A stretch of 64,000 nucleotides of DNA from Poseidonibacter antarcticus (GTDB taxonomy: Bacteria; Campylobacterota; Campylobacteria; Campylobacterales; Arcobacteraceae): contig NZ_RCWF01000003.1 of assembly GCF_003667345.1 (NCBI RefSeq), forward strand, positions 62,001 to 126,000, in the 5' to 3' direction. This document shows positions 1-64,000 of this stretch, in pieces. How positions within the stretch are numbered: the first letter of the stretch is position 1; each line of letters starts with the position of its first letter. A model generated the notes under the pieces. The model saw nothing but the letters and a program-made list of their open reading frames with translations. It was not told the DNA's origin and did not search any database. Made by a program: the position numbers and the translations under genes.

Positions 1-1
1 T

Positions 2-790
2 GAAATTGATACAAGTTATTTCAAAGGAAACTTTCCTCCTTCTGCATCTGTTAAAGGATGTTATGCTCCTGATGCAAGTGATGATGAGATTATTGATAAT
101 CCTGATAATTTTGAATGGTTTACGCTAGTGGCTCAAACAGATTTAGGACCTCATGATATTTTTTCTTTAGAATCTAAATATCAACAAAGTGTAACTCACT
201 TGAAAATTGATATTTTCCCTGATGGTGGTATTGCTAGATTTAAAGCTTATGGATTTATTTCTTTTGATCATAAACTTTTTGAAAAAGAAAATATTAATGT
301 AATTTCAAGAAGAACAGGTGCAAGAGCAATATATGCAAATAATGAATTCTTTGGTTCATTAAAAAATATTATTAAAATTACAGAAGCTGTAAATATGGGT
401 GATGGTTGGGAAACTAGAAGACGAAGAGAACCAGGTTATGATTGGGGAATTATTGAATTAGCAAATCCTGCAATTATTGATAATCTTATGATTGATACTA
501 ATTTCTTCAAAGGAAATTATCCAGATTATTTCTCATTAAATGCGGCATATATTCCAAATACAACACATAGTTCAGTTGTAACACAAAGTATATTCTGGGA
601 AGAACTTCTTCCTAAACAAAAGTTGCAAATGGATCAAAAACATTATTTTGATAGTTCAAGTTTTTCACATCAAAAACCAATAACTCACGTAAGAATAAAT
701 ATCTATCCTGATGGTGGAGTTTCAAGATTTAGATTATTTGGGAAATTTATTAAATATAAAGAAGCAGAGAAAATATTATGCGAACAATAA
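2..790 (+). CDS. alc: Allantoicase, 5' end outside window
   Basis: Allantoicase splits allantoate into ureidoglycolate and urea in the cytoplasm. The reading frame is open from base 2, so the gene begins before the window; an internal GTG at 128 is not the real start because coding continues upstream (EIDTSYFKGNFP at the edge). The family's two-repeat architecture is visible: THLKIDIFPDGGIARFKAYG in one half and THVRINIYPDGGVSRFRLFG in the other, each a jelly-roll-like repeat, with IDTxxFKGN in both. Its stop lies 13 bases inside the next gene (ureidoglycolate lyase), so the two are translationally coupled. The urea it releases is the substrate of the urease encoded 13 kb downstream. Family identity is seen directly in the sequence; the pathway role follows from the family. 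Confidence 0.95.
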   Translation, partial: EIDTSYFKGNFPPSASVKGCYAPDASDDEIIDNPDNFEWFTLVAQTDLGPHDIFSLESKYQQSVTHLKIDIFPDGGIARFKAYGFISFDHKLFEKENINVISRRTGARAIYANNEFFGSLKNIIKITEAVNMGDGWETRRRREPGYDWGIIELANPAIIDNLMIDTNFFKGNYPDYFSLNAAYIPNTTHSSVVTQSIFWEELLPKQKLQMDQKHYFDSSSFSHQKPITHVRINIYPDGGVSRFRLFGKFIKYKEAEKILCEQ

Positions 791-1290
791 GTCCTATAAG
801 TTTAGAAGATGAAGAGTTTTCTAAATATGGAAAAATTATTAGTGTTGATAATTCTGATTCAATAGTAATAAATAATGGTTTTGCTTCTAAGCATTACAAC
901 CTTTGTAATATTGATGCAAATGATAATGGTGGAGTAGCTACTTTACATTTATATGAAGGAAAAAAAAGAGAGTTTCCTTTGAAAATAAATATGATGGAAA
1001 AGCATCCTCATTTTTCACAAACTTTTATACCTAGAAGCAAAACACCTTTTATAATTGTTGTTGCTTTGGGTGCGAAAGAACCTGATTTGAATACTTTAAG
1101 TGTGTTTAAATCAAATGGAAATCAAGGTGTCCATTACAATAAAAATGTTTGGCATTTTCCTCTTATAAGTTTAGAAGATAATGAACAGTTTATCGTAGTT
1201 GATAGAAATGATCTAGGAAAAGAAGAAAATAAAATAATTGATTGTATTGAATTAGAACTCAATCAAGATATAGAAATTTTAAAGGATTAA
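778..1290 (+). CDS. allA: Ureidoglycolate lyase
   Basis: This 170-residue protein matches the AllA ureidoglycolate lyase family (cupin-like fold), which converts ureidoglycolate to glyoxylate plus a second urea. Supporting stretches are the N-terminal PISLEDEEFSKYGKII and the core VHYNKNVWHFPL, where the family carries its conserved His and Trp-His pair. Length is normal for the family (about 160-170 residues). The ATG at 778 lies inside the end of the allantoicase gene, an overlap of 13 bases. The product glyoxylate can be used by malate synthase G encoded at 6558. I see nothing unusual in the gene. Confidence 0.92.
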   Translation: MRTISPISLEDEEFSKYGKIISVDNSDSIVINNGFASKHYNLCNIDANDNGGVATLHLYEGKKREFPLKINMMEKHPHFSQTFIPRSKTPFIIVVALGAKEPDLNTLSVFKSNGNQGVHYNKNVWHFPLISLEDNEQFIVVDRNDLGKEENKIIDCIELELNQDIEILKD

Positions 1291-1293
1291 TTT

Positions 1294-2475
1294 ATGGAAG
1301 CTTATATAATGGATTGGCTAAATGCCATGCTTCGTTTTGCACATTTTGTTACAGGGGTTGCATGGATTGGAGCATCATTTTACTTTAACTGGTTAGAAAA
1401 TAATCTAAACAGACAAGGACAACAAAAAGAGGGAATCTCTGGACATTTATGGGCTGTTCATGGTGGAGGATTTTATTATTTAGAAAAATTTAAATCTTAT
1501 CCAAATAAATTACCAAAACATCTTCATTGGTTTAAATGGGAAGCTTACTTCACATTAATAACTGGATTTGCTCTTTTATGTGTTGTTTATTATTACAATG
1601 CAAACTCTTATCTTTTAAAAAGTGGAACAGATATAAGTGCAACAACAGGAATATTATTAAGTTTAGCAGGATTGGTTGTAGGTTGGTTAATTTATGACAA
1701 TGTTACAAAATCAGCACTTGTTAAAAAACAAGCTATTGTTGCACTTATTATGTTAGTAGTTGTTGCAGTATCAGCATTTTTTTATCAACAATTTTTTGCT
1801 CCACGAGCTGTATTCATTCAAATTGGTGCGATGATTGGTGTGATAATGGTATTCAATGTATTCTTTGTAATTATGCCATCACAACGAGAACTTGTAAAAG
1901 CGTGTGTTGAAAAATCTGAACTAGGTGAAGAGATTGGTTTTAGAGGTTATATAAGATCAAGAAATAACAACTATTTTACACTTCCTGTTTTATTTATAAT
2001 GATAAGTAATCACTATCCAATTTTTTATGCGGGAGAAAATGCTCCAATTGTATTGATAGCAATTTTTATAATCACTGTATTAATTAGACATTATTTTAAC
2101 CTTGAAGGTGAAGGTAAAAGAGGAGCTAAAACTGCTTTAGGTGCTGCTGTTGTATTAATTGCAATTGCTTTTTACTTATTAATTCCATCTAAACCAAAAG
2201 TTATAGAAGGTGCTAAACCAATTGCTTATTCACAAATTGCTTTAATTATGGAAAATAGATGTTCAACTTGTCATTCTGCGAATCCAAGTGATGATCAATT
2301 TACTGTTGCTCCTTCTGGTTTTATGCTTGATACTAAGGAACAAATAATAAATGCAAAAGATATTATTTATACAAGAACTATAGCTAGTAATTCAATGCCT
2401 TTTGGAAATAAAACTCATATGACACAAGAAGAAAGAGATGTTTTAGCTTTATGGCTAATCTCTTTAAAAAAGTAA
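1294..2475 (+). CDS. puuD: Membrane urate oxidase with C-terminal cytochrome c (PuuD)
   Basis: The 393-residue protein has the N-terminal integral membrane domain of the PuuD urate oxidase family (about residues 7-300, with repeated hydrophobic helices and AHFVTGVAWIGASFYFNW near the start) and a C-terminal periplasmic cytochrome c domain. The haem motif CSTCH is at residues 323-327 and Met368 in NSMPFGN is a plausible distal ligand. Such enzymes oxidise urate to 5-hydroxyisourate and pass electrons to the respiratory chain rather than making hydrogen peroxide as soluble uricase does. It lies three bases after allA and nine before the 5-hydroxyisourate hydrolase, the next enzyme in the pathway. 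Family assignment is strong; the electron acceptor is inferred. Confidence 0.93.
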   Translation: MEAYIMDWLNAMLRFAHFVTGVAWIGASFYFNWLENNLNRQGQQKEGISGHLWAVHGGGFYYLEKFKSYPNKLPKHLHWFKWEAYFTLITGFALLCVVYYYNANSYLLKSGTDISATTGILLSLAGLVVGWLIYDNVTKSALVKKQAIVALIMLVVVAVSAFFYQQFFAPRAVFIQIGAMIGVIMVFNVFFVIMPSQRELVKACVEKSELGEEIGFRGYIRSRNNNYFTLPVLFIMISNHYPIFYAGENAPIVLIAIFIITVLIRHYFNLEGEGKRGAKTALGAAVVLIAIAFYLLIPSKPKVIEGAKPIAYSQIALIMENRCSTCHSANPSDDQFTVAPSGFMLDTKEQIINAKDIIYTRTIASNSMPFGNKTHMTQEERDVLALWLISLKK

Positions 2476-2484
2476 GGATTTAAA

Positions 2485-2829
2485 ATGGGAAAATTAAGTA
2501 CACATATTTTAGATACAACAATTGGAAAACCAGCTAGTAGTGTTGATATTAAATTATATAAAAAAATTGATGATAAGTTTGAGTTAATAAAAACAGCAAA
2601 AACAAATAGTGATGGTAGATGTGATAAAGCATTATTAGAAAATAGTGAACTTCAAGAAGGTACTTATGAATTAGAGTTTGATGTATATTCATATTTTAAA
2701 TCTAAATATATAAAAAGTACTTTTTTACAAGATGTAGTAATTAGATTTCACGTTGATGATAAAAATGAAAATTATCATGTTCCATTATTAATAACTCCTT
2801 ATAGTTATTCTACATATAGAGGGAGTTGA
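2485..2829 (+). CDS. uraH: 5-hydroxyisourate hydrolase (transthyretin-like)
   Basis: A 114-residue transthyretin-like protein that hydrolyses 5-hydroxyisourate to OHCU. The family signature is present at both ends: an N-terminal STHILDTTIGKPA with the catalytic His, and a C-terminal YHVPLLITPYSYSTYRGS ending in the diagnostic YRGS tetrapeptide. There is no signal peptide, so it acts in the cytoplasm. It directly follows puuD, its substrate source. The OHCU decarboxylase that should act next is not in this window, nor is it fused here. Start ATG follows a good AAGGAT ribosome site. Confidence 0.96.
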   Translation: MGKLSTHILDTTIGKPASSVDIKLYKKIDDKFELIKTAKTNSDGRCDKALLENSELQEGTYELEFDVYSYFKSKYIKSTFLQDVVIRFHVDDKNENYHVPLLITPYSYSTYRGS

Positions 2830-2831
2830 TT

Positions 2832-2864
2832 ATGTTTAGAAAAAGAGTAAAGGGACCTCCTTAG
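2832..2864 (+). other. Possible 10-codon leader peptide
   Basis: A tiny frame encoding MFRKRVKGPP and a stop lies just after uraH. A GGGAG sequence in the last codons of uraH is correctly placed as its ribosome site. It ends in Pro-Pro-stop, a slow context for ribosomes, and its last codons contain ACCTCCTT, the anti-Shine-Dalgarno sequence of 16S rRNA. Its stop abuts the ATG of a second mini-frame. Whether it is translated is unknown. Confidence 0.25.
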
Positions 2865-2903
2865 ATGACTTTATTTAGAAAAATGGGAAAAGAAAAAAGA
2901 TAA
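2865..2903 (+). other. Possible 12-codon second mini-frame
   Basis: Encodes MTLFRKMGKEKR, beginning immediately after the stop of the preceding mini-frame. The two peptides share an FRK motif. It ends 39 bases before the porin start. Very short frames like this arise by chance in AT-rich DNA, so confidence is low. Confidence 0.15.
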
Positions 2904-2942
2904 CAAGAAATTAAAAATTAAAAACACAACAAGGGAAAAATT

Positions 2943-3677
2943 ATGAAAAAAATATTAAGTACAGTTTTAGCAGCGAATATATCATTATTCGCGTTTAGTA
3001 CATCAAATATATCAGTTTTAAATGGAGAGTTTGACGGAGATAGTGCTATTTATGATACTAATGATGGTGGAAAGAAGACAACAATTACTTTTGAACATTT
3101 AACAAAAGATACTTGGGGAGATATTTTCTTTTTCGTAGATTATACTGTTGCGGATGATACAAAATTATATTCTAGTGATAAAACTGGTTTGTATGGTGAG
3201 TTTATGCCAAGATTTAGTCTTAGTAATTTAACAAATACTAAATTATCTAATTCTGTTGTGAAAGATGTTTTTATAGCAACACAATTAAATGCAGGAAGTG
3301 GTTCAGATTTTAGAGCAGAGTTAGTAGGTTTAGGTACAGATTTAAATGTTCCTGGATTTGATTTCTTTCAGATGAATGCATATTATAAACACGTTGATTT
3401 AACAATTTCATCAGTAGATTATTCAAGAGATACTTATCAAATTTCGCCTGTATATGGTACACATTTTGGAAGTAGTGGAATATCTTTCCAAGGTTGGATG
3501 GATTTAAGTGGTTATTCATATTCTACACAAAATCAATTACTTTATGACGTAATGGGCAATGGAAAAATTAAAGTAGGAATAGAGCACCTTTATTACTATG
3601 AAACAAAAAGTGACAATGGTACAAACAATCATCCAGAAACAAGTTCTGTTCAATTAATGGCTAAGTTTAGTTGGTAG
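2943..3677 (+). CDS. Tsx-like outer-membrane nucleoside channel
   Basis: The 244-residue protein starts with a signal peptide (MKKILSTVLAANISLFAFS) and continues with alternating hydrophobic beta-strand patterns, ending in Trp (FSW), as outer-membrane barrels do. WGDIFFFVDYT and the GLYGEFMPRFSL stretch match the nucleoside-specific channel-forming Tsx family. Placed between uraH and the NCS2 permease gene, it is likely to admit nucleosides, purines or urate through the outer membrane. Family identity is moderately strong; the substrate is inferred from neighbours. The gene has its own AAGGG ribosome site and a 113-base leader holding two mini-frames. Confidence 0.82.
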   Translation: MKKILSTVLAANISLFAFSTSNISVLNGEFDGDSAIYDTNDGGKKTTITFEHLTKDTWGDIFFFVDYTVADDTKLYSSDKTGLYGEFMPRFSLSNLTNTKLSNSVVKDVFIATQLNAGSGSDFRAELVGLGTDLNVPGFDFFQMNAYYKHVDLTISSVDYSRDTYQISPVYGTHFGSSGISFQGWMDLSGYSYSTQNQLLYDVMGNGKIKVGIEHLYYYETKSDNGTNNHPETSSVQLMAKFSW

Positions 3678-3728
3678 TAGTTTAAATTAGAGTAATAAAA
3701 AAAGTACAAAAGTACAAAAGGAAAAGTT

Positions 3729-5168
3729 ATGAGTAAAGAATCAGAATTAATCTACAAACTAGATGATAAGCCAGGTGCAAAAGAATCATTTTTCGCCGCA
3801 TTACAACATCTTTTAGCAAGTTTTATAGGTATTATAACCCCAACATTAATTATTGGTGGAGTATTAGGTTTAGGAAGTGAAATTCCTTACTTAATATCTA
3901 TGGCACTAATGGTTTCAGGAGTTGGAACAATTATTCAAGCAAAAAAACCACTTGGAATTGGTACAGGGATGATATGTGTTCAAGGTACAAGTTTTGCATT
4001 TTTAAGTTCTATTTTAGCAGCTGGATTTATTGCCAAAGCTAATGGTGGAGGTCCTGATGAAATCTTAGCGATGATTTTTGGGGTATGTGTACTTGGAGCT
4101 TTTATTGAAATTGGTTTAAGTCAAGTATTAGGAAAATTAAAAAGAATTATTACACCAATTGTAACAGGAACAGTTATTACTATTATTGGTATTAGTTTAA
4201 TTAAAATTGGATTTACTGATATGGCAGGTGGTACATGGTTAATGAATAATAAACCTGAATTCTTTGCTAGTTTCGAGAATTTATTTTTAGGTGTGATTGT
4301 AATGATTACTATTATTATTGCTAATAAGTCTTCAAACCAATGGATTAGATTATCTTCTATTATTATTGGTATGGCAGTTGGTTTTATTATTGCTATGTTT
4401 ATGGGAAAAGTAGATTTTTCCACTTTTAATAAAGTAGAATCAATTATTAGTATGCCTATTCCTTTTAAATATGGTTTCAATTTTGATATCGCTGCATTTA
4501 TACCTGTTGCAATTATTTATTTAATTACAGCAATAGAATCATCAGGAGATATTACTGCAAATTGTATGATTTCAAATCAGCCAATTAAGGGAAAATCTTA
4601 TTTTGAAAGAATAAAAGGTGGTGTTTTAGCTGATGGTTGTAATTCTTTAATCGCAGGAGTTTTTAATACTTTTCCAAATACAACATTTTCTCAAAATAAT
4701 GGTGTAATTCAATTAACTGGAATTGCAAGTAGATATATTGGAGTATGGATTGGAGCTTTATTAATTATTCTTGGATTATTCCCTCATATTGGAGCTATAT
4801 TTAGAGCTTTACCAACTCCTGTATTAGGTGGTGCAACTATTATTATGTTTGCAACAGTTGCAGTTGCTGGTATTAAAATAATATCTCAAGTAAATCTTAA
4901 TAGAAGAAATATGCTTATTTTAGCAATCTCTTTTGGTGTTGGTTTAGGTGTTTTATTAGTGCCTCAAATTCTTACAACATTCTCTAATAATATTGGTGGA
5001 GATCTTGGAAAAATTATAAATAGTGTATTAGGTTCTCCTGTTACAGCTGGTGGATTAACTGCAATTCTTGCAACTTTATTTATTGCACAACCTGAAGATA
5101 TTACAGAAGTGCCAAGTAGAACACCAATTGAACATGATGTTGTAACACCTGCAAGTTCATCAATATAA
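3729..5168 (+). CDS. NCS2-family xanthine/urate permease
   Basis: The 479-residue polytopic protein belongs to the nucleobase-cation symporter-2 (uracil-xanthine permease) family. It has about 14 hydrophobic segments, the early LQHLLASFIGIITPTLIIGG element, and the family's signature FSQNNGVIQLTGIASRYIG near residue 320. Members import xanthine, uric acid or uracil with protons. Given that every enzyme around it acts on xanthine or urate, the xanthine/urate branch (UacT/PucJK type) is more likely than uracil. It sits 50 bases after the porin gene and 15 before the deaminase, so the three probably share a transcript. Confidence 0.92.
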   Translation: MSKESELIYKLDDKPGAKESFFAALQHLLASFIGIITPTLIIGGVLGLGSEIPYLISMALMVSGVGTIIQAKKPLGIGTGMICVQGTSFAFLSSILAAGFIAKANGGGPDEILAMIFGVCVLGAFIEIGLSQVLGKLKRIITPIVTGTVITIIGISLIKIGFTDMAGGTWLMNNKPEFFASFENLFLGVIVMITIIIANKSSNQWIRLSSIIIGMAVGFIIAMFMGKVDFSTFNKVESIISMPIPFKYGFNFDIAAFIPVAIIYLITAIESSGDITANCMISNQPIKGKSYFERIKGGVLADGCNSLIAGVFNTFPNTTFSQNNGVIQLTGIASRYIGVWIGALLIILGLFPHIGAIFRALPTPVLGGATIIMFATVAVAGIKIISQVNLNRRNMLILAISFGVGLGVLLVPQILTTFSNNIGGDLGKIINSVLGSPVTAGGLTAILATLFIAQPEDITEVPSRTPIEHDVVTPASSSI

Positions 5169-5183
5169 TAAATAGGAAGTAAA

Positions 5184-6539
5184 ATGAGTAAGAAAATTTG
5201 GATAAAAAACCCTTTAACAATTTTAGCAAAGAATTCTGATGGTGGAATTGTTATTAATGGTACAAAAATAGTTGAGTTAGTTCCTAAAGGAGCTACTCCA
5301 ACACTTTTAGTTGATGAAGTTTATGATGCAAAAGATTCTGTAGTGTTGCCTGGTCTTATAAATACACATCATCATTTTTATCAAACTCTAACTCGTGCTT
5401 ATCCTACTGCATTAAACAAGGAATTATTTCCTTGGTTAACATCACTTTATACAGTTTGGGAACACCTAGACTCAGAAATGATATATCAATCAACAAAACT
5501 AGCACTTAGTGAGTTACTTCTTTCAGGATGTACAACTGCAAGTGATCATCATTATGTTTTTTCTGATTCTACAAAAGATGCAATTGATATTCAAATGAAT
5601 GTTGCAAAAGAACTTGGGATGAGAGTTGTTTTAACAAGAGGTTCAATGAGCCTTGGAAAAAAAGATGGAGGATTACCTCCTCAAAGTGTTGTTCAAGATG
5701 AGCAAATAATCTTAGAAGACTCAATTAGATTAATAAAAAAATATCATCAAAAAGAAGAAGGAGCAATGACTCAATTAGCCTTAGCACCTTGTTCACCTTT
5801 TTCAGTTTCCACTGATCTTATGATTGAAAGTGCAAAATTAGCAAAAGAGTATGACGTTTGTTTACATACACATTTGGCGGAAACTATAGATGAAGAAGAA
5901 TTTTGTCTTAAAAAATTTGGAATGAGAACAGTTGATTATTTGGAGCATACAAATTGGTTACATAATAAAACTTGGCTAGCTCATGGAATTCATTTTAATG
6001 ATGAAGAAATACAAAGATTAGGAGCTGCAAATGTAGGAATTTGTCATTGTCCAACATCAAATATGATGTTAGCTTCTGGAATTTGTAAAACATTAGAGCT
6101 TGAAAAAGCAGGTGTAGTTATTGGTATTGGAGTTGACGGTTCAGCTTCAAATGATGGTTCAAATATGATTCAAGAAGTAAGAATGGCAATGTATTTACAA
6201 AGATTAAAATATGGTTCATCAAAAATCACTCATCAAAAAGCATATGAATGGGCTACAAAAGGTTCAGCACAAGTTTTAAGAAGAGAAGATATTGGAGAAA
6301 TAGCTGTTGGTAAAGAAGCAGATATTGCAATGTTTAAACTAGATGAATTAAGATTTTCAGGTTCTCATGATCCCTTAGCTGCTCTTTTACTTTGTGGAGC
6401 TCAAAAAGCGCACAGAGTAATGATAGCAGGAAATTGGAAAGTAAAAGATGGTGAAATTCTTGATTTAGATATTAAAAAATTACAGTTTGAACATACAAAA
6501 CAAGCACAAAATTTATATATAAAAGCAAATTCAATTTAA
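5184..6539 (+). CDS. 8-oxoguanine deaminase (amidohydrolase)
   Basis: The 451-residue metal-dependent amidohydrolase has the metal site NTHHHFYQTLTRAYP near residue 60, HTHLAET in the middle, a WLAHGIHF His, and IGVDGSASNDGSNM with the catalytic Asp near residue 310. The HHHFYQTLTRA string and overall layout match the 8-oxoguanine deaminase subgroup of the chlorohydrolase/TrzA family, which yields urate directly from 8-oxoguanine (and may accept related purines such as guanine or isocytosine). This gives the pathway an entry that bypasses xanthine dehydrogenase. Guanine deaminase is the main alternative call. Confidence 0.87.
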   Translation: MSKKIWIKNPLTILAKNSDGGIVINGTKIVELVPKGATPTLLVDEVYDAKDSVVLPGLINTHHHFYQTLTRAYPTALNKELFPWLTSLYTVWEHLDSEMIYQSTKLALSELLLSGCTTASDHHYVFSDSTKDAIDIQMNVAKELGMRVVLTRGSMSLGKKDGGLPPQSVVQDEQIILEDSIRLIKKYHQKEEGAMTQLALAPCSPFSVSTDLMIESAKLAKEYDVCLHTHLAETIDEEEFCLKKFGMRTVDYLEHTNWLHNKTWLAHGIHFNDEEIQRLGAANVGICHCPTSNMMLASGICKTLELEKAGVVIGIGVDGSASNDGSNMIQEVRMAMYLQRLKYGSSKITHQKAYEWATKGSAQVLRREDIGEIAVGKEADIAMFKLDELRFSGSHDPLAALLLCGAQKAHRVMIAGNWKVKDGEILDLDIKKLQFEHTKQAQNLYIKANSI

Positions 6540-6557
6540 TTAACTGAAGGAAAATAT

Positions 6558-8729
6558 ATGGAAAATTATATAAAACAAGGAAGTTTAGAAGTAGATAAAG
6601 AATTATTAGGATTAATAAATGATGAAATTATTCCTAGTACTAATATTACAAGTGATACTTTTTGGAAAAACTTTGAACAGATTATAGAAGATTTAACTCC
6701 AATAAATAAAGCTCTTTTAGAAAAAAGAGATGAGTTTCAAACAAAGATTGATGCTTGGCATAAAAATAATAAGTTTGATAAAAATGATTTAACTAATTAT
6801 AAAAACTTTTTAAAAGAGATTGGATACTTAGTAGAAGAAAAAGAAGATTTTGAAATTACTACAAAAAATGTAGATGAAGAAATAACTCTTCAAGCTGGAC
6901 CACAACTTGTTGTTCCTGTTAAAAATGCGAGATTTGCACTAAATGCTGCAAATTCAAGATGGGGAAGTTTATACGATGCCCTTTATGGTTCTGATGTTAT
7001 TTCAAAAGATGGTGATTTAGCAATTACAAAAGAATATAATAAATTAAGAGGTGCAAAAGTTGTTGAGTTTGCTAAAAAATATTTAGACCTTGTTGCTCCT
7101 TTAAAAGATGGTACACATTTAATAGCCACTTCATATAAATTTATAGATGGAAAACTTGAAATTGAATTAAATGATGGTTTATCAACAAGCTTAAAAGATA
7201 ATGATAAATGTATTGCTTTTAAAGGTAATGCTTTAAATCCTGAATCAATTATATTTAAAAATAATAACCTTCATATAGAGGTATTATTTGATAAAGATAA
7301 TTTTATTGGAAAACTTGATAGTGCTGGAATAAAAGATCTTGTAGTTGAAGCTGCAATTACTACTATTATGGATTGTGAAGATTCAGTTGCTGCTGTTGAT
7401 GCACAAGATAAAGTAGAAGTTTATAAAAATTGGTTTGGACTTATGCAAGGTAATCTAAGCGAATCATTTGAGAAAAATGGAAAAACTTTAACAAGAGAAT
7501 TAAACAAAGACAAAATCTATAAAACACTTGATGGAAAAGAATTAATTCTTCATGGAAGAAGTCTTCTTTTTATAAGAAATGTTGGACATCTTATGACTAA
7601 TCCAGCGATTTTAGATAAAGATGGAAATGAAGTTTATGAGGGAATTATGGATGCTATGATTACAGTTTTAGCTGCAATTCCTGATGTGAAAAAATCAAAT
7701 GAAAAATCAAATTCTAGAACAAGTAGCATATATATAGTAAAACCAAAGATGCATGGACCAGAGGAAGTTGCTTTTGCAGTTGAACTATTTAAAAGAGTAG
7801 AACTTGCTTTAGATTTACCAGAAAATACAATCAAAATTGGAATTATGGATGAAGAAAGACGAACAACTGTAAATTTAAAAGAGTGTATAAGAGCAGCTAA
7901 GCAAAGAGTAGTCTTTATTAATACAGGATTTTTAGATAGAACAGGTGATGAAATTCATACTTCAATGTTAGTGGGTGCTTTTGTTCCAAAATCTGATATG
8001 AAAAAACAAGCTTGGATAAAAGCTTATGAAGATAATAATGTTGATATTGGATTAGAGTGTGGATTACAAGGAATTGCTCAAATTGGAAAAGGAATGTGGG
8101 CAATGCCTGATGAAATGGCAGCTATGTTAGAGCAAAAAATTGCACATCCAAAATCAGGAGCAAATACAGCTTGGGTACCTTCACCAATTGGTGCAGTAAT
8201 ACATAGTATTCATTATCACCAAATTAATGTATTTGAACAACAAAATGAATTGAAAAAAAGAAAAAGAGCTAGTTTAGATGATATCTTAACTATTCCTCTT
8301 TTAGAAGAAGATACAGTTTTAACAAAAGAAGAGATTAAATTTGAACTAGATAACAATGCCCAAAGTATTTTAGGTTATGTTGTAAGGTGGATTGATGCTG
8401 GAATTGGGTGTTCAAAGGTTCCTGATATTCATAATGTTGGTTTAATGGAAGATAGAGCAACTTTAAGAATTTCATCACAATTTTTAGCAAATTGGATTGA
8501 GCATAAAATTTGCACAAAAGAAGAAGTTTTAGCTTCATTAAAAGCTATGGCAATTGTTGTTGATAAACAAAATGAAAATGATTCAAGTTATATAAATATT
8601 GCACCTTCTTATGATGGAATTGCTTTTAAAGCTGCGTGTGATTTAGTTTTTAAAGGAAAAGAACAACCTTCAGGTTATACAGAACCAATACTTCATGAAT
8701 ATAGAAGAAAATATAAGAATAGGAAATAA
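6558..8729 (+). CDS. glcB: Malate synthase G
   Basis: The 723-residue protein has the length and motifs of monomeric malate synthase [51 protein letters not shown] and [13 protein letters not shown], which carry the magnesium-binding acids and catalytic Arg. It condenses glyoxylate with acetyl-CoA to malate. No isocitrate lyase is nearby. Its position between 8-oxoguanine deaminase and xanthine dehydrogenase genes suggests that its job here is to assimilate the glyoxylate released by ureidoglycolate lyase rather than to run the glyoxylate shunt. Gaps of 18 and 2 bases to its neighbours indicate one operon. Confidence 0.97.
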
Positions 8730-8731
8730 AA

Positions 8732-10171
8732 ATGAGAGATTATATATTATTATTTATTAATGGGAAAAAACATAAGGTTTCAAGTATTTATGCTAAGCAG
8801 AACCTTTCTGAATATTTAAGAGATACCTTAGGTATGAAAGGAACAAAAATTGTTTGTTCTGAAGGAGATTGTGGTGCATGTACTGTTTTACTTCACAGAT
8901 ATATAGATAAAAAGAAAACAACTTTTTCTAGTATAAATTCATGTATTGCACCTTTATATGTACTTGATTGTTGTCATATTATTACTATTGAAGGAATTGA
9001 AACTTCAAATTCAATTCATCCTGTTCAAGAAGCAATGGCGAAACATCACGGAACTCAATGTGGATTTTGTACTCCTGGAATTGTAAATGCTTTAGTGTCT
9101 ATGAGTGATGATTTAATTGCTGCAAATAAAAATGTAGATATGAAAAAAGTAAAAAATTATACTACTGGAAACTTGTGTAGATGTACAGGATACAAAGGTA
9201 TTGTTGAAGCTGGAATGTCTTTAGATTTAAGTGAAATCAAACCACTGTTTGAAAGATATGATTCAAAAGAAATTCAAGAAGAACTTGAAATTGCATTTAA
9301 AGATGAAGTTGTACTAGATGATAAGGAAAAAGAAATTAGTATTATTTTACCTAAAACTATAAAACGTGCAGTTGAGTTAAAAACAGAAAATTATAGTGTG
9401 ATTTCTGGAGGTACTGATATTTCTGTATTTGTAAATAAAGGTTATAACAAAACTAAAAAATTTGTATCTTTGATAAATGTGGATGAATTATATGAAATAC
9501 AAGACAATGATGATTTTGTATCATTTTCTTCAAGAGTTAGTTTAACAGATGTTGAAAAAAGCTGTGAAGAATATTTTGAAGAGTTTGCAAACTCTTTAAA
9601 AGTATTTGCATCTCCACAAATCAAAAATAAAGGAACGCTTATAGGGAATATTGCAAATGGTTCTCCTATTGGTGATACTATTCCTTTTTTATATGTAAGT
9701 GATGCTTCTTTGGAATTAGTAAGTGCAAATGGACAAAGAGATATTTTAATTCCTGATTTTTATTTAGGTTATAAACAGTTTGCTTTAAAAGATGATGAAA
9801 TTATTACAAAAGTGAAAATTCCAAAAAAAGATAAAGAGTTTAAAATATATAAAGTATCTGCTAGAAAAGATTTAGATATTTCTGTAGTATCTCTTGCAAT
9901 TGGGTATAAGATAGAAGATGAAAAAATTATTGATATCTCAATAGCTTATGGTGGAGTTGCAGCAACTGTATATAAAGCTAAAGCCTTAGAAGAAGTTCTT
10001 TTAAATAAAGAATTAAAAGAGGAGTATTTTAAAGAAGCTATTTCTTTAATTCCTAGTTTATTAACACCTTTTAGTGATCATAGAGGAAGTAGTGAATTTA
10101 GAATAAAACTTTGTCAAAATTTATTAATGAAATTTTATAGTGAAGTAACTTCACAAAGAGAGGTTGCATAA
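8732..10171 (+). CDS. xdhA: Xanthine dehydrogenase, iron-sulfur/FAD subunit
   Basis: The 479-residue small subunit binds two [2Fe-2S] clusters and FAD and passes electrons from the molybdenum subunit to NAD. The plant-type ferredoxin cysteines are C42, C47, C50 and C71; the second cluster's are C110, C113, C149 and C151 (TQCGFC and NLCRC). An FAD-binding domain follows from about residue 205 (SGGTDISVFVNKGY) with the GTLIGNIANGSPIGDTIPFL loop, then a CO-dehydrogenase flavoprotein C-terminal domain. The stop overlaps the xdhB start by one base, the normal arrangement for stoichiometric subunits. Confidence 0.96.
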   Translation: MRDYILLFINGKKHKVSSIYAKQNLSEYLRDTLGMKGTKIVCSEGDCGACTVLLHRYIDKKKTTFSSINSCIAPLYVLDCCHIITIEGIETSNSIHPVQEAMAKHHGTQCGFCTPGIVNALVSMSDDLIAANKNVDMKKVKNYTTGNLCRCTGYKGIVEAGMSLDLSEIKPLFERYDSKEIQEELEIAFKDEVVLDDKEKEISIILPKTIKRAVELKTENYSVISGGTDISVFVNKGYNKTKKFVSLINVDELYEIQDNDDFVSFSSRVSLTDVEKSCEEYFEEFANSLKVFASPQIKNKGTLIGNIANGSPIGDTIPFLYVSDASLELVSANGQRDILIPDFYLGYKQFALKDDEIITKVKIPKKDKEFKIYKVSARKDLDISVVSLAIGYKIEDEKIIDISIAYGGVAATVYKAKALEEVLLNKELKEEYFKEAISLIPSLLTPFSDHRGSSEFRIKLCQNLLMKFYSEVTSQREVA

Positions 10172-12492
10172 TGTCACATGGAAAAAATATACCACACGAT
10201 TCAGCTTATACTCACGTAACAGGGAAAAGTGTTTTTATAGATGATAGAGTTGCAATGACAAATGAAGTATTTGTAGGTCTTATTACCTCAAAGTGTGCAA
10301 AAGGAATTGTTAAAAATATAGATTTCACAAAAGCTTTAGAACTTGAAGATGTTTATGCTGGATATACCGCAGAAGATTTTGTTAGTAATAAGTGGGGAAC
10401 AATTGTTCATGACCAATCATTATTAGCAAAAGAGATTGAACATTTTGATGAACCTATTGCAATATTAGCTTGTAAAGACAGAGCTTCTTTTGAAGAAGCA
10501 AAAGCTTTAGTTGCAGTTGAAGTAGAAGAACTTGAAGCAGTTTTAAGTATTGATACAGCAATAAAGCAAAAAGATTTTCACTATACAGCGACACCTTTTG
10601 AAAAAGGTGATATTAAAAAAGCTTTTGAAAATGCTTCAAATATATTAGAAGGTGATTTTTATTCAGGTGGACAAGAACACTTTTATTTAGAATCACAAGC
10701 TGCTGTTGTTTATCCTTTAGAAGATGGTGGGGTTGAAGTTCATAGTTCATCTCAACATTCAACAGAAACACAACATGTAGTAGCTCACGCACTTGGACTT
10801 CCTTTAAATCAAGTATCTTGTATAGTAAAAAGAATGGGTGGAGGTTTTGGAGGAAAAGAATCACAACCTGCAGCATTTGCTTCTTATGCAGGAATTGTTG
10901 CAAAAAAACTTAATCGTCCTGCAAGAATAATTTTAACAAAAGATGAAGATATGAAAATTACAGGGAAACGTCATCCTGTAAAAACTTTTTATAAGGTTGC
11001 TTTTGAAAATAATGGAAAAATCACAGCACTTGAAGCTCATACATATTCAGATGGTGGAGCTTATACAGATGTAAGTCCTTCTATTTTAGAGAGAGTTATG
11101 TTTCACCTTGATGGTGCTTACGATTTAGAAAATGCATATATTTCTGGAAGAGTTTGTAAAACAAACTATCCTTCGAATACTGCATTTAGAGGTTTTGGTG
11201 GTCCACAAGGAACTTTTGTAATTGAAACATTAATTGAAGATATTGCAAACTTTTTAAATCTTGATTCTTTAGATATTAGAAAAGAAAATTATTATAAAGG
11301 TGATGACTGTACAACTCCTTATGCTCAAAAAGTTATCAATAATAAACTTCCCGAATTATTTGAAAAAATAGAAAAAAGCTCAAACTATTATGAAAGAAGA
11401 AAAGAAATAGATGCTTTTAATGCTAAAAATACAGGAACAATAAAAGGACTATCTTTAACAGCAGTTAAATTTGGTATTGCTTTTACTGCACGACATTTAA
11501 ATCAAGGAAATGCTTTAATCAATATTCACCTTGATGGAACAATTCAAGCATCAACAGGTGCTACAGAAATGGGACAAGGAGTTAATACAAAAATTGCACA
11601 AATTATTGCTGAGGTTTTTGATATGGAGCCTAAAAAAGTAATCATAATGTCAACATCAACACAAAGAAATGCAAATACATCTCCAACAGCAGCTTCGAGT
11701 GGTTCTGATATAAATGGTGGAGCTGCATTAAAAGCTGCACTTGTATTAAAAGAAAGAATTCAAAAAGTAGCTTGGCAAAAATTTAGTGGAAAAGTTTTTA
11801 ATACAGTTGATGAATACTCACTTGATATTGAAGAAGATTTCCAAAGATTAGAGTTTAAATCAGGAATGATAATTGATCCAATAGAAAAGAAAGAAATCTC
11901 TTTTGAAGAGGTTTTAAATATTGCATATGTAAATAGAGTTTCATTATGTGAATATGCTCATTTTAAAACTGAAGATTTAGGTTTTGATAAAAATACAGGA
12001 AGAGGAAAAGCTTTTAATTACTTTACAAATGGTGTTGCTTTAAGTGAAGTTAGTATTGACGAATTTACAGGTTCTATGAAACTTTTAAAAACAGATATTA
12101 TTATGGATTTAGGACGAATGATAAATCCAGGAATCGATGAAGGACAAGTAGCAGGTGCATTTGTTCAAGCTCAAGGTTGGGTAAGTTTAGAAAAACTTTG
12201 TTATTCTCCTAAAGGTGAGTTATTATCTCATTCACCAACTACATATAAAATACCAAGTATTCAAGATATGCCAAGAGAATTTAATATTGATTTTATAGAA
12301 AATAATACAACAACAATGAATGTAAGACGCTCAAAAGCAGTAGGTGAACCGCCATTTTTATTAGGAATTAGTGTTTTTACAGCTGCAAAAGATGCTTTAA
12401 GATATAGAGCAAAATCAAAAGAAATAGTAAAACTTAACTCACCTGCAACAAATGAAGCAATTTTAATGAAATTAGAAGAGTTAAAGGCATAA
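10171..12492 (+). CDS. xdhB: Xanthine dehydrogenase, molybdopterin subunit
   Basis: The 773-residue catalytic subunit hydroxylates hypoxanthine and xanthine to urate. Molybdenum-cofactor contacts are visible: GQEHFYLESQAA, KRMGGGFGGKES, the AFRGFGGPQG loop with the substrate-binding Arg, TGATEMGQGVNTK, and the catalytic Glu in KAVGEPPFLLG near the C-terminus. Length is typical for bacterial XdhB. The three xdh genes are packed with a 1-base overlap and a 2-base gap. Activity needs molybdopterin cofactor genes that are not in this window. Confidence 0.97.
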   Translation: MSHGKNIPHDSAYTHVTGKSVFIDDRVAMTNEVFVGLITSKCAKGIVKNIDFTKALELEDVYAGYTAEDFVSNKWGTIVHDQSLLAKEIEHFDEPIAILACKDRASFEEAKALVAVEVEELEAVLSIDTAIKQKDFHYTATPFEKGDIKKAFENASNILEGDFYSGGQEHFYLESQAAVVYPLEDGGVEVHSSSQHSTETQHVVAHALGLPLNQVSCIVKRMGGGFGGKESQPAAFASYAGIVAKKLNRPARIILTKDEDMKITGKRHPVKTFYKVAFENNGKITALEAHTYSDGGAYTDVSPSILERVMFHLDGAYDLENAYISGRVCKTNYPSNTAFRGFGGPQGTFVIETLIEDIANFLNLDSLDIRKENYYKGDDCTTPYAQKVINNKLPELFEKIEKSSNYYERRKEIDAFNAKNTGTIKGLSLTAVKFGIAFTARHLNQGNALINIHLDGTIQASTGATEMGQGVNTKIAQIIAEVFDMEPKKVIIMSTSTQRNANTSPTAASSGSDINGGAALKAALVLKERIQKVAWQKFSGKVFNTVDEYSLDIEEDFQRLEFKSGMIIDPIEKKEISFEEVLNIAYVNRVSLCEYAHFKTEDLGFDKNTGRGKAFNYFTNGVALSEVSIDEFTGSMKLLKTDIIMDLGRMINPGIDEGQVAGAFVQAQGWVSLEKLCYSPKGELLSHSPTTYKIPSIQDMPREFNIDFIENNTTTMNVRRSKAVGEPPFLLGISVFTAAKDALRYRAKSKEIVKLNSPATNEAILMKLEELKA

Positions 12493-12494
12493 AA

Positions 12495-13277
12495 ATGAAT
12501 TTTGTATTTGATGAATTTCTCCTAGCTTGTCAAAAGCTAAGAGAAAATAATATCTCTTTTGTAATCACAACCTTAACAGATAAAAAAAACTCAGTACCAC
12601 AAGATATAGGCTCAAAAATGATTATCACTCCTGATGGTATTGCTTTTGGAACAGTAGGCGGTGGAGCTTTTGAAAAAAATGCAATATCAATTGCACAAGA
12701 GTTATTAAAAGATGAAGAACTTAAAACTTTATATAAAGAAATTAATTTAAATAAAGATTTAAAAATGACTTGCGGAGGTTCAGCAAATCTTTTATTTGAA
12801 AAAATAGAGACAAAAGAAGCTTGGGAAATCACAGTTTTTGGAGCAGGGCATGTCTCACAATCAGTGATACGAACACTTTTAAATCTTGATTGTAAAATAA
12901 AATGTATAGATATAAGACAAGATTGGTTGGATAAATTACCAAAATCACCAAAATTAGAATTAATCAAAGTATCACAATATACAGATGAAATTGAAAATAT
13001 CTCTACTAAATCTTATGTTTTGATTATGACACCAGGTCATAAATTTGATTATCCAATTTTAAAAGAAGTTATAAAAAAAGATATTTTCCCCTATATTGGT
13101 GTAATTGGTGCAAAAAATAAAAGACATAAATTAGATAGACAACTAAAAGAAGAAAATCTAAAAAATGAGTTTTTTTGTCCAATGGGTGAAAAGTTTGGAT
13201 CAAATAATCCAAATGAAATAGCTATTAGTATTACTGCACAACTTTTAAAAGTAAGAGACTTTTTGTTAAATCAATAA
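12495..13277 (+). CDS. xdhC: Xanthine dehydrogenase maturation factor XdhC
   Basis: XdhC binds molybdenum cofactor, promotes its sulfuration and inserts it into XdhB. The 260-residue protein has the N-terminal XdhC/CoxI domain (SVPQDIGSKMIITPDGIAFGTVGGGAFE, shown here as motif region about residues 33-60) and a C-terminal Rossmann-like domain starting VFGAGHVSQSVIRTL near residue 115, with a later GVIGAKNKRHKL element. It follows xdhB by 2 bases. A 122-base gap with a promoter-like -10 box separates it from the urease genes. Confidence 0.93.
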   Translation: MNFVFDEFLLACQKLRENNISFVITTLTDKKNSVPQDIGSKMIITPDGIAFGTVGGGAFEKNAISIAQELLKDEELKTLYKEINLNKDLKMTCGGSANLLFEKIETKEAWEITVFGAGHVSQSVIRTLLNLDCKIKCIDIRQDWLDKLPKSPKLELIKVSQYTDEIENISTKSYVLIMTPGHKFDYPILKEVIKKDIFPYIGVIGAKNKRHKLDRQLKEENLKNEFFCPMGEKFGSNNPNEIAISITAQLLKVRDFLLNQ

Positions 13278-13347
13278 AAAGAGTAGTATTCTCTCATATT
13301 GTATAGTTTTTATAAAGAAGTAGAGAGTTAATATTTAGTAAAAAGTA

Positions 13348-13353
13348 TATAAT
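13348..13353 (+). promoter_or_regulatory. Putative -10 box for urease genes
   Basis: TATAAT lies 47 bases before the ureAB start inside the xdhC-ureAB gap. No clear -35 box is visible, as is usual in Campylobacterota sigma-70 promoters. A TATACAA half-site occurs at 13374-13380, between the box and the start codon. Confidence 0.5.
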
Positions 13354-13399
13354 ATCTACAATGATAAATATTTTATACAATTCTGAAAAAGGTGAATAG

Positions 13400-14077
13400 A
13401 TGTTATTGACAAACAGAGAACAAGAAAAGTTGATGATATATACAGCTGCAAAACTTGCACTTGAGCGAAAAGAAAGAGGGTGTAAGCTTAATTTTCCAGA
13501 AGCTACTGCAATTATTACTTCATATATACTTGAAGGTGCAAGAGATGGAAAAAGTGTTGCACAACTTATGGTTGATGCTACAAAAGTTTTAGATGAAACT
13601 GATGTAATGGACGGAATTGCTTCTATGATGGATATGGTTCAAGTTGAAGCAACTTTTGATGATGGTACAAAACTTGTAACTGTTCATAGTCCAATCCAAG
13701 CAAATGATTCAATGGTCCCTGGTGAATATATTGTTGATGATGGTGAAATACAATTAAATGAAAATTGTACTATTGATACAATTGAAGTTGAGAATACAGG
13801 TGATAGACCTATTCAAGTAGGTTCTCATTATCACTTTTTTGAGGTAAATTCTAACCTTAGCTTTGATAGAGAACTAGCTTATGGTAAAAGACTTGATGTA
13901 GCAGCAGGTACATCTGTACGGTTTGAACCAGGAAGTAAAAAAGAGGTTAATCTTGTTGTCTTTACAGGTAAAAGATATATGAGTGGATTTAATGCTTTGG
14001 TTGAGGGTAACTTAGATGATGAATCAACAAAACAAAAAGCAATGCAAAACCTTGCAGTTTTTTTAGGAGAGAAATAA
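13400..14077 (+). CDS. ureAB: Urease fused gamma/beta subunit
   Basis: The 225-residue protein is a fusion of the urease gamma subunit (about residues 1-100: [40 protein letters not shown]) and beta subunit (about residues 110-225: [36 protein letters not shown]). The same gamma/beta fusion occurs in Helicobacter UreA and in Arcobacter. It is a structural part of the (UreAB-UreC) complex that hydrolyses urea to ammonia and carbamate. One base separates it from ureC. The usual upstream accessory gene ureD is absent; xdhC lies there instead. Confidence 0.96.
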
Positions 14078-14078
14078 T

Positions 14079-15779
14079 ATGAAAATTTCAAAACAAAAAT
14101 ATGCTTCAATGTTTGGACCAACAACTGGTGATAGATTTAGACTTGCAGATACTTCATTAATAGCAGAAATTGAAAAAGATTATACAACTTACGGTGAAGA
14201 AGTAAAGTTTGGTGGTGGTAAAACAATACGAGATGGAATGGCTCAAAGTCCAACTGCTGTTGATGTTGCAGATTTGATTATTACAAATGCAGTAGTAATT
14301 GATTATACTGGAATTTATAAAGCAGATATCGGAATCAAAGATGGAAAAATATCAGCAATAGGAAAAGCAGGAAATCCAAATCTATGTGATGGAATTACAG
14401 ATGGTTTAGAAATTGGAGCTAATACAGAGATACTTTCAGCTGAAGGAAAAGTAATAACAGCAGGTGGAATTGACTCACATATTCACTTTATCTCTCCTAC
14501 TCAAATAGATGAAGCCTTATCAAGTGGAGTTACTACAATGGTAGGAGGTGGAACTGGACCAAATACTGGAACTAATGCAACTACTTGTACTCCAGGTGAG
14601 TGGAATATTTCAAAAATGATTGAATCGGTTGAAAACTATCCTTTAAACTTTGGTTTTATGGGTAAAGGGAATTCAAGTTCATATGAAGCACTTCAATCAC
14701 AAATCCAAGCAGGCGCAATGGGTCTTAAACTTCATGAAGATTGGGGAAGTACTCCAAATGCAATTGATACTTGTTTAAAAGTTGCCGATGATTTTGATGT
14801 GCAAGTTGCAATTCATACAGATACTTTAAACGAATCAGGTTTTGTAGAAAATACTGTAGGGGCTTTTAAAAATAGAACTATTCATACTTTCCATTCTGAA
14901 GGTGCAGGAGGAGGTCATGCTCCTGATATTATGAAAGTTGCAGGACTTGCAAATGTATTACCATCATCTACAAATCCAACACTTCCTTATACAAAAAATA
15001 CAATAGAAGAACATCTTGATATGTTAATGGTTTGTCACCATTTAAGTCCAAAGATTCCTGAAGATGTAAGTTTTGCAGAATCAAGAATACGAGGTAAAAC
15101 AATTGCTGCTGAAGATGTACTTCATGATATTGGTGCAATTTCTATTACAAGTTCAGATTCTCAAGCAATGGGAAGAGTAGGTGAAGTACTTATAAGAACT
15201 TGGCAAGTTGCTGATTCTATGAAAAAACAACGTGGTGCCTTAGCTCCTGATACGCAAAGAAGTGATAATACTAGAATCAAAAGATATATCGCAAAATATA
15301 CTATTAATCCTGCAATTGCTTGTGGTATTGATGAGCATGTAGGAAGTGTTGAAGTTGGTAAAATGGCTGACCTTGTTATGTGGGACAGAGCATTTTTTGG
15401 TGTAAAACCAAGTTTAGTAATTAAGGGTGGATTTATTGCCGTTTCTGTAATGGGTGATGCAAATGCCTCAATTCCAACACCAGAACCAAATTTATATAGA
15501 AAAATGTTTGGATCACATGGAAAAGCCAGTGCTAAAATTAGTGCTATATTTACTTCAAAAGTAGCAAGTACAAACTTAAAAGAAAAACTAGGAATTGATA
15601 AACAAGTATTAGCTGTTAAAAATACTAGAAATATCGGTAAAAAAGATATGAAGTTAAATGACTTTATTGGAGATATTGTAGTTGACCCTGAAACGTATGA
15701 TGTTTTCGTTGATGGTGAATTAATCGAATCTGATTATGTTACAACTGTGCCTATGGCTAAAAAATATTTTATGTTTTAG
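14079..15779 (+). CDS. ureC: Urease alpha (catalytic) subunit
   Basis: The 566-residue subunit carries the complete dinickel active site at the classical enterobacterial numbering: H134 and H136 (DSHIHF), carbamylated K217 (GLKLHE), H246 (AIHTD), H272 ([14 protein letters not shown]), flap C319 and H320 (VCHHLSP) and D360 ([12 protein letters not shown]). It should therefore be an active urease if matured. The substrate urea is supplied by allantoicase and ureidoglycolate lyase encoded upstream. The expected next gene, ureE, is displaced by an oppositely oriented KAP NTPase gene of about 1.4 kb. Confidence 0.98.
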
Positions 15780-15795
15780 GAAGTATGATTAGTTT

Positions 15796-15839
15796 TGAAG
15801 ATTTATAATTAGAGTGTTTTTTTCTATTATAAATCTTCA
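15796..15839. terminator. 14-bp inverted repeat after ureC
   Basis: Perfect arms TGAAGATTTATAAT (15796-15809) and ATTATAAATCTTCA (15826-15839) flank a 16-base loop that contains a run of T. It lies between the convergent stops of ureC and the KAP gene and so may terminate both. There is no T-run just outside the stem on either strand, so it could also be a scar of the insertion. Confidence 0.55.
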
Positions 15840-15857
15840 TAGTTAAATTGTTATGCT

Positions 15858-17273
15858 TTAACTTAATTGTCCAGTGTGTTCAACTAAATTAGGATAATTA
15901 AAAATTGATATATTAACTATTTTATCATCCTCATAAGTGCTAGTATCTTCTTCTTTTATTGATTGTTTAATTATTCCTAAAATATTAGATGAAGTTTTAC
16001 TTCTCTTAAAATCTTTGTATTCCATAGAGTAAAATTCAGCGAAAAATGTAATTATTGAAAATAAAGGAATATCATTTTTATTAGATTGAAGTACATGTGT
16101 TTTTACTTTAATATCTGAATAATTAGTATTTATTTCTAACATTAATTCTTCAAATGGTTTATTACTTGTTCTTTTATTTTTTATAATTTCTAAGAACTCT
16201 TTATATCTATTATTATCACTATGTTTTAACATGATTAAAAATAATAAATAAGGTAAATGTATTTTAAATTCTGAATTATATGTAATTCTTATTGCATGTA
16301 AAGAAATCATAACTTGATTTATATCTCTTGGTTTTAAATCAAATAATTCTACGAATAGCTCAAATAGTTTTACTTTTGTATTTACTTTTTCATAAAATCC
16401 TTCTTCTAAAGGTGAAAAGAGTATTTCATCATCTAATAGATTGTACTTTTTAAATAGACTATTTATATATTCATAATTACTAGGAGTTTTTAGCTTATAT
16501 TCTTGGTCGAAAAATCTTTTTAGGTACTTTTCTGATGCAAATTTATTTCCATAAACAGCATTTATTGAGTAAGATAATTGAGTTGAATCTGTTGCTATTA
16601 TAAAATATAAACCTTCTATATCAAATAGATGTTTTATATTTTCAAGTAATTCTATTGCATAGTTAGGTCTACATCTATCGAGTTCATCAATTAAAATAAA
16701 CATTGGTAGTTTTTTATCTTTTAAATCTTCTATAATAGAGTTTATACTATTTTTAAAAACTTTTATACTATTTTTTATCTCAATATGATTCTTTATTAAA
16801 TCTTTTGATAAATTAGTTGTTAATTCTGTAATAGAATCTTGAGTATCATCAGATATATTTGTAATATTCTCTGAAAAAGTCTCTAAGGACATTCCTGTTA
16901 ATTGTTTAACAAAAAAAGAAGCAAATAATGTAGTTGAAGATTTTATGAATTTTTTGGTTTTCGATTCATCGATAATAGGATTATTATCAAATGAATTACT
17001 TATCTCTGATACAAATGCAAGAAGAGGTTCTTTAGTATAATCATTTTTCCATGCATCAAATTCTACAACAGAATAATTCTGCTCTTGTAATTTATTTGAT
17101 AAACTTTTTAAGAAATATGTTTTACCAGAACCCCAATTTGCATTGATATTTAAAACAAATGATTTATTTTCAAATGATGTATCTTTTGATCTACCATATC
17201 TATTTGTTAGATATAATATTAAAAAATCTATCTCATCTTTTCTTTCTAATAAGTCTTCTTCTAAATGATGCAT
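15858..17273 (-). CDS. KAP-family P-loop NTPase inserted in urease operon
   Basis: A 471-residue protein (478 if a TTG at 17294 were used; the ATG at 17273 has a well-placed TTAGGA ribosome site and is preferred). Walker A is ANWGSGKT at about residues 45-52 and Walker B is MFILIDELDRCRP near 191, followed by LLENIKHLFDIEGLYFIIATD, the diagnostic arrangement of KAP NTPases. A weakly hydrophobic stretch lies between them (about residues 115-135), where many KAP proteins carry membrane helices. Some KAP proteins act in phage exclusion (PifA of plasmid F); most have no known role. It interrupts ureC-ureE on the opposite strand, and sampled lines are about 18-22% G+C against about 38-42% in ureC. 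I infer an inserted foreign gene, possibly defensive. Confidence 0.88.
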   Translation of the reverse strand: MHHLEEDLLERKDEIDFLILYLTNRYGRSKDTSFENKSFVLNINANWGSGKTYFLKSLSNKLQEQNYSVVEFDAWKNDYTKEPLLAFVSEISNSFDNNPIIDESKTKKFIKSSTTLFASFFVKQLTGMSLETFSENITNISDDTQDSITELTTNLSKDLIKNHIEIKNSIKVFKNSINSIIEDLKDKKLPMFILIDELDRCRPNYAIELLENIKHLFDIEGLYFIIATDSTQLSYSINAVYGNKFASEKYLKRFFDQEYKLKTPSNYEYINSLFKKYNLLDDEILFSPLEEGFYEKVNTKVKLFELFVELFDLKPRDINQVMISLHAIRITYNSEFKIHLPYLLFLIMLKHSDNNRYKEFLEIIKNKRTSNKPFEELMLEINTNYSDIKVKTHVLQSNKNDIPLFSIITFFAEFYSMEYKDFKRSKTSSNILGIIKQSIKEEDTSTYEDDKIVNISIFNYPNLVEHTGQLS

Positions 17274-17376
17274 AATATTCCTAATCTTAGTCAAGTAGTT
17301 ATAATAATACTAAATAATCAGTATAAAGATAATAAAATAAATTTATATGCTTAATGATTAACAATATTTCAGATAA

Positions 17377-17397
17377 ATTGTTTGTTTTATAAACAAT
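17377..17397. repeat. Dyad upstream of ureE
   Basis: Arms ATTGTTT and AAACAAT with a 7-base spacer lie just upstream of a TATAAT box at 17408-17413. It could be an operator for ureE or for the divergent KAP gene. Confidence 0.35.
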
Positions 17398-17407
17398 GAA
17401 AATAGAT

Positions 17408-17413
17408 TATAAT
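17408..17413 (+). promoter_or_regulatory. Putative -10 box for ureEFG
   Basis: TATAAT in GATTATAAT lies about 46 bases before the ureE start. Having its own promoter would let ureEFG be expressed despite the KAP insertion. No -35 box is evident. Confidence 0.5.
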
Positions 17414-17424
17414 AGTTAAATTTT

Positions 17425-17450
17425 TATACAATTGTATATATATTATATAA
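17425..17450. promoter_or_regulatory. AT-rich palindromes before ureE
   Basis: TATACAATTGTATA (17425-17438) is a perfect 14-base palindrome. Overlapping it, TTGTATA-N5-TATATAA (17432-17450) differs by one base from the palindrome found upstream of both amtB genes, and 18 bases here are identical to the amtB2 upstream region. It lies downstream of the -10 box and touches the ribosome site, so if functional it would act as a repressor site. Confidence 0.4.
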
Positions 17451-17459
17451 GGATATTTT

Positions 17460-17894
17460 TTGATTAAAAAAGTAATAGAAATAAAAAAAGATATTGAATC
17501 TAATGATGAGGTAGAATTATCATGGTTTGATATGCAAAAGCCAAATCTTACAGCTGTATCAAATAATGGTGTGAATTTTATTATAAAAGCAAAATTCACA
17601 CATCTTCATGAAAATGATATTTTAGTTGACGAGGATGGTTATGCAATTAAAGTTAAAAGAAGTGAAGATAATATTTATATATTTGAATTTACTGATGCTT
17701 TAAATTTTGCAAAAGTAGCTTATGAAATAGGTAATAGACATCAACCTGTAATGATTGATGATATGAAAATTGTAGTTTTAGATGATATTTCATTAGCTGA
17801 TATAATTGAAAATGCATATAAAAATGATGATATAAAAATCATTAAAACTACAGGATATTTTAAAGCGAATGGAAAAGCACATCACTCACACTAA
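17460..17894 (+). CDS. ureE: Urease accessory protein UreE
   Basis: The 144-residue nickel metallochaperone delivers nickel to the UreFGD-apourease complex. The N-terminal domain (DEVELSWFDMQKPNLTAV) and the C-terminal peptide-binding domain (FAKVAYEIGNRHQPVMID, where His is the interface metal ligand) are recognisable; a short histidine tail (KAHHSH) ends the protein. The start is TTG with an AAGGAT ribosome site 6 bases upstream; no ATG fits the family N-terminus. It overlaps ureF by 26 bases. Confidence 0.93.
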   Translation: MIKKVIEIKKDIESNDEVELSWFDMQKPNLTAVSNNGVNFIIKAKFTHLHENDILVDEDGYAIKVKRSEDNIYIFEFTDALNFAKVAYEIGNRHQPVMIDDMKIVVLDDISLADIIENAYKNDDIKIIKTTGYFKANGKAHHSH

Positions 17895-18573
17895 TTCAAT
17901 CAAATTAAAATCACTTAGTAGATTTATGCAAATACTTGATGGAACTTTTCCCTCAGGTGTTTTTGTACATTCTTTTGGGCTAGAACCTCATATTGTAAAA
18001 GAAAAAGTAAAAGATATTGATAGTTTAAAAATATATCTTAAAAACTTGATTATTGACCAATATTCTAAAATGGAGTTTGTTTATGTTCAAAAAACATATA
18101 AATATTTATATGAAAATAAATTAGCTTTACTTAAAAAACTTGATAATGAAATTTCTTCATATCTTACATACGAGTATGCAAAAGCATCAAGAGATATTGG
18201 ACATAATTATTATGTTCAAATCAAAGATACTCTTTTAAAAGATGAAGTAAAAGAGTATTTTTCTTTTATAGAAAATAAGAAAAGTGATGTAAATGAATTA
18301 GTTGTACTAGCTTCATATGCGTATGATTTAGATATTAGTATTGAAAATTTTATTGTTATGTGGACTAAGAAAAATCTTATAAATATTGCAGCAACTACAC
18401 TTAAGATATCAAGAATCAAACCCTCTCAAGTACAAAAGATGCTTTTTGAGTTTGATGAAATATTAGAAAATATAGATTTTAATTTTGATAGTAAAATTAC
18501 AAATTTTAATCCACTATTTGAAGAGATAATTTTTGAACATAAAACACTAGAACCAAAAATGTTCGTTACATAA
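17869..18573 (+). CDS. ureF: Urease accessory protein UreF
   Basis: The 234-residue all-helical protein matches UreF, which with UreG and UreD/H forms the complex that inserts nickel into urease. The conserved FMQILDGTFPSGVFVHSFGLE near residue 20 is the family signature (DxxFPxGxFxHSxGLE). It overlaps ureE by 26 bases and ends 13 bases before ureG. The start ATG is within the ureE C-terminal codons; a shorter start is possible. Confidence 0.92.
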   Translation: MEKHITHTNSIKLKSLSRFMQILDGTFPSGVFVHSFGLEPHIVKEKVKDIDSLKIYLKNLIIDQYSKMEFVYVQKTYKYLYENKLALLKKLDNEISSYLTYEYAKASRDIGHNYYVQIKDTLLKDEVKEYFSFIENKKSDVNELVVLASYAYDLDISIENFIVMWTKKNLINIAATTLKISRIKPSQVQKMLFEFDEILENIDFNFDSKITNFNPLFEEIIFEHKTLEPKMFVT

Positions 18574-18586
18574 AAGGAAACAATAA

Positions 18587-19174
18587 ATGAGTTTAAAAAT
18601 AGGAATAGCAGGACCTGTAGGAAGTGGAAAAACTTCACTAATTGAAACTGTTACAAATATATTAAAAGATAAATACAAAATAGGTATTGTTACAAATGAT
18701 ATTTATACAACAGAAGATGCAAATTATCTGAAACAAACACTTGATTTACCATCAGAGCAAATTATTGGAGTAGAAACGGGTGGTTGTCCACATACTGCAA
18801 TTCGTGATGATATTTCTATGAATTTAAAAGCTGTTCAGGAATTAGAAGAAAAGTTTAATCCTGATATTATTTTTGTAGAAAGTGGTGGAGATAATTTGAG
18901 TGCTACTTTTTCTTATGAATTAATTGATTATTATATGTATATAATTGATACTGCACAAGGTGCTGATATTCCAAGAAAAAAAGGTGCAGGTTTACTTTTT
19001 TCTGATTTATTAGTTGTAAATAAAACAGATTTAGCTCCATATGTTGGAGTTGATTTAAAATCAATGGAAGAAGATGTAAAAGCAAATAGAAAAAATAAAC
19101 CTTATGTTTTTATATCAAATAAAGATGAAAAAAGTCTAGCTCAAGTTTTAGAGTGGATTGAAGCATTATCTTAA
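18587..19174 (+). CDS. ureG: Urease accessory GTPase UreG
   Basis: The 195-residue SIMIBI-class GTPase powers nickel transfer to urease. Visible motifs are the P-loop [12 protein letters not shown] at about residues 8-19, the CPH nickel site in [14 protein letters not shown], the switch region [12 protein letters not shown] and the guanine-specificity NKTD. Length is standard. An AAAGGAAA ribosome site precedes the ATG. A LysE-type gene starts immediately after its stop. Confidence 0.97.
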
Positions 19175-19175
19175 T

Positions 19176-19787
19176 ATGGATTCATTTGCCCAATTAGCCT
19201 TATGGTTTGCAGTAATATTTCCACTAGTATTTAGTGCAGGTCCTGGAAATGTACTTTGTGCAGTTTGCGGAGCGACAAATGGATTTAGACAATCAATTCC
19301 TTTTATACTAGGTCTTAATTTAGTATATACATCGTATGCCCTATTAGCAGGTTTTGGACTAAGTGCAATTCTTAGTGCTTATCCTAGGGTGTTTATTTTT
19401 GTTCAAATACTTGGAGTAGCGTATATTTTTTGGCTAGGTTATAAGTTTTTACTTCGTAAAGATATACAAAGAAAAGAAGGAAAAACAAAACTTAGATTTA
19501 TTGATGGAGTTATTTCACAAGCTTTAAATATAAAGGGAATTACAATTGTAATAACAATGTATTCACAGTTTTTAAATCCTGAAAATTCAATTGTATATGA
19601 AGTACTTACTCTTAGTTTTTCGCTATTGCTTTTAAACTTATTTACTCATATGACTTGGTCTTATGGAGGTTCTTGGATGGCACAAAAATTTGCATCATCT
19701 TATGCAGTTGAATTACAAAGTAAAATATTTGGTGGGATGTTGATTTTTATATCTTTTTGGTTGTTGTATCAAGCTATTTATTCTTAG
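19176..19787 (+). CDS. LysE/RhtB-family exporter
   Basis: About 203 residues with six hydrophobic segments and the LysE-family N-terminal pattern (FPLVFSAGPGNVLCAVCGATNGFRQSIPFILG split over residues about 14-45). Members export amino acids or related small molecules across the inner membrane. A TTG at 19158 would extend it into ureG, but the ATG at 19176, two bases after the ureG stop, is preferred. It is probably co-transcribed with ureG and followed by a terminator. The substrate cannot be told from the sequence. Confidence 0.85.
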   Translation: MDSFAQLALWFAVIFPLVFSAGPGNVLCAVCGATNGFRQSIPFILGLNLVYTSYALLAGFGLSAILSAYPRVFIFVQILGVAYIFWLGYKFLLRKDIQRKEGKTKLRFIDGVISQALNIKGITIVITMYSQFLNPENSIVYEVLTLSFSLLLLNLFTHMTWSYGGSWMAQKFASSYAVELQSKIFGGMLIFISFWLLYQAIYS

Positions 19788-19795
19788 ATTTAAAG

Positions 19796-19828
19796 ATACA
19801 AGGAGTGAGATAACTCCTCGTATTTTTT
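19796..19828 (+). terminator. Rho-independent terminator after the urease/LysE operon
   Basis: Arms ATACAAGGAGT and ACTCCTCGTAT pair with a single mismatch around a 6-base loop and are followed by TTTTTT. It lies between the convergent lysE-type and spy-like genes. Confidence 0.8.
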
Positions 19829-19836
19829 AGATTATA

Positions 19837-20334
19837 CTATTTTTGACCGTTGTGATTTTTACCATGATTCATTCTTTTTTCCATCATAGCCATTCTTTTT
19901 TCTGCTTTTAAATCCATAAGAACTTTAAATTGTTCTTTTTGTTTTGATGTTAAAACATTATAAACTCTATCTATCATTTCAGCTTTTAATTCAATTTTGT
20001 TATCTCTTTTTTCTTTCATAATTTGAATGAATTTTGCTTTGTCAAATGAATTACTTGTAAATGCAACATTTGGAGTAACTCTTTTTTTCATTAAATCTTG
20101 TTTGATTTGTCTAATTTGTTTATGTTGATCTGTTGTTAAGTTTAATTGTCTTATCAATGACAATGGACCTTTCTGACCTTTCATTTGACCTTTTTTCATA
20201 TGTCTATGACAAGATTGTTTATCACTGTTCATACCTTTTTTCATCATACCTTGACCTTGGTCATTACCTGCTGCATAAACACCTGTACTTAATACTGCTG
20301 CTAAAGCTGTTGCTATTAATAATTTTGTTTTCAT
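19837..20334 (-). CDS. Spy/CpxP-like periplasmic LTxxQ protein
   Basis: A 165-residue protein with a signal peptide (MKTKLLIATALAAVLSTGVYA) and two LTxxQ motifs (LTTDQ, LTSKQ), the signature of the Spy/CpxP family of small helical periplasmic proteins that include a refolding chaperone and metal-responsive members. It is rich in Lys, Met and His, especially in the first 50 mature residues (GMMKKGM, CHRHMKKGQMKG) and the tail (KRMNHGKNHN), which suggests metal contact. It is transcribed from an extended -10 promoter with direct repeats upstream. Confidence 0.82.
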   Translation of the reverse strand: MKTKLLIATALAAVLSTGVYAAGNDQGQGMMKKGMNSDKQSCHRHMKKGQMKGQKGPLSLIRQLNLTTDQHKQIRQIKQDLMKKRVTPNVAFTSNSFDKAKFIQIMKEKRDNKIELKAEMIDRVYNVLTSKQKEQFKVLMDLKAEKRMAMMEKRMNHGKNHNGQK

Positions 20335-20361
20335 TTGAAATCCTTTATTTTTTATACTGAA

Positions 20362-20369
20362 ATTATAAC
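20362..20369 (-). promoter_or_regulatory. Extended -10 promoter of the spy-like gene
   Basis: On the minus strand TGTTATAAT reads towards the spy-like gene about 28 bases before its ATG, an extended -10 element with no obvious -35 box. Confidence 0.55.
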
Positions 20370-20400
20370 AGTAAGGCTTTAATCATTTATAAATCTTATC

Positions 20401-20437
20401 TTAACGGTATATTAACAGATGAATTTATTATATTAAC
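20401..20437 (-). promoter_or_regulatory. Three phased GTTAA direct repeats upstream of the spy-like gene
   Basis: On the minus strand GTTAA occurs three times, with starts 11 and 21 bases apart (TTAAC at 20401, 20412 and 20433 on the plus strand). The spacing of one and two helical turns, upstream of the -10 box, is the usual layout of an OmpR/PhoB-type response-regulator site. Confidence 0.4.
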
Positions 20438-20454
20438 CTTGATATATTTTGATT

Positions 20455-22443
20455 TTAAACCTTCTCAATTTTCACAGCTGAATGATTATAATCAGGTTGT
20501 AAGGAATCTTTATCTAATAAATCACTTGTTAGGTAGTTTACTTCTCTATTGCTTATTGGCACAAAGATTGTGTCTATTCTGATTCTATCTGTTAGTTGTG
20601 CCTTTGAATTAATTTCACCTCTTATTGAAGATATTTTTATAATATCACCGTCTTTTATATTTAAATTTTTTGCATTTTTGGGATGAATTTCACAAAAGTC
20701 TAAATCTTTAAATCTTAGAAGAGTTTTAGGTAAATTTGTTTTTGTTCCACTATGCCATTGATCTCTTGTTCTTCCTGTTAAAAGAATTAGTGGATATTCT
20801 AAATTTGTTTTTTCCGAAAGTAGTTTATTTTCTACAAAATGTAGATTTGCTTTTTTATTTTCAGTAAAGAATTGTTTATTTGCTCTAATATCTTCTCCCC
20901 AAATAAAAGGTTTATTTCCTAAATCTTTATAAGAAATTTCGCTCATATTTAAATGAGGGTTTAATTTTGTCATTTCTTGATACTCTTCAAAAATCTCTTG
21001 AGGATTTTGAAAATTAAACTCTTCTTTAAAACCTAACTCTTGTGCAATTAACTGAAAAATTTCCCAGTCAGGTTTACAGTCTATTGAAGTTCTTGTAAGT
21101 CTTTCTTGTTTTGTAATTGTTCTATCAAGATTTGTTTGTGTTCCTTCTTTTTCACCCCATGGAGCAGCAGGAAGTCTTATATGTGAGAATTTTGCGGTTT
21201 CAGAATTTTCATAAGCATTTATTTCTATAACCAATGGAATTTCTTTGATAAGTCTTTCTACTTTATTTCTATTTGGTAAGTGATAAACAGGGTCTGTATG
21301 ACATACTATTAATACATCAAGTTTTGCTTCCATCATTTGCGTTGCTGTCAAACCAGGTTTATTATCAATATTTTTAGTATTCCAAAATTGGGACACTTTT
21401 TTAATAGCTTCTTTATCAAATCCAAAATGCACAGCAAGCATAGTTGAAAGTCCACCAACTTCTCTTCCACCCATTGCATTTGGTTGTCCTGTAAGTGAAA
21501 AAGGTCCATTTCCCTTTTTAAATATTTTTCCAGTTAATAAATGTGTATTAATTAATGCAAGGTTCTTATCAACTCCTTGTGAAGATTGATTTAATCCCAT
21601 TGTCCACGCACTTATAATATTTGGTGAACTTTTATAAAGTGTCCAAAATTCTTCAAATTGTTCTTTTGATAAACCTGTTCTTTTTAATAGTTTTGTTACG
21701 GGAACTCTTTTAAATTTATTTTTTAAAAGTTCATAGTTATTTACATAATTTGAAATAAACTCTTCATCTACTAGATTTTCATCAATTATTCTTTTTGAAA
21801 CAAGATTAAAAAAATCAATATCACTATTTGGTCTTAAAGGAAGATGTAAATCAGCAATTTTTGCAGTATCTGTAAATCTAGGGTCAATTACGATTATTTT
21901 TAATCCAGCTTTTTTGGCTTTTTTTATACGGTTATGAAATACTACATGAGCTTCAGCAGTATTTGCACCTGCTAAAATCAATAAATCAGCATGATGAACA
22001 TCTTCCATTCTAACAGGAACATAATCAATTCCAAAAGCTTTTTTATGTGCAGTTACTGCACTTGACATACATGTTCTACTATTTGTATCTACATTATTAG
22101 TACCTATAAAACCTTTTCCAAGTTTATTGGCTATATAATAATCTTCAGTAAGTAACTGTCCTGATAAATAAATCCCAATTTTTTCTTTTGATGTAGTTTT
22201 AATTTTTCCAGATATAAGCTTGATTGTATCTTCCCATGATGACACCTTGTATTCATCATTTATATTACTTCTTTTTACTGGTCGTAATAATCTTGTTGGT
22301 GTTTGTATACTTATAAGTTCTGAAATACCTTTTGAACAAAGTTTTCCTTCATTTACGGGATAAGCCACATCTCCTAAAAGTTTATTTTCTTCAAATTCTA
22401 TTCCACAACCAACACCACAATAACCACAAACTGACTTTATCAT
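20455..22443 (-). CDS. Assimilatory-type nitrate reductase, molybdopterin subunit
   Basis: The 662-residue protein is a molybdopterin bis-MGD oxidoreductase. The N-terminal [4Fe-4S] ligands are C6, C9, C13 and C36, and C125 in NSRTCMSSAV is the expected molybdenum ligand, as in Nas/Nap-type nitrate reductases. There is no twin-arginine signal, so it is cytoplasmic. Absence of a Tat signal, shortness, and the adjacent nitrate transporter point to assimilatory nitrate reductase (NarB/NasA-NasC type) rather than periplasmic NapA. The C-terminal 2Fe-2S extension found in some NasC proteins is missing, as in cyanobacterial NarB. A formate dehydrogenase-like role is less likely. No nitrite reductase is in the window. 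Confidence 0.85.
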   Translation of the reverse strand: MIKSVCGYCGVGCGIEFEENKLLGDVAYPVNEGKLCSKGISELISIQTPTRLLRPVKRSNINDEYKVSSWEDTIKLISGKIKTTSKEKIGIYLSGQLLTEDYYIANKLGKGFIGTNNVDTNSRTCMSSAVTAHKKAFGIDYVPVRMEDVHHADLLILAGANTAEAHVVFHNRIKKAKKAGLKIIVIDPRFTDTAKIADLHLPLRPNSDIDFFNLVSKRIIDENLVDEEFISNYVNNYELLKNKFKRVPVTKLLKRTGLSKEQFEEFWTLYKSSPNIISAWTMGLNQSSQGVDKNLALINTHLLTGKIFKKGNGPFSLTGQPNAMGGREVGGLSTMLAVHFGFDKEAIKKVSQFWNTKNIDNKPGLTATQMMEAKLDVLIVCHTDPVYHLPNRNKVERLIKEIPLVIEINAYENSETAKFSHIRLPAAPWGEKEGTQTNLDRTITKQERLTRTSIDCKPDWEIFQLIAQELGFKEEFNFQNPQEIFEEYQEMTKLNPHLNMSEISYKDLGNKPFIWGEDIRANKQFFTENKKANLHFVENKLLSEKTNLEYPLILLTGRTRDQWHSGTKTNLPKTLLRFKDLDFCEIHPKNAKNLNIKDGDIIKISSIRGEINSKAQLTDRIRIDTIFVPISNREVNYLTSDLLDKDSLQPDYNHSAVKIEKV

Positions 22444-22478
22444 TTTTTATGCCTTACTTTACAATTTAATATTAATTA

Positions 22479-22495
22479 TACATAGTTTTTATGTA
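22479..22495. repeat. Dyad upstream of nitrate reductase gene
   Basis: TACATA-GTTTT-TATGTA, perfect 6-base arms with a 5-base spacer, lies 36 bases before the nitrate reductase start in a 91-base gap. It may be an operator; its half-site differs from that of the amtB palindromes. Confidence 0.3.
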
Positions 22496-22534
22496 AAATT
22501 AAGTAATATCTATCTAATTACTAGACACCTTCAA

Positions 22535-24157
22535 CTAATTATTTAAAAATAAAATAAAATTTATTAATAGAGAAATTCCAAATGCAACTTTATAAACAAT
22601 CAATGGATTTCTTTTTAATAATGGAGTATTTTTATTAAAAAAAGCTGATACTTTTTGAGGATTATCAAATTCAAATTTCATTAGTGAATAATTTGAATAC
22701 CTTAAATCTTGATCTACACAAGTGGATCTTAATATAATACTTTCTAACCAAAGAGGAATATTTTTATTATATTTTTGAGGAAGTTTCACATCTTTAAAAC
22801 TAAGGTTCTGAAAAGGTTCTATTTCTCCATATGGGAATTTTTGTGTTAATGATTCATATAATGTAACACCAATTGAATAAAGTTCAGTTTTTTCATTTAT
22901 TGCACTTTCTTGAAATCTTTCTGGTGCAAGATAAGAAGGAGTTCCAGCTTTATTAGTAAGTGAAAAAATTTCAGTAATTGAACCAAAATCTATAACTTTA
23001 AAAATTCGTTTTCCATCTCTTTGCATTACAATAATATTTTCAGGTTTAATATCACCATGAACAAGGTTAAATTTTAAAAGATATTGACTCATTGAAAGTA
23101 GAGTTTTAGCTAGGTTAATTGATTCTTCAATTGATAAGGTTCTTTTCTTTAGATATTGTTTTAGTGTGATACCTTCAAGTTTTGTCATTATATAATATCG
23201 TGCAGTTCTTTGTTTGGGTACTACTGATTTAGGGAAAAATCCAGCTTTTAGCCTTTTTGCATTCCAAACTTCTTTTATATATAAATCTAGGATTTCTTCA
23301 TTTTCTAATGCTTCATATGGTGCAAATTTTATTACATATTCTTTAGAATTCTTTTCACATATCCAAGTTCGGTCATTTTGTATTAATGATAATGTTAATT
23401 TATAACCGTCAATTACATCACCTTTTTGTAATTTTTCTGGGATATTAAGAGGTAAATCTTTAAACTTTTGAATTTCATCTATTTCATTTATTTCTAAAAT
23501 TACTGCAGTTGTATCATCTGGCAAATTTTCTTCAACAAGCGAGCTAGCTTTTTTTACAATATTATATGCACCATTAACTAGATATTTTGACAACATGTTC
23601 TCACTCATTAAAGAATATAATCCATCACTACACATTAGGATTTTATCATTTTTATGAATATTATTTTCAAAGTAAAATACTTCAACATCATCAGAAATTC
23701 CAATAGCTTCACTTAGAACACTGGGCATTCCTTCTTCATTATGATCATGTGAAAGTTGTGTTAATTGATTATCTCTAAATAAATATATTCTAGTATCACC
23801 AACATTTGCAGCGTATAATCTATTTCCTTTTATTACACAAATTGTTACAGTAGTTACTATTTCAGCTCTTTCATAATCTTGAATTGATTGGGCATATAAA
23901 ATAGAGTTAATTGATTTTATAAAAGTTTTAATTGCTTTTTCCATACTCCAAGCTTTTGGAATATTTTTAAAGTTTGTAATTAGATGATTTGTAACTTTTT
24001 TTGCAGCTAATGCTCCTTCATCAGCAGAACCAACTCCATCACAAACTACTGCTATTGTTAAATCATTAAATTGTTTAATTTCATAGTAGTCCTCACCTGT
24101 TAGCTCTTGTCTTTTTGCTAGTGAAAACCCTGATGTTGTTATAGTTGCTTTACTCAA
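22535..24157 (-). CDS. PP2C phosphatase-Ser/Thr kinase fusion, membrane anchored
   Basis: A 540-residue two-domain signalling protein. Residues about 1-225 are a PP2C phosphatase with metal-binding D40 (VVCDGVGS), D178 (CSDGL) and D215 (DDTTAV). Residues about 250-510 are a Hanks-type kinase with K277 (VIKFA), catalytic D369 (HGDIKPEN), DFG at 390-392 and APE at 411-413; the glycine-rich loop is degenerate. One hydrophobic helix ends the protein (about 518-538), so it should be anchored with both domains in the cytoplasm. The same fusion neighbours nitrate transporter and nitrate/nitrite reductase genes in other proteobacteria. Start is TTG with an AAAGG site. Substrates are unknown. Confidence 0.9.
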   Translation of the reverse strand: MSKATITTSGFSLAKRQELTGEDYYEIKQFNDLTIAVVCDGVGSADEGALAAKKVTNHLITNFKNIPKAWSMEKAIKTFIKSINSILYAQSIQDYERAEIVTTVTICVIKGNRLYAANVGDTRIYLFRDNQLTQLSHDHNEEGMPSVLSEAIGISDDVEVFYFENNIHKNDKILMCSDGLYSLMSENMLSKYLVNGAYNIVKKASSLVEENLPDDTTAVILEINEIDEIQKFKDLPLNIPEKLQKGDVIDGYKLTLSLIQNDRTWICEKNSKEYVIKFAPYEALENEEILDLYIKEVWNAKRLKAGFFPKSVVPKQRTARYYIMTKLEGITLKQYLKKRTLSIEESINLAKTLLSMSQYLLKFNLVHGDIKPENIIVMQRDGKRIFKVIDFGSITEIFSLTNKAGTPSYLAPERFQESAINEKTELYSIGVTLYESLTQKFPYGEIEPFQNLSFKDVKLPQKYNKNIPLWLESIILRSTCVDQDLRYSNYSLMKFEFDNPQKVSAFFNKNTPLLKRNPLIVYKVAFGISLLINFILFLNN

Positions 24158-24213
24158 TTGATAACCTTTATATATTTATATTAAGATTCTAAAAAAGAGT
24201 CTTAATATAAATA

Positions 24214-24237
24214 TAAAAAGAGCCTAAGCTCTTTTTA
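24214..24237 (-). terminator. Terminator after nitrate transporter gene
   Basis: A perfect 9-base stem (AAAAAGAGC / GCTCTTTTT) with a 4-base loop directly follows the transporter stop codon on the minus strand and ends in T residues. A second weaker dyad (TTAAGA/TCTTAA) lies at 24181-24206. Reading through would reach the kinase-phosphatase gene, so this may be an attenuator within an operon. Confidence 0.7.
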
Positions 24238-25515
24238 TATTCTACCACCTGCTTGTACTCCCCAAGTAGTTCTCCATCTAGTTTTAACAAATGAAATACC
24301 AGAAATTGCAACAATTACAACAATTGCGAAGATTAAGAATCCAGCTGTATATCCATCAAATGCACCTTTTGACCAACCAAGAGTTTTGATTAATGCAGTA
24401 CCACCAAGTCCACCAGCACATCCTACAATACCAGTCATAATACCAATATCTTTACCAAATCTTTGAGGAACAAGTTGGAACACCGCACCATTTGCCATAC
24501 CAAGATTTGCCATGATTAAGAATAAAACGAAAATAGCAAGAGCAAAAGGTAATTGTATTGTTGCATTTATAATTGCTAATAAAGCAACCGTTCCATAAAA
24601 GAAATAAAGTGATTTAACACCACCAATTTTATCAGCTACTGCTCCACCAACTGGTCTTAAAACTGCACCTGCAAAAATACATAAAGCACCAAAGTATCCA
24701 GCAATTACTTTAACATTTGATTCATCTAATACATCAAGACCAAATGCTGACATATCTACTTGATATGTATTCATTAAATAAACTTTCATATATCCAGCAA
24801 ATCCTACAAATCCACCAAATGAAACAGCATAGAATAAACAGAACCACCATGTATCTTTATCTTTTAAAAGTTTAACATAATCTTTTAATTTCTTTGGATT
24901 CTTTTTATATACTTCTTCTGGAGCATCTTTTGCTAAGAATAAATAAGCGATAAATACAATAATTGCCATTACTGCACCAACACCAAATACTGAAGCCCAT
25001 CCCCAAATTTCTGCAATTTTTGGAGCAAATAAGAAGTCAATAACAACACCAATATTACCAGCACCCGCAATACCTAAAACAACACCTTGAAGTTTTGGTG
25101 GATACCATTGACCAGCTTGTGGAAGTGCAACTGCGAATGATGCTCCTGCAAAACCAAGACCAAGTGCTACAACTAATAATGCGTTATATGTAATACTTTC
25201 ACCTTGAAAGAATGCAGTTAATAAAGCTGCGATAACAATTGCTTGTGAAATAAGTGCAGTAGTTTTTGCACCGATTTTATCAACACCAAATCCAAGTAAT
25301 ATTCTTAATATTGCTCCTGAAAGAATTGGAAGAGAAAGTAAAGTAGCTTTTTCACCTGCTGTCATAATATGTCCAGTTAAAGCTAATGCTTCAGCTATTT
25401 CTGTACTAAGAGGACCTAGCATTGTCCAAACCATAAAACTCATATCGAAATAAAGAAAAGCCATAAACAACGTTGGAGCGTGACCTTTTCCTTTTAAATC
25501 TTTAAATCCTGCCAT
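24235..25515 (-). CDS. Nitrate/nitrite MFS transporter (NarK/NasA type)
   Basis: A 426-residue major facilitator protein with 12 hydrophobic segments. FYFDMSFMVWTMLGPL in helix 1, the loop LLGFGVDKIGAKT and the nitrate-signature glycine-rich runs GLGFAGASFAVALPQ (helix 5 region) and GIVGCAGGLGGTAL (helix 11 region) match the NarK/NasA family. With the assimilatory-type reductase two genes downstream, nitrate uptake is the likely role. A 255-base gap lies upstream, with a -10-like TATACT and a degenerate copy of the amtB palindrome. Confidence 0.92.
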   Translation of the reverse strand: MAGFKDLKGKGHAPTLFMAFLYFDMSFMVWTMLGPLSTEIAEALALTGHIMTAGEKATLLSLPILSGAILRILLGFGVDKIGAKTTALISQAIVIAALLTAFFQGESITYNALLVVALGLGFAGASFAVALPQAGQWYPPKLQGVVLGIAGAGNIGVVIDFLFAPKIAEIWGWASVFGVGAVMAIIVFIAYLFLAKDAPEEVYKKNPKKLKDYVKLLKDKDTWWFCLFYAVSFGGFVGFAGYMKVYLMNTYQVDMSAFGLDVLDESNVKVIAGYFGALCIFAGAVLRPVGGAVADKIGGVKSLYFFYGTVALLAIINATIQLPFALAIFVLFLIMANLGMANGAVFQLVPQRFGKDIGIMTGIVGCAGGLGGTALIKTLGWSKGAFDGYTAGFLIFAIVVIVAISGISFVKTRWRTTWGVQAGGRI

Positions 25516-25533
25516 TTTTATTCCTTTAATGTA

Positions 25534-25539
25534 AGTATA
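25534..25539 (-). promoter_or_regulatory. Putative -10 box of nitrate transporter
   Basis: TATACT on the minus strand lies 19 bases before the transporter ATG, preceded by a CTTA sequence. No -35 box is evident. Confidence 0.4.
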
Positions 25540-25580
25540 AGATTATTGTATTTGTTTTTTGAAATTATCCACTATTTTGA

Positions 25581-25599
25581 ATGTATATTAAATAATCAA
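25581..25599. promoter_or_regulatory. Degenerate amtB-type palindrome upstream of nitrate transporter
   Basis: ATGTATA-N5-TAATCAA matches the TTGTATA-N5-TATACAA sites of the amtB promoters at 11 of 14 arm positions. Its centre is 51 bases from the putative -10 box, about one helical turn more than the 40-41 at the amtB genes. The rest of the 25516-25770 gap is AT-rich with nothing else recognised. Confidence 0.3.
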
Positions 25600-25770
25600 T
25601 TAGAAAAGTCATCGATCAATAATCATAAATTTAATGTAATATTAAGAATAAAATATTAATTTATAAGATAAATATAAAGTATTTAAAATATTTTTGATAA
25701 TTATTATGAGAAATTAAGTTTGAAATATATATTGTAAGTTTCTTCAAAGAAGGAGGATTAATTATTTATC

Positions 25771-27690
25771 TTACTTCTTCATATTAAAATCTTCAATCAT
25801 TTCATTTGCTAATAATCTTAGACTTCTTCTATCAAGCTCATTATCAATATCATCTTCTATATTGATAATATTTTTATGAAATTTCTCAAAAAATTTCAAT
25901 ATTTTAGGATCTTTACTGTAAGAATTTTTTATTAATGCTCCAGCATCAAGCATTTGAATAACTAACTGTTTCTTATCCATAAATGCAGCATAGTTAATTG
26001 GTGTTAATCCAAATTTATCTGGAATATTTTTGATATCTTGATTATAGGAATTTATCAATTTAAAATATCTCGTAGTATCTTTCCAAATACAATTATGAAT
26101 AACAGTTCTTCCTTTATTATCAAGAGTATATAAATTGGCTTTTGCTTCAATAAATAGTCTAACAGTGTATTCACATTCTTGAACAACTGCTTTATGTAAA
26201 GGAGTTAACCCTTCATGATTTCTAGCATTAACATCAACACCTAAATTAAGTAGATTCTGCATTAATTCTAAATACTGTTTTCTATCTTTTTTACTTTTAT
26301 AAATAGCATTATAATCCATCAATTCAAAAATAATATTGTGTTCTTTATTATCTCTTAGATTAATATTTATATGAGAATCTCTAAATATTTTAAATAAGTT
26401 CATATTAAAATATAAAATAGAATCAAAAAATAAAGGTTTTCCTTTTGAATTTAATTGATTAAAGTTAATATTGGAATCTTTGATAAGTATATTAAGTACT
26501 GTTAAATAATTACCATTGATATTTAAATTTTTTTCGAGTTTGGGGTCTATTGGTTTCTGATTTTGAAGAAATAAAATTACATCACTAAGTATTTCAATAC
26601 AATTTTTACCATTTTTATTTTTTATATTAGGATTAGCATTATGTTTTAAAAACTTTTTTATAATTTCGATATTTTGTGCGCCCATCAGAATAAGAATAGA
26701 TAAAACAGTTTCTCCATAAATATTCTGATGATTTATTGATATATATTCATTATCTAAGAATAAGTCAATTAGTTTTTCATCAGCACTTCGTGTGGCAATA
26801 TAAAATGCACTTTCATTTTTTTCATCAAGTGCTTGAATATCAACACCTTTTGCAATTAATTCTTTTATCATTAATAAATGGTTTTCTTTTTGATTGTGTT
26901 CATTAGTATTTAAATAATGATTAATTGATTCAATTAAAATTGTTGTATTATCAGAAGCTCTAATATTTATATTATATCTTAGTTTAATTGCAGTTTCTAA
27001 AATAGCAATATTTTTATAACCATTTGAAATTGTATAAAATAAGAAATTTTTCCCATTTTTATCTCTTATTGTAGGGTCTGCACCTAATCTCATTAATTTT
27101 ATAGCTAAATTATTATCTTTTAAGACTATATGTTGTTGTAAAATTGTATCACCTTCGTGATTTGTATGATTTATATTTACTTCTTTTAATGATGCAATTA
27201 ATGTAATAATTTCTTTATTTCCATTTGAAACAGCATCAAATATTAGATTATTTCCATATTTGTCTTCATTTGACAAATTACTTGAATATGGAATTAAATA
27301 TTTAACTAGCTTATTGTTACAAGATATAACAGCTTCTTGGATAATTGATCTATGGTGAATATTTAAATGATTTACATTTGCTTTAGCATCTATTAATAGT
27401 TTTATTAAATTTAAATTATTTGAATATAATGAATGAAATAAAGCAGTTTCATTTTCTAAATTTGTTATTTCAGTATTTACATTTTTACTTAATAGCCATT
27501 TTACAGAGAGAATACGGTTAGTTTTTGCACATAAATGTAGAAATGTTTCTTTATCACTATTTTGAGAATTTAGATCAATATTACTATTTTTATAAATAGA
27601 ATCAATTTTTTTTTGGTCAAATATAGGGTTTAATAACTCTTTTAGTAAATCATTAACACTAAATTTTTTTTTAATAAAACTTTTAAACAT
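25771..27690 (-). CDS. Ankyrin-repeat protein
   Basis: A 639-residue protein made almost wholly of ankyrin repeats, roughly 15 by eye, from about residue 40 to 600. The most canonical are NHEGLTPLHKAVV near residue 495 and the neighbouring NKGRTVIHNCIW and KFGLTPINYAAFMDKKQL; several others are degenerate or carry longer inserts. There is no signal peptide or membrane helix, so it should be cytoplasmic, binding partner proteins. The gene lies alone between the nitrate transporter and amtB1, divergent from amtB1. It is very AT-rich. I recognise no catalytic domain and cannot name a partner. Confidence 0.9.
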   Translation of the reverse strand: MFKSFIKKKFSVNDLLKELLNPIFDQKKIDSIYKNSNIDLNSQNSDKETFLHLCAKTNRILSVKWLLSKNVNTEITNLENETALFHSLYSNNLNLIKLLIDAKANVNHLNIHHRSIIQEAVISCNNKLVKYLIPYSSNLSNEDKYGNNLIFDAVSNGNKEIITLIASLKEVNINHTNHEGDTILQQHIVLKDNNLAIKLMRLGADPTIRDKNGKNFLFYTISNGYKNIAILETAIKLRYNINIRASDNTTILIESINHYLNTNEHNQKENHLLMIKELIAKGVDIQALDEKNESAFYIATRSADEKLIDLFLDNEYISINHQNIYGETVLSILILMGAQNIEIIKKFLKHNANPNIKNKNGKNCIEILSDVILFLQNQKPIDPKLEKNLNINGNYLTVLNILIKDSNINFNQLNSKGKPLFFDSILYFNMNLFKIFRDSHININLRDNKEHNIIFELMDYNAIYKSKKDRKQYLELMQNLLNLGVDVNARNHEGLTPLHKAVVQECEYTVRLFIEAKANLYTLDNKGRTVIHNCIWKDTTRYFKLINSYNQDIKNIPDKFGLTPINYAAFMDKKQLVIQMLDAGALIKNSYSKDPKILKFFEKFHKNIINIEDDIDNELDRRSLRLLANEMIEDFNMKK

Positions 27691-27741
27691 ATCCCAACTT
27701 TTTATCTTTTATTTTACTTATTTTATAATTTCTTAGCTAAA

Positions 27742-27786
27742 AGCTATATAACAGAATTTATATAGCTGTATTTAAAAAGAATACAG
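27742..27786. repeat. Two stacked inverted repeats upstream of amtB1
   Basis: AGCTATATAA / TTATATAGCT (27742-27751 and 27758-27767, 6-base loop) is followed at once by CTGTATT / AATACAG (27766-27772 and 27780-27786, 7-base loop) and then TTTTTT. The second has terminator form on the plus strand. Both lie between the divergent ankyrin and amtB1 genes, where no upstream plus-strand gene needs terminating, so operators or a structured leader are alternatives. Confidence 0.5.
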
Positions 27787-27790
27787 TTTT

Positions 27791-27809
27791 TTGTATATAA
27801 AATATACAG
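27791..27809. promoter_or_regulatory. Candidate nitrogen operator, amtB1
   Basis: TTGTATA-TAAAA-TATACAG is an almost perfect palindrome with a 5-base spacer. Its centre is 41 bases upstream of the TATAAT box at 27841, which would suit an activator. The same arms occur before amtB2 at nearly identical spacing. Confidence 0.55.
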
Positions 27810-27840
27810 AAGGTATATTTACTTATCATTCAATATCGTT

Positions 27841-27846
27841 TATAAT
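27841..27846 (+). promoter_or_regulatory. -10 box of amtB1
   Basis: TATAAT in GTTTATAATACTC lies 30 bases before the amtB1 ATG. No -35 box and no sigma-54 GG-N10-GC pattern is seen. Confidence 0.6.
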
Positions 27847-27875
27847 ACTCTTATAAAAATTGACAAAGGGGTCTT

Positions 27876-29090
27876 ATGGAAAATTTTGCTGATGTAAAAT
27901 ATATTTTAGATGGGTTTCTGTTCGTATTTGCAGGAATCTTAGTTATGTGGATGGCTGCAGGTTTTGCGATGCTAGAAGCTGGGTTAACAAGAACAAAGAA
28001 TAATGCGACTGTATTAACAAAGAATATGGCGTTATTTGCTATTTCTTGTATTATGTATTATTTCGTAGGTTACAACTTAATGTATGGAGAAGGTTCTTCA
28101 TTTATGGGTAGTATTTCAACAATTGATATGGTAAGTGCACCAGATGCTGCATATCCTGCTGCTGCTGATTTCTTCTTCCAAGTAATGTTTGTTGCAACTG
28201 CTGCTTCTGTTATTTCAGGAACTATTGCTGAAAGAATGAAATTATGGCCATTCTTATTATTTGTTGTTGTTTTATCAGGTGTTATTTATCCAATTCAAGG
28301 TCACTGGGTATGGGGTGGAACTGAACTTGGTGGTGTTATTGCTGGTTTCTCTGATTTTGCTGGGTCAACACTTGTTCACTCTGTTGGTGGATGGGCTGCA
28401 TTAGCAGGTGTTCTTATATTAGGCGCAAGAAAAGGTAAATATGGTAAAAATGGACAAGTTAGACCAATCCCTGGTTCAAATCTTACTTTAGCTACATTAG
28501 GTACATTTATTTTATGGCTTGGTTGGTTCGGATTTAATGGTGGTTCACAATTAGCTCTTGGTTCGAAAAGTGATATTGATGGTATAGCAATGGTTGTTGC
28601 TAATACTAATATGGCTGCTTGTGCTGGAGCTATTATGGCTGCTTTATTAACTCAACTATTATATAAAAAAGTTGATTTAACAATGGTTTTAAATGGTGCA
28701 TTAGCTGGTTTAGTTTCTTGTACTGCAGGTCCTGATTTAGGAATGATTGTTGCATTTATTGAAGGTATTGTTGGTGGTGCATTAGTTGTATTTGCTGTTC
28801 CATTATGGGATAAATTAAGAATTGATGATCCTGTTGGGGCTTTATCTGTTCATTTAGTTGCAGGTATTTGGGGAACTATCGCTGTTGGTATATTTAATCC
28901 TGAAGTTACTCTTTTAGCTCAACTTAAAGGTATTGTTGTTATTGGTGCATTTGTATTTATATCTTCATTCATAGTATGGAAAATATTAGATATGGTAGTT
29001 GGATTAAGAGTTGATGAAGAAACTGAGATCAATGGTCTTGATATTCATGAAACTGGTTTAGAAGCATATCCAGAATTTAAAAGATCATAG
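27876..29090 (+). CDS. amtB: Ammonium transporter AmtB (copy 1)
   Basis: A 404-residue Amt/Rh channel with about 11 hydrophobic helices. Key residues are in place: external-gate Phe pair F101 and F105 (FFQVMF), W146 (HWVWGG), D160 and H168 (DFAGSTLVH) of the pore, and the second pore His in DPVGALSVHLVAG. The C-terminal tail (VDEETEINGLDIHETGLEAYP) is the GlnK-docking type. It conducts ammonium into the cell. glnK follows after 16 bases. There is no long signal peptide. Confidence 0.97.
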   Translation: MENFADVKYILDGFLFVFAGILVMWMAAGFAMLEAGLTRTKNNATVLTKNMALFAISCIMYYFVGYNLMYGEGSSFMGSISTIDMVSAPDAAYPAAADFFFQVMFVATAASVISGTIAERMKLWPFLLFVVVLSGVIYPIQGHWVWGGTELGGVIAGFSDFAGSTLVHSVGGWAALAGVLILGARKGKYGKNGQVRPIPGSNLTLATLGTFILWLGWFGFNGGSQLALGSKSDIDGIAMVVANTNMAACAGAIMAALLTQLLYKKVDLTMVLNGALAGLVSCTAGPDLGMIVAFIEGIVGGALVVFAVPLWDKLRIDDPVGALSVHLVAGIWGTIAVGIFNPEVTLLAQLKGIVVIGAFVFISSFIVWKILDMVVGLRVDEETEINGLDIHETGLEAYPEFKRS

Positions 29091-29103
29091 GTAAAGGAAT
29101 TAA

Positions 29104-29445
<342 letters not shown>

Positions 29446-29456
29446 TTTATACTTAT

Positions 29457-29487
29457 AATTTGAGAAAATATACTTTTTTCTCAAATT
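29457..29487 (+). terminator. Hairpin between glnK1 and amtB2
   Basis: AATTTGAGAAAA / TTTTCTCAAATT form a perfect 12-base stem with a 7-base loop 12 bases after the glnK1 stop. There is no T-run beyond the stem, but T residues make up part of its second arm. It overlaps the left edge of the amtB2 palindrome. Confidence 0.5.
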
Positions 29488-29507
29488 GTATATATATTAT
29501 ACAATTT
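29483..29507. promoter_or_regulatory. Candidate nitrogen operator, amtB2
   Basis: AAATTGTATA-TATAT-TATACAATTT is a perfect palindrome with 10-base arms and a 5-base spacer. Its centre (29495) is 40 bases upstream of a TATAAT box at 29535. It shares the TTGTATA-N5-TATACAA core with amtB1, although the surrounding sequences are otherwise different. Confidence 0.6.
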
Positions 29508-29534
29508 AACTTAATTAAATATTTTATATATCTA

Positions 29535-29540
29535 TATAAT
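29535..29540 (+). promoter_or_regulatory. -10 box of amtB2
   Basis: TATAAT in CTATATAATAT lies 30 bases before the amtB2 ATG, the same distance as in amtB1. Confidence 0.55.
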
Positions 29541-29569
29541 ATAAATAAAACAATTTAAAGGGTTTATTT

Positions 29570-30757
29570 ATGGATATAGAATCTATCTCTTACATAATTG
29601 ATACGTTATATGCAATTTTTGCAATGACATTGATTATATTTATGGTTCCAGGCTTTGCAATGTTAGAAGCAGGGATTGTTAGAACTAAAAATGTTACAGC
29701 TGTATTAACAATAAATACTTTAATATATGCAATCGCTTCACTTACTTTTTTATTAGTTGGATACTCTATTGCTTTTGGAGATTTTGGAAGTGATTCCATG
29801 AGTAAATGGGCTGCATTTATGTTTCAAATGGCATTTGTTGGTAAAGCAATAAATATTATGTCAGGGGGAGTTAGTGAAAGGGCAAAAATAGTACCTTTAG
29901 CTATATTTACAGTTATTATGGCAGCTTTTTTATATCCTATAATAGTAAATATCACATGGGGATTAAACTTTTTAGAAGGGACTTTTCTTTCTTTATCAAT
30001 GTATGATTTAGCTGGATCTACTGTAATTCATTCAACGGGTGGATGGGCACTATTAGCTGCTATTTTAATAATTGGTGCTAGAAAAGGAAGATATGTAAAA
30101 ACAGGTGGAATAAGAGTAATTCCTGCATCAAATATTCCCTTAGTAACTTTAGGTGCTTTTTTATTATGGATTGGTTGGTTTGGGTTTAATGGTGGTTCAG
30201 TAGGTTCAATTGCATCTAAAGAGAATGCAGATGCGGTTGCACTTACAATTATGAATACAAATACAGCAGGTCTTGCTGGTGCGATTATGGTTGCATGTTT
30301 TATGTATTTTAGATATAAAAAACTTGATATTACCATGATTTTAAATGGTGCATTAGGTGGATTGGTATCTATTACTGCAGGACCTGATTTGTATGATATA
30401 TATACTCCTATTTTGATTGGAGCTATTGGTGGAATTATTGTTGTATTTGGAGTAACTTTCTTTGACAAATTAAGAATTGATGATCCAGTAGGGGCTTTAT
30501 CTGTACATTTATTAAATGGTATTTGGGGAACAATAGCTGTTGGTATATTTGCTTCAAATGGAGCTGATATAACTCTTTTAGGACAACTAAAAGGTATATT
30601 ACTTGTAGCTGTATTTGCTTTTGTGTCTTCATATATTGTATTATTTATAATCAATAAGATTATGCCATTAAGAGCTGGTGAAGAAGAAGAAGTACAAGGT
30701 CTTGATGTTGATGAGTGTGGTTTAGAAGCTTACCCAGAATTTAAAAGAGCCTTCTAA
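29570..30757 (+). CDS. Ammonium transporter AmtB (copy 2, diverged)
   Basis: A 395-residue Amt protein, paralogous to copy 1 and arranged the same way with its own glnK. F85 and F89 (MFQMAF), W130, D146 and H154 (DLAGSTVIH) and the second pore His (DPVGALSVHLLNG) are retained, so it should conduct. It differs in the third helix, where FVATAASVISG of copy 1 is replaced by FVGKAINIMSGG, putting a Lys (K92) three residues after the gate Phe, and in a shorter second loop. The docking tail (QGLDVDECGLEAYPEF) is kept. It may have altered affinity or a sensing role. Confidence 0.95.
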   Translation: MDIESISYIIDTLYAIFAMTLIIFMVPGFAMLEAGIVRTKNVTAVLTINTLIYAIASLTFLLVGYSIAFGDFGSDSMSKWAAFMFQMAFVGKAINIMSGGVSERAKIVPLAIFTVIMAAFLYPIIVNITWGLNFLEGTFLSLSMYDLAGSTVIHSTGGWALLAAILIIGARKGRYVKTGGIRVIPASNIPLVTLGAFLLWIGWFGFNGGSVGSIASKENADAVALTIMNTNTAGLAGAIMVACFMYFRYKKLDITMILNGALGGLVSITAGPDLYDIYTPILIGAIGGIIVVFGVTFFDKLRIDDPVGALSVHLLNGIWGTIAVGIFASNGADITLLGQLKGILLVAVFAFVSSYIVLFIINKIMPLRAGEEEEVQGLDVDECGLEAYPEFKRAF

Positions 30758-30771
30758 TAATATAAATTTAA

Positions 30772-31151
<380 letters not shown>

Positions 31152-31152
<1 letters not shown>

Positions 31153-32180
31153 TGAGTAGTTTAACTACTTTTGAAATTCACGAGCCTTTAGATATGCACC
31201 TTCACTTACGTGATGGTGATATGTTAAAACTTGTGGCGCCACTTACTTCAGAAACTTTTTCTGGTGCTTTAATAATGCCAAACTTAGTACCTCCTATTAC
31301 TACTAAAGAAGCATTATTATCGTACAAACAAAGAATTAAAGATGCATGTAAAGATGATATTTTTGATGCTTATGTAACTTTATTTTTTCAGTCTGATTAT
31401 TCTTATGAGTTTTTAGAAGATATTAAAGATGATATTATCGCTATTAAACTTTATCCAGCAGGAATTACAACCAATTCCGAAACAGGTGCCTCTTCAATGG
31501 ATGTTGAAGTTTTAAGACCAACATTATCATCAATGAGTAAACTTGGAATTCCATTATGTATTCATGGTGAAACAAATGGTTTTGTAATGGATAGAGAAAA
31601 AGAGTTTATGCCAATTTATGAATCAATTGCAAAAGCTTTTCCTGAATTAAAAATTATTATGGAACATATCACAACAAAAGATGCTATTGATTTACTTGAT
31701 AAATATGATAACTTACACGCAAGTGTAACATTACAGCATTTACTTATAACTTTAGATGATGTTGCAGGTGGAATGTTACAACCTCATTTATTTTGTAAAC
31801 CAATTGCTAAAAGACCTGAAGATAGATCAGCATTATTAAATGCAGCTCTTAAAGCTCATCCAAAACTAATGTTTGGAAGTGATTCTGCTCCTCATCCAAA
31901 ACATAAAAAAGAGTGTTGTGGTTGTGCTGCTGGTGTATTTACTTCACCAATTGCTCTTCAAGTATTAGTAGAGTTATTTGAAAAACATAATTGCTTAGAT
32001 AATCTAAATGATTTTGTGTCATTAACAGCACAAAAAGTTTATGAATTAACTCCAAAAAAGAAAACAATTAAATTTATAAAAAAGGATTTTTTAGTTCCTG
32101 CTATTTATGAATATAAAAATGAAAATGTAGTACCTATGTATGCTAATGAAACTTTAGCTTGGAGTATTGAGAAAAGTTAA
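31152..32180 (+). CDS. pyrC: Dihydroorotase
   Basis: A 342-residue class II dihydroorotase that closes carbamoyl aspartate to dihydroorotate in pyrimidine synthesis. Metal ligands are in DMHLHLRDG near residue 15; the carboxylated Lys is in AIKLYPAGITTNSETG; further ligands are HGE and EHITT; the catalytic Asp is in FGSDSAPHPK. It is coupled to glnK2 by a one-base overlap and converges on fliM, with their last four bases overlapping. Confidence 0.95.
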
Positions 32181-33286
32181 TTCTTTTTATTTACTATTCT
32201 ATCCTTGAGAAGTCTTTTAATATTAGCAGACTTCTCTTTAGCTTTTACTAATCTTTCTTCTCTCATTACTCTTAATATTTCTAATGTTTCTAGTTTTTCT
32301 TTATCTAAATTCGATTGTATTTGAACAGCTTTTCTATTATTCGAAATTCCAGATAATGATAAAAACTTTTCTTTTTTATTTATATATATTTTATTTGAAG
32401 AAGATGTTGCATTTTTATTAAATACAATAACATCATCAACTTTTAAATTTAAAATATCTTCAGTACTTAATTCTGTTTCTGCCATCATAGCTTCAATTTT
32501 CATTTTTGCACCTGATATTAATGTTGTTATATCTTTCTTTCTACTTGATTTCCTATGTTTACCTTCAGAAAATACTTTTTCTACAATTTTATTTAATAGA
32601 GGTTCAATATATGATATTGGATAGCAAATTGATAAAAAACCAGATTCTTCATCTATAGTAATTTCAAGAACTACAAGTAATACTATTTCATGATCTGAAA
32701 TAATTTGAATAGCATTTGCATTTGTATCTCTTGATTCTGTTTTAAAGTTTAAAGTACTAATATCATCCCATATCTTATATAAATTTTTTATAAACATATT
32801 ATAAAAATGATCAAAAACTTCTACTTCTATTTCTGTTAATTCTCTATCAATATTATCATTAGTATTAACAGCACCAGAACCTAAGAGTTCTGCGATAATT
32901 TTATGTGAAATACCAGGATTACACTCTACTACAATTCTTCCTTCCATAGGTTTAATAGAGAGAGTATTTAAGGAAGTGATTTGTGGAATAGAAAGTATAA
33001 ACTCTCCATAAGTCATTTGTTCAATTGAGTATAGTTTTACATCTACAATTTTTCTAAGCATTGCTGAAAGGTCTGTAATAAAATCTCTAAGCATCTTATC
33101 ATGTATTGTAGAAAAAGCTTTAAATTGTTCGCTTGAAATACGATTAGGTTTTTTAAAGTCATAGATTGAGTAATTCTTTTCTTTTGATATTACTTTTTCA
33201 ATTGGTAAATCATCATCAATATCTTCACCTTGTTCTGCAATATCTAAGAGGGCATCTATTTCATCTTGACTTAAAAATTCAGCCAT
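32177..33286 (-). CDS. fliM: Flagellar motor switch protein FliM
   Basis: A 369-residue C-ring protein. The N-terminal FLSQDEIDALLDI is the CheY-P binding peptide; a middle domain follows (about 45-235, SIEQMTYGEFILSIPQ and the IEVEVFDHFYNMF region); the C-terminal SpoA domain spans about 245-320 (LNLKVDDVIVFNK). The tail beyond residue 320 is Lys/Arg-rich and longer than usual. It is one base after flgI and in the same direction. Confidence 0.95.
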   Translation of the reverse strand: MAEFLSQDEIDALLDIAEQGEDIDDDLPIEKVISKEKNYSIYDFKKPNRISSEQFKAFSTIHDKMLRDFITDLSAMLRKIVDVKLYSIEQMTYGEFILSIPQITSLNTLSIKPMEGRIVVECNPGISHKIIAELLGSGAVNTNDNIDRELTEIEVEVFDHFYNMFIKNLYKIWDDISTLNFKTESRDTNANAIQIISDHEIVLLVVLEITIDEESGFLSICYPISYIEPLLNKIVEKVFSEGKHRKSSRKKDITTLISGAKMKIEAMMAETELSTEDILNLKVDDVIVFNKNATSSSNKIYINKKEKFLSLSGISNNRKAVQIQSNLDKEKLETLEILRVMREERLVKAKEKSANIKRLLKDRIVNKKN

Positions 33287-33287
33287 A

Positions 33288-34337
33288 TTATCCTCTTATC
33301 TCAAATTCAACATCTATTGCGCCCATTTCTTTTATCATTTTTAGCGTATCTATTATTTCACTCATTGGTAATTTCATTACTTTCATTGCTCTTACTAAAT
33401 CAGAAATAGTAGGAGTTCTTTTTGTATTAATCATTGCATTATTTATATTAATAGCTGGCTTGTTAGCGATTTTGACATCATCACCTATATCAACACCTTT
33501 ATTAAGTTTCCTATCAACCCATTCAGCATCATTTAAAGCAGATTTTTTAATTCTAATTGTAAATGAATCTCTTGCAATTGTAACTGGAGATATTGGTATA
33601 TCAGCACCTGCAATAACTGATTGTCTATTCATATCAATAATTATTTTCTTTTTAAAATTTGAACTTAAAGGAATAGTTTGAACCATCGAAATGAATTTTA
33701 TTATTGATATTTCATCAGGTTTATTTACTTTTATTGTTCTTGTATCAACTGCATAAGCTAGTTTTCTTCCAAATTTTTTATTAATTTTTGTTTCAATTAA
33801 ATCTGCATTTTTTGCTGAACTTTTGTATAAACTCAGCGCAATAGAATCTTCATTTTGAAGACTAAAATCAATTTCATTTTCTACTGTTGCGCCATCATAA
33901 ATAAAACCTGTAGTTTTATTATTTTCATTGGCAACTATTGTTCCTTGTGAAAGTGCATAAACTTTACCATCAACACCTTTTAATTGAGTAATTAATAGCT
34001 CCCCATGATCAATTGATTTGGAGTCACCAATTGTTGAAACTTTTACTTTTATTTTATCACCTTGTCTTGAAAATGGAGGTAGCTTCCCTGTTACCATAAC
34101 TGCTGCAATATTTTTTGAATTAATTGATCCTGCTGGAATCTTTATATAAGAATTTCTAAGTAAATTCTGCAGTGATTGCATTGTAAATTTTGATTTGTCA
34201 CCAGTCCCAGCAAGTCCTACAACAAGCCCATAACCGATAAGTTGATTATCTCTTATTCCAATAATATTTGAAATATCCTTTATAGTTTGAGAGTATAAAG
34301 ATGAGAAAAAAATCAATACTAATAAAAAATACTTCAC
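33288..34337 (-). CDS. flgI: Flagellar P-ring protein FlgI
   Basis: A 349-residue periplasmic ring protein with signal peptide MKYFLLVLIFFSSLYS. Family motifs are IKDISNIIGIRDNQLIGYGLVVGLAGTGDK in the mature N-terminus (about residues 20-50) and the C-terminal DLVRAMKVMKLPMSEIIDTLKMI. The start is GTG with an AAGGTAA site upstream. It is divergent from the operon starting at 34433. Confidence 0.95.
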   Translation of the reverse strand: MKYFLLVLIFFSSLYSQTIKDISNIIGIRDNQLIGYGLVVGLAGTGDKSKFTMQSLQNLLRNSYIKIPAGSINSKNIAAVMVTGKLPPFSRQGDKIKVKVSTIGDSKSIDHGELLITQLKGVDGKVYALSQGTIVANENNKTTGFIYDGATVENEIDFSLQNEDSIALSLYKSSAKNADLIETKINKKFGRKLAYAVDTRTIKVNKPDEISIIKFISMVQTIPLSSNFKKKIIIDMNRQSVIAGADIPISPVTIARDSFTIRIKKSALNDAEWVDRKLNKGVDIGDDVKIANKPAININNAMINTKRTPTISDLVRAMKVMKLPMSEIIDTLKMIKEMGAIDVEFEIRG

Positions 34338-34394
34338 AATATGTTACCTTACACTTAATTTAAATTATTTTATCGTAAATTTAATAAAAAAAGG

Positions 34395-34400
34395 TATAAT
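34395..34400 (+). promoter_or_regulatory. -10 box for the fliQ-flgH operon
   Basis: TATAAT in AAGGTATAATCATTG lies 33 bases before the first gene of the plus-strand flagellar operon. It looks like a sigma-70 type box; no sigma-54 or sigma-28 pattern was recognised. Confidence 0.5.
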
Positions 34401-34432
34401 CATTGTAATAAAATTTATTATAGGGTGCTGAT

Positions 34433-35329
34433 TTGAATATTTATATTTATGGTAATAATAGTTTTAAAAAAGAAATACATAAAACTTTAGAACATGCAAA
34501 TATAAAATTTAAATTAGATAGTAATAGTATTATTGAAGACATTGAAGATTTGGAAGTTTTAAAGTCTAAAATTAAAGCAAATCCTAATGATATTTATTTA
34601 ATCGATGATGAAAAAATCATTAAAAAAAATGCATTATCTCAAAAAATTAAATTTTTAACACCAAAAGATGGTATTGAAGAAGTTTTTTTATTAGATAATG
34701 GAATTGCGGATTTATCAGTAGATTCTTTAAAAGAAATACCTAAATATATTCTAAGAAAATATGAAGAACAAAAAGAATTAGAACCCAATATTCAAAATTC
34801 AATAATTGATATGGTAGATGAAGCATATGAAGACAACAATGATTTAGATATTAAATTGGATGATGAATTATCGCAACTTCTTTCAAGCTCAGAAAAAAAA
34901 GAAGAGAAAAATGTTAATTTAGATGAAATAGAAAATTTAATAAAAGATGAAGATAGTTTAAATACTAATTTTGATGAGAATGTAGGTTTAAATAATATTT
35001 CTTCTGATTATGATGATGAAAAATCATTTGATGAAAATACAATTAAAGAAAAAAAAGATACATCGGTCTTAAAGAATGAAGACATAGATGATACAACGGA
35101 AAAAGAGTTTACAAAAGGAAATACTATGCCTAATGATTTTACAGAACTTGACTCATTAAATGAAAAAGACATTTTACAAGCACTAGAGGGTGTTGATAAT
35201 TCAGATATTACAGAAAAAGGTAGTGAACAAATTGAATTAAAAAGTTCAAACGTCCAAGATATTGCTGAATTAATATCAAAATTATTGAATAATAAAACTT
35301 TAGAAATAACTGTTAAAATAAAAGATTAA
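34433..35329 (+). CDS. Unrecognised acidic protein in flagellar operon
   Basis: A 298-residue protein I cannot name. Residues 1-115 look like a small alpha/beta domain (MNIYIYGNNSFKKEIHKTL, DIYLIDDEKI, IKFLTPKDGIEEVFLLDNG) that resembles a receiver-like fold in rhythm. Residues about 120-270 are highly acidic and low-complexity, probably disordered. A short C-terminal segment (IAELISKLLNNKTLEITVKI) is conserved-looking. TTG start after AGGGTG. It heads the operon, two bases before fliQ, so a role in flagellar assembly is plausible; no enzyme motif is seen. Confidence 0.75.
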   Translation: MNIYIYGNNSFKKEIHKTLEHANIKFKLDSNSIIEDIEDLEVLKSKIKANPNDIYLIDDEKIIKKNALSQKIKFLTPKDGIEEVFLLDNGIADLSVDSLKEIPKYILRKYEEQKELEPNIQNSIIDMVDEAYEDNNDLDIKLDDELSQLLSSSEKKEEKNVNLDEIENLIKDEDSLNTNFDENVGLNNISSDYDDEKSFDENTIKEKKDTSVLKNEDIDDTTEKEFTKGNTMPNDFTELDSLNEKDILQALEGVDNSDITEKGSEQIELKSSNVQDIAELISKLLNNKTLEITVKIKD

Positions 35330-35331
35330 GT

Positions 35332-35592
35332 ATGGATTTAATTGCCATTTCTGAAAGTACTGTAAAAATTATTCTATTATTAGGATTACCCTCTTTACTT
35401 GTAAGTATGGTAATTGGACTAATAATCTCAATTTTTCAAGCAGTTACACAAGTAAGTGATGCCTCATTGAGTTTTGTGCCTAAAGTTATATTTGTATCAG
35501 GATTTATTTTGATATCATTACCTTGGATTGGAGAGAATATTGAAACTTATACAAAAGATTTATGGGATTTAATATTGATTTTTGGTAATTAG
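35332..35592 (+). CDS. fliQ: Flagellar export component FliQ
   Basis: An 86-residue protein with two hydrophobic helices, the standard length for FliQ in the export gate. VMIGLIISIFQAVTQVSDASLSFVPK is the family core (residues about 25-50), and the second helix is VIFVSGFILISLPWIG. It sits two bases after the acidic protein and two before the fliJ-like gene. Confidence 0.95.
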   Translation: MDLIAISESTVKIILLLGLPSLLVSMVIGLIISIFQAVTQVSDASLSFVPKVIFVSGFILISLPWIGENIETYTKDLWDLILIFGN

Positions 35593-35594
35593 TT

Positions 35595-35999
35595 ATGATT
35601 GAACAATTATATAATTTAAAAAAAACACAAACAGATCAAAAACTTGTACAAAAAGGTCTTTTATTATCTAAAATTGAAAGATTAGAAGCAGAGATTTTAA
35701 TTACAAAAACACAAATTGATACTACAAGTGTTCAGAGGTATGGTGCAATTTCAGATTTTGCGATTCTTGAAATGCATAAAAATACAATGAGACTTCATAT
35801 TCAACAAAGTGAATCAAAGAGAAATATTTTAAATGAAGAATTAGAATCCCTTATTAAAGATATAATACAGTTACAAAAAGAGACTGAACAGTTTGGATAT
35901 ATTTTAGAAGAACAAAAACAAGAAGCAATTAGAAAAATGTTACTTGCAGAAGAGGAAGAAGCTAATGAATATATTCAAAGTAAATATATTTCTGGATAA
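35595..35999 (+). CDS. FliJ-like flagellar coiled-coil protein
   Basis: A 134-residue protein that is helical and coiled coil throughout, Gln/Glu/Lys-rich with heptad spacing and no signal or membrane segment. Size, coiled-coil nature and position beside fliQ suit FliJ, the central stalk that links the export ATPase FliI to FlhA. Sequence identity to FliJ is not recognisable by eye, so this is inference from context. Confidence 0.55.
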   Translation: MIEQLYNLKKTQTDQKLVQKGLLLSKIERLEAEILITKTQIDTTSVQRYGAISDFAILEMHKNTMRLHIQQSESKRNILNEELESLIKDIIQLQKETEQFGYILEEQKQEAIRKMLLAEEEEANEYIQSKYISG

Positions 36000-36010
36000 A
36001 GGTTTACAAT

Positions 36011-36499
36011 TTGATTAGACAAATACTTGTGTTTATGGTACTTCCTATTTATTTATTTTCTGCTAATGAAACTAGTAGTGCATTAGTAAAAGAAAGAATA
36101 GAGATAAAAGAATTAAAGAAAAATCTGAATTCTTTTTATAATCAAAAAGAAAAAGAGTATCAGAATAGAAAAAAAGAATTACAACTTATTATTAATCAAA
36201 TAAAAAAAGAAAAAAAAGAAATACAATCTTTACATGATAAAAATTTATCTATTTTACAAGATATGAAAGAAACAGTTAATAGTAAAACAGCCAAAATATA
36301 TAATTCTATGAAGCCAAAAATCGCAGCTTCAATTTTTAATAAAATGATTAATGATGGAAAAATTGAAGATGTTTTTGATATAATTTTAAAATTAAAAGAA
36401 AAAAATGTAACATTATTAATGAAATATTTAAGTGTACCAAATGCTGCAAAGTTAACATTAATGCTTCAAAATTTTAAAGTAGAGAATAAAAAAGGATAA
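36011..36499 (+). CDS. MotE-like periplasmic coiled-coil protein
   Basis: A 162-residue protein with a signal peptide (MIRQILVFMVLPIYLFSA), a long charged coiled coil (about 30-95) and a C-terminal globular segment (TAKIYNSMKPKIAASIFNKM and ALLMKYLSVPNAAKL-like helices) that resembles the MgtE-N-like domain of MotE proteins. MotE acts as a periplasmic partner of stator or motor components. TTG start. It lies between fliJ-like and fliL genes, fitting a stator role. Confidence 0.7.
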   Translation: MIRQILVFMVLPIYLFSANETSSALVKERIEIKELKKNLNSFYNQKEKEYQNRKKELQLIINQIKKEKKEIQSLHDKNLSILQDMKETVNSKTAKIYNSMKPKIAASIFNKMINDGKIEDVFDIILKLKEKNVTLLMKYLSVPNAAKLTLMLQNFKVENKKG

Positions 36500-36501
36500 T
36501 A

Positions 36502-37038
36502 ATGGCTGAAGAAGAAAATAACAATGGGAAAAAGAACTCAGGTGGTAACGGTATGATTATAGTATTAATTGCATTAGTAGTAATCTTATTATTAGCTGTT
36601 GCAGGTGGAGCTTATTTCTTATATTCTCAAGGTTTGTTCTCTCCTAAAAATGGTCAAACTCAAGAACAAATGATTAAAAAAGAGCAAGCTGGTAACTCAA
36701 AAGAGATGTTTAAAGCAAATATTGATGATTTAGTATTAAATATTACTAATTCTAGAGGTAAAGAGAAACTAATGAAGTTGTCTTTTGCTGTAAAAAGTGT
36801 TGAACCTACAATAGCTTCAATAGTTGAAGAAAATAGAGCTGAGATTATAGATGTAGTTATTGCGCAAATAAGTGCTAGGAGTTCAGAAGAACTATTAACA
36901 GTTGGTGGTAAAGCTTTATTAAAAGAGGAACTTTTAGAAGATATAAATGCAGTTATTAATGAAATGACAGCAAATAATGAAGATGTAAAAGCAAATAATA
37001 TTAAAAAAATATTATTTACAACTTTTGTGATAAAATAG
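36502..37038 (+). CDS. fliL: Flagellar basal body protein FliL
   Basis: A 178-residue single-pass inner-membrane protein: cytoplasmic Asn/Gly-rich N-terminus, one helix (MIIVLIALVVILLLAVAGG, about 18-40) and a periplasmic domain with the FliL pattern (DDLVLNITNSRGKEKLMKLSFAV within residues 70-95, VIAQISARSSEEL, LKEELLEDINAVI). FliL surrounds the stator near the basal body. Confidence 0.92.
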   Translation: MAEEENNNGKKNSGGNGMIIVLIALVVILLLAVAGGAYFLYSQGLFSPKNGQTQEQMIKKEQAGNSKEMFKANIDDLVLNITNSRGKEKLMKLSFAVKSVEPTIASIVEENRAEIIDVVIAQISARSSEELLTVGGKALLKEELLEDINAVINEMTANNEDVKANNIKKILFTTFVIK

Positions 37039-37042
37039 AAAT

Positions 37043-37471
37043 ATGATAGTAGCCGTAAAAAGAAATAAAAAACAAAAATTCATTAAAATTATTTCCTTAG
37101 CTATATTGGTAGCTATGTTTGCTGCTTACTATGTGTATATGAGTAAAGAATTTGAACAAAAACAAAAAATAGAGCTTGAAACAAAAAAAGCAGAAAAAAT
37201 AGAAATTGAAAAACAAAAAGAGTATAAAAGAAATTTAGAAATGGCAATACTTACTGAAATTGAAAAGGCAGTAGATTTAATAGGTCAAAAATATATACAG
37301 CATGTAAAGATTATTGAAAATAAAGTAGTAATTATATGTGAACCCAAAACTAATTTAGATGCTTTAAAAGTTAGGTATGGGTCTATGGCATTAATAAAAA
37401 ATACTCTAAATGAAATAATTATTGCCATTGATGTTAAATATATAGTTGAAAGTAGATTAAATGCGAAATAG
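37043..37471 (+). CDS. Unrecognised membrane protein between fliL and flgH
   Basis: A 142-residue protein with a basic N-terminus, one membrane helix (IKIISLAILVAMFAAYYVYM, about 15-34), a charged coiled-coil stretch (about 37-65) and a C-terminal alpha/beta-like domain (YIQHVKIIENKVVIICEPKTN, about 85-140) predicted periplasmic. The layout recalls single-pass scaffold proteins such as PilN/PilO or stator-associated factors. I do not recognise the family. It is 4 bases after fliL and overlaps flgH by 11. Confidence 0.75.
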   Translation: MIVAVKRNKKQKFIKIISLAILVAMFAAYYVYMSKEFEQKQKIELETKKAEKIEIEKQKEYKRNLEMAILTEIEKAVDLIGQKYIQHVKIIENKVVIICEPKTNLDALKVRYGSMALIKNTLNEIIIAIDVKYIVESRLNAK

Positions 37472-38168
37472 TATACTTATAATTGTTATCACAGTTTTTT
37501 TTACAGCTTGTGGTGTAACATCTAAGCAAGAAATAAGTTTTATTAAACCAAAAATTCAAATTCCTAAAGAATATCCTGCTCCTCGTAACAATAAAGGATC
37601 TTTATATTCAATGCAAGGTGCTTCTTTATTTGCTGATAAAAAAGATCTTCAAATTGGTGATATTATTAAAATTAACATTGTCGAATCATTATCTTCTGAT
37701 TCAAATAACAAGAGAGAATTAACAAGTACTAGAGATAATAATTTAGGTGGTGGTTTATTAGCTGGAACTGGTACAAATACTTTAAATGGAACAGTTAATA
37801 GCTTAGCTAATAAAGTAAATGGGACATTAGGTGTTGGTTTTAGTACAAATAGTTCTACTTCAGATAAAGGTGAAGTAAAGACAGAACTTGATGAAACTTT
37901 TGAAACAACAATTTCTGCGATAATTGAAGAAACATATCAAAATGGTAATTATTTTATAAAAGGTTCAAAAGAGTTATTGATAGATGGGCAGAAACAAAAA
38001 ATCATTGTAAGTGGTGTAATTAGACCCTACGATATTACTTCTGATAATTCAATTGAGTCTTCTCAAATGGCAAATTTAAAAGTTTTGTATGATAAAGAAG
38101 GCGAAGAAGCAGATATATTAGAAACACCATGGGGAACTAAATTAATTAGATCAATTTGGCCATTTTAA
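37461..38168 (+). CDS. flgH: Flagellar L-ring lipoprotein FlgH
   Basis: A 235-residue lipoprotein with a lipobox FFTAC at C17. Family motifs are GSLYSMQGASLFADKKDLQIGDII (about 46-70), the long Ser/Thr/Asn-rich middle, and YFIKGSKELLIDGQKQKIIVSGVIRP in the C-terminal half. It forms the outer-membrane L-ring with FlgI as the P-ring partner. It ends the operon begun at 34433. Confidence 0.95.
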   Translation: MRNSILIIVITVFFTACGVTSKQEISFIKPKIQIPKEYPAPRNNKGSLYSMQGASLFADKKDLQIGDIIKINIVESLSSDSNNKRELTSTRDNNLGGGLLAGTGTNTLNGTVNSLANKVNGTLGVGFSTNSSTSDKGEVKTELDETFETTISAIIEETYQNGNYFIKGSKELLIDGQKQKIIVSGVIRPYDITSDNSIESSQMANLKVLYDKEGEEADILETPWGTKLIRSIWPF

Positions 38169-38224
38169 ACTAAAATTAAGAATTGTAATGTAATAATCAG
38201 TAATCTTTACTTAAAGGAGTCTCG

Positions 38225-40090
38225 ATGCTAAGTACTTTAAATGTTTCTCAGACAGGGTTAAATGCCGCACAAGTTGCTGTAGAAAATGTATCAAATAATA
38301 TTGCTAATGAGAATACTCCTGGGTATAAAAAAAGAGTTGTTAATCTTAGTGAGATTTCACAAACAAGTAGTAGTCTAACAGGTCAAGGTGTTGATGCTAG
38401 TAGCTCGTATAGAATAACTTCACAATATATGTATGATAATATCATATCTGAAAACTCTAAAGTTAATGAGTATGAGAAATTATCTTCTACTCTTGGAAAT
38501 GTTGAATTTGTATTTAATGAAACAGATCAAAGTGGTTTCTCAATTGATTTAAATAATTATTTACAATCAGTAGAGAATCTAAGATCAAATCCTACTTCAG
38601 AAATAGCGAAAACTACTTTAAAAAATGATGGTAATAACTTAGTTAAATCATTACAAAATATTTATTCAAGTATTGAGAAACAAGAAGCTTTAGAAAAAGA
38701 AGACTTATATTCAAATGTATCAAATATAAATGATATTCTTCAAGAAATTGGATATGTAAATGAGAAATTAGGAGAATATAATAGTTCTTCTAATGCACTT
38801 TTAGATAAAAGAGATCTCTTAGAAAAAGAATTATCTCAATATGTAGATATTGATGTTTCAACTATTAATGATAGTTATGAACTAAAGATTTCAGGAGAAA
38901 CAGTAGTTAGGTCTAATATAAATGTTAATGAAGTTAGTATTGAAGAAGAACAATTACCTCAAATTGATAAGTATGTGCAAGATGATGCTTCTAATATAAA
39001 TATTGGTACTTTTGACAATGATGATATTATTTCATATAAAATTAATAATGAATTTGAAGTTAGCGTACAAAATGGTGAAGTTATGGATTTTGATGTTGAT
39101 GGTGATGGTACTCTTGAAATAGGTGTTACTGTTGATTCTTCAAATTATATAAGAGCTTTAAGTCATAAAATTAATACTACTACAGAATTAGCTAACTTAG
39201 TTGAAGCTTATAATGGTAATTATCAAGTAGATGAAGAAGGAAATGAAAACTTACTTTATCCTGATCAAGATAACTTTTTATTAGTCAAATCAAAAGTTTC
39301 AGGAACAGAAGGTAGCTTTGAAGGTAGAATTACTTTACTTGAACAAGGTGATGACTCAGATTCTTTAACTATTACGAATAAGGTTAATTACTTTGCAAAT
39401 GAAGATTATAGTGATGAAGCACAATCAAGAGTATATTTAGCTATTTATGAAAAAGAAATACCTGTTAATAGTGGAATACTAAAATCACAAATTGATAACT
39501 TAGATTCAACTTCATATAATAATAAGATTCAAAGTTATAAAGATAAATTAGATTCATTTGCACAAACTTTAAGTGATTTAACTGATAATTATTTGAAAAG
39601 TGGTGAAGAATATGTTTATGGAGATATTAGTGTTGATTCTGCTATTGATAGTGCATATTTGACAAGTGAATCTAACAATATTAATTTATTTTCAGGCTCA
39701 GATGTTATGTCTCTTAAATTTAATGAAAATTCGGTAAATGATTTAGATCAAAAAGATTTAGATTATCTTTCTACTTTACAATGGAAAAAAGATATTTCAT
39801 TTACAGGAGAAGAACAAGATCCATCAAATAGTTCTGCTTCTTCACTATCAGAATTTTTTCAAGAATTAAGAATTAGTGTTGCTTCAGATAAAGAAAACAA
39901 TGATTTTTTATTAGAAACACAAGAGAGTGTTGTTCAATCTTTAGAGAGTTCATATGACTTATTGACTAAAGTTGATTCAGATGAAGAAATGATAAATTTA
40001 ATCAAATTCCAAGCAGCTTATACTGCTAATGCAAAGATTATAACTACAATAGATGAAATGCTGCAAGTATTACTTGGATTAAAAAGTTAA
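38225..40090 (+). CDS. flgK: Flagellar hook-filament junction protein FlgK
   Basis: A 621-residue FlgK. The N-terminal coiled coil has NVSQTGLNAAQVAVENVSNN and ENTPGYKKRVV; the C-terminal segment has INLIKFQAAYTANAKIITTIDEMLQVLLGL, typical of axial proteins. The middle (about 200-560) is a variable surface domain rich in Asp, Asn and Ser. An AAAGGAG site is 7 bases upstream. The 56-base gap after flgH shows no clear promoter. Confidence 0.94.
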   Translation: MLSTLNVSQTGLNAAQVAVENVSNNIANENTPGYKKRVVNLSEISQTSSSLTGQGVDASSSYRITSQYMYDNIISENSKVNEYEKLSSTLGNVEFVFNETDQSGFSIDLNNYLQSVENLRSNPTSEIAKTTLKNDGNNLVKSLQNIYSSIEKQEALEKEDLYSNVSNINDILQEIGYVNEKLGEYNSSSNALLDKRDLLEKELSQYVDIDVSTINDSYELKISGETVVRSNINVNEVSIEEEQLPQIDKYVQDDASNINIGTFDNDDIISYKINNEFEVSVQNGEVMDFDVDGDGTLEIGVTVDSSNYIRALSHKINTTTELANLVEAYNGNYQVDEEGNENLLYPDQDNFLLVKSKVSGTEGSFEGRITLLEQGDDSDSLTITNKVNYFANEDYSDEAQSRVYLAIYEKEIPVNSGILKSQIDNLDSTSYNNKIQSYKDKLDSFAQTLSDLTDNYLKSGEEYVYGDISVDSAIDSAYLTSESNNINLFSGSDVMSLKFNENSVNDLDQKDLDYLSTLQWKKDISFTGEEQDPSNSSASSLSEFFQELRISVASDKENNDFLLETQESVVQSLESSYDLLTKVDSDEEMINLIKFQAAYTANAKIITTIDEMLQVLLGLKS

Positions 40091-40106
40091 GTAGGAGGTA
40101 AAGATT

Positions 40107-41435
40107 ATGGCTGATGGTATTTTAGGTTTAGGTTCAGGACAAGCTGCATCGTTAAATAATGAATTAATTGACAAGTTGAAAAGTGCAGAGCGTGAATCAA
40201 CTGTTGCCCCAATTGAAACAGATATAGAAGATATAGCTACAGAAAATGAAGTATTTGCTACTATTGATGAGAAAATTGATGAATTATTAGAAACTGTTAA
40301 AGTTTTTGACCTGTTTGTAACTGGAGGAGCTACTGCATTTGATCAAAAATCAGCAACTACTTCTGGAGATTCTGTGGTATTTAATGCTGATGATGTATCA
40401 GCTTTAAATACAGGGATTACAACAGTTAATGTTACTGATTTAGCTCAAAAAGATGTATATCAATCAAATACAATTGATGAAACAATTAAAGATGTTGCTA
40501 TTACTGGTCTTGGTAATTTAACTATTAATTCTACAACTTTTACAACTGAAGGTAAGACTTACGAAGAGTTAGCAGATGAAATTAATTTAACAGAAGGTAT
40601 TAATGCTTCACTTGAACAAGTAGGAAACAATTCATACAGATTAGTTCTAAAAAGTGATGAAACTGGAGTTGATAATGCTCTAAATATATCAGGTGATGCT
40701 TCAACAGCTTTAGGATTAGATCTTGAAGAAAATAATATTCTAAAAGCACAAAATATGCAAGCAACAGTAGATGGTGTAGCGTATAGTATCTCTTCTAATA
40801 ATTTAGAAGTAGATGGACTAACAATTTCTGCAACTAAAACTGGTGAATCTAGTATTAATATATCAAAAGATACTAGTACGATTGAAACAAGTATGAATGA
40901 TTTTGTTACAAAATATAATGAACTTATTGGTTTAATTGAGGATGAACTATATTCAAGTGATTCAGTTATTGAAGATAAATCTGCATTAAGGGATATTATA
41001 TCACAAGTAAAAGATAAGTTATTTGGTTCTTATGGAGATAATTCTGATAAATCTATATTTAATTATGGGTTTGAATTAGGTTCAACAGGTGTACTTTCTT
41101 TAGACTCCACAGTTTTTAATGCTGCTTTAGAAGAAGATCCAGAAGGAATGAAAAATATTTTTATTGGAACTGCTGAAAATAAAGGTATTGGTACTCAACT
41201 TAAAGAATTAATTGATAATATGGGTTATACTGAGGGAGTTATTGGTTTATATGAAAGTTCTCTTCAAACAAGAGAGGATAACTTAAATGATGAGTTAGAA
41301 TTAGCTGAAGAAGCTTTAGAAGATAAATATAGCCAGTTAGCTACACAATTTGCTTCTTATTCGGCAATTATTACTCAATATGAAACATCATTTTCAGGTT
41401 TATCATTAATGATTGAACAATCAACTTCTGCATAA
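40107..41435 (+). CDS. fliD: Flagellar filament cap protein FliD
   Basis: A 442-residue cap protein. It has the family beginning (a Gly/Leu-rich start, ESTVAPIETDIEDIATENE), a central beta-rich domain with VNVTDLAQKDVYQSNT, and the C-terminal coiled coil (YESSLQTREDNLNDELELAEE, then YSQLATQFASYSAIITQYETSF). The usual GLDT motif near the start is replaced by GLGSG. A GTAGGAGG ribosome site precedes it. Its stop lies inside a strong hairpin. Confidence 0.92.
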   Translation: MADGILGLGSGQAASLNNELIDKLKSAERESTVAPIETDIEDIATENEVFATIDEKIDELLETVKVFDLFVTGGATAFDQKSATTSGDSVVFNADDVSALNTGITTVNVTDLAQKDVYQSNTIDETIKDVAITGLGNLTINSTTFTTEGKTYEELADEINLTEGINASLEQVGNNSYRLVLKSDETGVDNALNISGDASTALGLDLEENNILKAQNMQATVDGVAYSISSNNLEVDGLTISATKTGESSINISKDTSTIETSMNDFVTKYNELIGLIEDELYSSDSVIEDKSALRDIISQVKDKLFGSYGDNSDKSIFNYGFELGSTGVLSLDSTVFNAALEEDPEGMKNIFIGTAENKGIGTQLKELIDNMGYTEGVIGLYESSLQTREDNLNDELELAEEALEDKYSQLATQFASYSAIITQYETSFSGLSLMIEQSTSA

Positions 41436-41462
41436 GAATAAAAAATTATTTTATTCTTATGC
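41430..41462 (+). terminator. Hairpin over the fliD stop codon
   Basis: GCATAAGAATAAAA / TTTTATTCTTATGC form a perfect 14-base stem with a 5-base loop that includes the fliD stop codon. No T-run follows, so it may be an attenuator or a 3'-end stabiliser rather than a strict terminator. Two overlapping TATACT boxes at 41483-41493 follow and may drive fliS. Confidence 0.6.
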
Positions 41463-41482
41463 TAAATACATTTAAGTAAATA

Positions 41483-41493
41483 TATACTATACT
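41483..41493 (+). promoter_or_regulatory. Overlapping -10 boxes before fliS
   Basis: TATACT occurs twice in overlap (41483-41488 and 41488-41493), about 39-44 bases before the chosen fliS start, after the fliD hairpin. Confidence 0.4.
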
Positions 41494-41531
41494 ACAATAT
41501 TAAAATACATTATTGAATGGAGATATATTAT

Positions 41532-41888
41532 ATGGGAATAGAAGCCTATAATCAACAAAATGCAGTATCTGATGATCCTTATGTTTTAGTTTTAAAACTT
41601 TATGAAGGAGTTATTAAATACTTGTCTTTTGTAAAAAGTTCAATAGAAGATGGGAATATTGAAGCAAAATTTATATATATAAATAAATCAATTGCTATAT
41701 TTGATGAATTAAGAAATGTTCTTGATTTTGATGGTGGAGATGTAGCTTATTATCTTGATGGTTTATATCTTTATCAAATTGAGACGCTTTTTACAGCAGG
41801 TGTTAATGATAATATTAACTCTATAAATCAAGTAATGAAAGTTACACAAGGATTAATTGACGCATGGAAAGACGAAACAGGTCTATAA
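41532..41888 (+). CDS. fliS: Flagellin chaperone FliS
   Basis: A 118-residue helical chaperone that keeps flagellin from polymerising before export. GIEAYNQQNAVSDDPYVLVLKLYEG is the FliS N-terminal pattern (YxxxxVxxxxPxxLxxxLYxG). A longer frame opens at an ATG at 41517, but the GGAG at 41519-41522 is well placed for the ATG at 41532, and homologues begin close to this Met, so the shorter start is chosen. It overlaps the next gene by 25 bases. Confidence 0.92.
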   Translation: MGIEAYNQQNAVSDDPYVLVLKLYEGVIKYLSFVKSSIEDGNIEAKFIYINKSIAIFDELRNVLDFDGGDVAYYLDGLYLYQIETLFTAGVNDNINSINQVMKVTQGLIDAWKDETGL

Positions 41889-42133
41889 AAGCTTTAGAAA
41901 GGCTAATATATATTGATTCTTTAGATGCTAATAGTAAAGCAGATGCTCTAGTTAAATGGCATGATGATTATTTAGTAGAAGGTAGAATTGAAGATTTTGA
42001 TTTAGAACTATCTGAATTAAAACAATTGGAAGAACTGCTTTTTAAAAATATTAATTTTCTTAAAAAACATAGAGAAGATACACGATTAGAAATTATTAAA
42101 ATGAAAAAAATGAAAAAGTTTTTAAAACACTAA
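41864..42133 (+). CDS. FliT-like small flagellar protein
   Basis: An 89-residue, probably all-helical, highly charged protein overlapping fliS by 25 bases. Size and position after fliD-fliS are those of FliT, the FliD export chaperone, but sequence similarity cannot be judged by eye. Its C-terminus (LEIIKMKKMKKFLKH) is strongly basic. The last 12 bases overlap the end of tilS on the other strand. Confidence 0.55.
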   Translation: MERRNRSIKALERLIYIDSLDANSKADALVKWHDDYLVEGRIEDFDLELSELKQLEELLFKNINFLKKHREDTRLEIIKMKKMKKFLKH

Positions 42134-43102
42134 ACTTTTTAAATTAATCTCTCTTTCTTTAATATAAGCTCTTATGTTTTTAGGAATTTTTGCAATTCTA
42201 CATCTTTCTTTAAATTTTTTGTCCATAATTTCAGTAGATTTTGGACAAATCCAAATATAATCTTTTTCTATTGAAATTGCTATTTTATCTGAGATAATAA
42301 TCGATTTTTGTTTTAAAATCTCTTCTCTTTGAGCAGTTGAAAGTAAGACACCTCTTTTTTTTAGTGATAAATCAATAACTCTAATATTTAGATTTGTATC
42401 ATTTAAGTTTTTAAAAATTTCTAAATTTTCTATTTCTAATAAAGCTGAACTATCAAAATTTAATGAACTTATATCTTTTTGTAAATAATCAAATGAATTT
42501 ACTATTCCATTTTTATATTCGTTTATAAATTTATCAGAAAAATTATGTCTAAAATAATTTCTTTTATATTTTTGTTCATAGTTACTTGAATCAATAAAAT
42601 ATTCAATATGATTTTTATCCAAAAAGTTTTTTAATTCTTCTTTAGAAATTTTTAGTAAGGGTTTATAAATTTTAAATGAATCTTTTTGTTCACATTCATT
42701 AAAGCCTATTAACTCTATTAATCCTGCTCCTTTACTAAGTTGCATAAGAAACCATTCTAACTTATCATTTAGTTGGTGAGCGGTAATTAATACATCATAT
42801 GAATGTCTTTTTATTATTTCATTAAAAAATGAGTATCTAATATCTCTAGCTGTTTTTTCAAAATTTGATTTTGATAAAATATTAACTTCTTTATAGAAAA
42901 TATTTTTCTTATATTTATGTGCTAAATCTTTTGCGTATTGGAGTTCTTTTTTTGATTGTTCTCTTGTATTGTAATTAACAATAATAATATCAAATTGGAT
43001 ATTTTGTTTTAAAAGTAAAAAAAATAGTGCAGAAGAATCAATACCTGCTGAAAAAGCAAGTAAGTTTTTTGATTCTTTTATTACACTAAAATCTAAGTTC
43101 AT
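42122..43102 (-). CDS. tilS: tRNA(Ile)-lysidine synthase
   Basis: A 326-residue PP-loop ATPase that modifies C34 of the AUA-reading tRNA-Ile to lysidine, an essential step. The ATP motif appears as FSAGIDSSALFF (SxGxDSS) near residue 18, followed by TAHQLNDKLEWFLMQLSKGAG, the conserved TilS active-site region. The C-terminal domain is short, as in Campylobacterota. It precedes nothing on its strand and overlaps the fliT-like gene tail to tail by 12 bases. Confidence 0.94.
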   Translation of the reverse strand: MNLDFSVIKESKNLLAFSAGIDSSALFFLLLKQNIQFDIIIVNYNTREQSKKELQYAKDLAHKYKKNIFYKEVNILSKSNFEKTARDIRYSFFNEIIKRHSYDVLITAHQLNDKLEWFLMQLSKGAGLIELIGFNECEQKDSFKIYKPLLKISKEELKNFLDKNHIEYFIDSSNYEQKYKRNYFRHNFSDKFINEYKNGIVNSFDYLQKDISSLNFDSSALLEIENLEIFKNLNDTNLNIRVIDLSLKKRGVLLSTAQREEILKQKSIIISDKIAISIEKDYIWICPKSTEIMDKKFKERCRIAKIPKNIRAYIKEREINLKSLVF

Positions 43103-43110
43103 AATTTGGA

Positions 43111-44460
43111 TTATTTAATAACAGTTGCTAATAGTTTATCACCTGAAAGTTCAGTAACTTTTACTGTATATATTTTCCCAAATGCTAGTTGTTCTGGATT
43201 GTTTTCATCATAAAGTTCATTGTCATTAATATAAATTTCACCATCAATATCAGGCGCCCATGTAGTTTTTCTAGCACTTAATAAAAACTCATGTTCATCA
43301 CTCTCTCCATCAATATAAACTTCAAAAGTTTTACCAACTTCTTTTTCTAATGATTCTTGTGTAGTTTGAGCAATTATCTCACCAATTGCATCTGCTCTTT
43401 GGTCAATAATTTCTTGAGGAACTAAATCTTTTGATTTAGCAGCTGTTGTTCCTTCTTCTGTTGAATAAGAAAATACATTTGCACGATCGAATTTGTAGTT
43501 TTCAATATATTCACATAATGCGTCGTGATCTTCTTGTGTTTCACCAGGATGTCCAGCTATAAAAGTTGTTCTTACAAATGAATTTGGTTTTGATTTCATA
43601 TAATCCATTAATTCATTTAATTTATCAACACCTTTTCCTCTTTTCATAATTTTAAGCATAGAAGGAGTTATATGTTGTAAAGGCATATCAAAATAGTTTT
43701 CAAAAGTCTTAGAATCAGCAATTGTATCAATTAAAGATAAAGTTGTAGTAGATGGGTAAAGATATAAAATTCTAGCAGTTTTAATACCTTCGATTTTACT
43801 AACTTCATTTACTAATTGTTCTAAACCATCTTTAATTCCTTGATCTCTTAAAAATGATGATGAATCTTGAGATACAAAAGAAAAATCAATATAACCTTTT
43901 GATACAAGTGATTTTACTTCTTTAACAAGTGATTCAAGCGTTCTAGAGTGCAGTTTACCTTTAAAACTAGGAATTGCACAGAATGAACAGGCTTGATTAC
44001 ATCCTTCACTTAATTTTACATAAGCGTGATATGAAGAACCTGTTATAACTCTTTCATTATCTTCAGATGCTAAAAATACTTGATTTGTAAAAGCACTTCT
44101 TTTTTCATTTACAAGTTCGTCGATTCTATCATAATCTCCAACACCTGTAAAAATATCAACTTCAGGAATTTCTTTTTGAAGTTCTTCTTGGTATCTTTGT
44201 GTTAAACAACCAGCAACAACTAATACCGATTCTTCTTTTCTTTGGGCATCTAAATCTAAAATAGTATTAATACTTTCTTCTTTAGCAGAGTCAATAAATC
44301 CACATGTATTTACTATTAAAACATCGGCAGTTGTAGCATCATCACTAATTTTATAATCTTTTAGTTTACCTAGCATAATCTCTGAGTCAACTAAATTTTT
44401 AGTACAACCTAAAGATACAAGATGCAAAGATTTAAGAGGGTTTTGTGTTGAAAATTTCAT
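43111..44460 (-). CDS. rimO: Ribosomal protein S12 methylthiotransferase RimO
   Basis: A 449-residue radical-SAM enzyme that methylthiolates Asp in ribosomal protein S12. Domains in order: N-terminal UPF0004 domain with three cysteines (SLGCTKNLVDSE, VNTCGFID, GCLTQRY), the radical SAM motif EGCNQACSFCAIP near residue 150, and a C-terminal TRAM domain. KLSEGCNQ and FKGKLHSR favour RimO over MiaB. It is 8 bases before tilS. Confidence 0.95.
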   Translation of the reverse strand: MKFSTQNPLKSLHLVSLGCTKNLVDSEIMLGKLKDYKISDDATTADVLIVNTCGFIDSAKEESINTILDLDAQRKEESVLVVAGCLTQRYQEELQKEIPEVDIFTGVGDYDRIDELVNEKRSAFTNQVFLASEDNERVITGSSYHAYVKLSEGCNQACSFCAIPSFKGKLHSRTLESLVKEVKSLVSKGYIDFSFVSQDSSSFLRDQGIKDGLEQLVNEVSKIEGIKTARILYLYPSTTTLSLIDTIADSKTFENYFDMPLQHITPSMLKIMKRGKGVDKLNELMDYMKSKPNSFVRTTFIAGHPGETQEDHDALCEYIENYKFDRANVFSYSTEEGTTAAKSKDLVPQEIIDQRADAIGEIIAQTTQESLEKEVGKTFEVYIDGESDEHEFLLSARKTTWAPDIDGEIYINDNELYDENNPEQLAFGKIYTVKVTELSGDKLLATVIK

Positions 44461-44553
44461 ATTTTATTAAAACCTTAATTTTTTTGCAATTCTATCATAA
44501 AAGATAAAATATGTAAATTAAGTGATTTATTTAAAATGCTTTAAAACTTGTGT

Positions 44554-45372
44554 TTATAGCCAAATATTATCAAGTAGTCTTGTCTTTCCAAATCGTACAA
44601 CAATTAAGATAATTGTATTTTTAACTTCAATAGTATCTATTTCATTAAATTCTCTATCAACAATTGCAATATATTCAATATCTAAGTCTTTCATAACTTC
44701 ATTGATTCTATCTTTTATAATTTGAGAATTTCTTTCCCCTCTTGAAATAAGTGCTCCTGCCATAAATAAAGATTGAGATAAACATAAAGCATCTTTTCTT
44801 TGATTGCTATCTAAATAAATATTTCTTGAACTTAATGCTAGTCCATCTTCTTCTCTTACTATTTCACACGGTACAATATTTACGCAAAGAAATAAGTTTT
44901 TTACCATTTGCATTATAAGTGTTAATTGCTGAGCATCTTTTTTCCCAAAATATGCATTTGTTGGTTGTACAATACCAAATAGTTTTAAAACAACTTGTAA
45001 GACACCATCAAAATGCCCAGGTCTTGTTTTCCCTTCTAAAATATAACTTTTATTTGGTGCTTTAATTAAGACTTCTTCTTTTTCATACATAGTAGAAATC
45101 TCAGGCATAAATAAATAGTCAACCTTACATAATTCACAAATTCTTTTATCAGCTTCATCACGTCTTGGATAATTATCAAGATCTTCACCTGGAAGAAACT
45201 GTGTAGGATTTAAGAATATAGATACAATTACAATATCATTTTCTTCTCTTGCTTTTTTAATCAATGATATATGACCATTGTGTAAAGCACCCATTGTTGG
45301 TACAAAACCTACATTTGATGATATAGTTTTTCTTATGTTTTGAAGTTCTTCAACAGTTTTTAATATTTTCAA
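44554..45372 (-). CDS. panC: Pantothenate synthetase
   Basis: A 272-residue enzyme that joins pantoate and beta-alanine using ATP. Motifs: [18 protein letters not shown] (HxGH nucleotide site), [43 protein letters not shown] and [10 protein letters not shown] (KMSKS-like). The frame starts with TTG preceded by AAGGAA. A 93-base gap separates it from rimO. Confidence 0.96.
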
Positions 45373-45403
45373 TATATTTCCTTATTTAAAAAAAAGAATT
45401 ATA

Positions 45404-46363
45404 TCACTTTCCATCATAATTTGGATTTAAGTTAAGTAAAACCAAATCAGCAATCATATTTCCAATTAATGTTAAAAATGCTCCAATGATTAATATTCCC
45501 ATAATTACAGGATAATCGTGACTTAATGCACTTTGGAAAAATAATAAGCCCATTCCATCGATAGAAAAAATTGTTTCTAATATCACAGATCCTCCAATAA
45601 TACCAGGAAGAGAAAGCCCAAGTAAAGTAATAACAGGTGGGTATAAATTTGGTAAAATATAATATCTTAGAATTTGTTTATTACTTAATCCACGAGAACG
45701 TGCAAAAAATATATAATCAGATTTAAGTATTTCTATTGTAAGTGAACGAATATATAAAGTTAAACTACCAATTCCACCAAATACAATAATAGTAATAGGC
45801 AAAATCAAATGCCAAGCATAATCTAAATAATAGTTCAAACTACCATCATCAGGAATCGAATGAAGTCCAGCAATTGGTAAAACCTCATAAGTAATTGAAA
45901 ATACTAAAACTCCTAAAAGTGCTAGATAAAATGAAGGCATAGAAAAACTAATAAGCGATAACTGACCAACAAACTTATCAAAAAAACTGTTTTTATTTAA
46001 AGCAGCTTTTATTCCTAAATATAATGATAATACAAAAATAAAAAGCATAGATATTATATTAATAATCAAAGTAATAGGCATTCTAGTTAATATCTCATCT
46101 TTTACCATGGAACCACTTGCAAAAGAAATGCCAAAATCAAATTGTAAAATAGCTATAAACCAAGAGTAAAATTGCATATATAAGGGCTTATCCAAACCAT
46201 AAATAGCCTTTAACTGAGCAATAGATTCTTCAGTAATATTAGGATTTAAAGCACCACTTGCAAAAAAAGAATTAGGTGCAAGATTTATTGCTAAAAAAGA
46301 TATCAAGCTAATAATAAAAAGCATGATAATTAAGTATAATAGTTTATTGAGAAATAGTTTCAT
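45404..46363 (-). CDS. DppB/OppB-type ABC permease, unpaired
   Basis: About 319 residues with six hydrophobic segments and the binding-protein-dependent transport motif ARSRGLSNKQILRYYILPNL (EAA loop) near residue 220. The N-terminal IISLISFLAINLAPNSFF is typical of the DppB/OppB branch for peptides or nickel. No second permease, ATPase or binding protein lies in the window. A TTG at 46378 would add five residues, but the ATG at 46363 begins right at the first helix. Possible substrates are peptides or nickel; nothing here decides. Confidence 0.88.
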   Translation of the reverse strand: MKLFLNKLLYLIIMLFIISLISFLAINLAPNSFFASGALNPNITEESIAQLKAIYGLDKPLYMQFYSWFIAILQFDFGISFASGSMVKDEILTRMPITLIINIISMLFIFVLSLYLGIKAALNKNSFFDKFVGQLSLISFSMPSFYLALLGVLVFSITYEVLPIAGLHSIPDDGSLNYYLDYAWHLILPITIIVFGGIGSLTLYIRSLTIEILKSDYIFFARSRGLSNKQILRYYILPNLYPPVITLLGLSLPGIIGGSVILETIFSIDGMGLLFFQSALSHDYPVIMGILIIGAFLTLIGNMIADLVLLNLNPNYDGK

Positions 46364-46392
46364 AAAATGATTATACAAAAGATAGGTTTAAA

Positions 46393-46743
46393 ATGATAGG
46401 AATAGATGTAGTTTCGATTAATAGAATAAAAAGAATGCACGAAAAATTTGGTATTAAAGCGTATGAAAAGTTTTTAAATTCAAATGAAATTGAATTAATA
46501 AAAAGAGTAGAAACAGCAGCTGGTTTCTGGGCTGCCAAAGAGGCTGCTAGTAAAGCAATAGGTACAGGTATTGGTGGAGTTTGTGGCTTTCATGATATCA
46601 AGATATCAAAAACTAATAAAGGTGCACCAAAAATAAAGTATAAAAAAAAGATAAGAAAAAAGTTTAATATTAAAGAATCACATTTATCTATAACACATGA
46701 TTCGGGTTTTGCCATAGCTGTAGTTCAAAATATTTTTAATTAA
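46393..46743 (+). CDS. acpS: Holo-[acyl-carrier-protein] synthase
   Basis: A 116-residue phosphopantetheinyl transferase that activates acyl carrier protein. MIGIDVVSINRI carries the first Mg ligand Asp and FWAAKEAASKAIGTG the second acid with the catalytic Lys; SITHDSGFAIAVV is the C-terminal motif. Divergent from the ABC permease gene (shared 30-base promoter gap) and converging on the IclR gene with a 4-base overlap of their ends. Confidence 0.95.
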   Translation: MIGIDVVSINRIKRMHEKFGIKAYEKFLNSNEIELIKRVETAAGFWAAKEAASKAIGTGIGGVCGFHDIKISKTNKGAPKIKYKKKIRKKFNIKESHLSITHDSGFAIAVVQNIFN

Positions 46744-47474
46744 TATATTATTTTATAAGTTTCAACTAAATTAGATATCTTTTTTCCAATAGAGTCTAGT
46801 TTCTTTGAATCTAATCTTGTAGAAGAACCTGAAATCCCGACAGCTCCTATTAAGATATTATCTGTATTAAATAAAGGAACACCAACACAACACATTCCAT
46901 CTTGATACTCTTTGTTATCAATAGAAAATCCTTTATCTCTTACTAAATTAAGTTGAGTGTCTAAGTTCTTAATATCTGTAATTGTATTATTTGTATATTG
47001 ATTTAATTTTAATTGTTCTAAATTATAATTTCCAAAAGCTAAAATAGATTTTCCTAAGGCATTTGTATATAATTGTGTTTGAACTCCAATTTTACTTCTT
47101 GTAGTAAGTTTTCTATTTGTTGTATCTATTTGATTTAAATATAATAATTTATACTCATCAAATATTCCAAGATAAGCTGTTTCATCAGTCTTTTGACTTA
47201 TTTCTTCTAATAATATTTTTGTTTTTTGAATTAATAGCTCTATTCTTGTTGCTTGATTTGTTTTAATTGCAATATCATTGGCTATTATCTCACGTGAGTT
47301 TTCTAAGTAACTTATAAAGCCTTCATCCTCTAATGTTCTAAGTAATCTTGACATTGTACTTTTATCAATTTGAAGTTTTTCACATAAAGTTCTTGCTTGT
47401 ATTGGTTTACCATAATCTACAATATACTTGTAAATTTTCAAGCCTTTTGATAAAGATTTTATTTGAGTTGGCAT
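46740..47474 (-). CDS. IclR-family transcriptional regulator
   Basis: A 244-residue regulator: winged helix-turn-helix at about 5-65 (SLSKGLKIYKYIVDYGKPI, IDKSTMSRLLRTLEDEGFI) and an effector-binding IclR domain at about 80-244 (YLGIFDEYKLLYLNQID, LGKSILAF, MCCVGVPLFNTDNILIGAVGISGSS). IclR proteins sense small organic acids and related metabolites. A 14-base-arm inverted repeat lies directly upstream of its -10 box, suggesting autoregulation. The adjacent DJ-1 gene, same strand, is a candidate target. The effector is unknown. Confidence 0.92.
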   Translation of the reverse strand: MPTQIKSLSKGLKIYKYIVDYGKPIQARTLCEKLQIDKSTMSRLLRTLEDEGFISYLENSREIIANDIAIKTNQATRIELLIQKTKILLEEISQKTDETAYLGIFDEYKLLYLNQIDTTNRKLTTRSKIGVQTQLYTNALGKSILAFGNYNLEQLKLNQYTNNTITDIKNLDTQLNLVRDKGFSIDNKEYQDGMCCVGVPLFNTDNILIGAVGISGSSTRLDSKKLDSIGKKISNLVETYKIIY

Positions 47475-47493
47475 ATTAGATTCTTTTTGTTTA

Positions 47494-47499
47494 GTATAA
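47494..47499 (-). promoter_or_regulatory. -10 box of IclR gene
   Basis: TATACT on the minus strand lies about 20 bases before the regulator's ATG and directly downstream of the inverted repeat at 47503-47533. Confidence 0.5.
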
Positions 47500-47502
47500 C
47501 AA

Positions 47503-47533
47503 AATATACGAAATAAGTATTATTTCGTATATT
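47503..47533. promoter_or_regulatory. Large palindrome between DJ-1 and IclR genes
   Basis: AATATACGAAATAA / TTATTTCGTATATT are perfect 14-base arms around a 3-base centre (GTA). It is placed where the -35 region of the iclR-type gene should be. IclR proteins bind palindromes of this kind (GAAAT/ATTTC-like cores), so an autoregulatory operator is likely; a terminator for the DJ-1 gene is the alternative, but no T-run follows on the minus strand. Confidence 0.6.
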
Positions 47534-47543
47534 CTTAAAGTAG

Positions 47544-48107
47544 TTATTTTAGCATATCATGAAATTTAGCTAACCAAACTGGGTGAGCAGGCCAAGCAGC
47601 AGCAGTTACAAGATTTTTATCTACAATTGCATCTTCAAAGCCAATATCAGCCCATGTTCCACCATTTAAAGTAACATCAGGAGCACAAGCTGGATAACAA
47701 GAACAAGTTCTATCTTTAATAATACCAGCAGCTGCAAGTACTAAAATACCGTGACAAACAGAAGCAATTGGTTTATTCTTAGTATTAAATTCTTGAACAA
47801 TTTCAATTACTCTTTTATCTAATCTAATATATTCAGAAGATCTTCCACCAGGAATTAATAAACCATCATAATTACTTTCAATTACATCATCAAAGTTTGC
47901 ATTTAATGTGAAGTTATGGCCAGGTTTTTCAGTATATGTTTGATCACCTTCAAAGTCATGAATTGCAGTTTTAATTTGTTCATCTGCTTTTTTATTTGGA
48001 CAAACAACATCAACTTCATAACCTAACATTTTTAAACATTGAAAAGGAACCATTAGTTCATAATCTTCAACAAAATCTCCAGCTAATATTAAAATCTTTT
48101 TTGACAT
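47544..48107 (-). CDS. DJ-1/PfpI family protein
   Basis: A 187-residue class I glutamine-amidotransferase-like protein of the DJ-1/PfpI superfamily. The nucleophile elbow is ASVCHGILVLAAAG with Cys near residue 118, and the partner Glu is in GDFVEDYE near residue 14. Members act as glyoxalases, deglycases, chaperones or peptidases; the sequence alone does not decide. It lies upstream of an IclR regulator on the same strand, 69 bases apart. Confidence 0.9.
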   Translation of the reverse strand: MSKKILILAGDFVEDYELMVPFQCLKMLGYEVDVVCPNKKADEQIKTAIHDFEGDQTYTEKPGHNFTLNANFDDVIESNYDGLLIPGGRSSEYIRLDKRVIEIVQEFNTKNKPIASVCHGILVLAAAGIIKDRTCSCYPACAPDVTLNGGTWADIGFEDAIVDKNLVTAAAWPAHPVWLAKFHDMLK

Positions 48108-48189
48108 AGTATTTCCTTAGTATTAGTTTTAAAAAGTTTAGTTAATTTTATATTAAGAAAATATTTATTTTATGGAGTAATTTCTTTTA

Positions 48190-48206
48190 CTCTCACATAG
48201 TGAGAA
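48190..48206 (-). terminator. Small hairpin downstream of ruvX
   Basis: TCTCAC-ATA-GTGAGA (48191-48205) forms a short perfect hairpin 12 bases beyond the ruvX stop on the minus strand. There is no clear T-run, so termination is uncertain. Confidence 0.4.
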
Positions 48207-48217
48207 TAAATTTAAGA

Positions 48218-48601
48218 TTAGTGTTTTTTAGCTAGATATCTTTCAAGTATAATTTTAGCAGCTATTGAGTCAACTCTACCATCTCTTTTATATTTGATTT
48301 GACCTTTCATCATATCTTCTGCTTCAATTGAACTCATATTTTCTTCTTGAAATTCATATGGAATTTCTAACTCAAGTAAATTTACAAAGTGTTTTATTCT
48401 TTTTTGCATATCATCACTAGAACTAGGAAATCCTACTATTAGTTTTTTGATATCCCACTCTTTTAAAAAGATATTTACATCACGTGCAGCTTGGTTTCTA
48501 TTTTTTCTTAAAATTGCATCTTTTGGAGTTACTATATCTGAACTAACACAAATAGCAACACCAATTCTTTTAAGACCTATATCAATACTTGCTATACTCA
48601 A
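48218..48601 (-). CDS. ruvX: Holliday junction resolvase-like RuvX/YqgF
   Basis: A 127-residue RNase H-fold nuclease. MSIASIDIGLKRIGVAICVS holds the first catalytic Asp, VGFPSSSDDMQKRIKHF the conserved central motif, and GRVDSIAAKIILERYL the C-terminal acid. Family members process pre-16S rRNA or resolve junctions. TTG start, with the upstream gene's TGA stop overlapping it (TTGA), so the two are coupled. Confidence 0.92.
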   Translation of the reverse strand: MSIASIDIGLKRIGVAICVSSDIVTPKDAILRKNRNQAARDVNIFLKEWDIKKLIVGFPSSSDDMQKRIKHFVNLLELEIPYEFQEENMSSIEAEDMMKGQIKYKRDGRVDSIAAKIILERYLAKKH

Positions 48602-49509
48602 GAAATAATCTCATTTGCAACATCAAATCTATTTGCAGTCATTAAATGTACTTTTGGATGAAATTTTCTAATTTCCTTATATATATCTTGGCTTAATTGC
48701 ATTCCTACTTTATACTCTTCTTCTTCAGAGATTTTATGAGCTGATTCTAGTTTATCTATCCACATTTGAGGTACATGAATACCTGGAACTTGTGCTGAAA
48801 GGAATAGGGCAGTTCTAAGTTTCGTAATAGGAAATAACCCGAATATTAATTGAGCTTTTTTCTTATCACCTTCAACATCTTCTTTTGCTCTATCAAATGA
48901 TTCTAGTAATTTTTCTGCATTTTTAATATCAAATACTGGTTGTGAAATAATTCCTAAAGAACCATTTTGTATTTTATTATGCATCTTTTTTTCTAGTGAA
49001 GTAAAGCTTTTGGCATAAGAGTTTACAACTGAAAAAGGAAATATTTGTTTTGGTTCAATTTTAAAAGGATGACCTGAATAATCCATTCCATAATTAAATG
49101 ATTTTATGATTTTCAAAAGCATAATTGAGTTTGCTTCAAAAACACCTTTTGTATTTGGTTGATCACTCATTTTTGCAGGATCACCTGTTAAGGCTAAAAT
49201 AGCACGTACGTTAAAATCACTTGCACCTAATAAATCAGATTGTAAAGCGATTTTATTTCTATCTCTCATTGTCATTGTTGCAATTACTGGTTTTTTAAAC
49301 TCTTGTTGTAATTTTAAAGATGCGAAAAGTGCATTGTATCTTAGTTTTGCAAGTGGATTATCTGTACATGAAAAACCATCAACTTTATTTTGTAACTTAA
49401 ATTTTTTAATTCTTTCAATAATATTATGCATTGTTGGTTCATGCTGAGGTGTTGTTTCTAATGTTAAATAGTCATCTTCTTGAAGTTTTTGTAATAGTGT
49501 TTCAAACAT
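48598..49509 (-). CDS. Methylenetetrahydrofolate reductase-family protein
   Basis: About 303 residues with the MTHFR TIM-barrel pattern: LETTPQHEPTM near the N-terminus (in place of the classical FEFFPP), VDGFSCTDNP, IATMTMRDRNKIALQSDLLGA, AILALTGDPAKMSD (the FAD/folate loop) and an IISQPVFD strand. It reduces methylenetetrahydrofolate to methyl-THF for methionine synthesis in classic members; this sequence is a divergent branch. A TTG at 49521 would leave only one base to the AAGGA site, so the ATG at 49509 is preferred. Confidence 0.78.
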   Translation of the reverse strand: MFETLLQKLQEDDYLTLETTPQHEPTMHNIIERIKKFKLQNKVDGFSCTDNPLAKLRYNALFASLKLQQEFKKPVIATMTMRDRNKIALQSDLLGASDFNVRAILALTGDPAKMSDQPNTKGVFEANSIMLLKIIKSFNYGMDYSGHPFKIEPKQIFPFSVVNSYAKSFTSLEKKMHNKIQNGSLGIISQPVFDIKNAEKLLESFDRAKEDVEGDKKKAQLIFGLFPITKLRTALFLSAQVPGIHVPQMWIDKLESAHKISEEEEYKVGMQLSQDIYKEIRKFHPKVHLMTANRFDVANEIIS

Positions 49510-49590
49510 AGTGAAAAACAATCCTTTTAGTATATTTAGTTTAATTTAGATAATATTATATCCTTAAAAGACTAAAATTAGGGAAAATTA

Positions 49591-50211
49591 ATGAAATTAG
49601 CTGTTTTTGATTTTGATTCAACACTTATGGATGGAGAGACTATTGACTTTCTTGCAAATGAGTTAGGAATAGGAGAAGAAGTTGCACATATTACTGAAGA
49701 AGCAATGTCTGGACGACTTGATTTTTTTGAATCTTTGACTACTAGAGTAGCTTTATTAAAAGGTTTAGAATATCAAAAAGCTGTAGATATTTGTAAAAAT
49801 TTACCATTAATGCCAGGTGCAAAAGAGTTAATTCCTGCATTAAAAGAAAAAGGCTATAAAGTAGTGTGTTTTTCAGGTGGATTTAGAATAGGAACAAGTC
49901 CAGCTAAAGATATTTTAGGATTAGATGCAGATTTCTCCAATGTACTACATGAAAAGGATGGTATTTTAACTGGACTTGTAGGTGGAGAAATGATGTTTTC
50001 TCATTCAAAAGGCGATATGATTCAAAGATTACAAGCAATTTTGGGTATCAGTAAGGCTGATACTTTAGTTTGTGGTGATGGTGCTAATGATTTATCTATG
50101 TTTGTTCATGCTGATACAAGAATTGCTTTTTGTGCAAGAGATGTATTAAAAAAAGAAGCAAATATTATTATAGATGAAAAAGATTTAACAAAAATATTAG
50201 AAAAAATTTAA
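49591..50211 (+). CDS. serB: Phosphoserine phosphatase
   Basis: A 206-residue HAD phosphatase, the last step of serine synthesis. Motif I is VFDFDSTLMDGE with nucleophile D7 and D9; motif II is CFSGGF; motif III/IV is VCGDGANDLSMF. It lacks the N-terminal ACT-like extension of longer SerB proteins. AGGGAAAA ribosome site. Followed after 10 bases by transaldolase. Confidence 0.92.
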   Translation: MKLAVFDFDSTLMDGETIDFLANELGIGEEVAHITEEAMSGRLDFFESLTTRVALLKGLEYQKAVDICKNLPLMPGAKELIPALKEKGYKVVCFSGGFRIGTSPAKDILGLDADFSNVLHEKDGILTGLVGGEMMFSHSKGDMIQRLQAILGISKADTLVCGDGANDLSMFVHADTRIAFCARDVLKKEANIIIDEKDLTKILEKI

Positions 50212-50221
50212 GGGAAAATAG

Positions 50222-51214
50222 ATGAGTTTAAAAGAAGATATTAATTATTCATTATGGTGTGATTTTATAGAAAGAGATTTTTTAGAAAATAGATTTCAAG
50301 AAATAATTAAAGATGAAATAATTCAAGGTGCTACATCAAATCCTGCAATTTTTGAATCATCAATTACAAATTCTGTTGCATATAAACAACAACTTGATAT
50401 GTTACAAGCAAATAATGAAAAGACAATTTATGAAGAGTTAGCACTTACTGATATAAAAAGAGCAGCTCAATTATTATCAGATTTACATAAAGCCAATAAT
50501 GATGATGGATTTATTTCAATTGAAGTTGATCCTTCATTATGTGACGATGCACAAGGCACTATTGAAGAAGGTTTAAGATTATATTCTTCAATTAATGCTG
50601 AAAATGTAATGATTAAGGTCCCAGCAACTGAAGCTGGATATATTGCTATGAGAGAATTAACTTCAAAAGGTATACATGTAAATGCAACATTGATTTTTTC
50701 ACCTATTCAAGCTGTTAAATGTGCTCAAGCACTTGATGAAGGAATTAAAGATTCAAATAAAGATATAAAAGCTGTAGTTTCGGTTTTTGTTTCTAGATTT
50801 GATAGAATGTGTGATGGGGATTTTATTAATAAAGGTTTAGAAACTTCTAAATTAGGGATTATAAATGCTACAAAATGTTATCATGAAGTAAATAAATTTG
50901 GGAATAAAAATATAAGAACATTATTTGCAAGTACTGGTGTTAAAGGTAAAGAGTTAGCTCCAAGTTATTATATTGATAATTTAATATTTCCAAACTCTGT
51001 TAATACTGCACCATTAGCTACTATTGAAGATTGGTTAAAAGATGGTGTACAAGAAGAAAGTGAAATTATGTGTGAAAAAAAATGTGATGAATATTTTAAA
51101 ACAATAGCTTTAAAAAATGTAAATATGAATAAAATATATGATGATCTTTTAACTCAAGGCTTAGATGCATTTAAAGTATCATTTAAAGATTTATTAGCAA
51201 AATTAATTAACTAA
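50222..51214 (+). CDS. tal: Transaldolase
   Basis: A 330-residue transaldolase of the pentose phosphate pathway. Family motifs include GATSNPAIFESSI (substrate phosphate region), VMIKVPATEAGYIAM with the Schiff-base Lys, GIHVNATLIFSPIQA and VSVFVSRFDRMCD. The length and spacing match the Campylobacterota single-domain form. Preceded closely by serB. Confidence 0.95.
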   Translation: MSLKEDINYSLWCDFIERDFLENRFQEIIKDEIIQGATSNPAIFESSITNSVAYKQQLDMLQANNEKTIYEELALTDIKRAAQLLSDLHKANNDDGFISIEVDPSLCDDAQGTIEEGLRLYSSINAENVMIKVPATEAGYIAMRELTSKGIHVNATLIFSPIQAVKCAQALDEGIKDSNKDIKAVVSVFVSRFDRMCDGDFINKGLETSKLGIINATKCYHEVNKFGNKNIRTLFASTGVKGKELAPSYYIDNLIFPNSVNTAPLATIEDWLKDGVQEESEIMCEKKCDEYFKTIALKNVNMNKIYDDLLTQGLDAFKVSFKDLLAKLIN

Positions 51215-51221
51215 TTTAAAA

Positions 51222-51237
51222 GTTACTAAATAGTAAC
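51222..51237 (+). terminator. Hairpin after tal
   Basis: GTTACTA-AA-TAGTAAC is a short perfect hairpin starting 8 bases after the transaldolase stop. It has no T-run, so it is a weak terminator at best. Confidence 0.35.
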
Positions 51238-51307
51238 AAAGATATCTAATTTCATTAAGATAATATTAGATAAAATATATGAATTTAAAATAATAAAGGC
51301 AATTAAA

Positions 51308-52672
51308 ATGAATAATTGGAAACCAGACAGTTGGAGAGATTTTCCAATCAAGCAACAACCTACTTATCCTGACTTAGAAAAGTTAAAAAAAGTTGAAAAA
51401 GAGTTAGGTTCTTATCCTCCTTTAATTTTTGCAGGAGAAGCACTTAGTTTAAAAAGTCAATTAGCTGATGTTGTAAATGGAAAAGCGTTTTTACTTCAAG
51501 GTGGAGATTGTGCTGAGTCATTTGCTGCATTTGATGCACAGAATATTAAAAATTTATTTAAAGTTATGATGCAAATGTCAGTTATTTTAACATTCTCAGG
51601 TGGTTGTCCTGTTGTTAAAGTTGGACGAGTTGCTGGGCAATTTGCAAAGCCAAGATCTTCAGATTTTGAAGAAATAAATGGTATTTCTCTTCCTTCATAT
51701 AGAGGAGATATTATTAATGATATTGAATTTAATGAAAAATCTAGAAATCCAAAACCTAAGAAATTATTAAAAGCATATAACCAAAGTGCTGCTACTATGA
51801 ATTTACTTAGAGCATTTGCACGTGGTGGAATGGCTGATTTAAATCAAGTTCATTTATGGAATACACATTTTGTAAAAGATAATGCACTTGGTGAAAAATA
51901 TGATGAGGTTTCAAATAAAATTACTGAATCATTAAACTTTATGAAAGCATGTGGTATTACAAGTAAATCAACACCAACACTTGCACAAACTACACTATTT
52001 ACTTCTCATGAAGCACTTTTATTAAACTATGAACAAGCACTTACAAGAAGAGATTCAATTACTGGTGATTGGTTCAACTGTGCTGCACATATGTTATGGA
52101 TAGGTGATAGAACAAGAGATTTAAAAGATGCACATATTGAGTATTTTAGAGGTATTCAAAATCCAATTGCTTGTAAAGTTGGACCTTCTATGAAAGAAGA
52201 TGAACTTATTCAATTAATTGATAAATTAAATCCAAATAATGAAGCTGGACGTCTTAATTTAATTGTACGAATGGGTGCAAATAAAATAGGCGAGCATTTC
52301 CCAAGACTTTTAAAAAGAGTTAAAAAAGAGGGTAAAAATGTATTATGGTCATCAGATCCGATGCATGGAAATACAATCAAAGCTGGTAATGGTTACAAAA
52401 CTAGAGATTTTGAAGCAATTTTATCAGAAGTAAAACAATTTTTCCAAATCCATAGAGCTGAAGGTACATACGCAGGTGGAATTCACTTAGAAATGACTGG
52501 ACAAGATGTAACTGAATGTACAGGAAGTGCAAGTTCAGCAGTTACAACTGAAGGATTAGCATCAAGATATCATACACAATGTGATCCAAGATTAAATGCT
52601 GATCAAGCACTTGAATTATCATTTATGATTGCAGATACTTTAAAAGAAGCTAGAAAAGATATTATTATATAA
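51308..52672 (+). CDS. Class II 3-deoxy-7-phosphoheptulonate synthase
   Basis: A 454-residue plant-type (class II) DAHP synthase, the first enzyme of the shikimate pathway, condensing PEP and erythrose 4-phosphate. Motifs: [19 protein letters not shown] at the start, [16 protein letters not shown] with the metal-binding Cys, [17 protein letters not shown], and [14 protein letters not shown] with the metal His. The upstream transaldolase makes erythrose 4-phosphate. A strong bidirectional terminator follows. Confidence 0.96.
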
Positions 52673-52701
52673 ATATCTTTTTTCTTTAAAAAGTTAGATA
52701 T

Positions 52702-52738
52702 AAAAAAAGGGGAAGTTTTAAAACTTCCCCTTTTTTTT
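52702..52738. terminator. Bidirectional rho-independent terminator
   Basis: An 11-base GC-containing half (GGGGAAGTTTT) and its exact complement (AAAACTTCCCC) are flanked by seven A residues and eight T residues, giving a 36-base perfect palindrome with U-tracts on both strands. It separates the convergent DAHP synthase and ArsC-like genes and should stop transcription both ways. Confidence 0.93.
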
Positions 52739-52769
52739 ACTTTAATATTTCGAAATAATTATAAATATC

Positions 52770-53111
52770 TTATAAAAAAGTTTCTTTATAAACTTCTTCA
52801 TCAAAAGCTAAGATAACTTTTCCATCATATTCTATTACAGGTCTTTTAAAAAGCATTGGCTCTTTTTTTAACCATTGGATTTTACCTTCATCATCTAAGT
52901 TTAATTCTTTTAATTTTAGAGTTCTATATTTAGTTCCTCTTGAATTAAAAAGCACATTAAGATCAGTTTTTTCTACCCAAGAATCTACAGTTTGAGATGA
53001 TGGAGTTTCTTTTTTAAAATCAAAAAAATCAACTTCTATTTCATTATCTTTGAAAAACTTTAATGCTTTTCTTACAGAATTACAAGTTTTTATTCCATAA
53101 ACTTTAATCAT
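52770..53111 (-). CDS. ArsC/Spx-family thioredoxin-fold protein
   Basis: A 113-residue protein of the ArsC/Spx/MgsR superfamily. The N-terminal IKVYGIKTCNSVRKALKFF has one active-type Cys (C10) and no CXXC, and RGTKYRTLKL and MLFKRPVIEYDGKVILAF match YffB-like members. Likely a glutathione- or thioredoxin-linked reductase of unknown substrate; arsenate reduction is not shown. It lies 8 bases after gatC on the same strand. Confidence 0.88.
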   Translation of the reverse strand: MIKVYGIKTCNSVRKALKFFKDNEIEVDFFDFKKETPSSQTVDSWVEKTDLNVLFNSRGTKYRTLKLKELNLDDEGKIQWLKKEPMLFKRPVIEYDGKVILAFDEEVYKETFL

Positions 53112-53119
53112 ACTATTCC

Positions 53120-53410
53120 TTACTCAATAATTTTAGGTACTACAAAATATCCATCTTCACTTTTTGGAGCGTGTTTTAGTATATGATTTGATAATTCTAA
53201 ATCTTGTTTTGATTCATCTTCTCTTAAAGGTGTTCCACCTTCAATAGTACTAAATGTAGCATCAATTCCTGAAACATCAATTTCATTTAAATTTTCAACA
53301 AAGTTAATAATATCAGCTAATTCTGCTTTTAAATTTTCTTTTTTTGACTCATCTATTTCTAAACTAGATAGTTTTGATAGTTTTGCAATTAAGTTATCAT
53401 CAACAGTCAT
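53120..53410 (-). CDS. gatC: Asp/Glu-tRNA amidotransferase subunit C
   Basis: A 96-residue GatC, the small subunit that stabilises GatA in the transamidosome. VDDNLIAKLSKLSSLEIDES and EDGYFVVPKIIE are the family's N- and C-terminal signatures, with LREDE in between. GatA and GatB are not in this window, normal for this phylum. Confidence 0.93.
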   Translation of the reverse strand: MTVDDNLIAKLSKLSSLEIDESKKENLKAELADIINFVENLNEIDVSGIDATFSTIEGGTPLREDESKQDLELSNHILKHAPKSEDGYFVVPKIIE

Positions 53411-53450
53411 TTTATTCCTTATTGGTTTATATATTTTTGTATTTTATCTA

Positions 53451-53471
53451 AAAGAAGATTAACTCTTCTTT
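53451..53471 (-). terminator. Hairpin after tgt
   Basis: AAAGAAGA / TCTTCTTT with a 5-base loop lies just beyond (and touching) the tgt stop on the minus strand, followed by TTTTAG. A weak terminator is plausible. Confidence 0.5.
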
Positions 53472-53474
53472 GTT

Positions 53475-54617
<1,143 letters not shown>

Positions 54618-54732
54618 TTAAAATTAAGTGATTATATCTAAAATTAATTTATAAATATCTATTAGTTACTTATAGCTTAGTTTATTGGATAATATTTATT
54701 TAAATTGTTTAAATTAATTATGTTTTTTCTGT

Positions 54733-54738
54733 TATACT
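54733..54738 (+). promoter_or_regulatory. Extended -10 box before the TolC-like gene
   Basis: CTGTTATACT contains a TG-type extended -10 element 33 bases before the ATG at 54771. Confidence 0.45.
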
Positions 54739-54770
54739 CATAATTATATAGATCTAAGTAAGGAATATTG

Positions 54771-56219
54771 ATGAAAGTTTTACTGTGTTTATTTATTTTT
54801 TCAAATATAGTATTTGCAGATATAAAAAAAGTTACCTTATCAGAAGCTATAAATATTGCATTAGAAAACAATCGCCAAAGTAAAATTTCTGAAGTAGCAT
54901 TAGAAATAGCAAATGTTCAATATAAACAAGCTCTAAGTGCTAATTATCCAGCAATAAATGCAATGGTTGTTGGACAAAGAGTAAAAGAGGATTTAATATT
55001 TAAGCAAAGAGGTAGTTTTACTTTGTCTTCTGAATTAACTAAAACTTTATCTTTAGCTAATACTTTAACTATTTCTGATCCATTACTAAGATCAGCAACA
55101 CAGTCTGAACTAAGTTTAACTCCTGCGAGTGCATTTCCTGAAGGTTCGATTAGTGCAGACATTGATTCAAAAGCTTTAGGAAGAGATACGATAAAAGCTT
55201 CTTTAAATATTTTGTATCCTCTATTTACTGGTGGAAAAATATCTTCAGTTATTGAACAAGCTAAATTAAATAAATTATTAGCAATGAATAGGATGAGGAG
55301 AAATGATTTAAATGTAATTTATGATATAAAAAAGTATTTTTATGGTTATGTTTTAACAAATGAATTATATAAGTTAGCCAAGTCGACATTAGATAGTATG
55401 ACTTATATCTCTTTTTTAACAAAAGAGTTTTATGAAAGTGGCGAGTCTTTAAATGTTAAAAAAACTGACTATTTGTCGATACAAGTTACTGTTGCATTAA
55501 TAGAATCAATTGTTTCAAAAATTCAAGCAAATAAATTTATGGTTAAATCAGCACTTGCTAATGCTATGGGTTTACCTTGGGATAGTGATATTCAAGCAGA
55601 ATATACAAATAATGAATTATTACCTCCTAAATATCCTTTATCAAAACTTATTCAAGAAGCATATAAAACTAATCATGATATTAGAAAAATGGATATTGCA
55701 TTAAAAGTATCAAATCAACAAATAAAAGAAAGAAAATCTGAACATTATCCTCAAATTGCATTAATGGGTGAAGTTTCGCACACTTATAATTCTTATAAAT
55801 ATGGATATTTGAGTGATGATAAAGAGAATTCATGGAATATAGGATTTGCTGCAGATATGCCATTATTCAATGGTTTCAAAACTACAAATATGGTAAATGA
55901 AAAAAGATTAGAGAGAAAAAAATTATTTTTATTACAAGATATGGTAAAAGATGTAATTGCATTACAAATAAAAAATGAACTTAATAATGCTCTTATTGGT
56001 TTTAAACAAATACAAACATTAAAAAAAGCAAAAAAACTTGCACGTGCTAATAAAGACCTTAATGTCAGAGCTTATCAAATTGATGCAGTAAAATCAAAAG
56101 AAGTTATTCAATCTCAATATATGGAGTCTTATGTTAAAGCAGATTATTTAAAATATGTACATGATTATTTACTTTCTTTAGCGAAGATTGATAAATTAAT
56201 TGGTGAAGAAGTAAGATAA
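54771..56219 (+). CDS. TolC-family outer-membrane efflux protein
   Basis: A 482-residue protein with signal peptide MKVLLCLFIFSNIVFA and the outer-membrane efflux repeats: VTLSEAINIALENNRQSKISE near the N-terminus and LIQEAYKTNHDIRKMDIALKV in the second half, each beginning a long helical hairpin. ALSLADMPLFNGF-like beta segments (IGFAADMPLFNG) precede the second barrel strand. No inner-membrane pump or adaptor gene is adjacent, so the substrate is unknown. A TTG three bases earlier is less likely than the ATG with its AAGGA site. Confidence 0.9.
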   Translation: MKVLLCLFIFSNIVFADIKKVTLSEAINIALENNRQSKISEVALEIANVQYKQALSANYPAINAMVVGQRVKEDLIFKQRGSFTLSSELTKTLSLANTLTISDPLLRSATQSELSLTPASAFPEGSISADIDSKALGRDTIKASLNILYPLFTGGKISSVIEQAKLNKLLAMNRMRRNDLNVIYDIKKYFYGYVLTNELYKLAKSTLDSMTYISFLTKEFYESGESLNVKKTDYLSIQVTVALIESIVSKIQANKFMVKSALANAMGLPWDSDIQAEYTNNELLPPKYPLSKLIQEAYKTNHDIRKMDIALKVSNQQIKERKSEHYPQIALMGEVSHTYNSYKYGYLSDDKENSWNIGFAADMPLFNGFKTTNMVNEKRLERKKLFLLQDMVKDVIALQIKNELNNALIGFKQIQTLKKAKKLARANKDLNVRAYQIDAVKSKEVIQSQYMESYVKADYLKYVHDYLLSLAKIDKLIGEEVR

Positions 56220-56285
56220 AAGATGATAATAAATTGTCTTCAAAATATAAATCTACTATTAATTTAAAAAAGATATAATACCAAA

Positions 56286-57713
56286 ATGAAAAAGATCTTA
56301 ATTATTTTAGATGGTATTGTTGCAAAAAAATTAATGCATCGAATCGTAGAAGCTAATACTGGCGATAACGCTTACGATATTATATATATGAGCGATGTTA
56401 TCCTCCCTGTACAAAAGCCTTCAAACTTTACTTTTTATAAATTCGACCCAACTTCTAACTCTAAGCTGGCAATGGTATTAGATAAAAATATTCATACAGA
56501 AGTTTTAATTGCACTAAATTCAAAAGATGAAATGATTAGTGTAACAAAGAATATAAGAAATCATAAACAAAATTTACAAATGATTGTATTAGATTATTGG
56601 GGATTAGATTTCGACGATCCATATATAAATGTATATAAAGGAATAGAAGTTTTAGCTAATGGGATGGTAGAGAGACTTCCAAATATTCCAGTTGTTGCTC
56701 AAAATATTGGATTAAAACAGGGTGAAATTATGGAGATAAGAGTTCCTTTTGGGAGTTCTTATGCATATAGATATATTGGATCTATTGAACAAAAAGAGTG
56801 GAAAATATTTGCACTTTATAGAAATCAACAGCTTATAAATATAAAACCTTCTTTAGTTTTAAAACCAAATGATGTTATTTTAGTAATAGGAAAACCTTAT
56901 GTTTTAATGCAAGTTTATAATGCAATTGGAAAAACACAAGGGCAGTTTCCTATGCCTTTTGGACAAAATTTATATTTATATTTAGATCTTTATCTTCAAG
57001 ATGAAGTTAGTGTAAAAAAAGCTGTAGAAGAAGCTAAAACTTTAAATCAAAAATTTAAAAATAATAAATTAATTGTACGAATAACACGACCGACAACACC
57101 TGCTATTATGAATCATATAAAAAATAAATTTAAATATTTTGATAGTATTATTGTAAGAATTGATTATTCAAATATGGGCTTTTATAAAATTTTAAAAGAA
57201 GATTTTAGAAAGTATGATATTGGAATGATGATTTTGACACAAGAAATGTTTAAACATAAAGAATCTCTAAAAAATATAATTAATTTGAAAATACCTATTT
57301 TTAAATTAGGAAATGAAAAAGTAAAATCAATAAAACAAACTGTTGTTTTATTAAATGATACCCATTCATATGAACAAATTTCACCAATTGTTTTTGATGT
57401 TGCTAGTCAAATTAAAACAAAGACAAAGATTTATGACTTAGATCCTGTTGGTGAAGAAGAAGACAAAACAAATTTATTAGATCATTTTGAAAACTTAGCA
57501 AAAATATTTAATGAAAGAATTGAAATTGTCTCAAGTAGTGATAATCCAATAAGAGAATTAAAAAAGCAAAAAAACATGCTTCAAATTTTGCCATTAAAAG
57601 AAGAAATGATGAAAAAAAGATTTTCATGGAAATTCTTTTATACAAATACAGATTTTATCTCTTTTGATATGAATAAATATAACCAATTATTAATTCCAAT
57701 AGTTGAAGAATAA
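56286..57713 (+). CDS. COG3400-type protein with TrkA-C-like domain
   Basis: A 475-residue protein of a Campylobacterota-conserved family related to TrkA. Residues about 1-130 resemble a Rossmann-like RCK-N region (MKKILIILDGIVAKKLMHRIV, VLIALNSKDEMISVTKNIR); 150-215 look like a TrkA-C domain (QGEIMEIRVPFGSSYAYRYIG, LKPNDVILVIGKP); the remainder has no recognised domain. There is no membrane segment, so it should be a cytoplasmic regulator, perhaps of potassium channels or transporters. Its partner is not nearby. Confidence 0.72.
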   Translation: MKKILIILDGIVAKKLMHRIVEANTGDNAYDIIYMSDVILPVQKPSNFTFYKFDPTSNSKLAMVLDKNIHTEVLIALNSKDEMISVTKNIRNHKQNLQMIVLDYWGLDFDDPYINVYKGIEVLANGMVERLPNIPVVAQNIGLKQGEIMEIRVPFGSSYAYRYIGSIEQKEWKIFALYRNQQLINIKPSLVLKPNDVILVIGKPYVLMQVYNAIGKTQGQFPMPFGQNLYLYLDLYLQDEVSVKKAVEEAKTLNQKFKNNKLIVRITRPTTPAIMNHIKNKFKYFDSIIVRIDYSNMGFYKILKEDFRKYDIGMMILTQEMFKHKESLKNIINLKIPIFKLGNEKVKSIKQTVVLLNDTHSYEQISPIVFDVASQIKTKTKIYDLDPVGEEEDKTNLLDHFENLAKIFNERIEIVSSSDNPIRELKKQKNMLQILPLKEEMMKKRFSWKFFYTNTDFISFDMNKYNQLLIPIVEE

Positions 57714-57733
57714 TATATTAAGGAAAAAAATAA

Positions 57734-58864
57734 ATGAATTTTGAAAAATACCCTTTTGAAAGATTAAGTGAGATTTTAGCAGATGTTGAAGCTAATGAAG
57801 ATTATGAATTATCTGTTTTAACTATTGGTGAACCTAAGTTTGAAACGCCAGATTTTATTCAAGATACTTTAAAAGAAAATACATCTTTATTGAAAAAATA
57901 TCCAGCATCAGCTGGAATTCCTGAATTAAAACAATCAATGATTAACTTTGTAAATAAAAGATTTGATGTAAGTTTAGATTTTTCACAGATAATACCAACA
58001 TTTGGAACAAGAGAAGTTTTATTTAACTTTCCTCAGTTTGCATTATTTGATATAAAAGACCCTGTAATTGCTTTTACAAATCCTTTCTACCAAATTTATG
58101 AAGGTGCAGCAATAGCTAGTAGGGCTGAAGTAATTTATATTGATTTAGTAAAAGAAAATGACTTTAAAGCACAACTTAGTGTTGAACAATTAGAAAAATG
58201 TGATTTAGTTGTTTTAAACTTCCCTAATAATCCAACATCAGCTTCAATGAGTAAAGAAGAGTTAGGAGAATGGGTAGAAAAAGCTTTAAAATATGATTTT
58301 ATTTTGATAAATGATGAGTGTTATTCTGAAATTTATCTTGATGATAATAATAAACCAGCATCACTTTTAGAAGCATCTATTTTAGTTGGAAATGATGACT
58401 TTAAAAATGTTTTAGTAATGAACTCAATTTCAAAAAGAAGTAGCGCCCCTGGATTAAGAAGTGGATTTATTGCAGGTGATGCAAATATATTAAAAGATTA
58501 TATGCAATATAGAACATACGTAGGTTGTGCTTCACCTGTTCCTCTTCAATACGCAGCAGCAGCTGCTTGGAATGAAGAAACACATGTTGAATATTTTAGA
58601 AGTATTTATAAAAAGAATTTTGATTTAGCATATGATATTTTAGGTATAAAACCACCACAAGCGACTTTTTATATTTGGCTTGAAGTTGAAGATGAAATAA
58701 AATTTGCACGAGAATTATATAGACAAAAAAATATTAAAGTATTGCCAGGATCTTTTTTAGGAAGAGAAGGAATTGGAAAAGGTTATGTTCGTATTGCACT
58801 TGTTGAAAATGCGGAAAAAACTAAAGAAGTATTAAAAAGATTAAAGGACTTTATTGATGGATAA
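57734..58864 (+). CDS. Class I aminotransferase, probable succinyldiaminopimelate transaminase
   Basis: A 376-residue fold-type I PLP enzyme. SVLTIGEPKFETPDFI and KYPASAGIPELKQSM are N-terminal family motifs; NFPNNPTSASM and ILINDECYSEIYLD bind the cofactor; NSISKRSSAPGLRSGFI contains the PLP Lys. It matches the DapC-type succinyldiaminopimelate aminotransferase assigned in related bacteria. Being next to murC fits lysine/diaminopimelate supply for peptidoglycan. Other substrates are possible. Confidence 0.82.
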   Translation: MNFEKYPFERLSEILADVEANEDYELSVLTIGEPKFETPDFIQDTLKENTSLLKKYPASAGIPELKQSMINFVNKRFDVSLDFSQIIPTFGTREVLFNFPQFALFDIKDPVIAFTNPFYQIYEGAAIASRAEVIYIDLVKENDFKAQLSVEQLEKCDLVVLNFPNNPTSASMSKEELGEWVEKALKYDFILINDECYSEIYLDDNNKPASLLEASILVGNDDFKNVLVMNSISKRSSAPGLRSGFIAGDANILKDYMQYRTYVGCASPVPLQYAAAAAWNEETHVEYFRSIYKKNFDLAYDILGIKPPQATFYIWLEVEDEIKFARELYRQKNIKVLPGSFLGREGIGKGYVRIALVENAEKTKEVLKRLKDFIDG

Positions 58865-59438
58865 GGAGCAATTACACGAAGCTAGAACAAACCCAGATTT
58901 TATAAAATATCTTGAAGAAACAAGAGTTAAATCAATAGAAGAAGAAAATATTTCAGCAATGTATGAAACATTAGATTCTATGTTAGTTCTTGATTTAGAT
59001 GAAGAGAAAATAAATAAACTTTATGAACAAATTTTAAAAACATCATTTGCAAATGTTGAAAAAATTGTTAATAAAAATGAAAAATTAAAACTTGAAGATG
59101 ATAATTTATTATATGTAAGAGCTTTTTATGAACATGCAATTGAAAAATGGTCATATGATAATTTTGATGGTGCAAAAGAGTTGATTTTTGTATTGGCTAA
59201 TATTATTGAAGATGAAGAGTTAGAAAAAGCTTTAAATGTATTAATTATTGTTTTATCAACAAAAAATCAATTAGATTTTTTCTACGATGTAAGCGTTGAT
59301 AATGATAAAGAACCAAGTGAAGAAAAATATGGATATTTTATTATGAGTTTTAAATTCAATACAGAAGAATTTTTAAACGATAATAAACAAACACTAGAAA
59401 ATGAGTATAAAAATTTAAAACATTTATTGGATAGCTAA
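58857..59438 (+). CDS. Conserved hypothetical helical protein before murC
   Basis: A 193-residue acidic, helix-rich protein without signal or membrane segment (a TTG one codon earlier is an alternative start). It overlaps the aminotransferase end by 8 bases and its stop shares a base with the murC ATG (TAATG), so all three are translated together. TPR-like helical pairs may be present (LYVRAFYEHAIEKWSYDNFDGAKEL region). I do not recognise the family; context suggests a cell-envelope or cell-division link. Confidence 0.78.
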   Translation: MDKEQLHEARTNPDFIKYLEETRVKSIEEENISAMYETLDSMLVLDLDEEKINKLYEQILKTSFANVEKIVNKNEKLKLEDDNLLYVRAFYEHAIEKWSYDNFDGAKELIFVLANIIEDEELEKALNVLIIVLSTKNQLDFFYDVSVDNDKEPSEEKYGYFIMSFKFNTEEFLNDNKQTLENEYKNLKHLLDS

Positions 59439-60742
59439 TGAAAGTACATTTTATAGGAATAGGTGGAATAGGTCTTTCTGCCTTAGCAAGATTTTTAAAT
59501 AATGATGGTCACACTATAAGTGGCTCAGATATGAAAGACTCACCAATTACAAAAGAGCTTCAAAAAGAGGGAATAGAAGTTTCTTGTCCTCAAAAAGCTT
59601 CAAATATAAAAGATGATTTTGACTTAGTAATATACTCAGCAGCAGTAACAGATGAAAATCCAGAACTAATAGAAGCTAGACTTAATCAAATTAGAACACT
59701 TTCAAGAAAAGAAGCACTTCCTATTATTTTAGGAGATAAGAAAAATTATTGTGTAGCAGGTGCTCATGGTAAATCAACAACAACAGCAATTTTAGCTTCA
59801 ATCTTACAAAGTTCAGCACTTATAGGTGCAATTTCAAAAGATTTTGGTTCAAACTTTAGATATGTAGATGATTTAGTTGCTTTTGAAGCAGATGAATCTG
59901 ATGCATCTTTCTTACTTTCTAATCCATATTGTGCAATTGTAACAAATGCAGAGCCTGAGCATATGGAATATTATCACTATGATTATGATAAATTTTACGA
60001 GTCTTATGAAAGATTTATAGGACTTGCAAAAAAAAGAGTTTTAAATGGTGAAGATAAAGATATTAAGAAACTAAAAATTAAAGATGCAACATATCTTTAT
60101 CCAAGTACAGATATAAAAAATTTATCTTATACATTAAAAGACAAAGAACCTTGTACAAGATTTGACTTAAAAGATTTAGGTACATTTGAAGTTTGGGGAT
60201 TTGGTTATCATATTGCTATAGATGCTTCTTTAGCAATTTTAGCCGCTTTAAATGAACTTGATGTAGAAAGTATAAGAATTAATCTTTTAAAATATAAAGG
60301 TATTAAAAAAAGATTTGATATTATTCAAGCAAATGATAAATTTGTTGTAATTGATGATTATGCACATCATCCAACAGAAATTGAAGCAACTATGAAATCA
60401 GTTGAGTTATATGATAATTTAACAAATCTAAATAATAGAATTGTTTTATGGCAACCACATAAATACTCAAGAACAAATGATAATCTTGAAGGTTTTAAAA
60501 AATGCTTTAGAAGATGTGATGAGTTAGTTATTCTTCCTCTTTGGACAATTCCAGGTGAACAAAAGATCGATATTGATTTTCCAAAAGAATTTGCAGTATA
60601 TAATCCAATCTTTGCTGATAGAATTGTTGCAACACAAGGAAGAATTGATTTAATTAAAGATGAAAAAATTATCAAAAGTTATGATGAAGGTATATTTTTA
60701 GGTGTTGGAGCAGGTGATATTACTTATCAATTAAGGCATTAA
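59438..60742 (+). CDS. murC: UDP-N-acetylmuramate-L-alanine ligase
   Basis: A 434-residue Mur ligase that adds L-Ala to UDP-MurNAc. GIGGIGLSALARFL is the UDP-binding Rossmann motif, GAHGKSTTTAI the ATP P-loop, EADESDASFL the conserved acid region and VVIDDYAHHPTEIEATM the C-terminal domain. The variant length is normal for Campylobacterota. It follows an unknown gene with a one-base overlap. Confidence 0.95.
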   Translation: MKVHFIGIGGIGLSALARFLNNDGHTISGSDMKDSPITKELQKEGIEVSCPQKASNIKDDFDLVIYSAAVTDENPELIEARLNQIRTLSRKEALPIILGDKKNYCVAGAHGKSTTTAILASILQSSALIGAISKDFGSNFRYVDDLVAFEADESDASFLLSNPYCAIVTNAEPEHMEYYHYDYDKFYESYERFIGLAKKRVLNGEDKDIKKLKIKDATYLYPSTDIKNLSYTLKDKEPCTRFDLKDLGTFEVWGFGYHIAIDASLAILAALNELDVESIRINLLKYKGIKKRFDIIQANDKFVVIDDYAHHPTEIEATMKSVELYDNLTNLNNRIVLWQPHKYSRTNDNLEGFKKCFRRCDELVILPLWTIPGEQKIDIDFPKEFAVYNPIFADRIVATQGRIDLIKDEKIIKSYDEGIFLGVGAGDITYQLRH

Positions 60743-60771
60743 TATTTGTTTTAATATTTAATAAAGTACTT

Positions 60772-60777
60772 TATACT
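60772..60777 (+). promoter_or_regulatory. -10 box of nhaA
   Basis: TATACT in CTTTATACTAAA lies 34 bases before the nhaA ATG in the 68-base gap after murC. Confidence 0.45.
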
Positions 60778-60810
60778 AAAATTATATATTAAGCACAAAA
60801 GGCAAATATT

Positions 60811-61998
60811 ATGAAGATTTTAGTTAGAAAGTTTTTAGAAAAAGAATCAACTCCTGGTATTTTTTTGATGGGTATTACCATACTTGCATTAATATTTAGT
60901 AATACTTTTTTATCAGAATTTTATAATACTTTTTTACATACTAAAATAGAATTTAAAATTGGTTCTATTTTAGAAATATCAAAACCATTAATCCTTTGGG
61001 TAAATGATGGATTAATGGCAATATTCTTTTTATTTGTTGGATTAGAAATAAAAAGAGAACTAATTTTAGGTCATTTATCATCTTTCTCAAAAATAGCACT
61101 TCCTGCAATTGCCGCTGTTGGAGGAATGTTAGTTCCTGCTTTAATTTATGTTTTCTTTAATTATAATAATGAATTTGCATTAAAAGGTTGGGCAATACCC
61201 ACTGCTACAGATATTGCATTTGCTTTAGGTATTCTTTCACTTTTGGGAAAAAGAGTTCCGGTTTCTCTTAAAATATTTTTGATGGCCTTAGCAATTTTTG
61301 ATGATTTAGGAGCAATTTTAATAATTGCATTTTTTTATACTGCTGATGTATCTGTACTTTCATTGAGTTTGGCATTATTATGTATTATTATTCTTTTTAT
61401 AATGAATAGAATGAAAATTACAGCAGTGAGTGTCTATATTCTTGTAGGAATTATACTATGGATTTTTGTTTTAAAATCAGGTGTTCATGCGACATTAGCT
61501 GGAATTATTCTAGCTTTTACTATTCCTCTTAATGTCCAAAATGAAAAGAATAAAAGAGTTTCACCTGTAAAAAGATTAGAGCATAATATACATTTTTGGG
61601 TTGCTTTTTATATCTTACCAATTTTTGCTTTCGTAAATGCGGGTATAGATTTAAGATCATTATCATTAAATGAAATTGTAAATCCTGTTTCATTAGGAAT
61701 TATTTGTGGACTTTTTATTGGTAAGCAATTAGGAGTATTTTCTTTTGTATATTTAGCAGTAAAATTTAATCTAGCAAAGCTACCTAATGGAACTTCGTGG
61801 GCTCAAGTATATGGAATTAGTGTATTAACAGGAATTGGATTTACTATGAGTTTATTTATTGATTCTTTAGCTTTTGCAGATTCTTCAATGTTCTCATATA
61901 CAGATAAATTGGCAATTTTAATAGGTTCAATTCTTTCTGGACTTATCGGGTATTTGATTTTATTAAAAGTAAAAGGGAAAAAACAAGTGAGTGAATAA
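60811..61998 (+). CDS. nhaA: Na+/H+ antiporter NhaA
   Basis: A 395-residue antiporter with about 12 hydrophobic helices. Sodium-site residues are intact: D134 in TATDIAFALG and D164-D165 in AIFDDLGAI, matching the E. coli D133/D163/D164 triad; NDGLMAIFFLFVGLEIKRE is the family's N-terminal signature. It exports sodium in exchange for protons, consistent with a marine or salt-exposed lifestyle. Its end is 2 bases from the convergent dprA stop. Confidence 0.96.
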   Translation: MKILVRKFLEKESTPGIFLMGITILALIFSNTFLSEFYNTFLHTKIEFKIGSILEISKPLILWVNDGLMAIFFLFVGLEIKRELILGHLSSFSKIALPAIAAVGGMLVPALIYVFFNYNNEFALKGWAIPTATDIAFALGILSLLGKRVPVSLKIFLMALAIFDDLGAILIIAFFYTADVSVLSLSLALLCIIILFIMNRMKITAVSVYILVGIILWIFVLKSGVHATLAGIILAFTIPLNVQNEKNKRVSPVKRLEHNIHFWVAFYILPIFAFVNAGIDLRSLSLNEIVNPVSLGIICGLFIGKQLGVFSFVYLAVKFNLAKLPNGTSWAQVYGISVLTGIGFTMSLFIDSLAFADSSMFSYTDKLAILIGSILSGLIGYLILLKVKGKKQVSE

Positions 61999-62000
61999 TT

Positions 62001-62777
62001 CTAAATTATTGACACTCTTGCATTTTCAATTTTGATTTTACCTTCTAATTCATATTCAAGTATTGTATCTCCAAATTTTGAAATAGCTTCCTCATAACTT
62101 GGATTTGTATCACAAAAATCAAGGACTTTATCTTTGATTTTTGTTACTTGTGAAGTATTAGTAAATTGTTGAATAAACTCATCAATATCATAAATAGGTT
62201 CTATTAAACCCTTTTTTACTAAGTCTTGTGTTCCTAAACTCTCATTTATTCTATGAGGTAAAGTATAGACTTTTTTACCCATTTTAAGTGCATAATTCAC
62301 AGAAGTTAAACTTCCTGATTTTAAATCAGCTTGGGTAACTATTAAAATATCACCAAGAGCAACAACTATTTCATTTCTTAGTACAAAAGTATAATTCCTA
62401 GCTTTTTCACCTTCTTTATAAGCTGAAAGAACTAAGCCTTTTTCTTCAATATTAGAAATTAGATTTTTATTTACACTTGGGTATCTTATATCTAAACCAT
62501 TTGCAACTACTGCAATTGTATTGTCTTCCCTTGCTGCAAAATGTGAAATAGCATCAACACCCATAGCAGCACCGCTTACAATACAAATATCTAAGCTTGA
62601 TAGTTTTGATGCTAATTTATGAGTAAACTCTTTAGTATAAGCATTTGGACGTCTAGTACCTATTATAGATACTTTTTTCTTTTCTAAAAGTTTTGTATTT
62701 CCTATATAAAAAAGTTCTTTAGGATACTTTTTCATATTATTTAGTTCTTCTATATTAAATGTGACTTTATTAATCAT
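62001..62777 (-). CDS. dprA: DNA processing protein DprA, short form
   Basis: A 258-residue DprA/Smf protein containing only the Rossmann-type ssDNA-binding domain: VSIIGTRRPNAYTKEFTHKL, ICIVSGAAMGVDAISHFAA, VVANGLDIRYPSVN and the C-terminal region with NESLGTQDLVKKGLIEPI. The SAM-like N-terminal domain of longer DprA proteins is missing, usual in this phylum. It protects incoming DNA and loads RecA in natural transformation. Confidence 0.93.
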   Translation of the reverse strand: MINKVTFNIEELNNMKKYPKELFYIGNTKLLEKKKVSIIGTRRPNAYTKEFTHKLASKLSSLDICIVSGAAMGVDAISHFAAREDNTIAVVANGLDIRYPSVNKNLISNIEEKGLVLSAYKEGEKARNYTFVLRNEIVVALGDILIVTQADLKSGSLTSVNYALKMGKKVYTLPHRINESLGTQDLVKKGLIEPIYDIDEFIQQFTNTSQVTKIKDKVLDFCDTNPSYEEAISKFGDTILEYELEGKIKIENARVSII

Positions 62778-62790
62778 TTAAATCCTAATA

Positions 62791-62819
62791 AATAAACTAT
62801 ATTTATAATATAGTTTATT
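62791..62819. repeat. 12-bp-arm inverted repeat upstream of dprA
   Basis: AATAAACTATAT / ATATAGTTTATT with a 5-base spacer lies 14-42 bases before the dprA start and beyond the end of the deacetylase gene. It could terminate that gene, though without a T-run, or occlude the dprA translation start. Confidence 0.4.
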
Positions 62820-62855
62820 ATATATTGTAAAGCTTAAATGAATAATTCTTAGATA

Positions 62856-63923
62856 TTAAAGGTAAGGAAGTTTATTTATATAAACAGCTTGAACATCTTT
62901 TAATAAGCTTTTAGATTCTTTTAATACTTTGATTGTCATAGAATGAGGATGTCCAATTGCAATAGCATAACCTCTTTTTTTTGCTATTTTAATAGCTTTT
63001 TTTAATTGATTTTGTATGTATACATAATCTCTTTTATTATCAAGAAAAGTGTTTCTTACAATATAAGGCATAGAATATTTTTTTGCATATTTTTTTGCAA
63101 CAGATTTTGCTGATGTTCTACTGTCTACAAAAACAAAGTTGTATTTTTTTAGAGCTTTAAAAAGTTTATCCATAGCTTTATCATTTTGGGTAAATACTGA
63201 ACCTGTATGGTTATTTGTATATATAGCATTTGGATAGAGTTTTCGTAAGTTTTTAACAATACTTTCAATTCTTGCATAAGAGTCATTTATATTTAAAGTT
63301 GTAATTTCAGTAGATTTAAATCTAGGAGAAGCTTGCATAGGAAAATGAATCATATAAACAGGTATATCTTGTGCAACTTTAGCTGAATGTATATGTCCTT
63401 TTTGTGGAGGAAGAAAAGACATTGTTACAGGGTAACCAATATCTAAAATAGCTTTTTTTTGTCTACTTGTAGTTATATCATCAAGAATAATAATAAGTTT
63501 TGGTTTATCATTCTTATTTACTTCTTTTACTACTATTTTCTTTTTTTCTTCATTTTGCTTAACTTTTTTTACAGTTTTTATTTGTTTTGATTCTTTATCA
63601 ATAAAATCTTTTTTTGACTCTTCTGTTACTTCTTCAAATTTCTCCTCAGGTTTCTTTTTTGGAGTTTCAATTTTTGGAGTTTTAATTTTTTCAAAATATT
63701 CATCTAATTTTTTATCTTGATATTTTTTAATATCATTAGATTCTGATTTTAAAATATTGTTATTAATACTTTTATTTGAACTCTCATTCGTCATTATAAA
63801 ATAGCTTAATGCACTAGCTATTAATGCAAATAAAAATATTAGTAGAAAAATTTTTACTAATTTAGATTTAGAAATTGATGAAGATGTTTTTTTTTGTTTT
63901 CGTTTAGTTTTTTTATTATTCAT
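62856..63923 (-). CDS. Divergent polysaccharide deacetylase
   Basis: A 355-residue protein with a basic N-terminus, one membrane anchor (about 24-45, KIFLLIFLFALIASALSYFI), a long Lys/Glu-rich linker (about 50-140) and a C-terminal divergent polysaccharide deacetylase domain: KLIIILDDITTSRQKKAIL with the metal Asp pair, VTMSFLPPQKGHIHS, HFPMQA, NNHTGSVFTQ and AIGHPHSMTIK. The domain sits in the periplasm and may act on peptidoglycan or a polysaccharide; catalysis has not been shown for the family as far as I know. Confidence 0.9.
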   Translation of the reverse strand: MNNKKTKRKQKKTSSSISKSKLVKIFLLIFLFALIASALSYFIMTNESSNKSINNNILKSESNDIKKYQDKKLDEYFEKIKTPKIETPKKKPEEKFEEVTEESKKDFIDKESKQIKTVKKVKQNEEKKKIVVKEVNKNDKPKLIIILDDITTSRQKKAILDIGYPVTMSFLPPQKGHIHSAKVAQDIPVYMIHFPMQASPRFKSTEITTLNINDSYARIESIVKNLRKLYPNAIYTNNHTGSVFTQNDKAMDKLFKALKKYNFVFVDSRTSAKSVAKKYAKKYSMPYIVRNTFLDNKRDYVYIQNQLKKAIKIAKKRGYAIAIGHPHSMTIKVLKESKSLLKDVQAVYINKLPYL

Positions 63924-63941
63924 ATATAAGAAAGAAATAAA

Positions 63942-63962
63942 TTAAGGAAGAAACTTCCTTAA
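63942..63962 (-). terminator. Terminator of the gene at the window edge
   Basis: TTAAGGAAG / CTTCCTTAA form a perfect 9-base stem with a 3-base loop, 8 bases after the stop codon of the minus-strand gene at the edge and before the deacetylase start. On the minus strand it is followed by TTTATTTCTTTC. Confidence 0.7.
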
Positions 63963-63970
63963 TCTATAAA

Positions 63971-64000
63971 TTAGTTTTTTTCTAAATCAACGATTTTACT
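63971..64000 (-). CDS. C-terminal end of probable ketol-acid reductoisomerase
   Basis: The last nine codons and stop of a minus-strand frame read SKIVDLEKN at the window edge, followed by a hairpin terminator. The ending resembles Campylobacterota IlvC, which is often next to this deacetylase gene. So few residues give only a tentative identification. Confidence 0.4.
   Translation of the reverse strand, partial: SKIVDLEKN

Follow-up and report, generated by a model that had tools for sequence, protein, structure and literature searches.

Results

A KAP NTPase gene lies within the urease operon

The stretch of DNA analysed here (the window) comprises 64,000 nucleotides of the genome of Poseidonibacter antarcticus (G000), a member of the Arcobacteraceae, and corresponds to positions 62001 to 126000 of contig 3 (C3). 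A purine-degradation cluster leads into the urease genes (Table 1), all of which were recognised by NCBIfam models with the exception of ureF, for which no match was obtained. The ureD/ureH gene was found at C3:55249-56001, approximately 6 kb upstream of the window and about 20 kb from ureAB with the purine-degradation cluster between them; in the congener P. lekithochrous A1R12 (G001), ureD/ureH is close to ureAB.

Table 1. Features of the urease locus and of the loci used for comparison. Positions without a prefix refer to the window; L numbers denote loci from other genomes.
Feature	Position	Strand	Remarks
ureAB (urease gamma/beta, fused)	13400..14077	+	NCBIfam 1.7e-91
ureC, final structural urease gene, left flank of the junction	14079..15779	+	NCBIfam urease alpha 1.4e-295
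Hairpin, imperfect repeat	15789-15846		contains 14-base perfect inverted repeat 15796-15809/15826-15839
KAP P-loop NTPase, PDC-S20 family	15858..17294	-	Pfam 1.9e-37; PADLOC PDC-S20 4.9e-91
Walker B / KAP signature FILIDELDRC, residues 199-208	16671..16700	-	D203-C208 invariant (12 homologues)
Variable segment, residues 96-195	16710..17009	-	39-40% identical to G001
Walker A NANWGSGKT, residues 51-59	17118..17144	-	W54, G55, G57, K58 invariant (12 homologues)
Segment upstream of ureE	17417..17459	+	palindrome TATACAATTGTATA (17427-17450); common to G000, G001, G002
ureE, right flank of the junction	17460..17894	+	NCBIfam UreE 8.1e-14; 87-90% identity with congeners
ureF	17869..18573	+	conserved ureE/ureG position; 81-86% identity across congeners
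ureG	18587..19174	+	NCBIfam 3.8e-79
G078 cluster	L064 3966-9581 (G078 C19)		small ORF and PemK/MazF toxin, HSDR_N/N6-methyltransferase, HsdS, DndB-like protein with TIR-like end
Zinc-cluster genes	L129 3640-7695 (G003); L046 6338-7974 (G001); L060 3003-3848 (G002)
Sulfurospirillum site by dnaQ-like gene	L049 7986-10376; L172 2575-3857; L180 3957-6570

Between ureC and ureE lies a gene on the opposite strand, the product of which is a member of the KAP_NTPase family (PF07693; E 1.9e-37; score 129.5 bits, cut-off 20), in agreement with a preliminary description of this DNA. The open reading frame encodes 478 residues when counted from a TTG codon, although an ATG at 17273 is the likelier start; the P. 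lekithochrous orthologue begins with an ATG at the aligned position. The gene had been described as much poorer in G+C than ureC, and this holds (22.1% against 34.0%). On the ureE side, however, the contrast is weaker, with low values in ureE (24.8%) and ureF (24.1%) as well, and a G+C content unique within the operon was rejected.

The 14-base perfect inverted repeat reported directly past ureC was likewise found there, within a larger imperfect hairpin. It occurs once in the window, where 0 occurrences are expected by chance, and folds with a predicted energy of -24.9 kcal/mol (z -6.7). The structure is retained in P. lekithochrous (z -4.7); each of the two genomes has one strong copy, and no other was detected in G000. 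Situated between the convergent ends of ureC and the KAP gene, the hairpin is probably a two-way terminator. Its use as the end of a mobile element was considered and rejected, given the single copy and the conservation of the hairpin in G001.

Upstream of ureE we identified a segment containing a palindrome and a TATTATA box, shared by G000, G001 and a further congener (G002) and absent from empty junctions. We regard it as a probable ureE promoter, and its distribution suggests that ureE gained a promoter of its own when the operon was first opened. A similar sequence, TTTATACAATT, lies just upstream of ureAB and might possibly represent a shared operator. A consensus scan of the insert returned promoter-like sites no more often than in shuffled sequence and no classical terminator; the promoter and terminator assignments therefore derive solely from conservation and folding.

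The KAP protein is a candidate single-gene defence ATPase

Both catalytic motifs are intact, with little variation across 12 homologues. A defence-family search and structure prediction were among the checks suggested in the preliminary description. The best match in the defence library was PDC-S20, a computational family that PADLOC lists as a single-gene phage defence candidate (HMM E 4.9e-91). The alignment is near full-length, covering residues 12 to 460 and model positions 17 to 434 of 464, and is made by a single gene. In the literature searched, no paper using the name PDC-S20 was found. The AlphaFold model of the protein (mean pLDDT 73.5) most closely resembles, among solved folds, that of RdrA from the RADAR system (Foldseek 2.8e-05; Z 16.6 over 305 residues). 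All other folds scored Z 13.6 or below, with Orc/Cdc6-type AAA ATPases at approximately 13 and AAA ATPases in general at 12 to 13. A fold in common with RdrA would not in itself imply a common function. A search of solved structures by sequence yielded no convincing relative, and viral and phage collections contained distant relatives only.

In many KAP proteins the ATPase domain is interrupted by membrane-spanning helices, a feature that is common but not required. In six homologues, no stretch of 19 residues had a Kyte-Doolittle value above 1.6. Transmembrane anchoring was accordingly set aside and the protein is probably cytosolic; since the helices are not a requirement, its membership of the KAP family stands.

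As a paper on Campylobacter records, KAP proteins include phage-immunity proteins and often decay to pseudogenes; KAP genes are also found on plasmids and prophages (PMC3995785). The gene described here might be a selfish or neutral passenger, all that remains of a failed defence gene from a plasmid or prophage and tolerated without present function, and several of its relatives are indeed broken. Against this, the gene is intact in two species whose proteins are 78% identical, its catalytic motifs are invariant, and the comparison of G000 with G001 gives a dN/dS of about 0.39, such that the gene is under purifying selection. We consider the passenger explanation unlikely.

Divergence between the two orthologues is concentrated in residues 96 to 195, between the Walker A and Walker B motifs, identity being 86-92% elsewhere. 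In the model most of this segment has a pLDDT below 50. Its dS is raised too (0.68), which fits replacement by a divergent allele, and positive selection on the segment was not established. In two further pairs of orthologues, the excess variability of this segment is moderate in one and barely present in the other. We propose residues 96 to 195 as a candidate sensing segment.

Related KAP genes are patchily distributed and mostly solitary

PDC-S20-type matches (E<=1e-30) were present in 27 of 397 Campylobacterota genomes, representing 20 of 68 genera, and in none of 14 control genomes. The distribution is patchy; some of the matches are broken, and the weaker ones are longer, Qat-like proteins of about 630 residues. 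The KAP gene had a lower G+C content than the mean of its neighbours in all 27 loci examined (mean difference -9.9 points, p 1.5e-8; 7 points in G000). Most of the loci inspected consist of a lone KAP gene amid housekeeping genes such as dnaA-dnaN-gyrB, serS, metF and pdxA (names assigned by eye). One relative resides within a type I operon, hsdM-hsdS-x-KAP-x-hsdR (L181 262-10403), and another near a PDC-S05 candidate gene.

The KAP site of one Sulfurospirillum genome (G311) holds other content in its sister G055. Downstream of a dnaQ-like gene in this genus (Table 1), two species carry a KAP gene and a third carries different genes. One of the two also has a HEPN/MNT-like pair at this site, identified by eye.

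The ureC-ureE junction accommodates different cargo

Among 104 Arcobacteraceae genomes, 41 contain ureC. The genes ureC and ureE, said in the preliminary description to run without a gap, are normally 10-46 bp apart in this family (median 24). A tight junction was also seen in the other Campylobacterota families sampled that have ureE downstream. The generalisation fails for the Helicobacteraceae, in most of which this position is taken by a co-directional gene similar in size to ureI, which we take to be ureI as in H. pylori. Gene-sized inserts interrupt the ureC-ureE junction in 4 of 40 Arcobacteraceae operons and the other three urease junctions in 0 of 119 cases (Fisher p 0.0036); one opening may underlie three of these four cases, which would leave perhaps two independent events and makes this p value optimistic.

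The nature of the insert differs between genomes. The KAP gene is the only cargo in G000, whereas P. lekithochrous carries the 5' remnant of hisI, pyrC2, an 89-residue gene (p89) and the KAP orthologue, and G002 a 281-residue porin-like gene. In G078, from another Arcobacteraceae genus, the junction holds independent cargo in the form of a 5.6-kb restriction/MazF/TIR-like cluster. A HupE-like gene (named by eye) begins at the junction of G024, where the contig ends. Two congeners, G005 and G006, have an empty 10-bp junction. Most urease operons of the family have no KAP gene, and G000 and G001 provide the only two urease-linked copies known. The junction is therefore the site of an accessory gene, as had been anticipated.

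The preliminary description went further in viewing the operon as a landing site for a single-gene defence element. A dedicated mobile defence element of this kind, site-specific for ureC-ureE and ending in the inverted repeat, would account for the joint occurrence of repeat and KAP gene in G000 and G001 and the absence of both from empty sites. The insert, however, contains no integrase or transposase open reading frame, and neither a target duplication nor repeated ends were seen. The repeat is single-copy and present at one end only, and KAP relatives occupy unrelated sites, each beside different housekeeping genes. We judge such an element very improbable. What survives of the proposal is a lone accessory gene, compositionally foreign and belonging to a defence candidate family, at a junction that has received independent defence cargo in G078. 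Non-defence cargo is found there as well (zinc-starvation genes, a porin gene, ureI), indicating a generally tolerant junction as opposed to a defence-specific one. It seems to be a place where cargo can be exchanged, and not the target of one dedicated mobile element.

Part of the cargo belongs to a zinc-starvation type cluster

Apart from KAP, the cargo of G001 and G002 corresponds to parts of a zinc-starvation type cluster that is whole in the urease-less genome G003, where it comprises hisI2, pyrC2, queD2, p89, znuA and a porin gene (some names assigned by eye) and has palindromes of the form TGCAACTnnGTTGCA. HisI, PyrC and QueD paralogues are known members of the Zur regulon (PMC2770081). 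The hisI-like 5' remnant of G001 adjoins ureE (L046 6338-6624). In the same genome pyrC2, p89 and the KAP gene are co-directional (L046 7705-9458), with 47 bp separating p89 from KAP and zinc-box-like palindromes upstream, and the KAP gene may accordingly be co-expressed with them in zinc starvation. The pyrC2 gene of G000 lies elsewhere (C2:3738-4754) and is intact; its classification as a pseudogene was rejected, as the stop codons belong to the box upstream of it.

The arrangement in G001, with urease genes adjoining and paralogues in the cluster of kinds known from the Zur regulon, raises the question of whether the KAP protein serves metal or urease metabolism, for instance as a metal-stress ATPase, instead of defence. 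Yet the whole cluster of G003 includes no KAP gene, most urease operons of the family do without one, no zinc-type box was found near the KAP gene in the window, and relatives elsewhere stand beside unrelated genes. A metabolic role of this type is highly unlikely.

The flanking urease genes have recombined

Trees of the two halves of the operon conflict: ureABC groups G002 with G005, while ureEFG groups G001, G005 and G006. Each alignment rejects the tree of the other (AU p <1e-30), and gyrB rejects both. Furthermore, gyrB is 99% identical between G005 and G006 but their ureC dS is 0.60, from which we conclude that species have exchanged urease genes. A single insertion inherited cleanly along the species tree was ruled out, as the junction states are at odds with both the gyrB and the urease trees.

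Between G000 and G001, dS is lowest near the junction (0.20 in the last sixth of ureC, 0.13 in the 3' quarter of KAP, 0.36 in ureE). It is 0.34 over the whole KAP gene and higher in ureAB (0.70), ureF (0.96) and gyrB (0.51); this trough is modest and was estimated on few codons. The conflicting trees make homologous recombination in the flanking genes a likely route of cargo exchange, and the evidence for that route is suggestive. What the tree conflict shows is recombination of the flanks; joint movement of the KAP gene goes beyond it.

Discussion

We favour the view that the gene is a lone, horizontally acquired candidate defence ATPase of the PDC-S20 family at an insertion-tolerant ureC-ureE junction, with recombination in the flanks as the likely route of exchange, and assign this reading a probability of about 0.62. 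The KAP gene would have been acquired horizontally and lodged where the structural half of the operon (ureABC) meets the accessory half (ureEFG). Its product would sense an infection-specific molecule, perhaps via the variable segment, whereupon ATP hydrolysis or assembly would likely lead to aborted infection, by analogy with PifA, QatA and RdrA. The insertion would be tolerated because it lies past the structural genes, is closed by the two-way hairpin and leaves ureE with its own promoter. Species would probably swap cargo through homologous recombination in the conserved urease flanks and not through an integrase.

A broader model, which we advance only tentatively as one possibility, is that PDC-S20 KAP proteins are self-sufficient defence nomads that lack mobility machinery, sit in housekeeping-operon junctions and spread by recombination of flanking core genes. 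The ureC-ureE junction would then be one exchange point, for defence or metal-stress cargo, and the P. lekithochrous copy would have come under a zinc-starvation operon.

The KAP gene joins a known candidate family; of greater interest are the junction and the variety of cargo found there. The same junction may be empty or hold a candidate defence ATPase, zinc-starvation genes or, in another genus, a restriction/toxin cluster, and so constitutes a natural experiment. It allows tests of how lone defence genes spread when they have no mobility machinery, and of whether PDC-S20, solitary at most loci here, is really anti-phage. Conserved metabolic operons can, moreover, hold defence candidates that are missed by searches restricted to defence islands.

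Comparison with known systems

The preliminary description had invoked PifA, the F-plasmid protein that excludes phage T7. Kinship extends to the KAP ATPase domain, and PifA is a single-gene exclusion protein, but the match is weaker and partial (1.8e-19; model positions 37 to 343 of 720). The remaining part of PifA is missing from the KAP protein, and full-length homology was not found. QatA of the Qat anti-phage system similarly has the KAP ATPase domain in common (about 1e-15), although the score of 56.9 bits falls far below the NCBIfam cut-off of 600 and the 478 residues compare with a model of 628 positions; the qatBCD partners are absent beside the KAP gene, where the adjacent open reading frames are urease genes. 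Both matches are confined to the ATPase core. The protein therefore belongs with neither PifA nor the Qat proteins.

RdrA, an AAA+ defence ATPase (PMC9994260), has the closest solved fold at 16% identity but is considerably longer (approximately 830 residues versus 478). Its adenosine deaminase partner gene, rdrB, is likewise absent beside the KAP gene, which has urease genes as its neighbours. The insertion of ureI in Helicobacter offers a positional parallel, with a gene between that of the urease large subunit and ureE; ureI, however, encodes a co-directional urea channel serving urease, whereas the KAP gene is unrelated and on the opposite strand. The closest correspondence is with PDC-S20 itself, which is matched over nearly its full length by a single gene of about 480 residues, and for which the location within a urease operon is new here.
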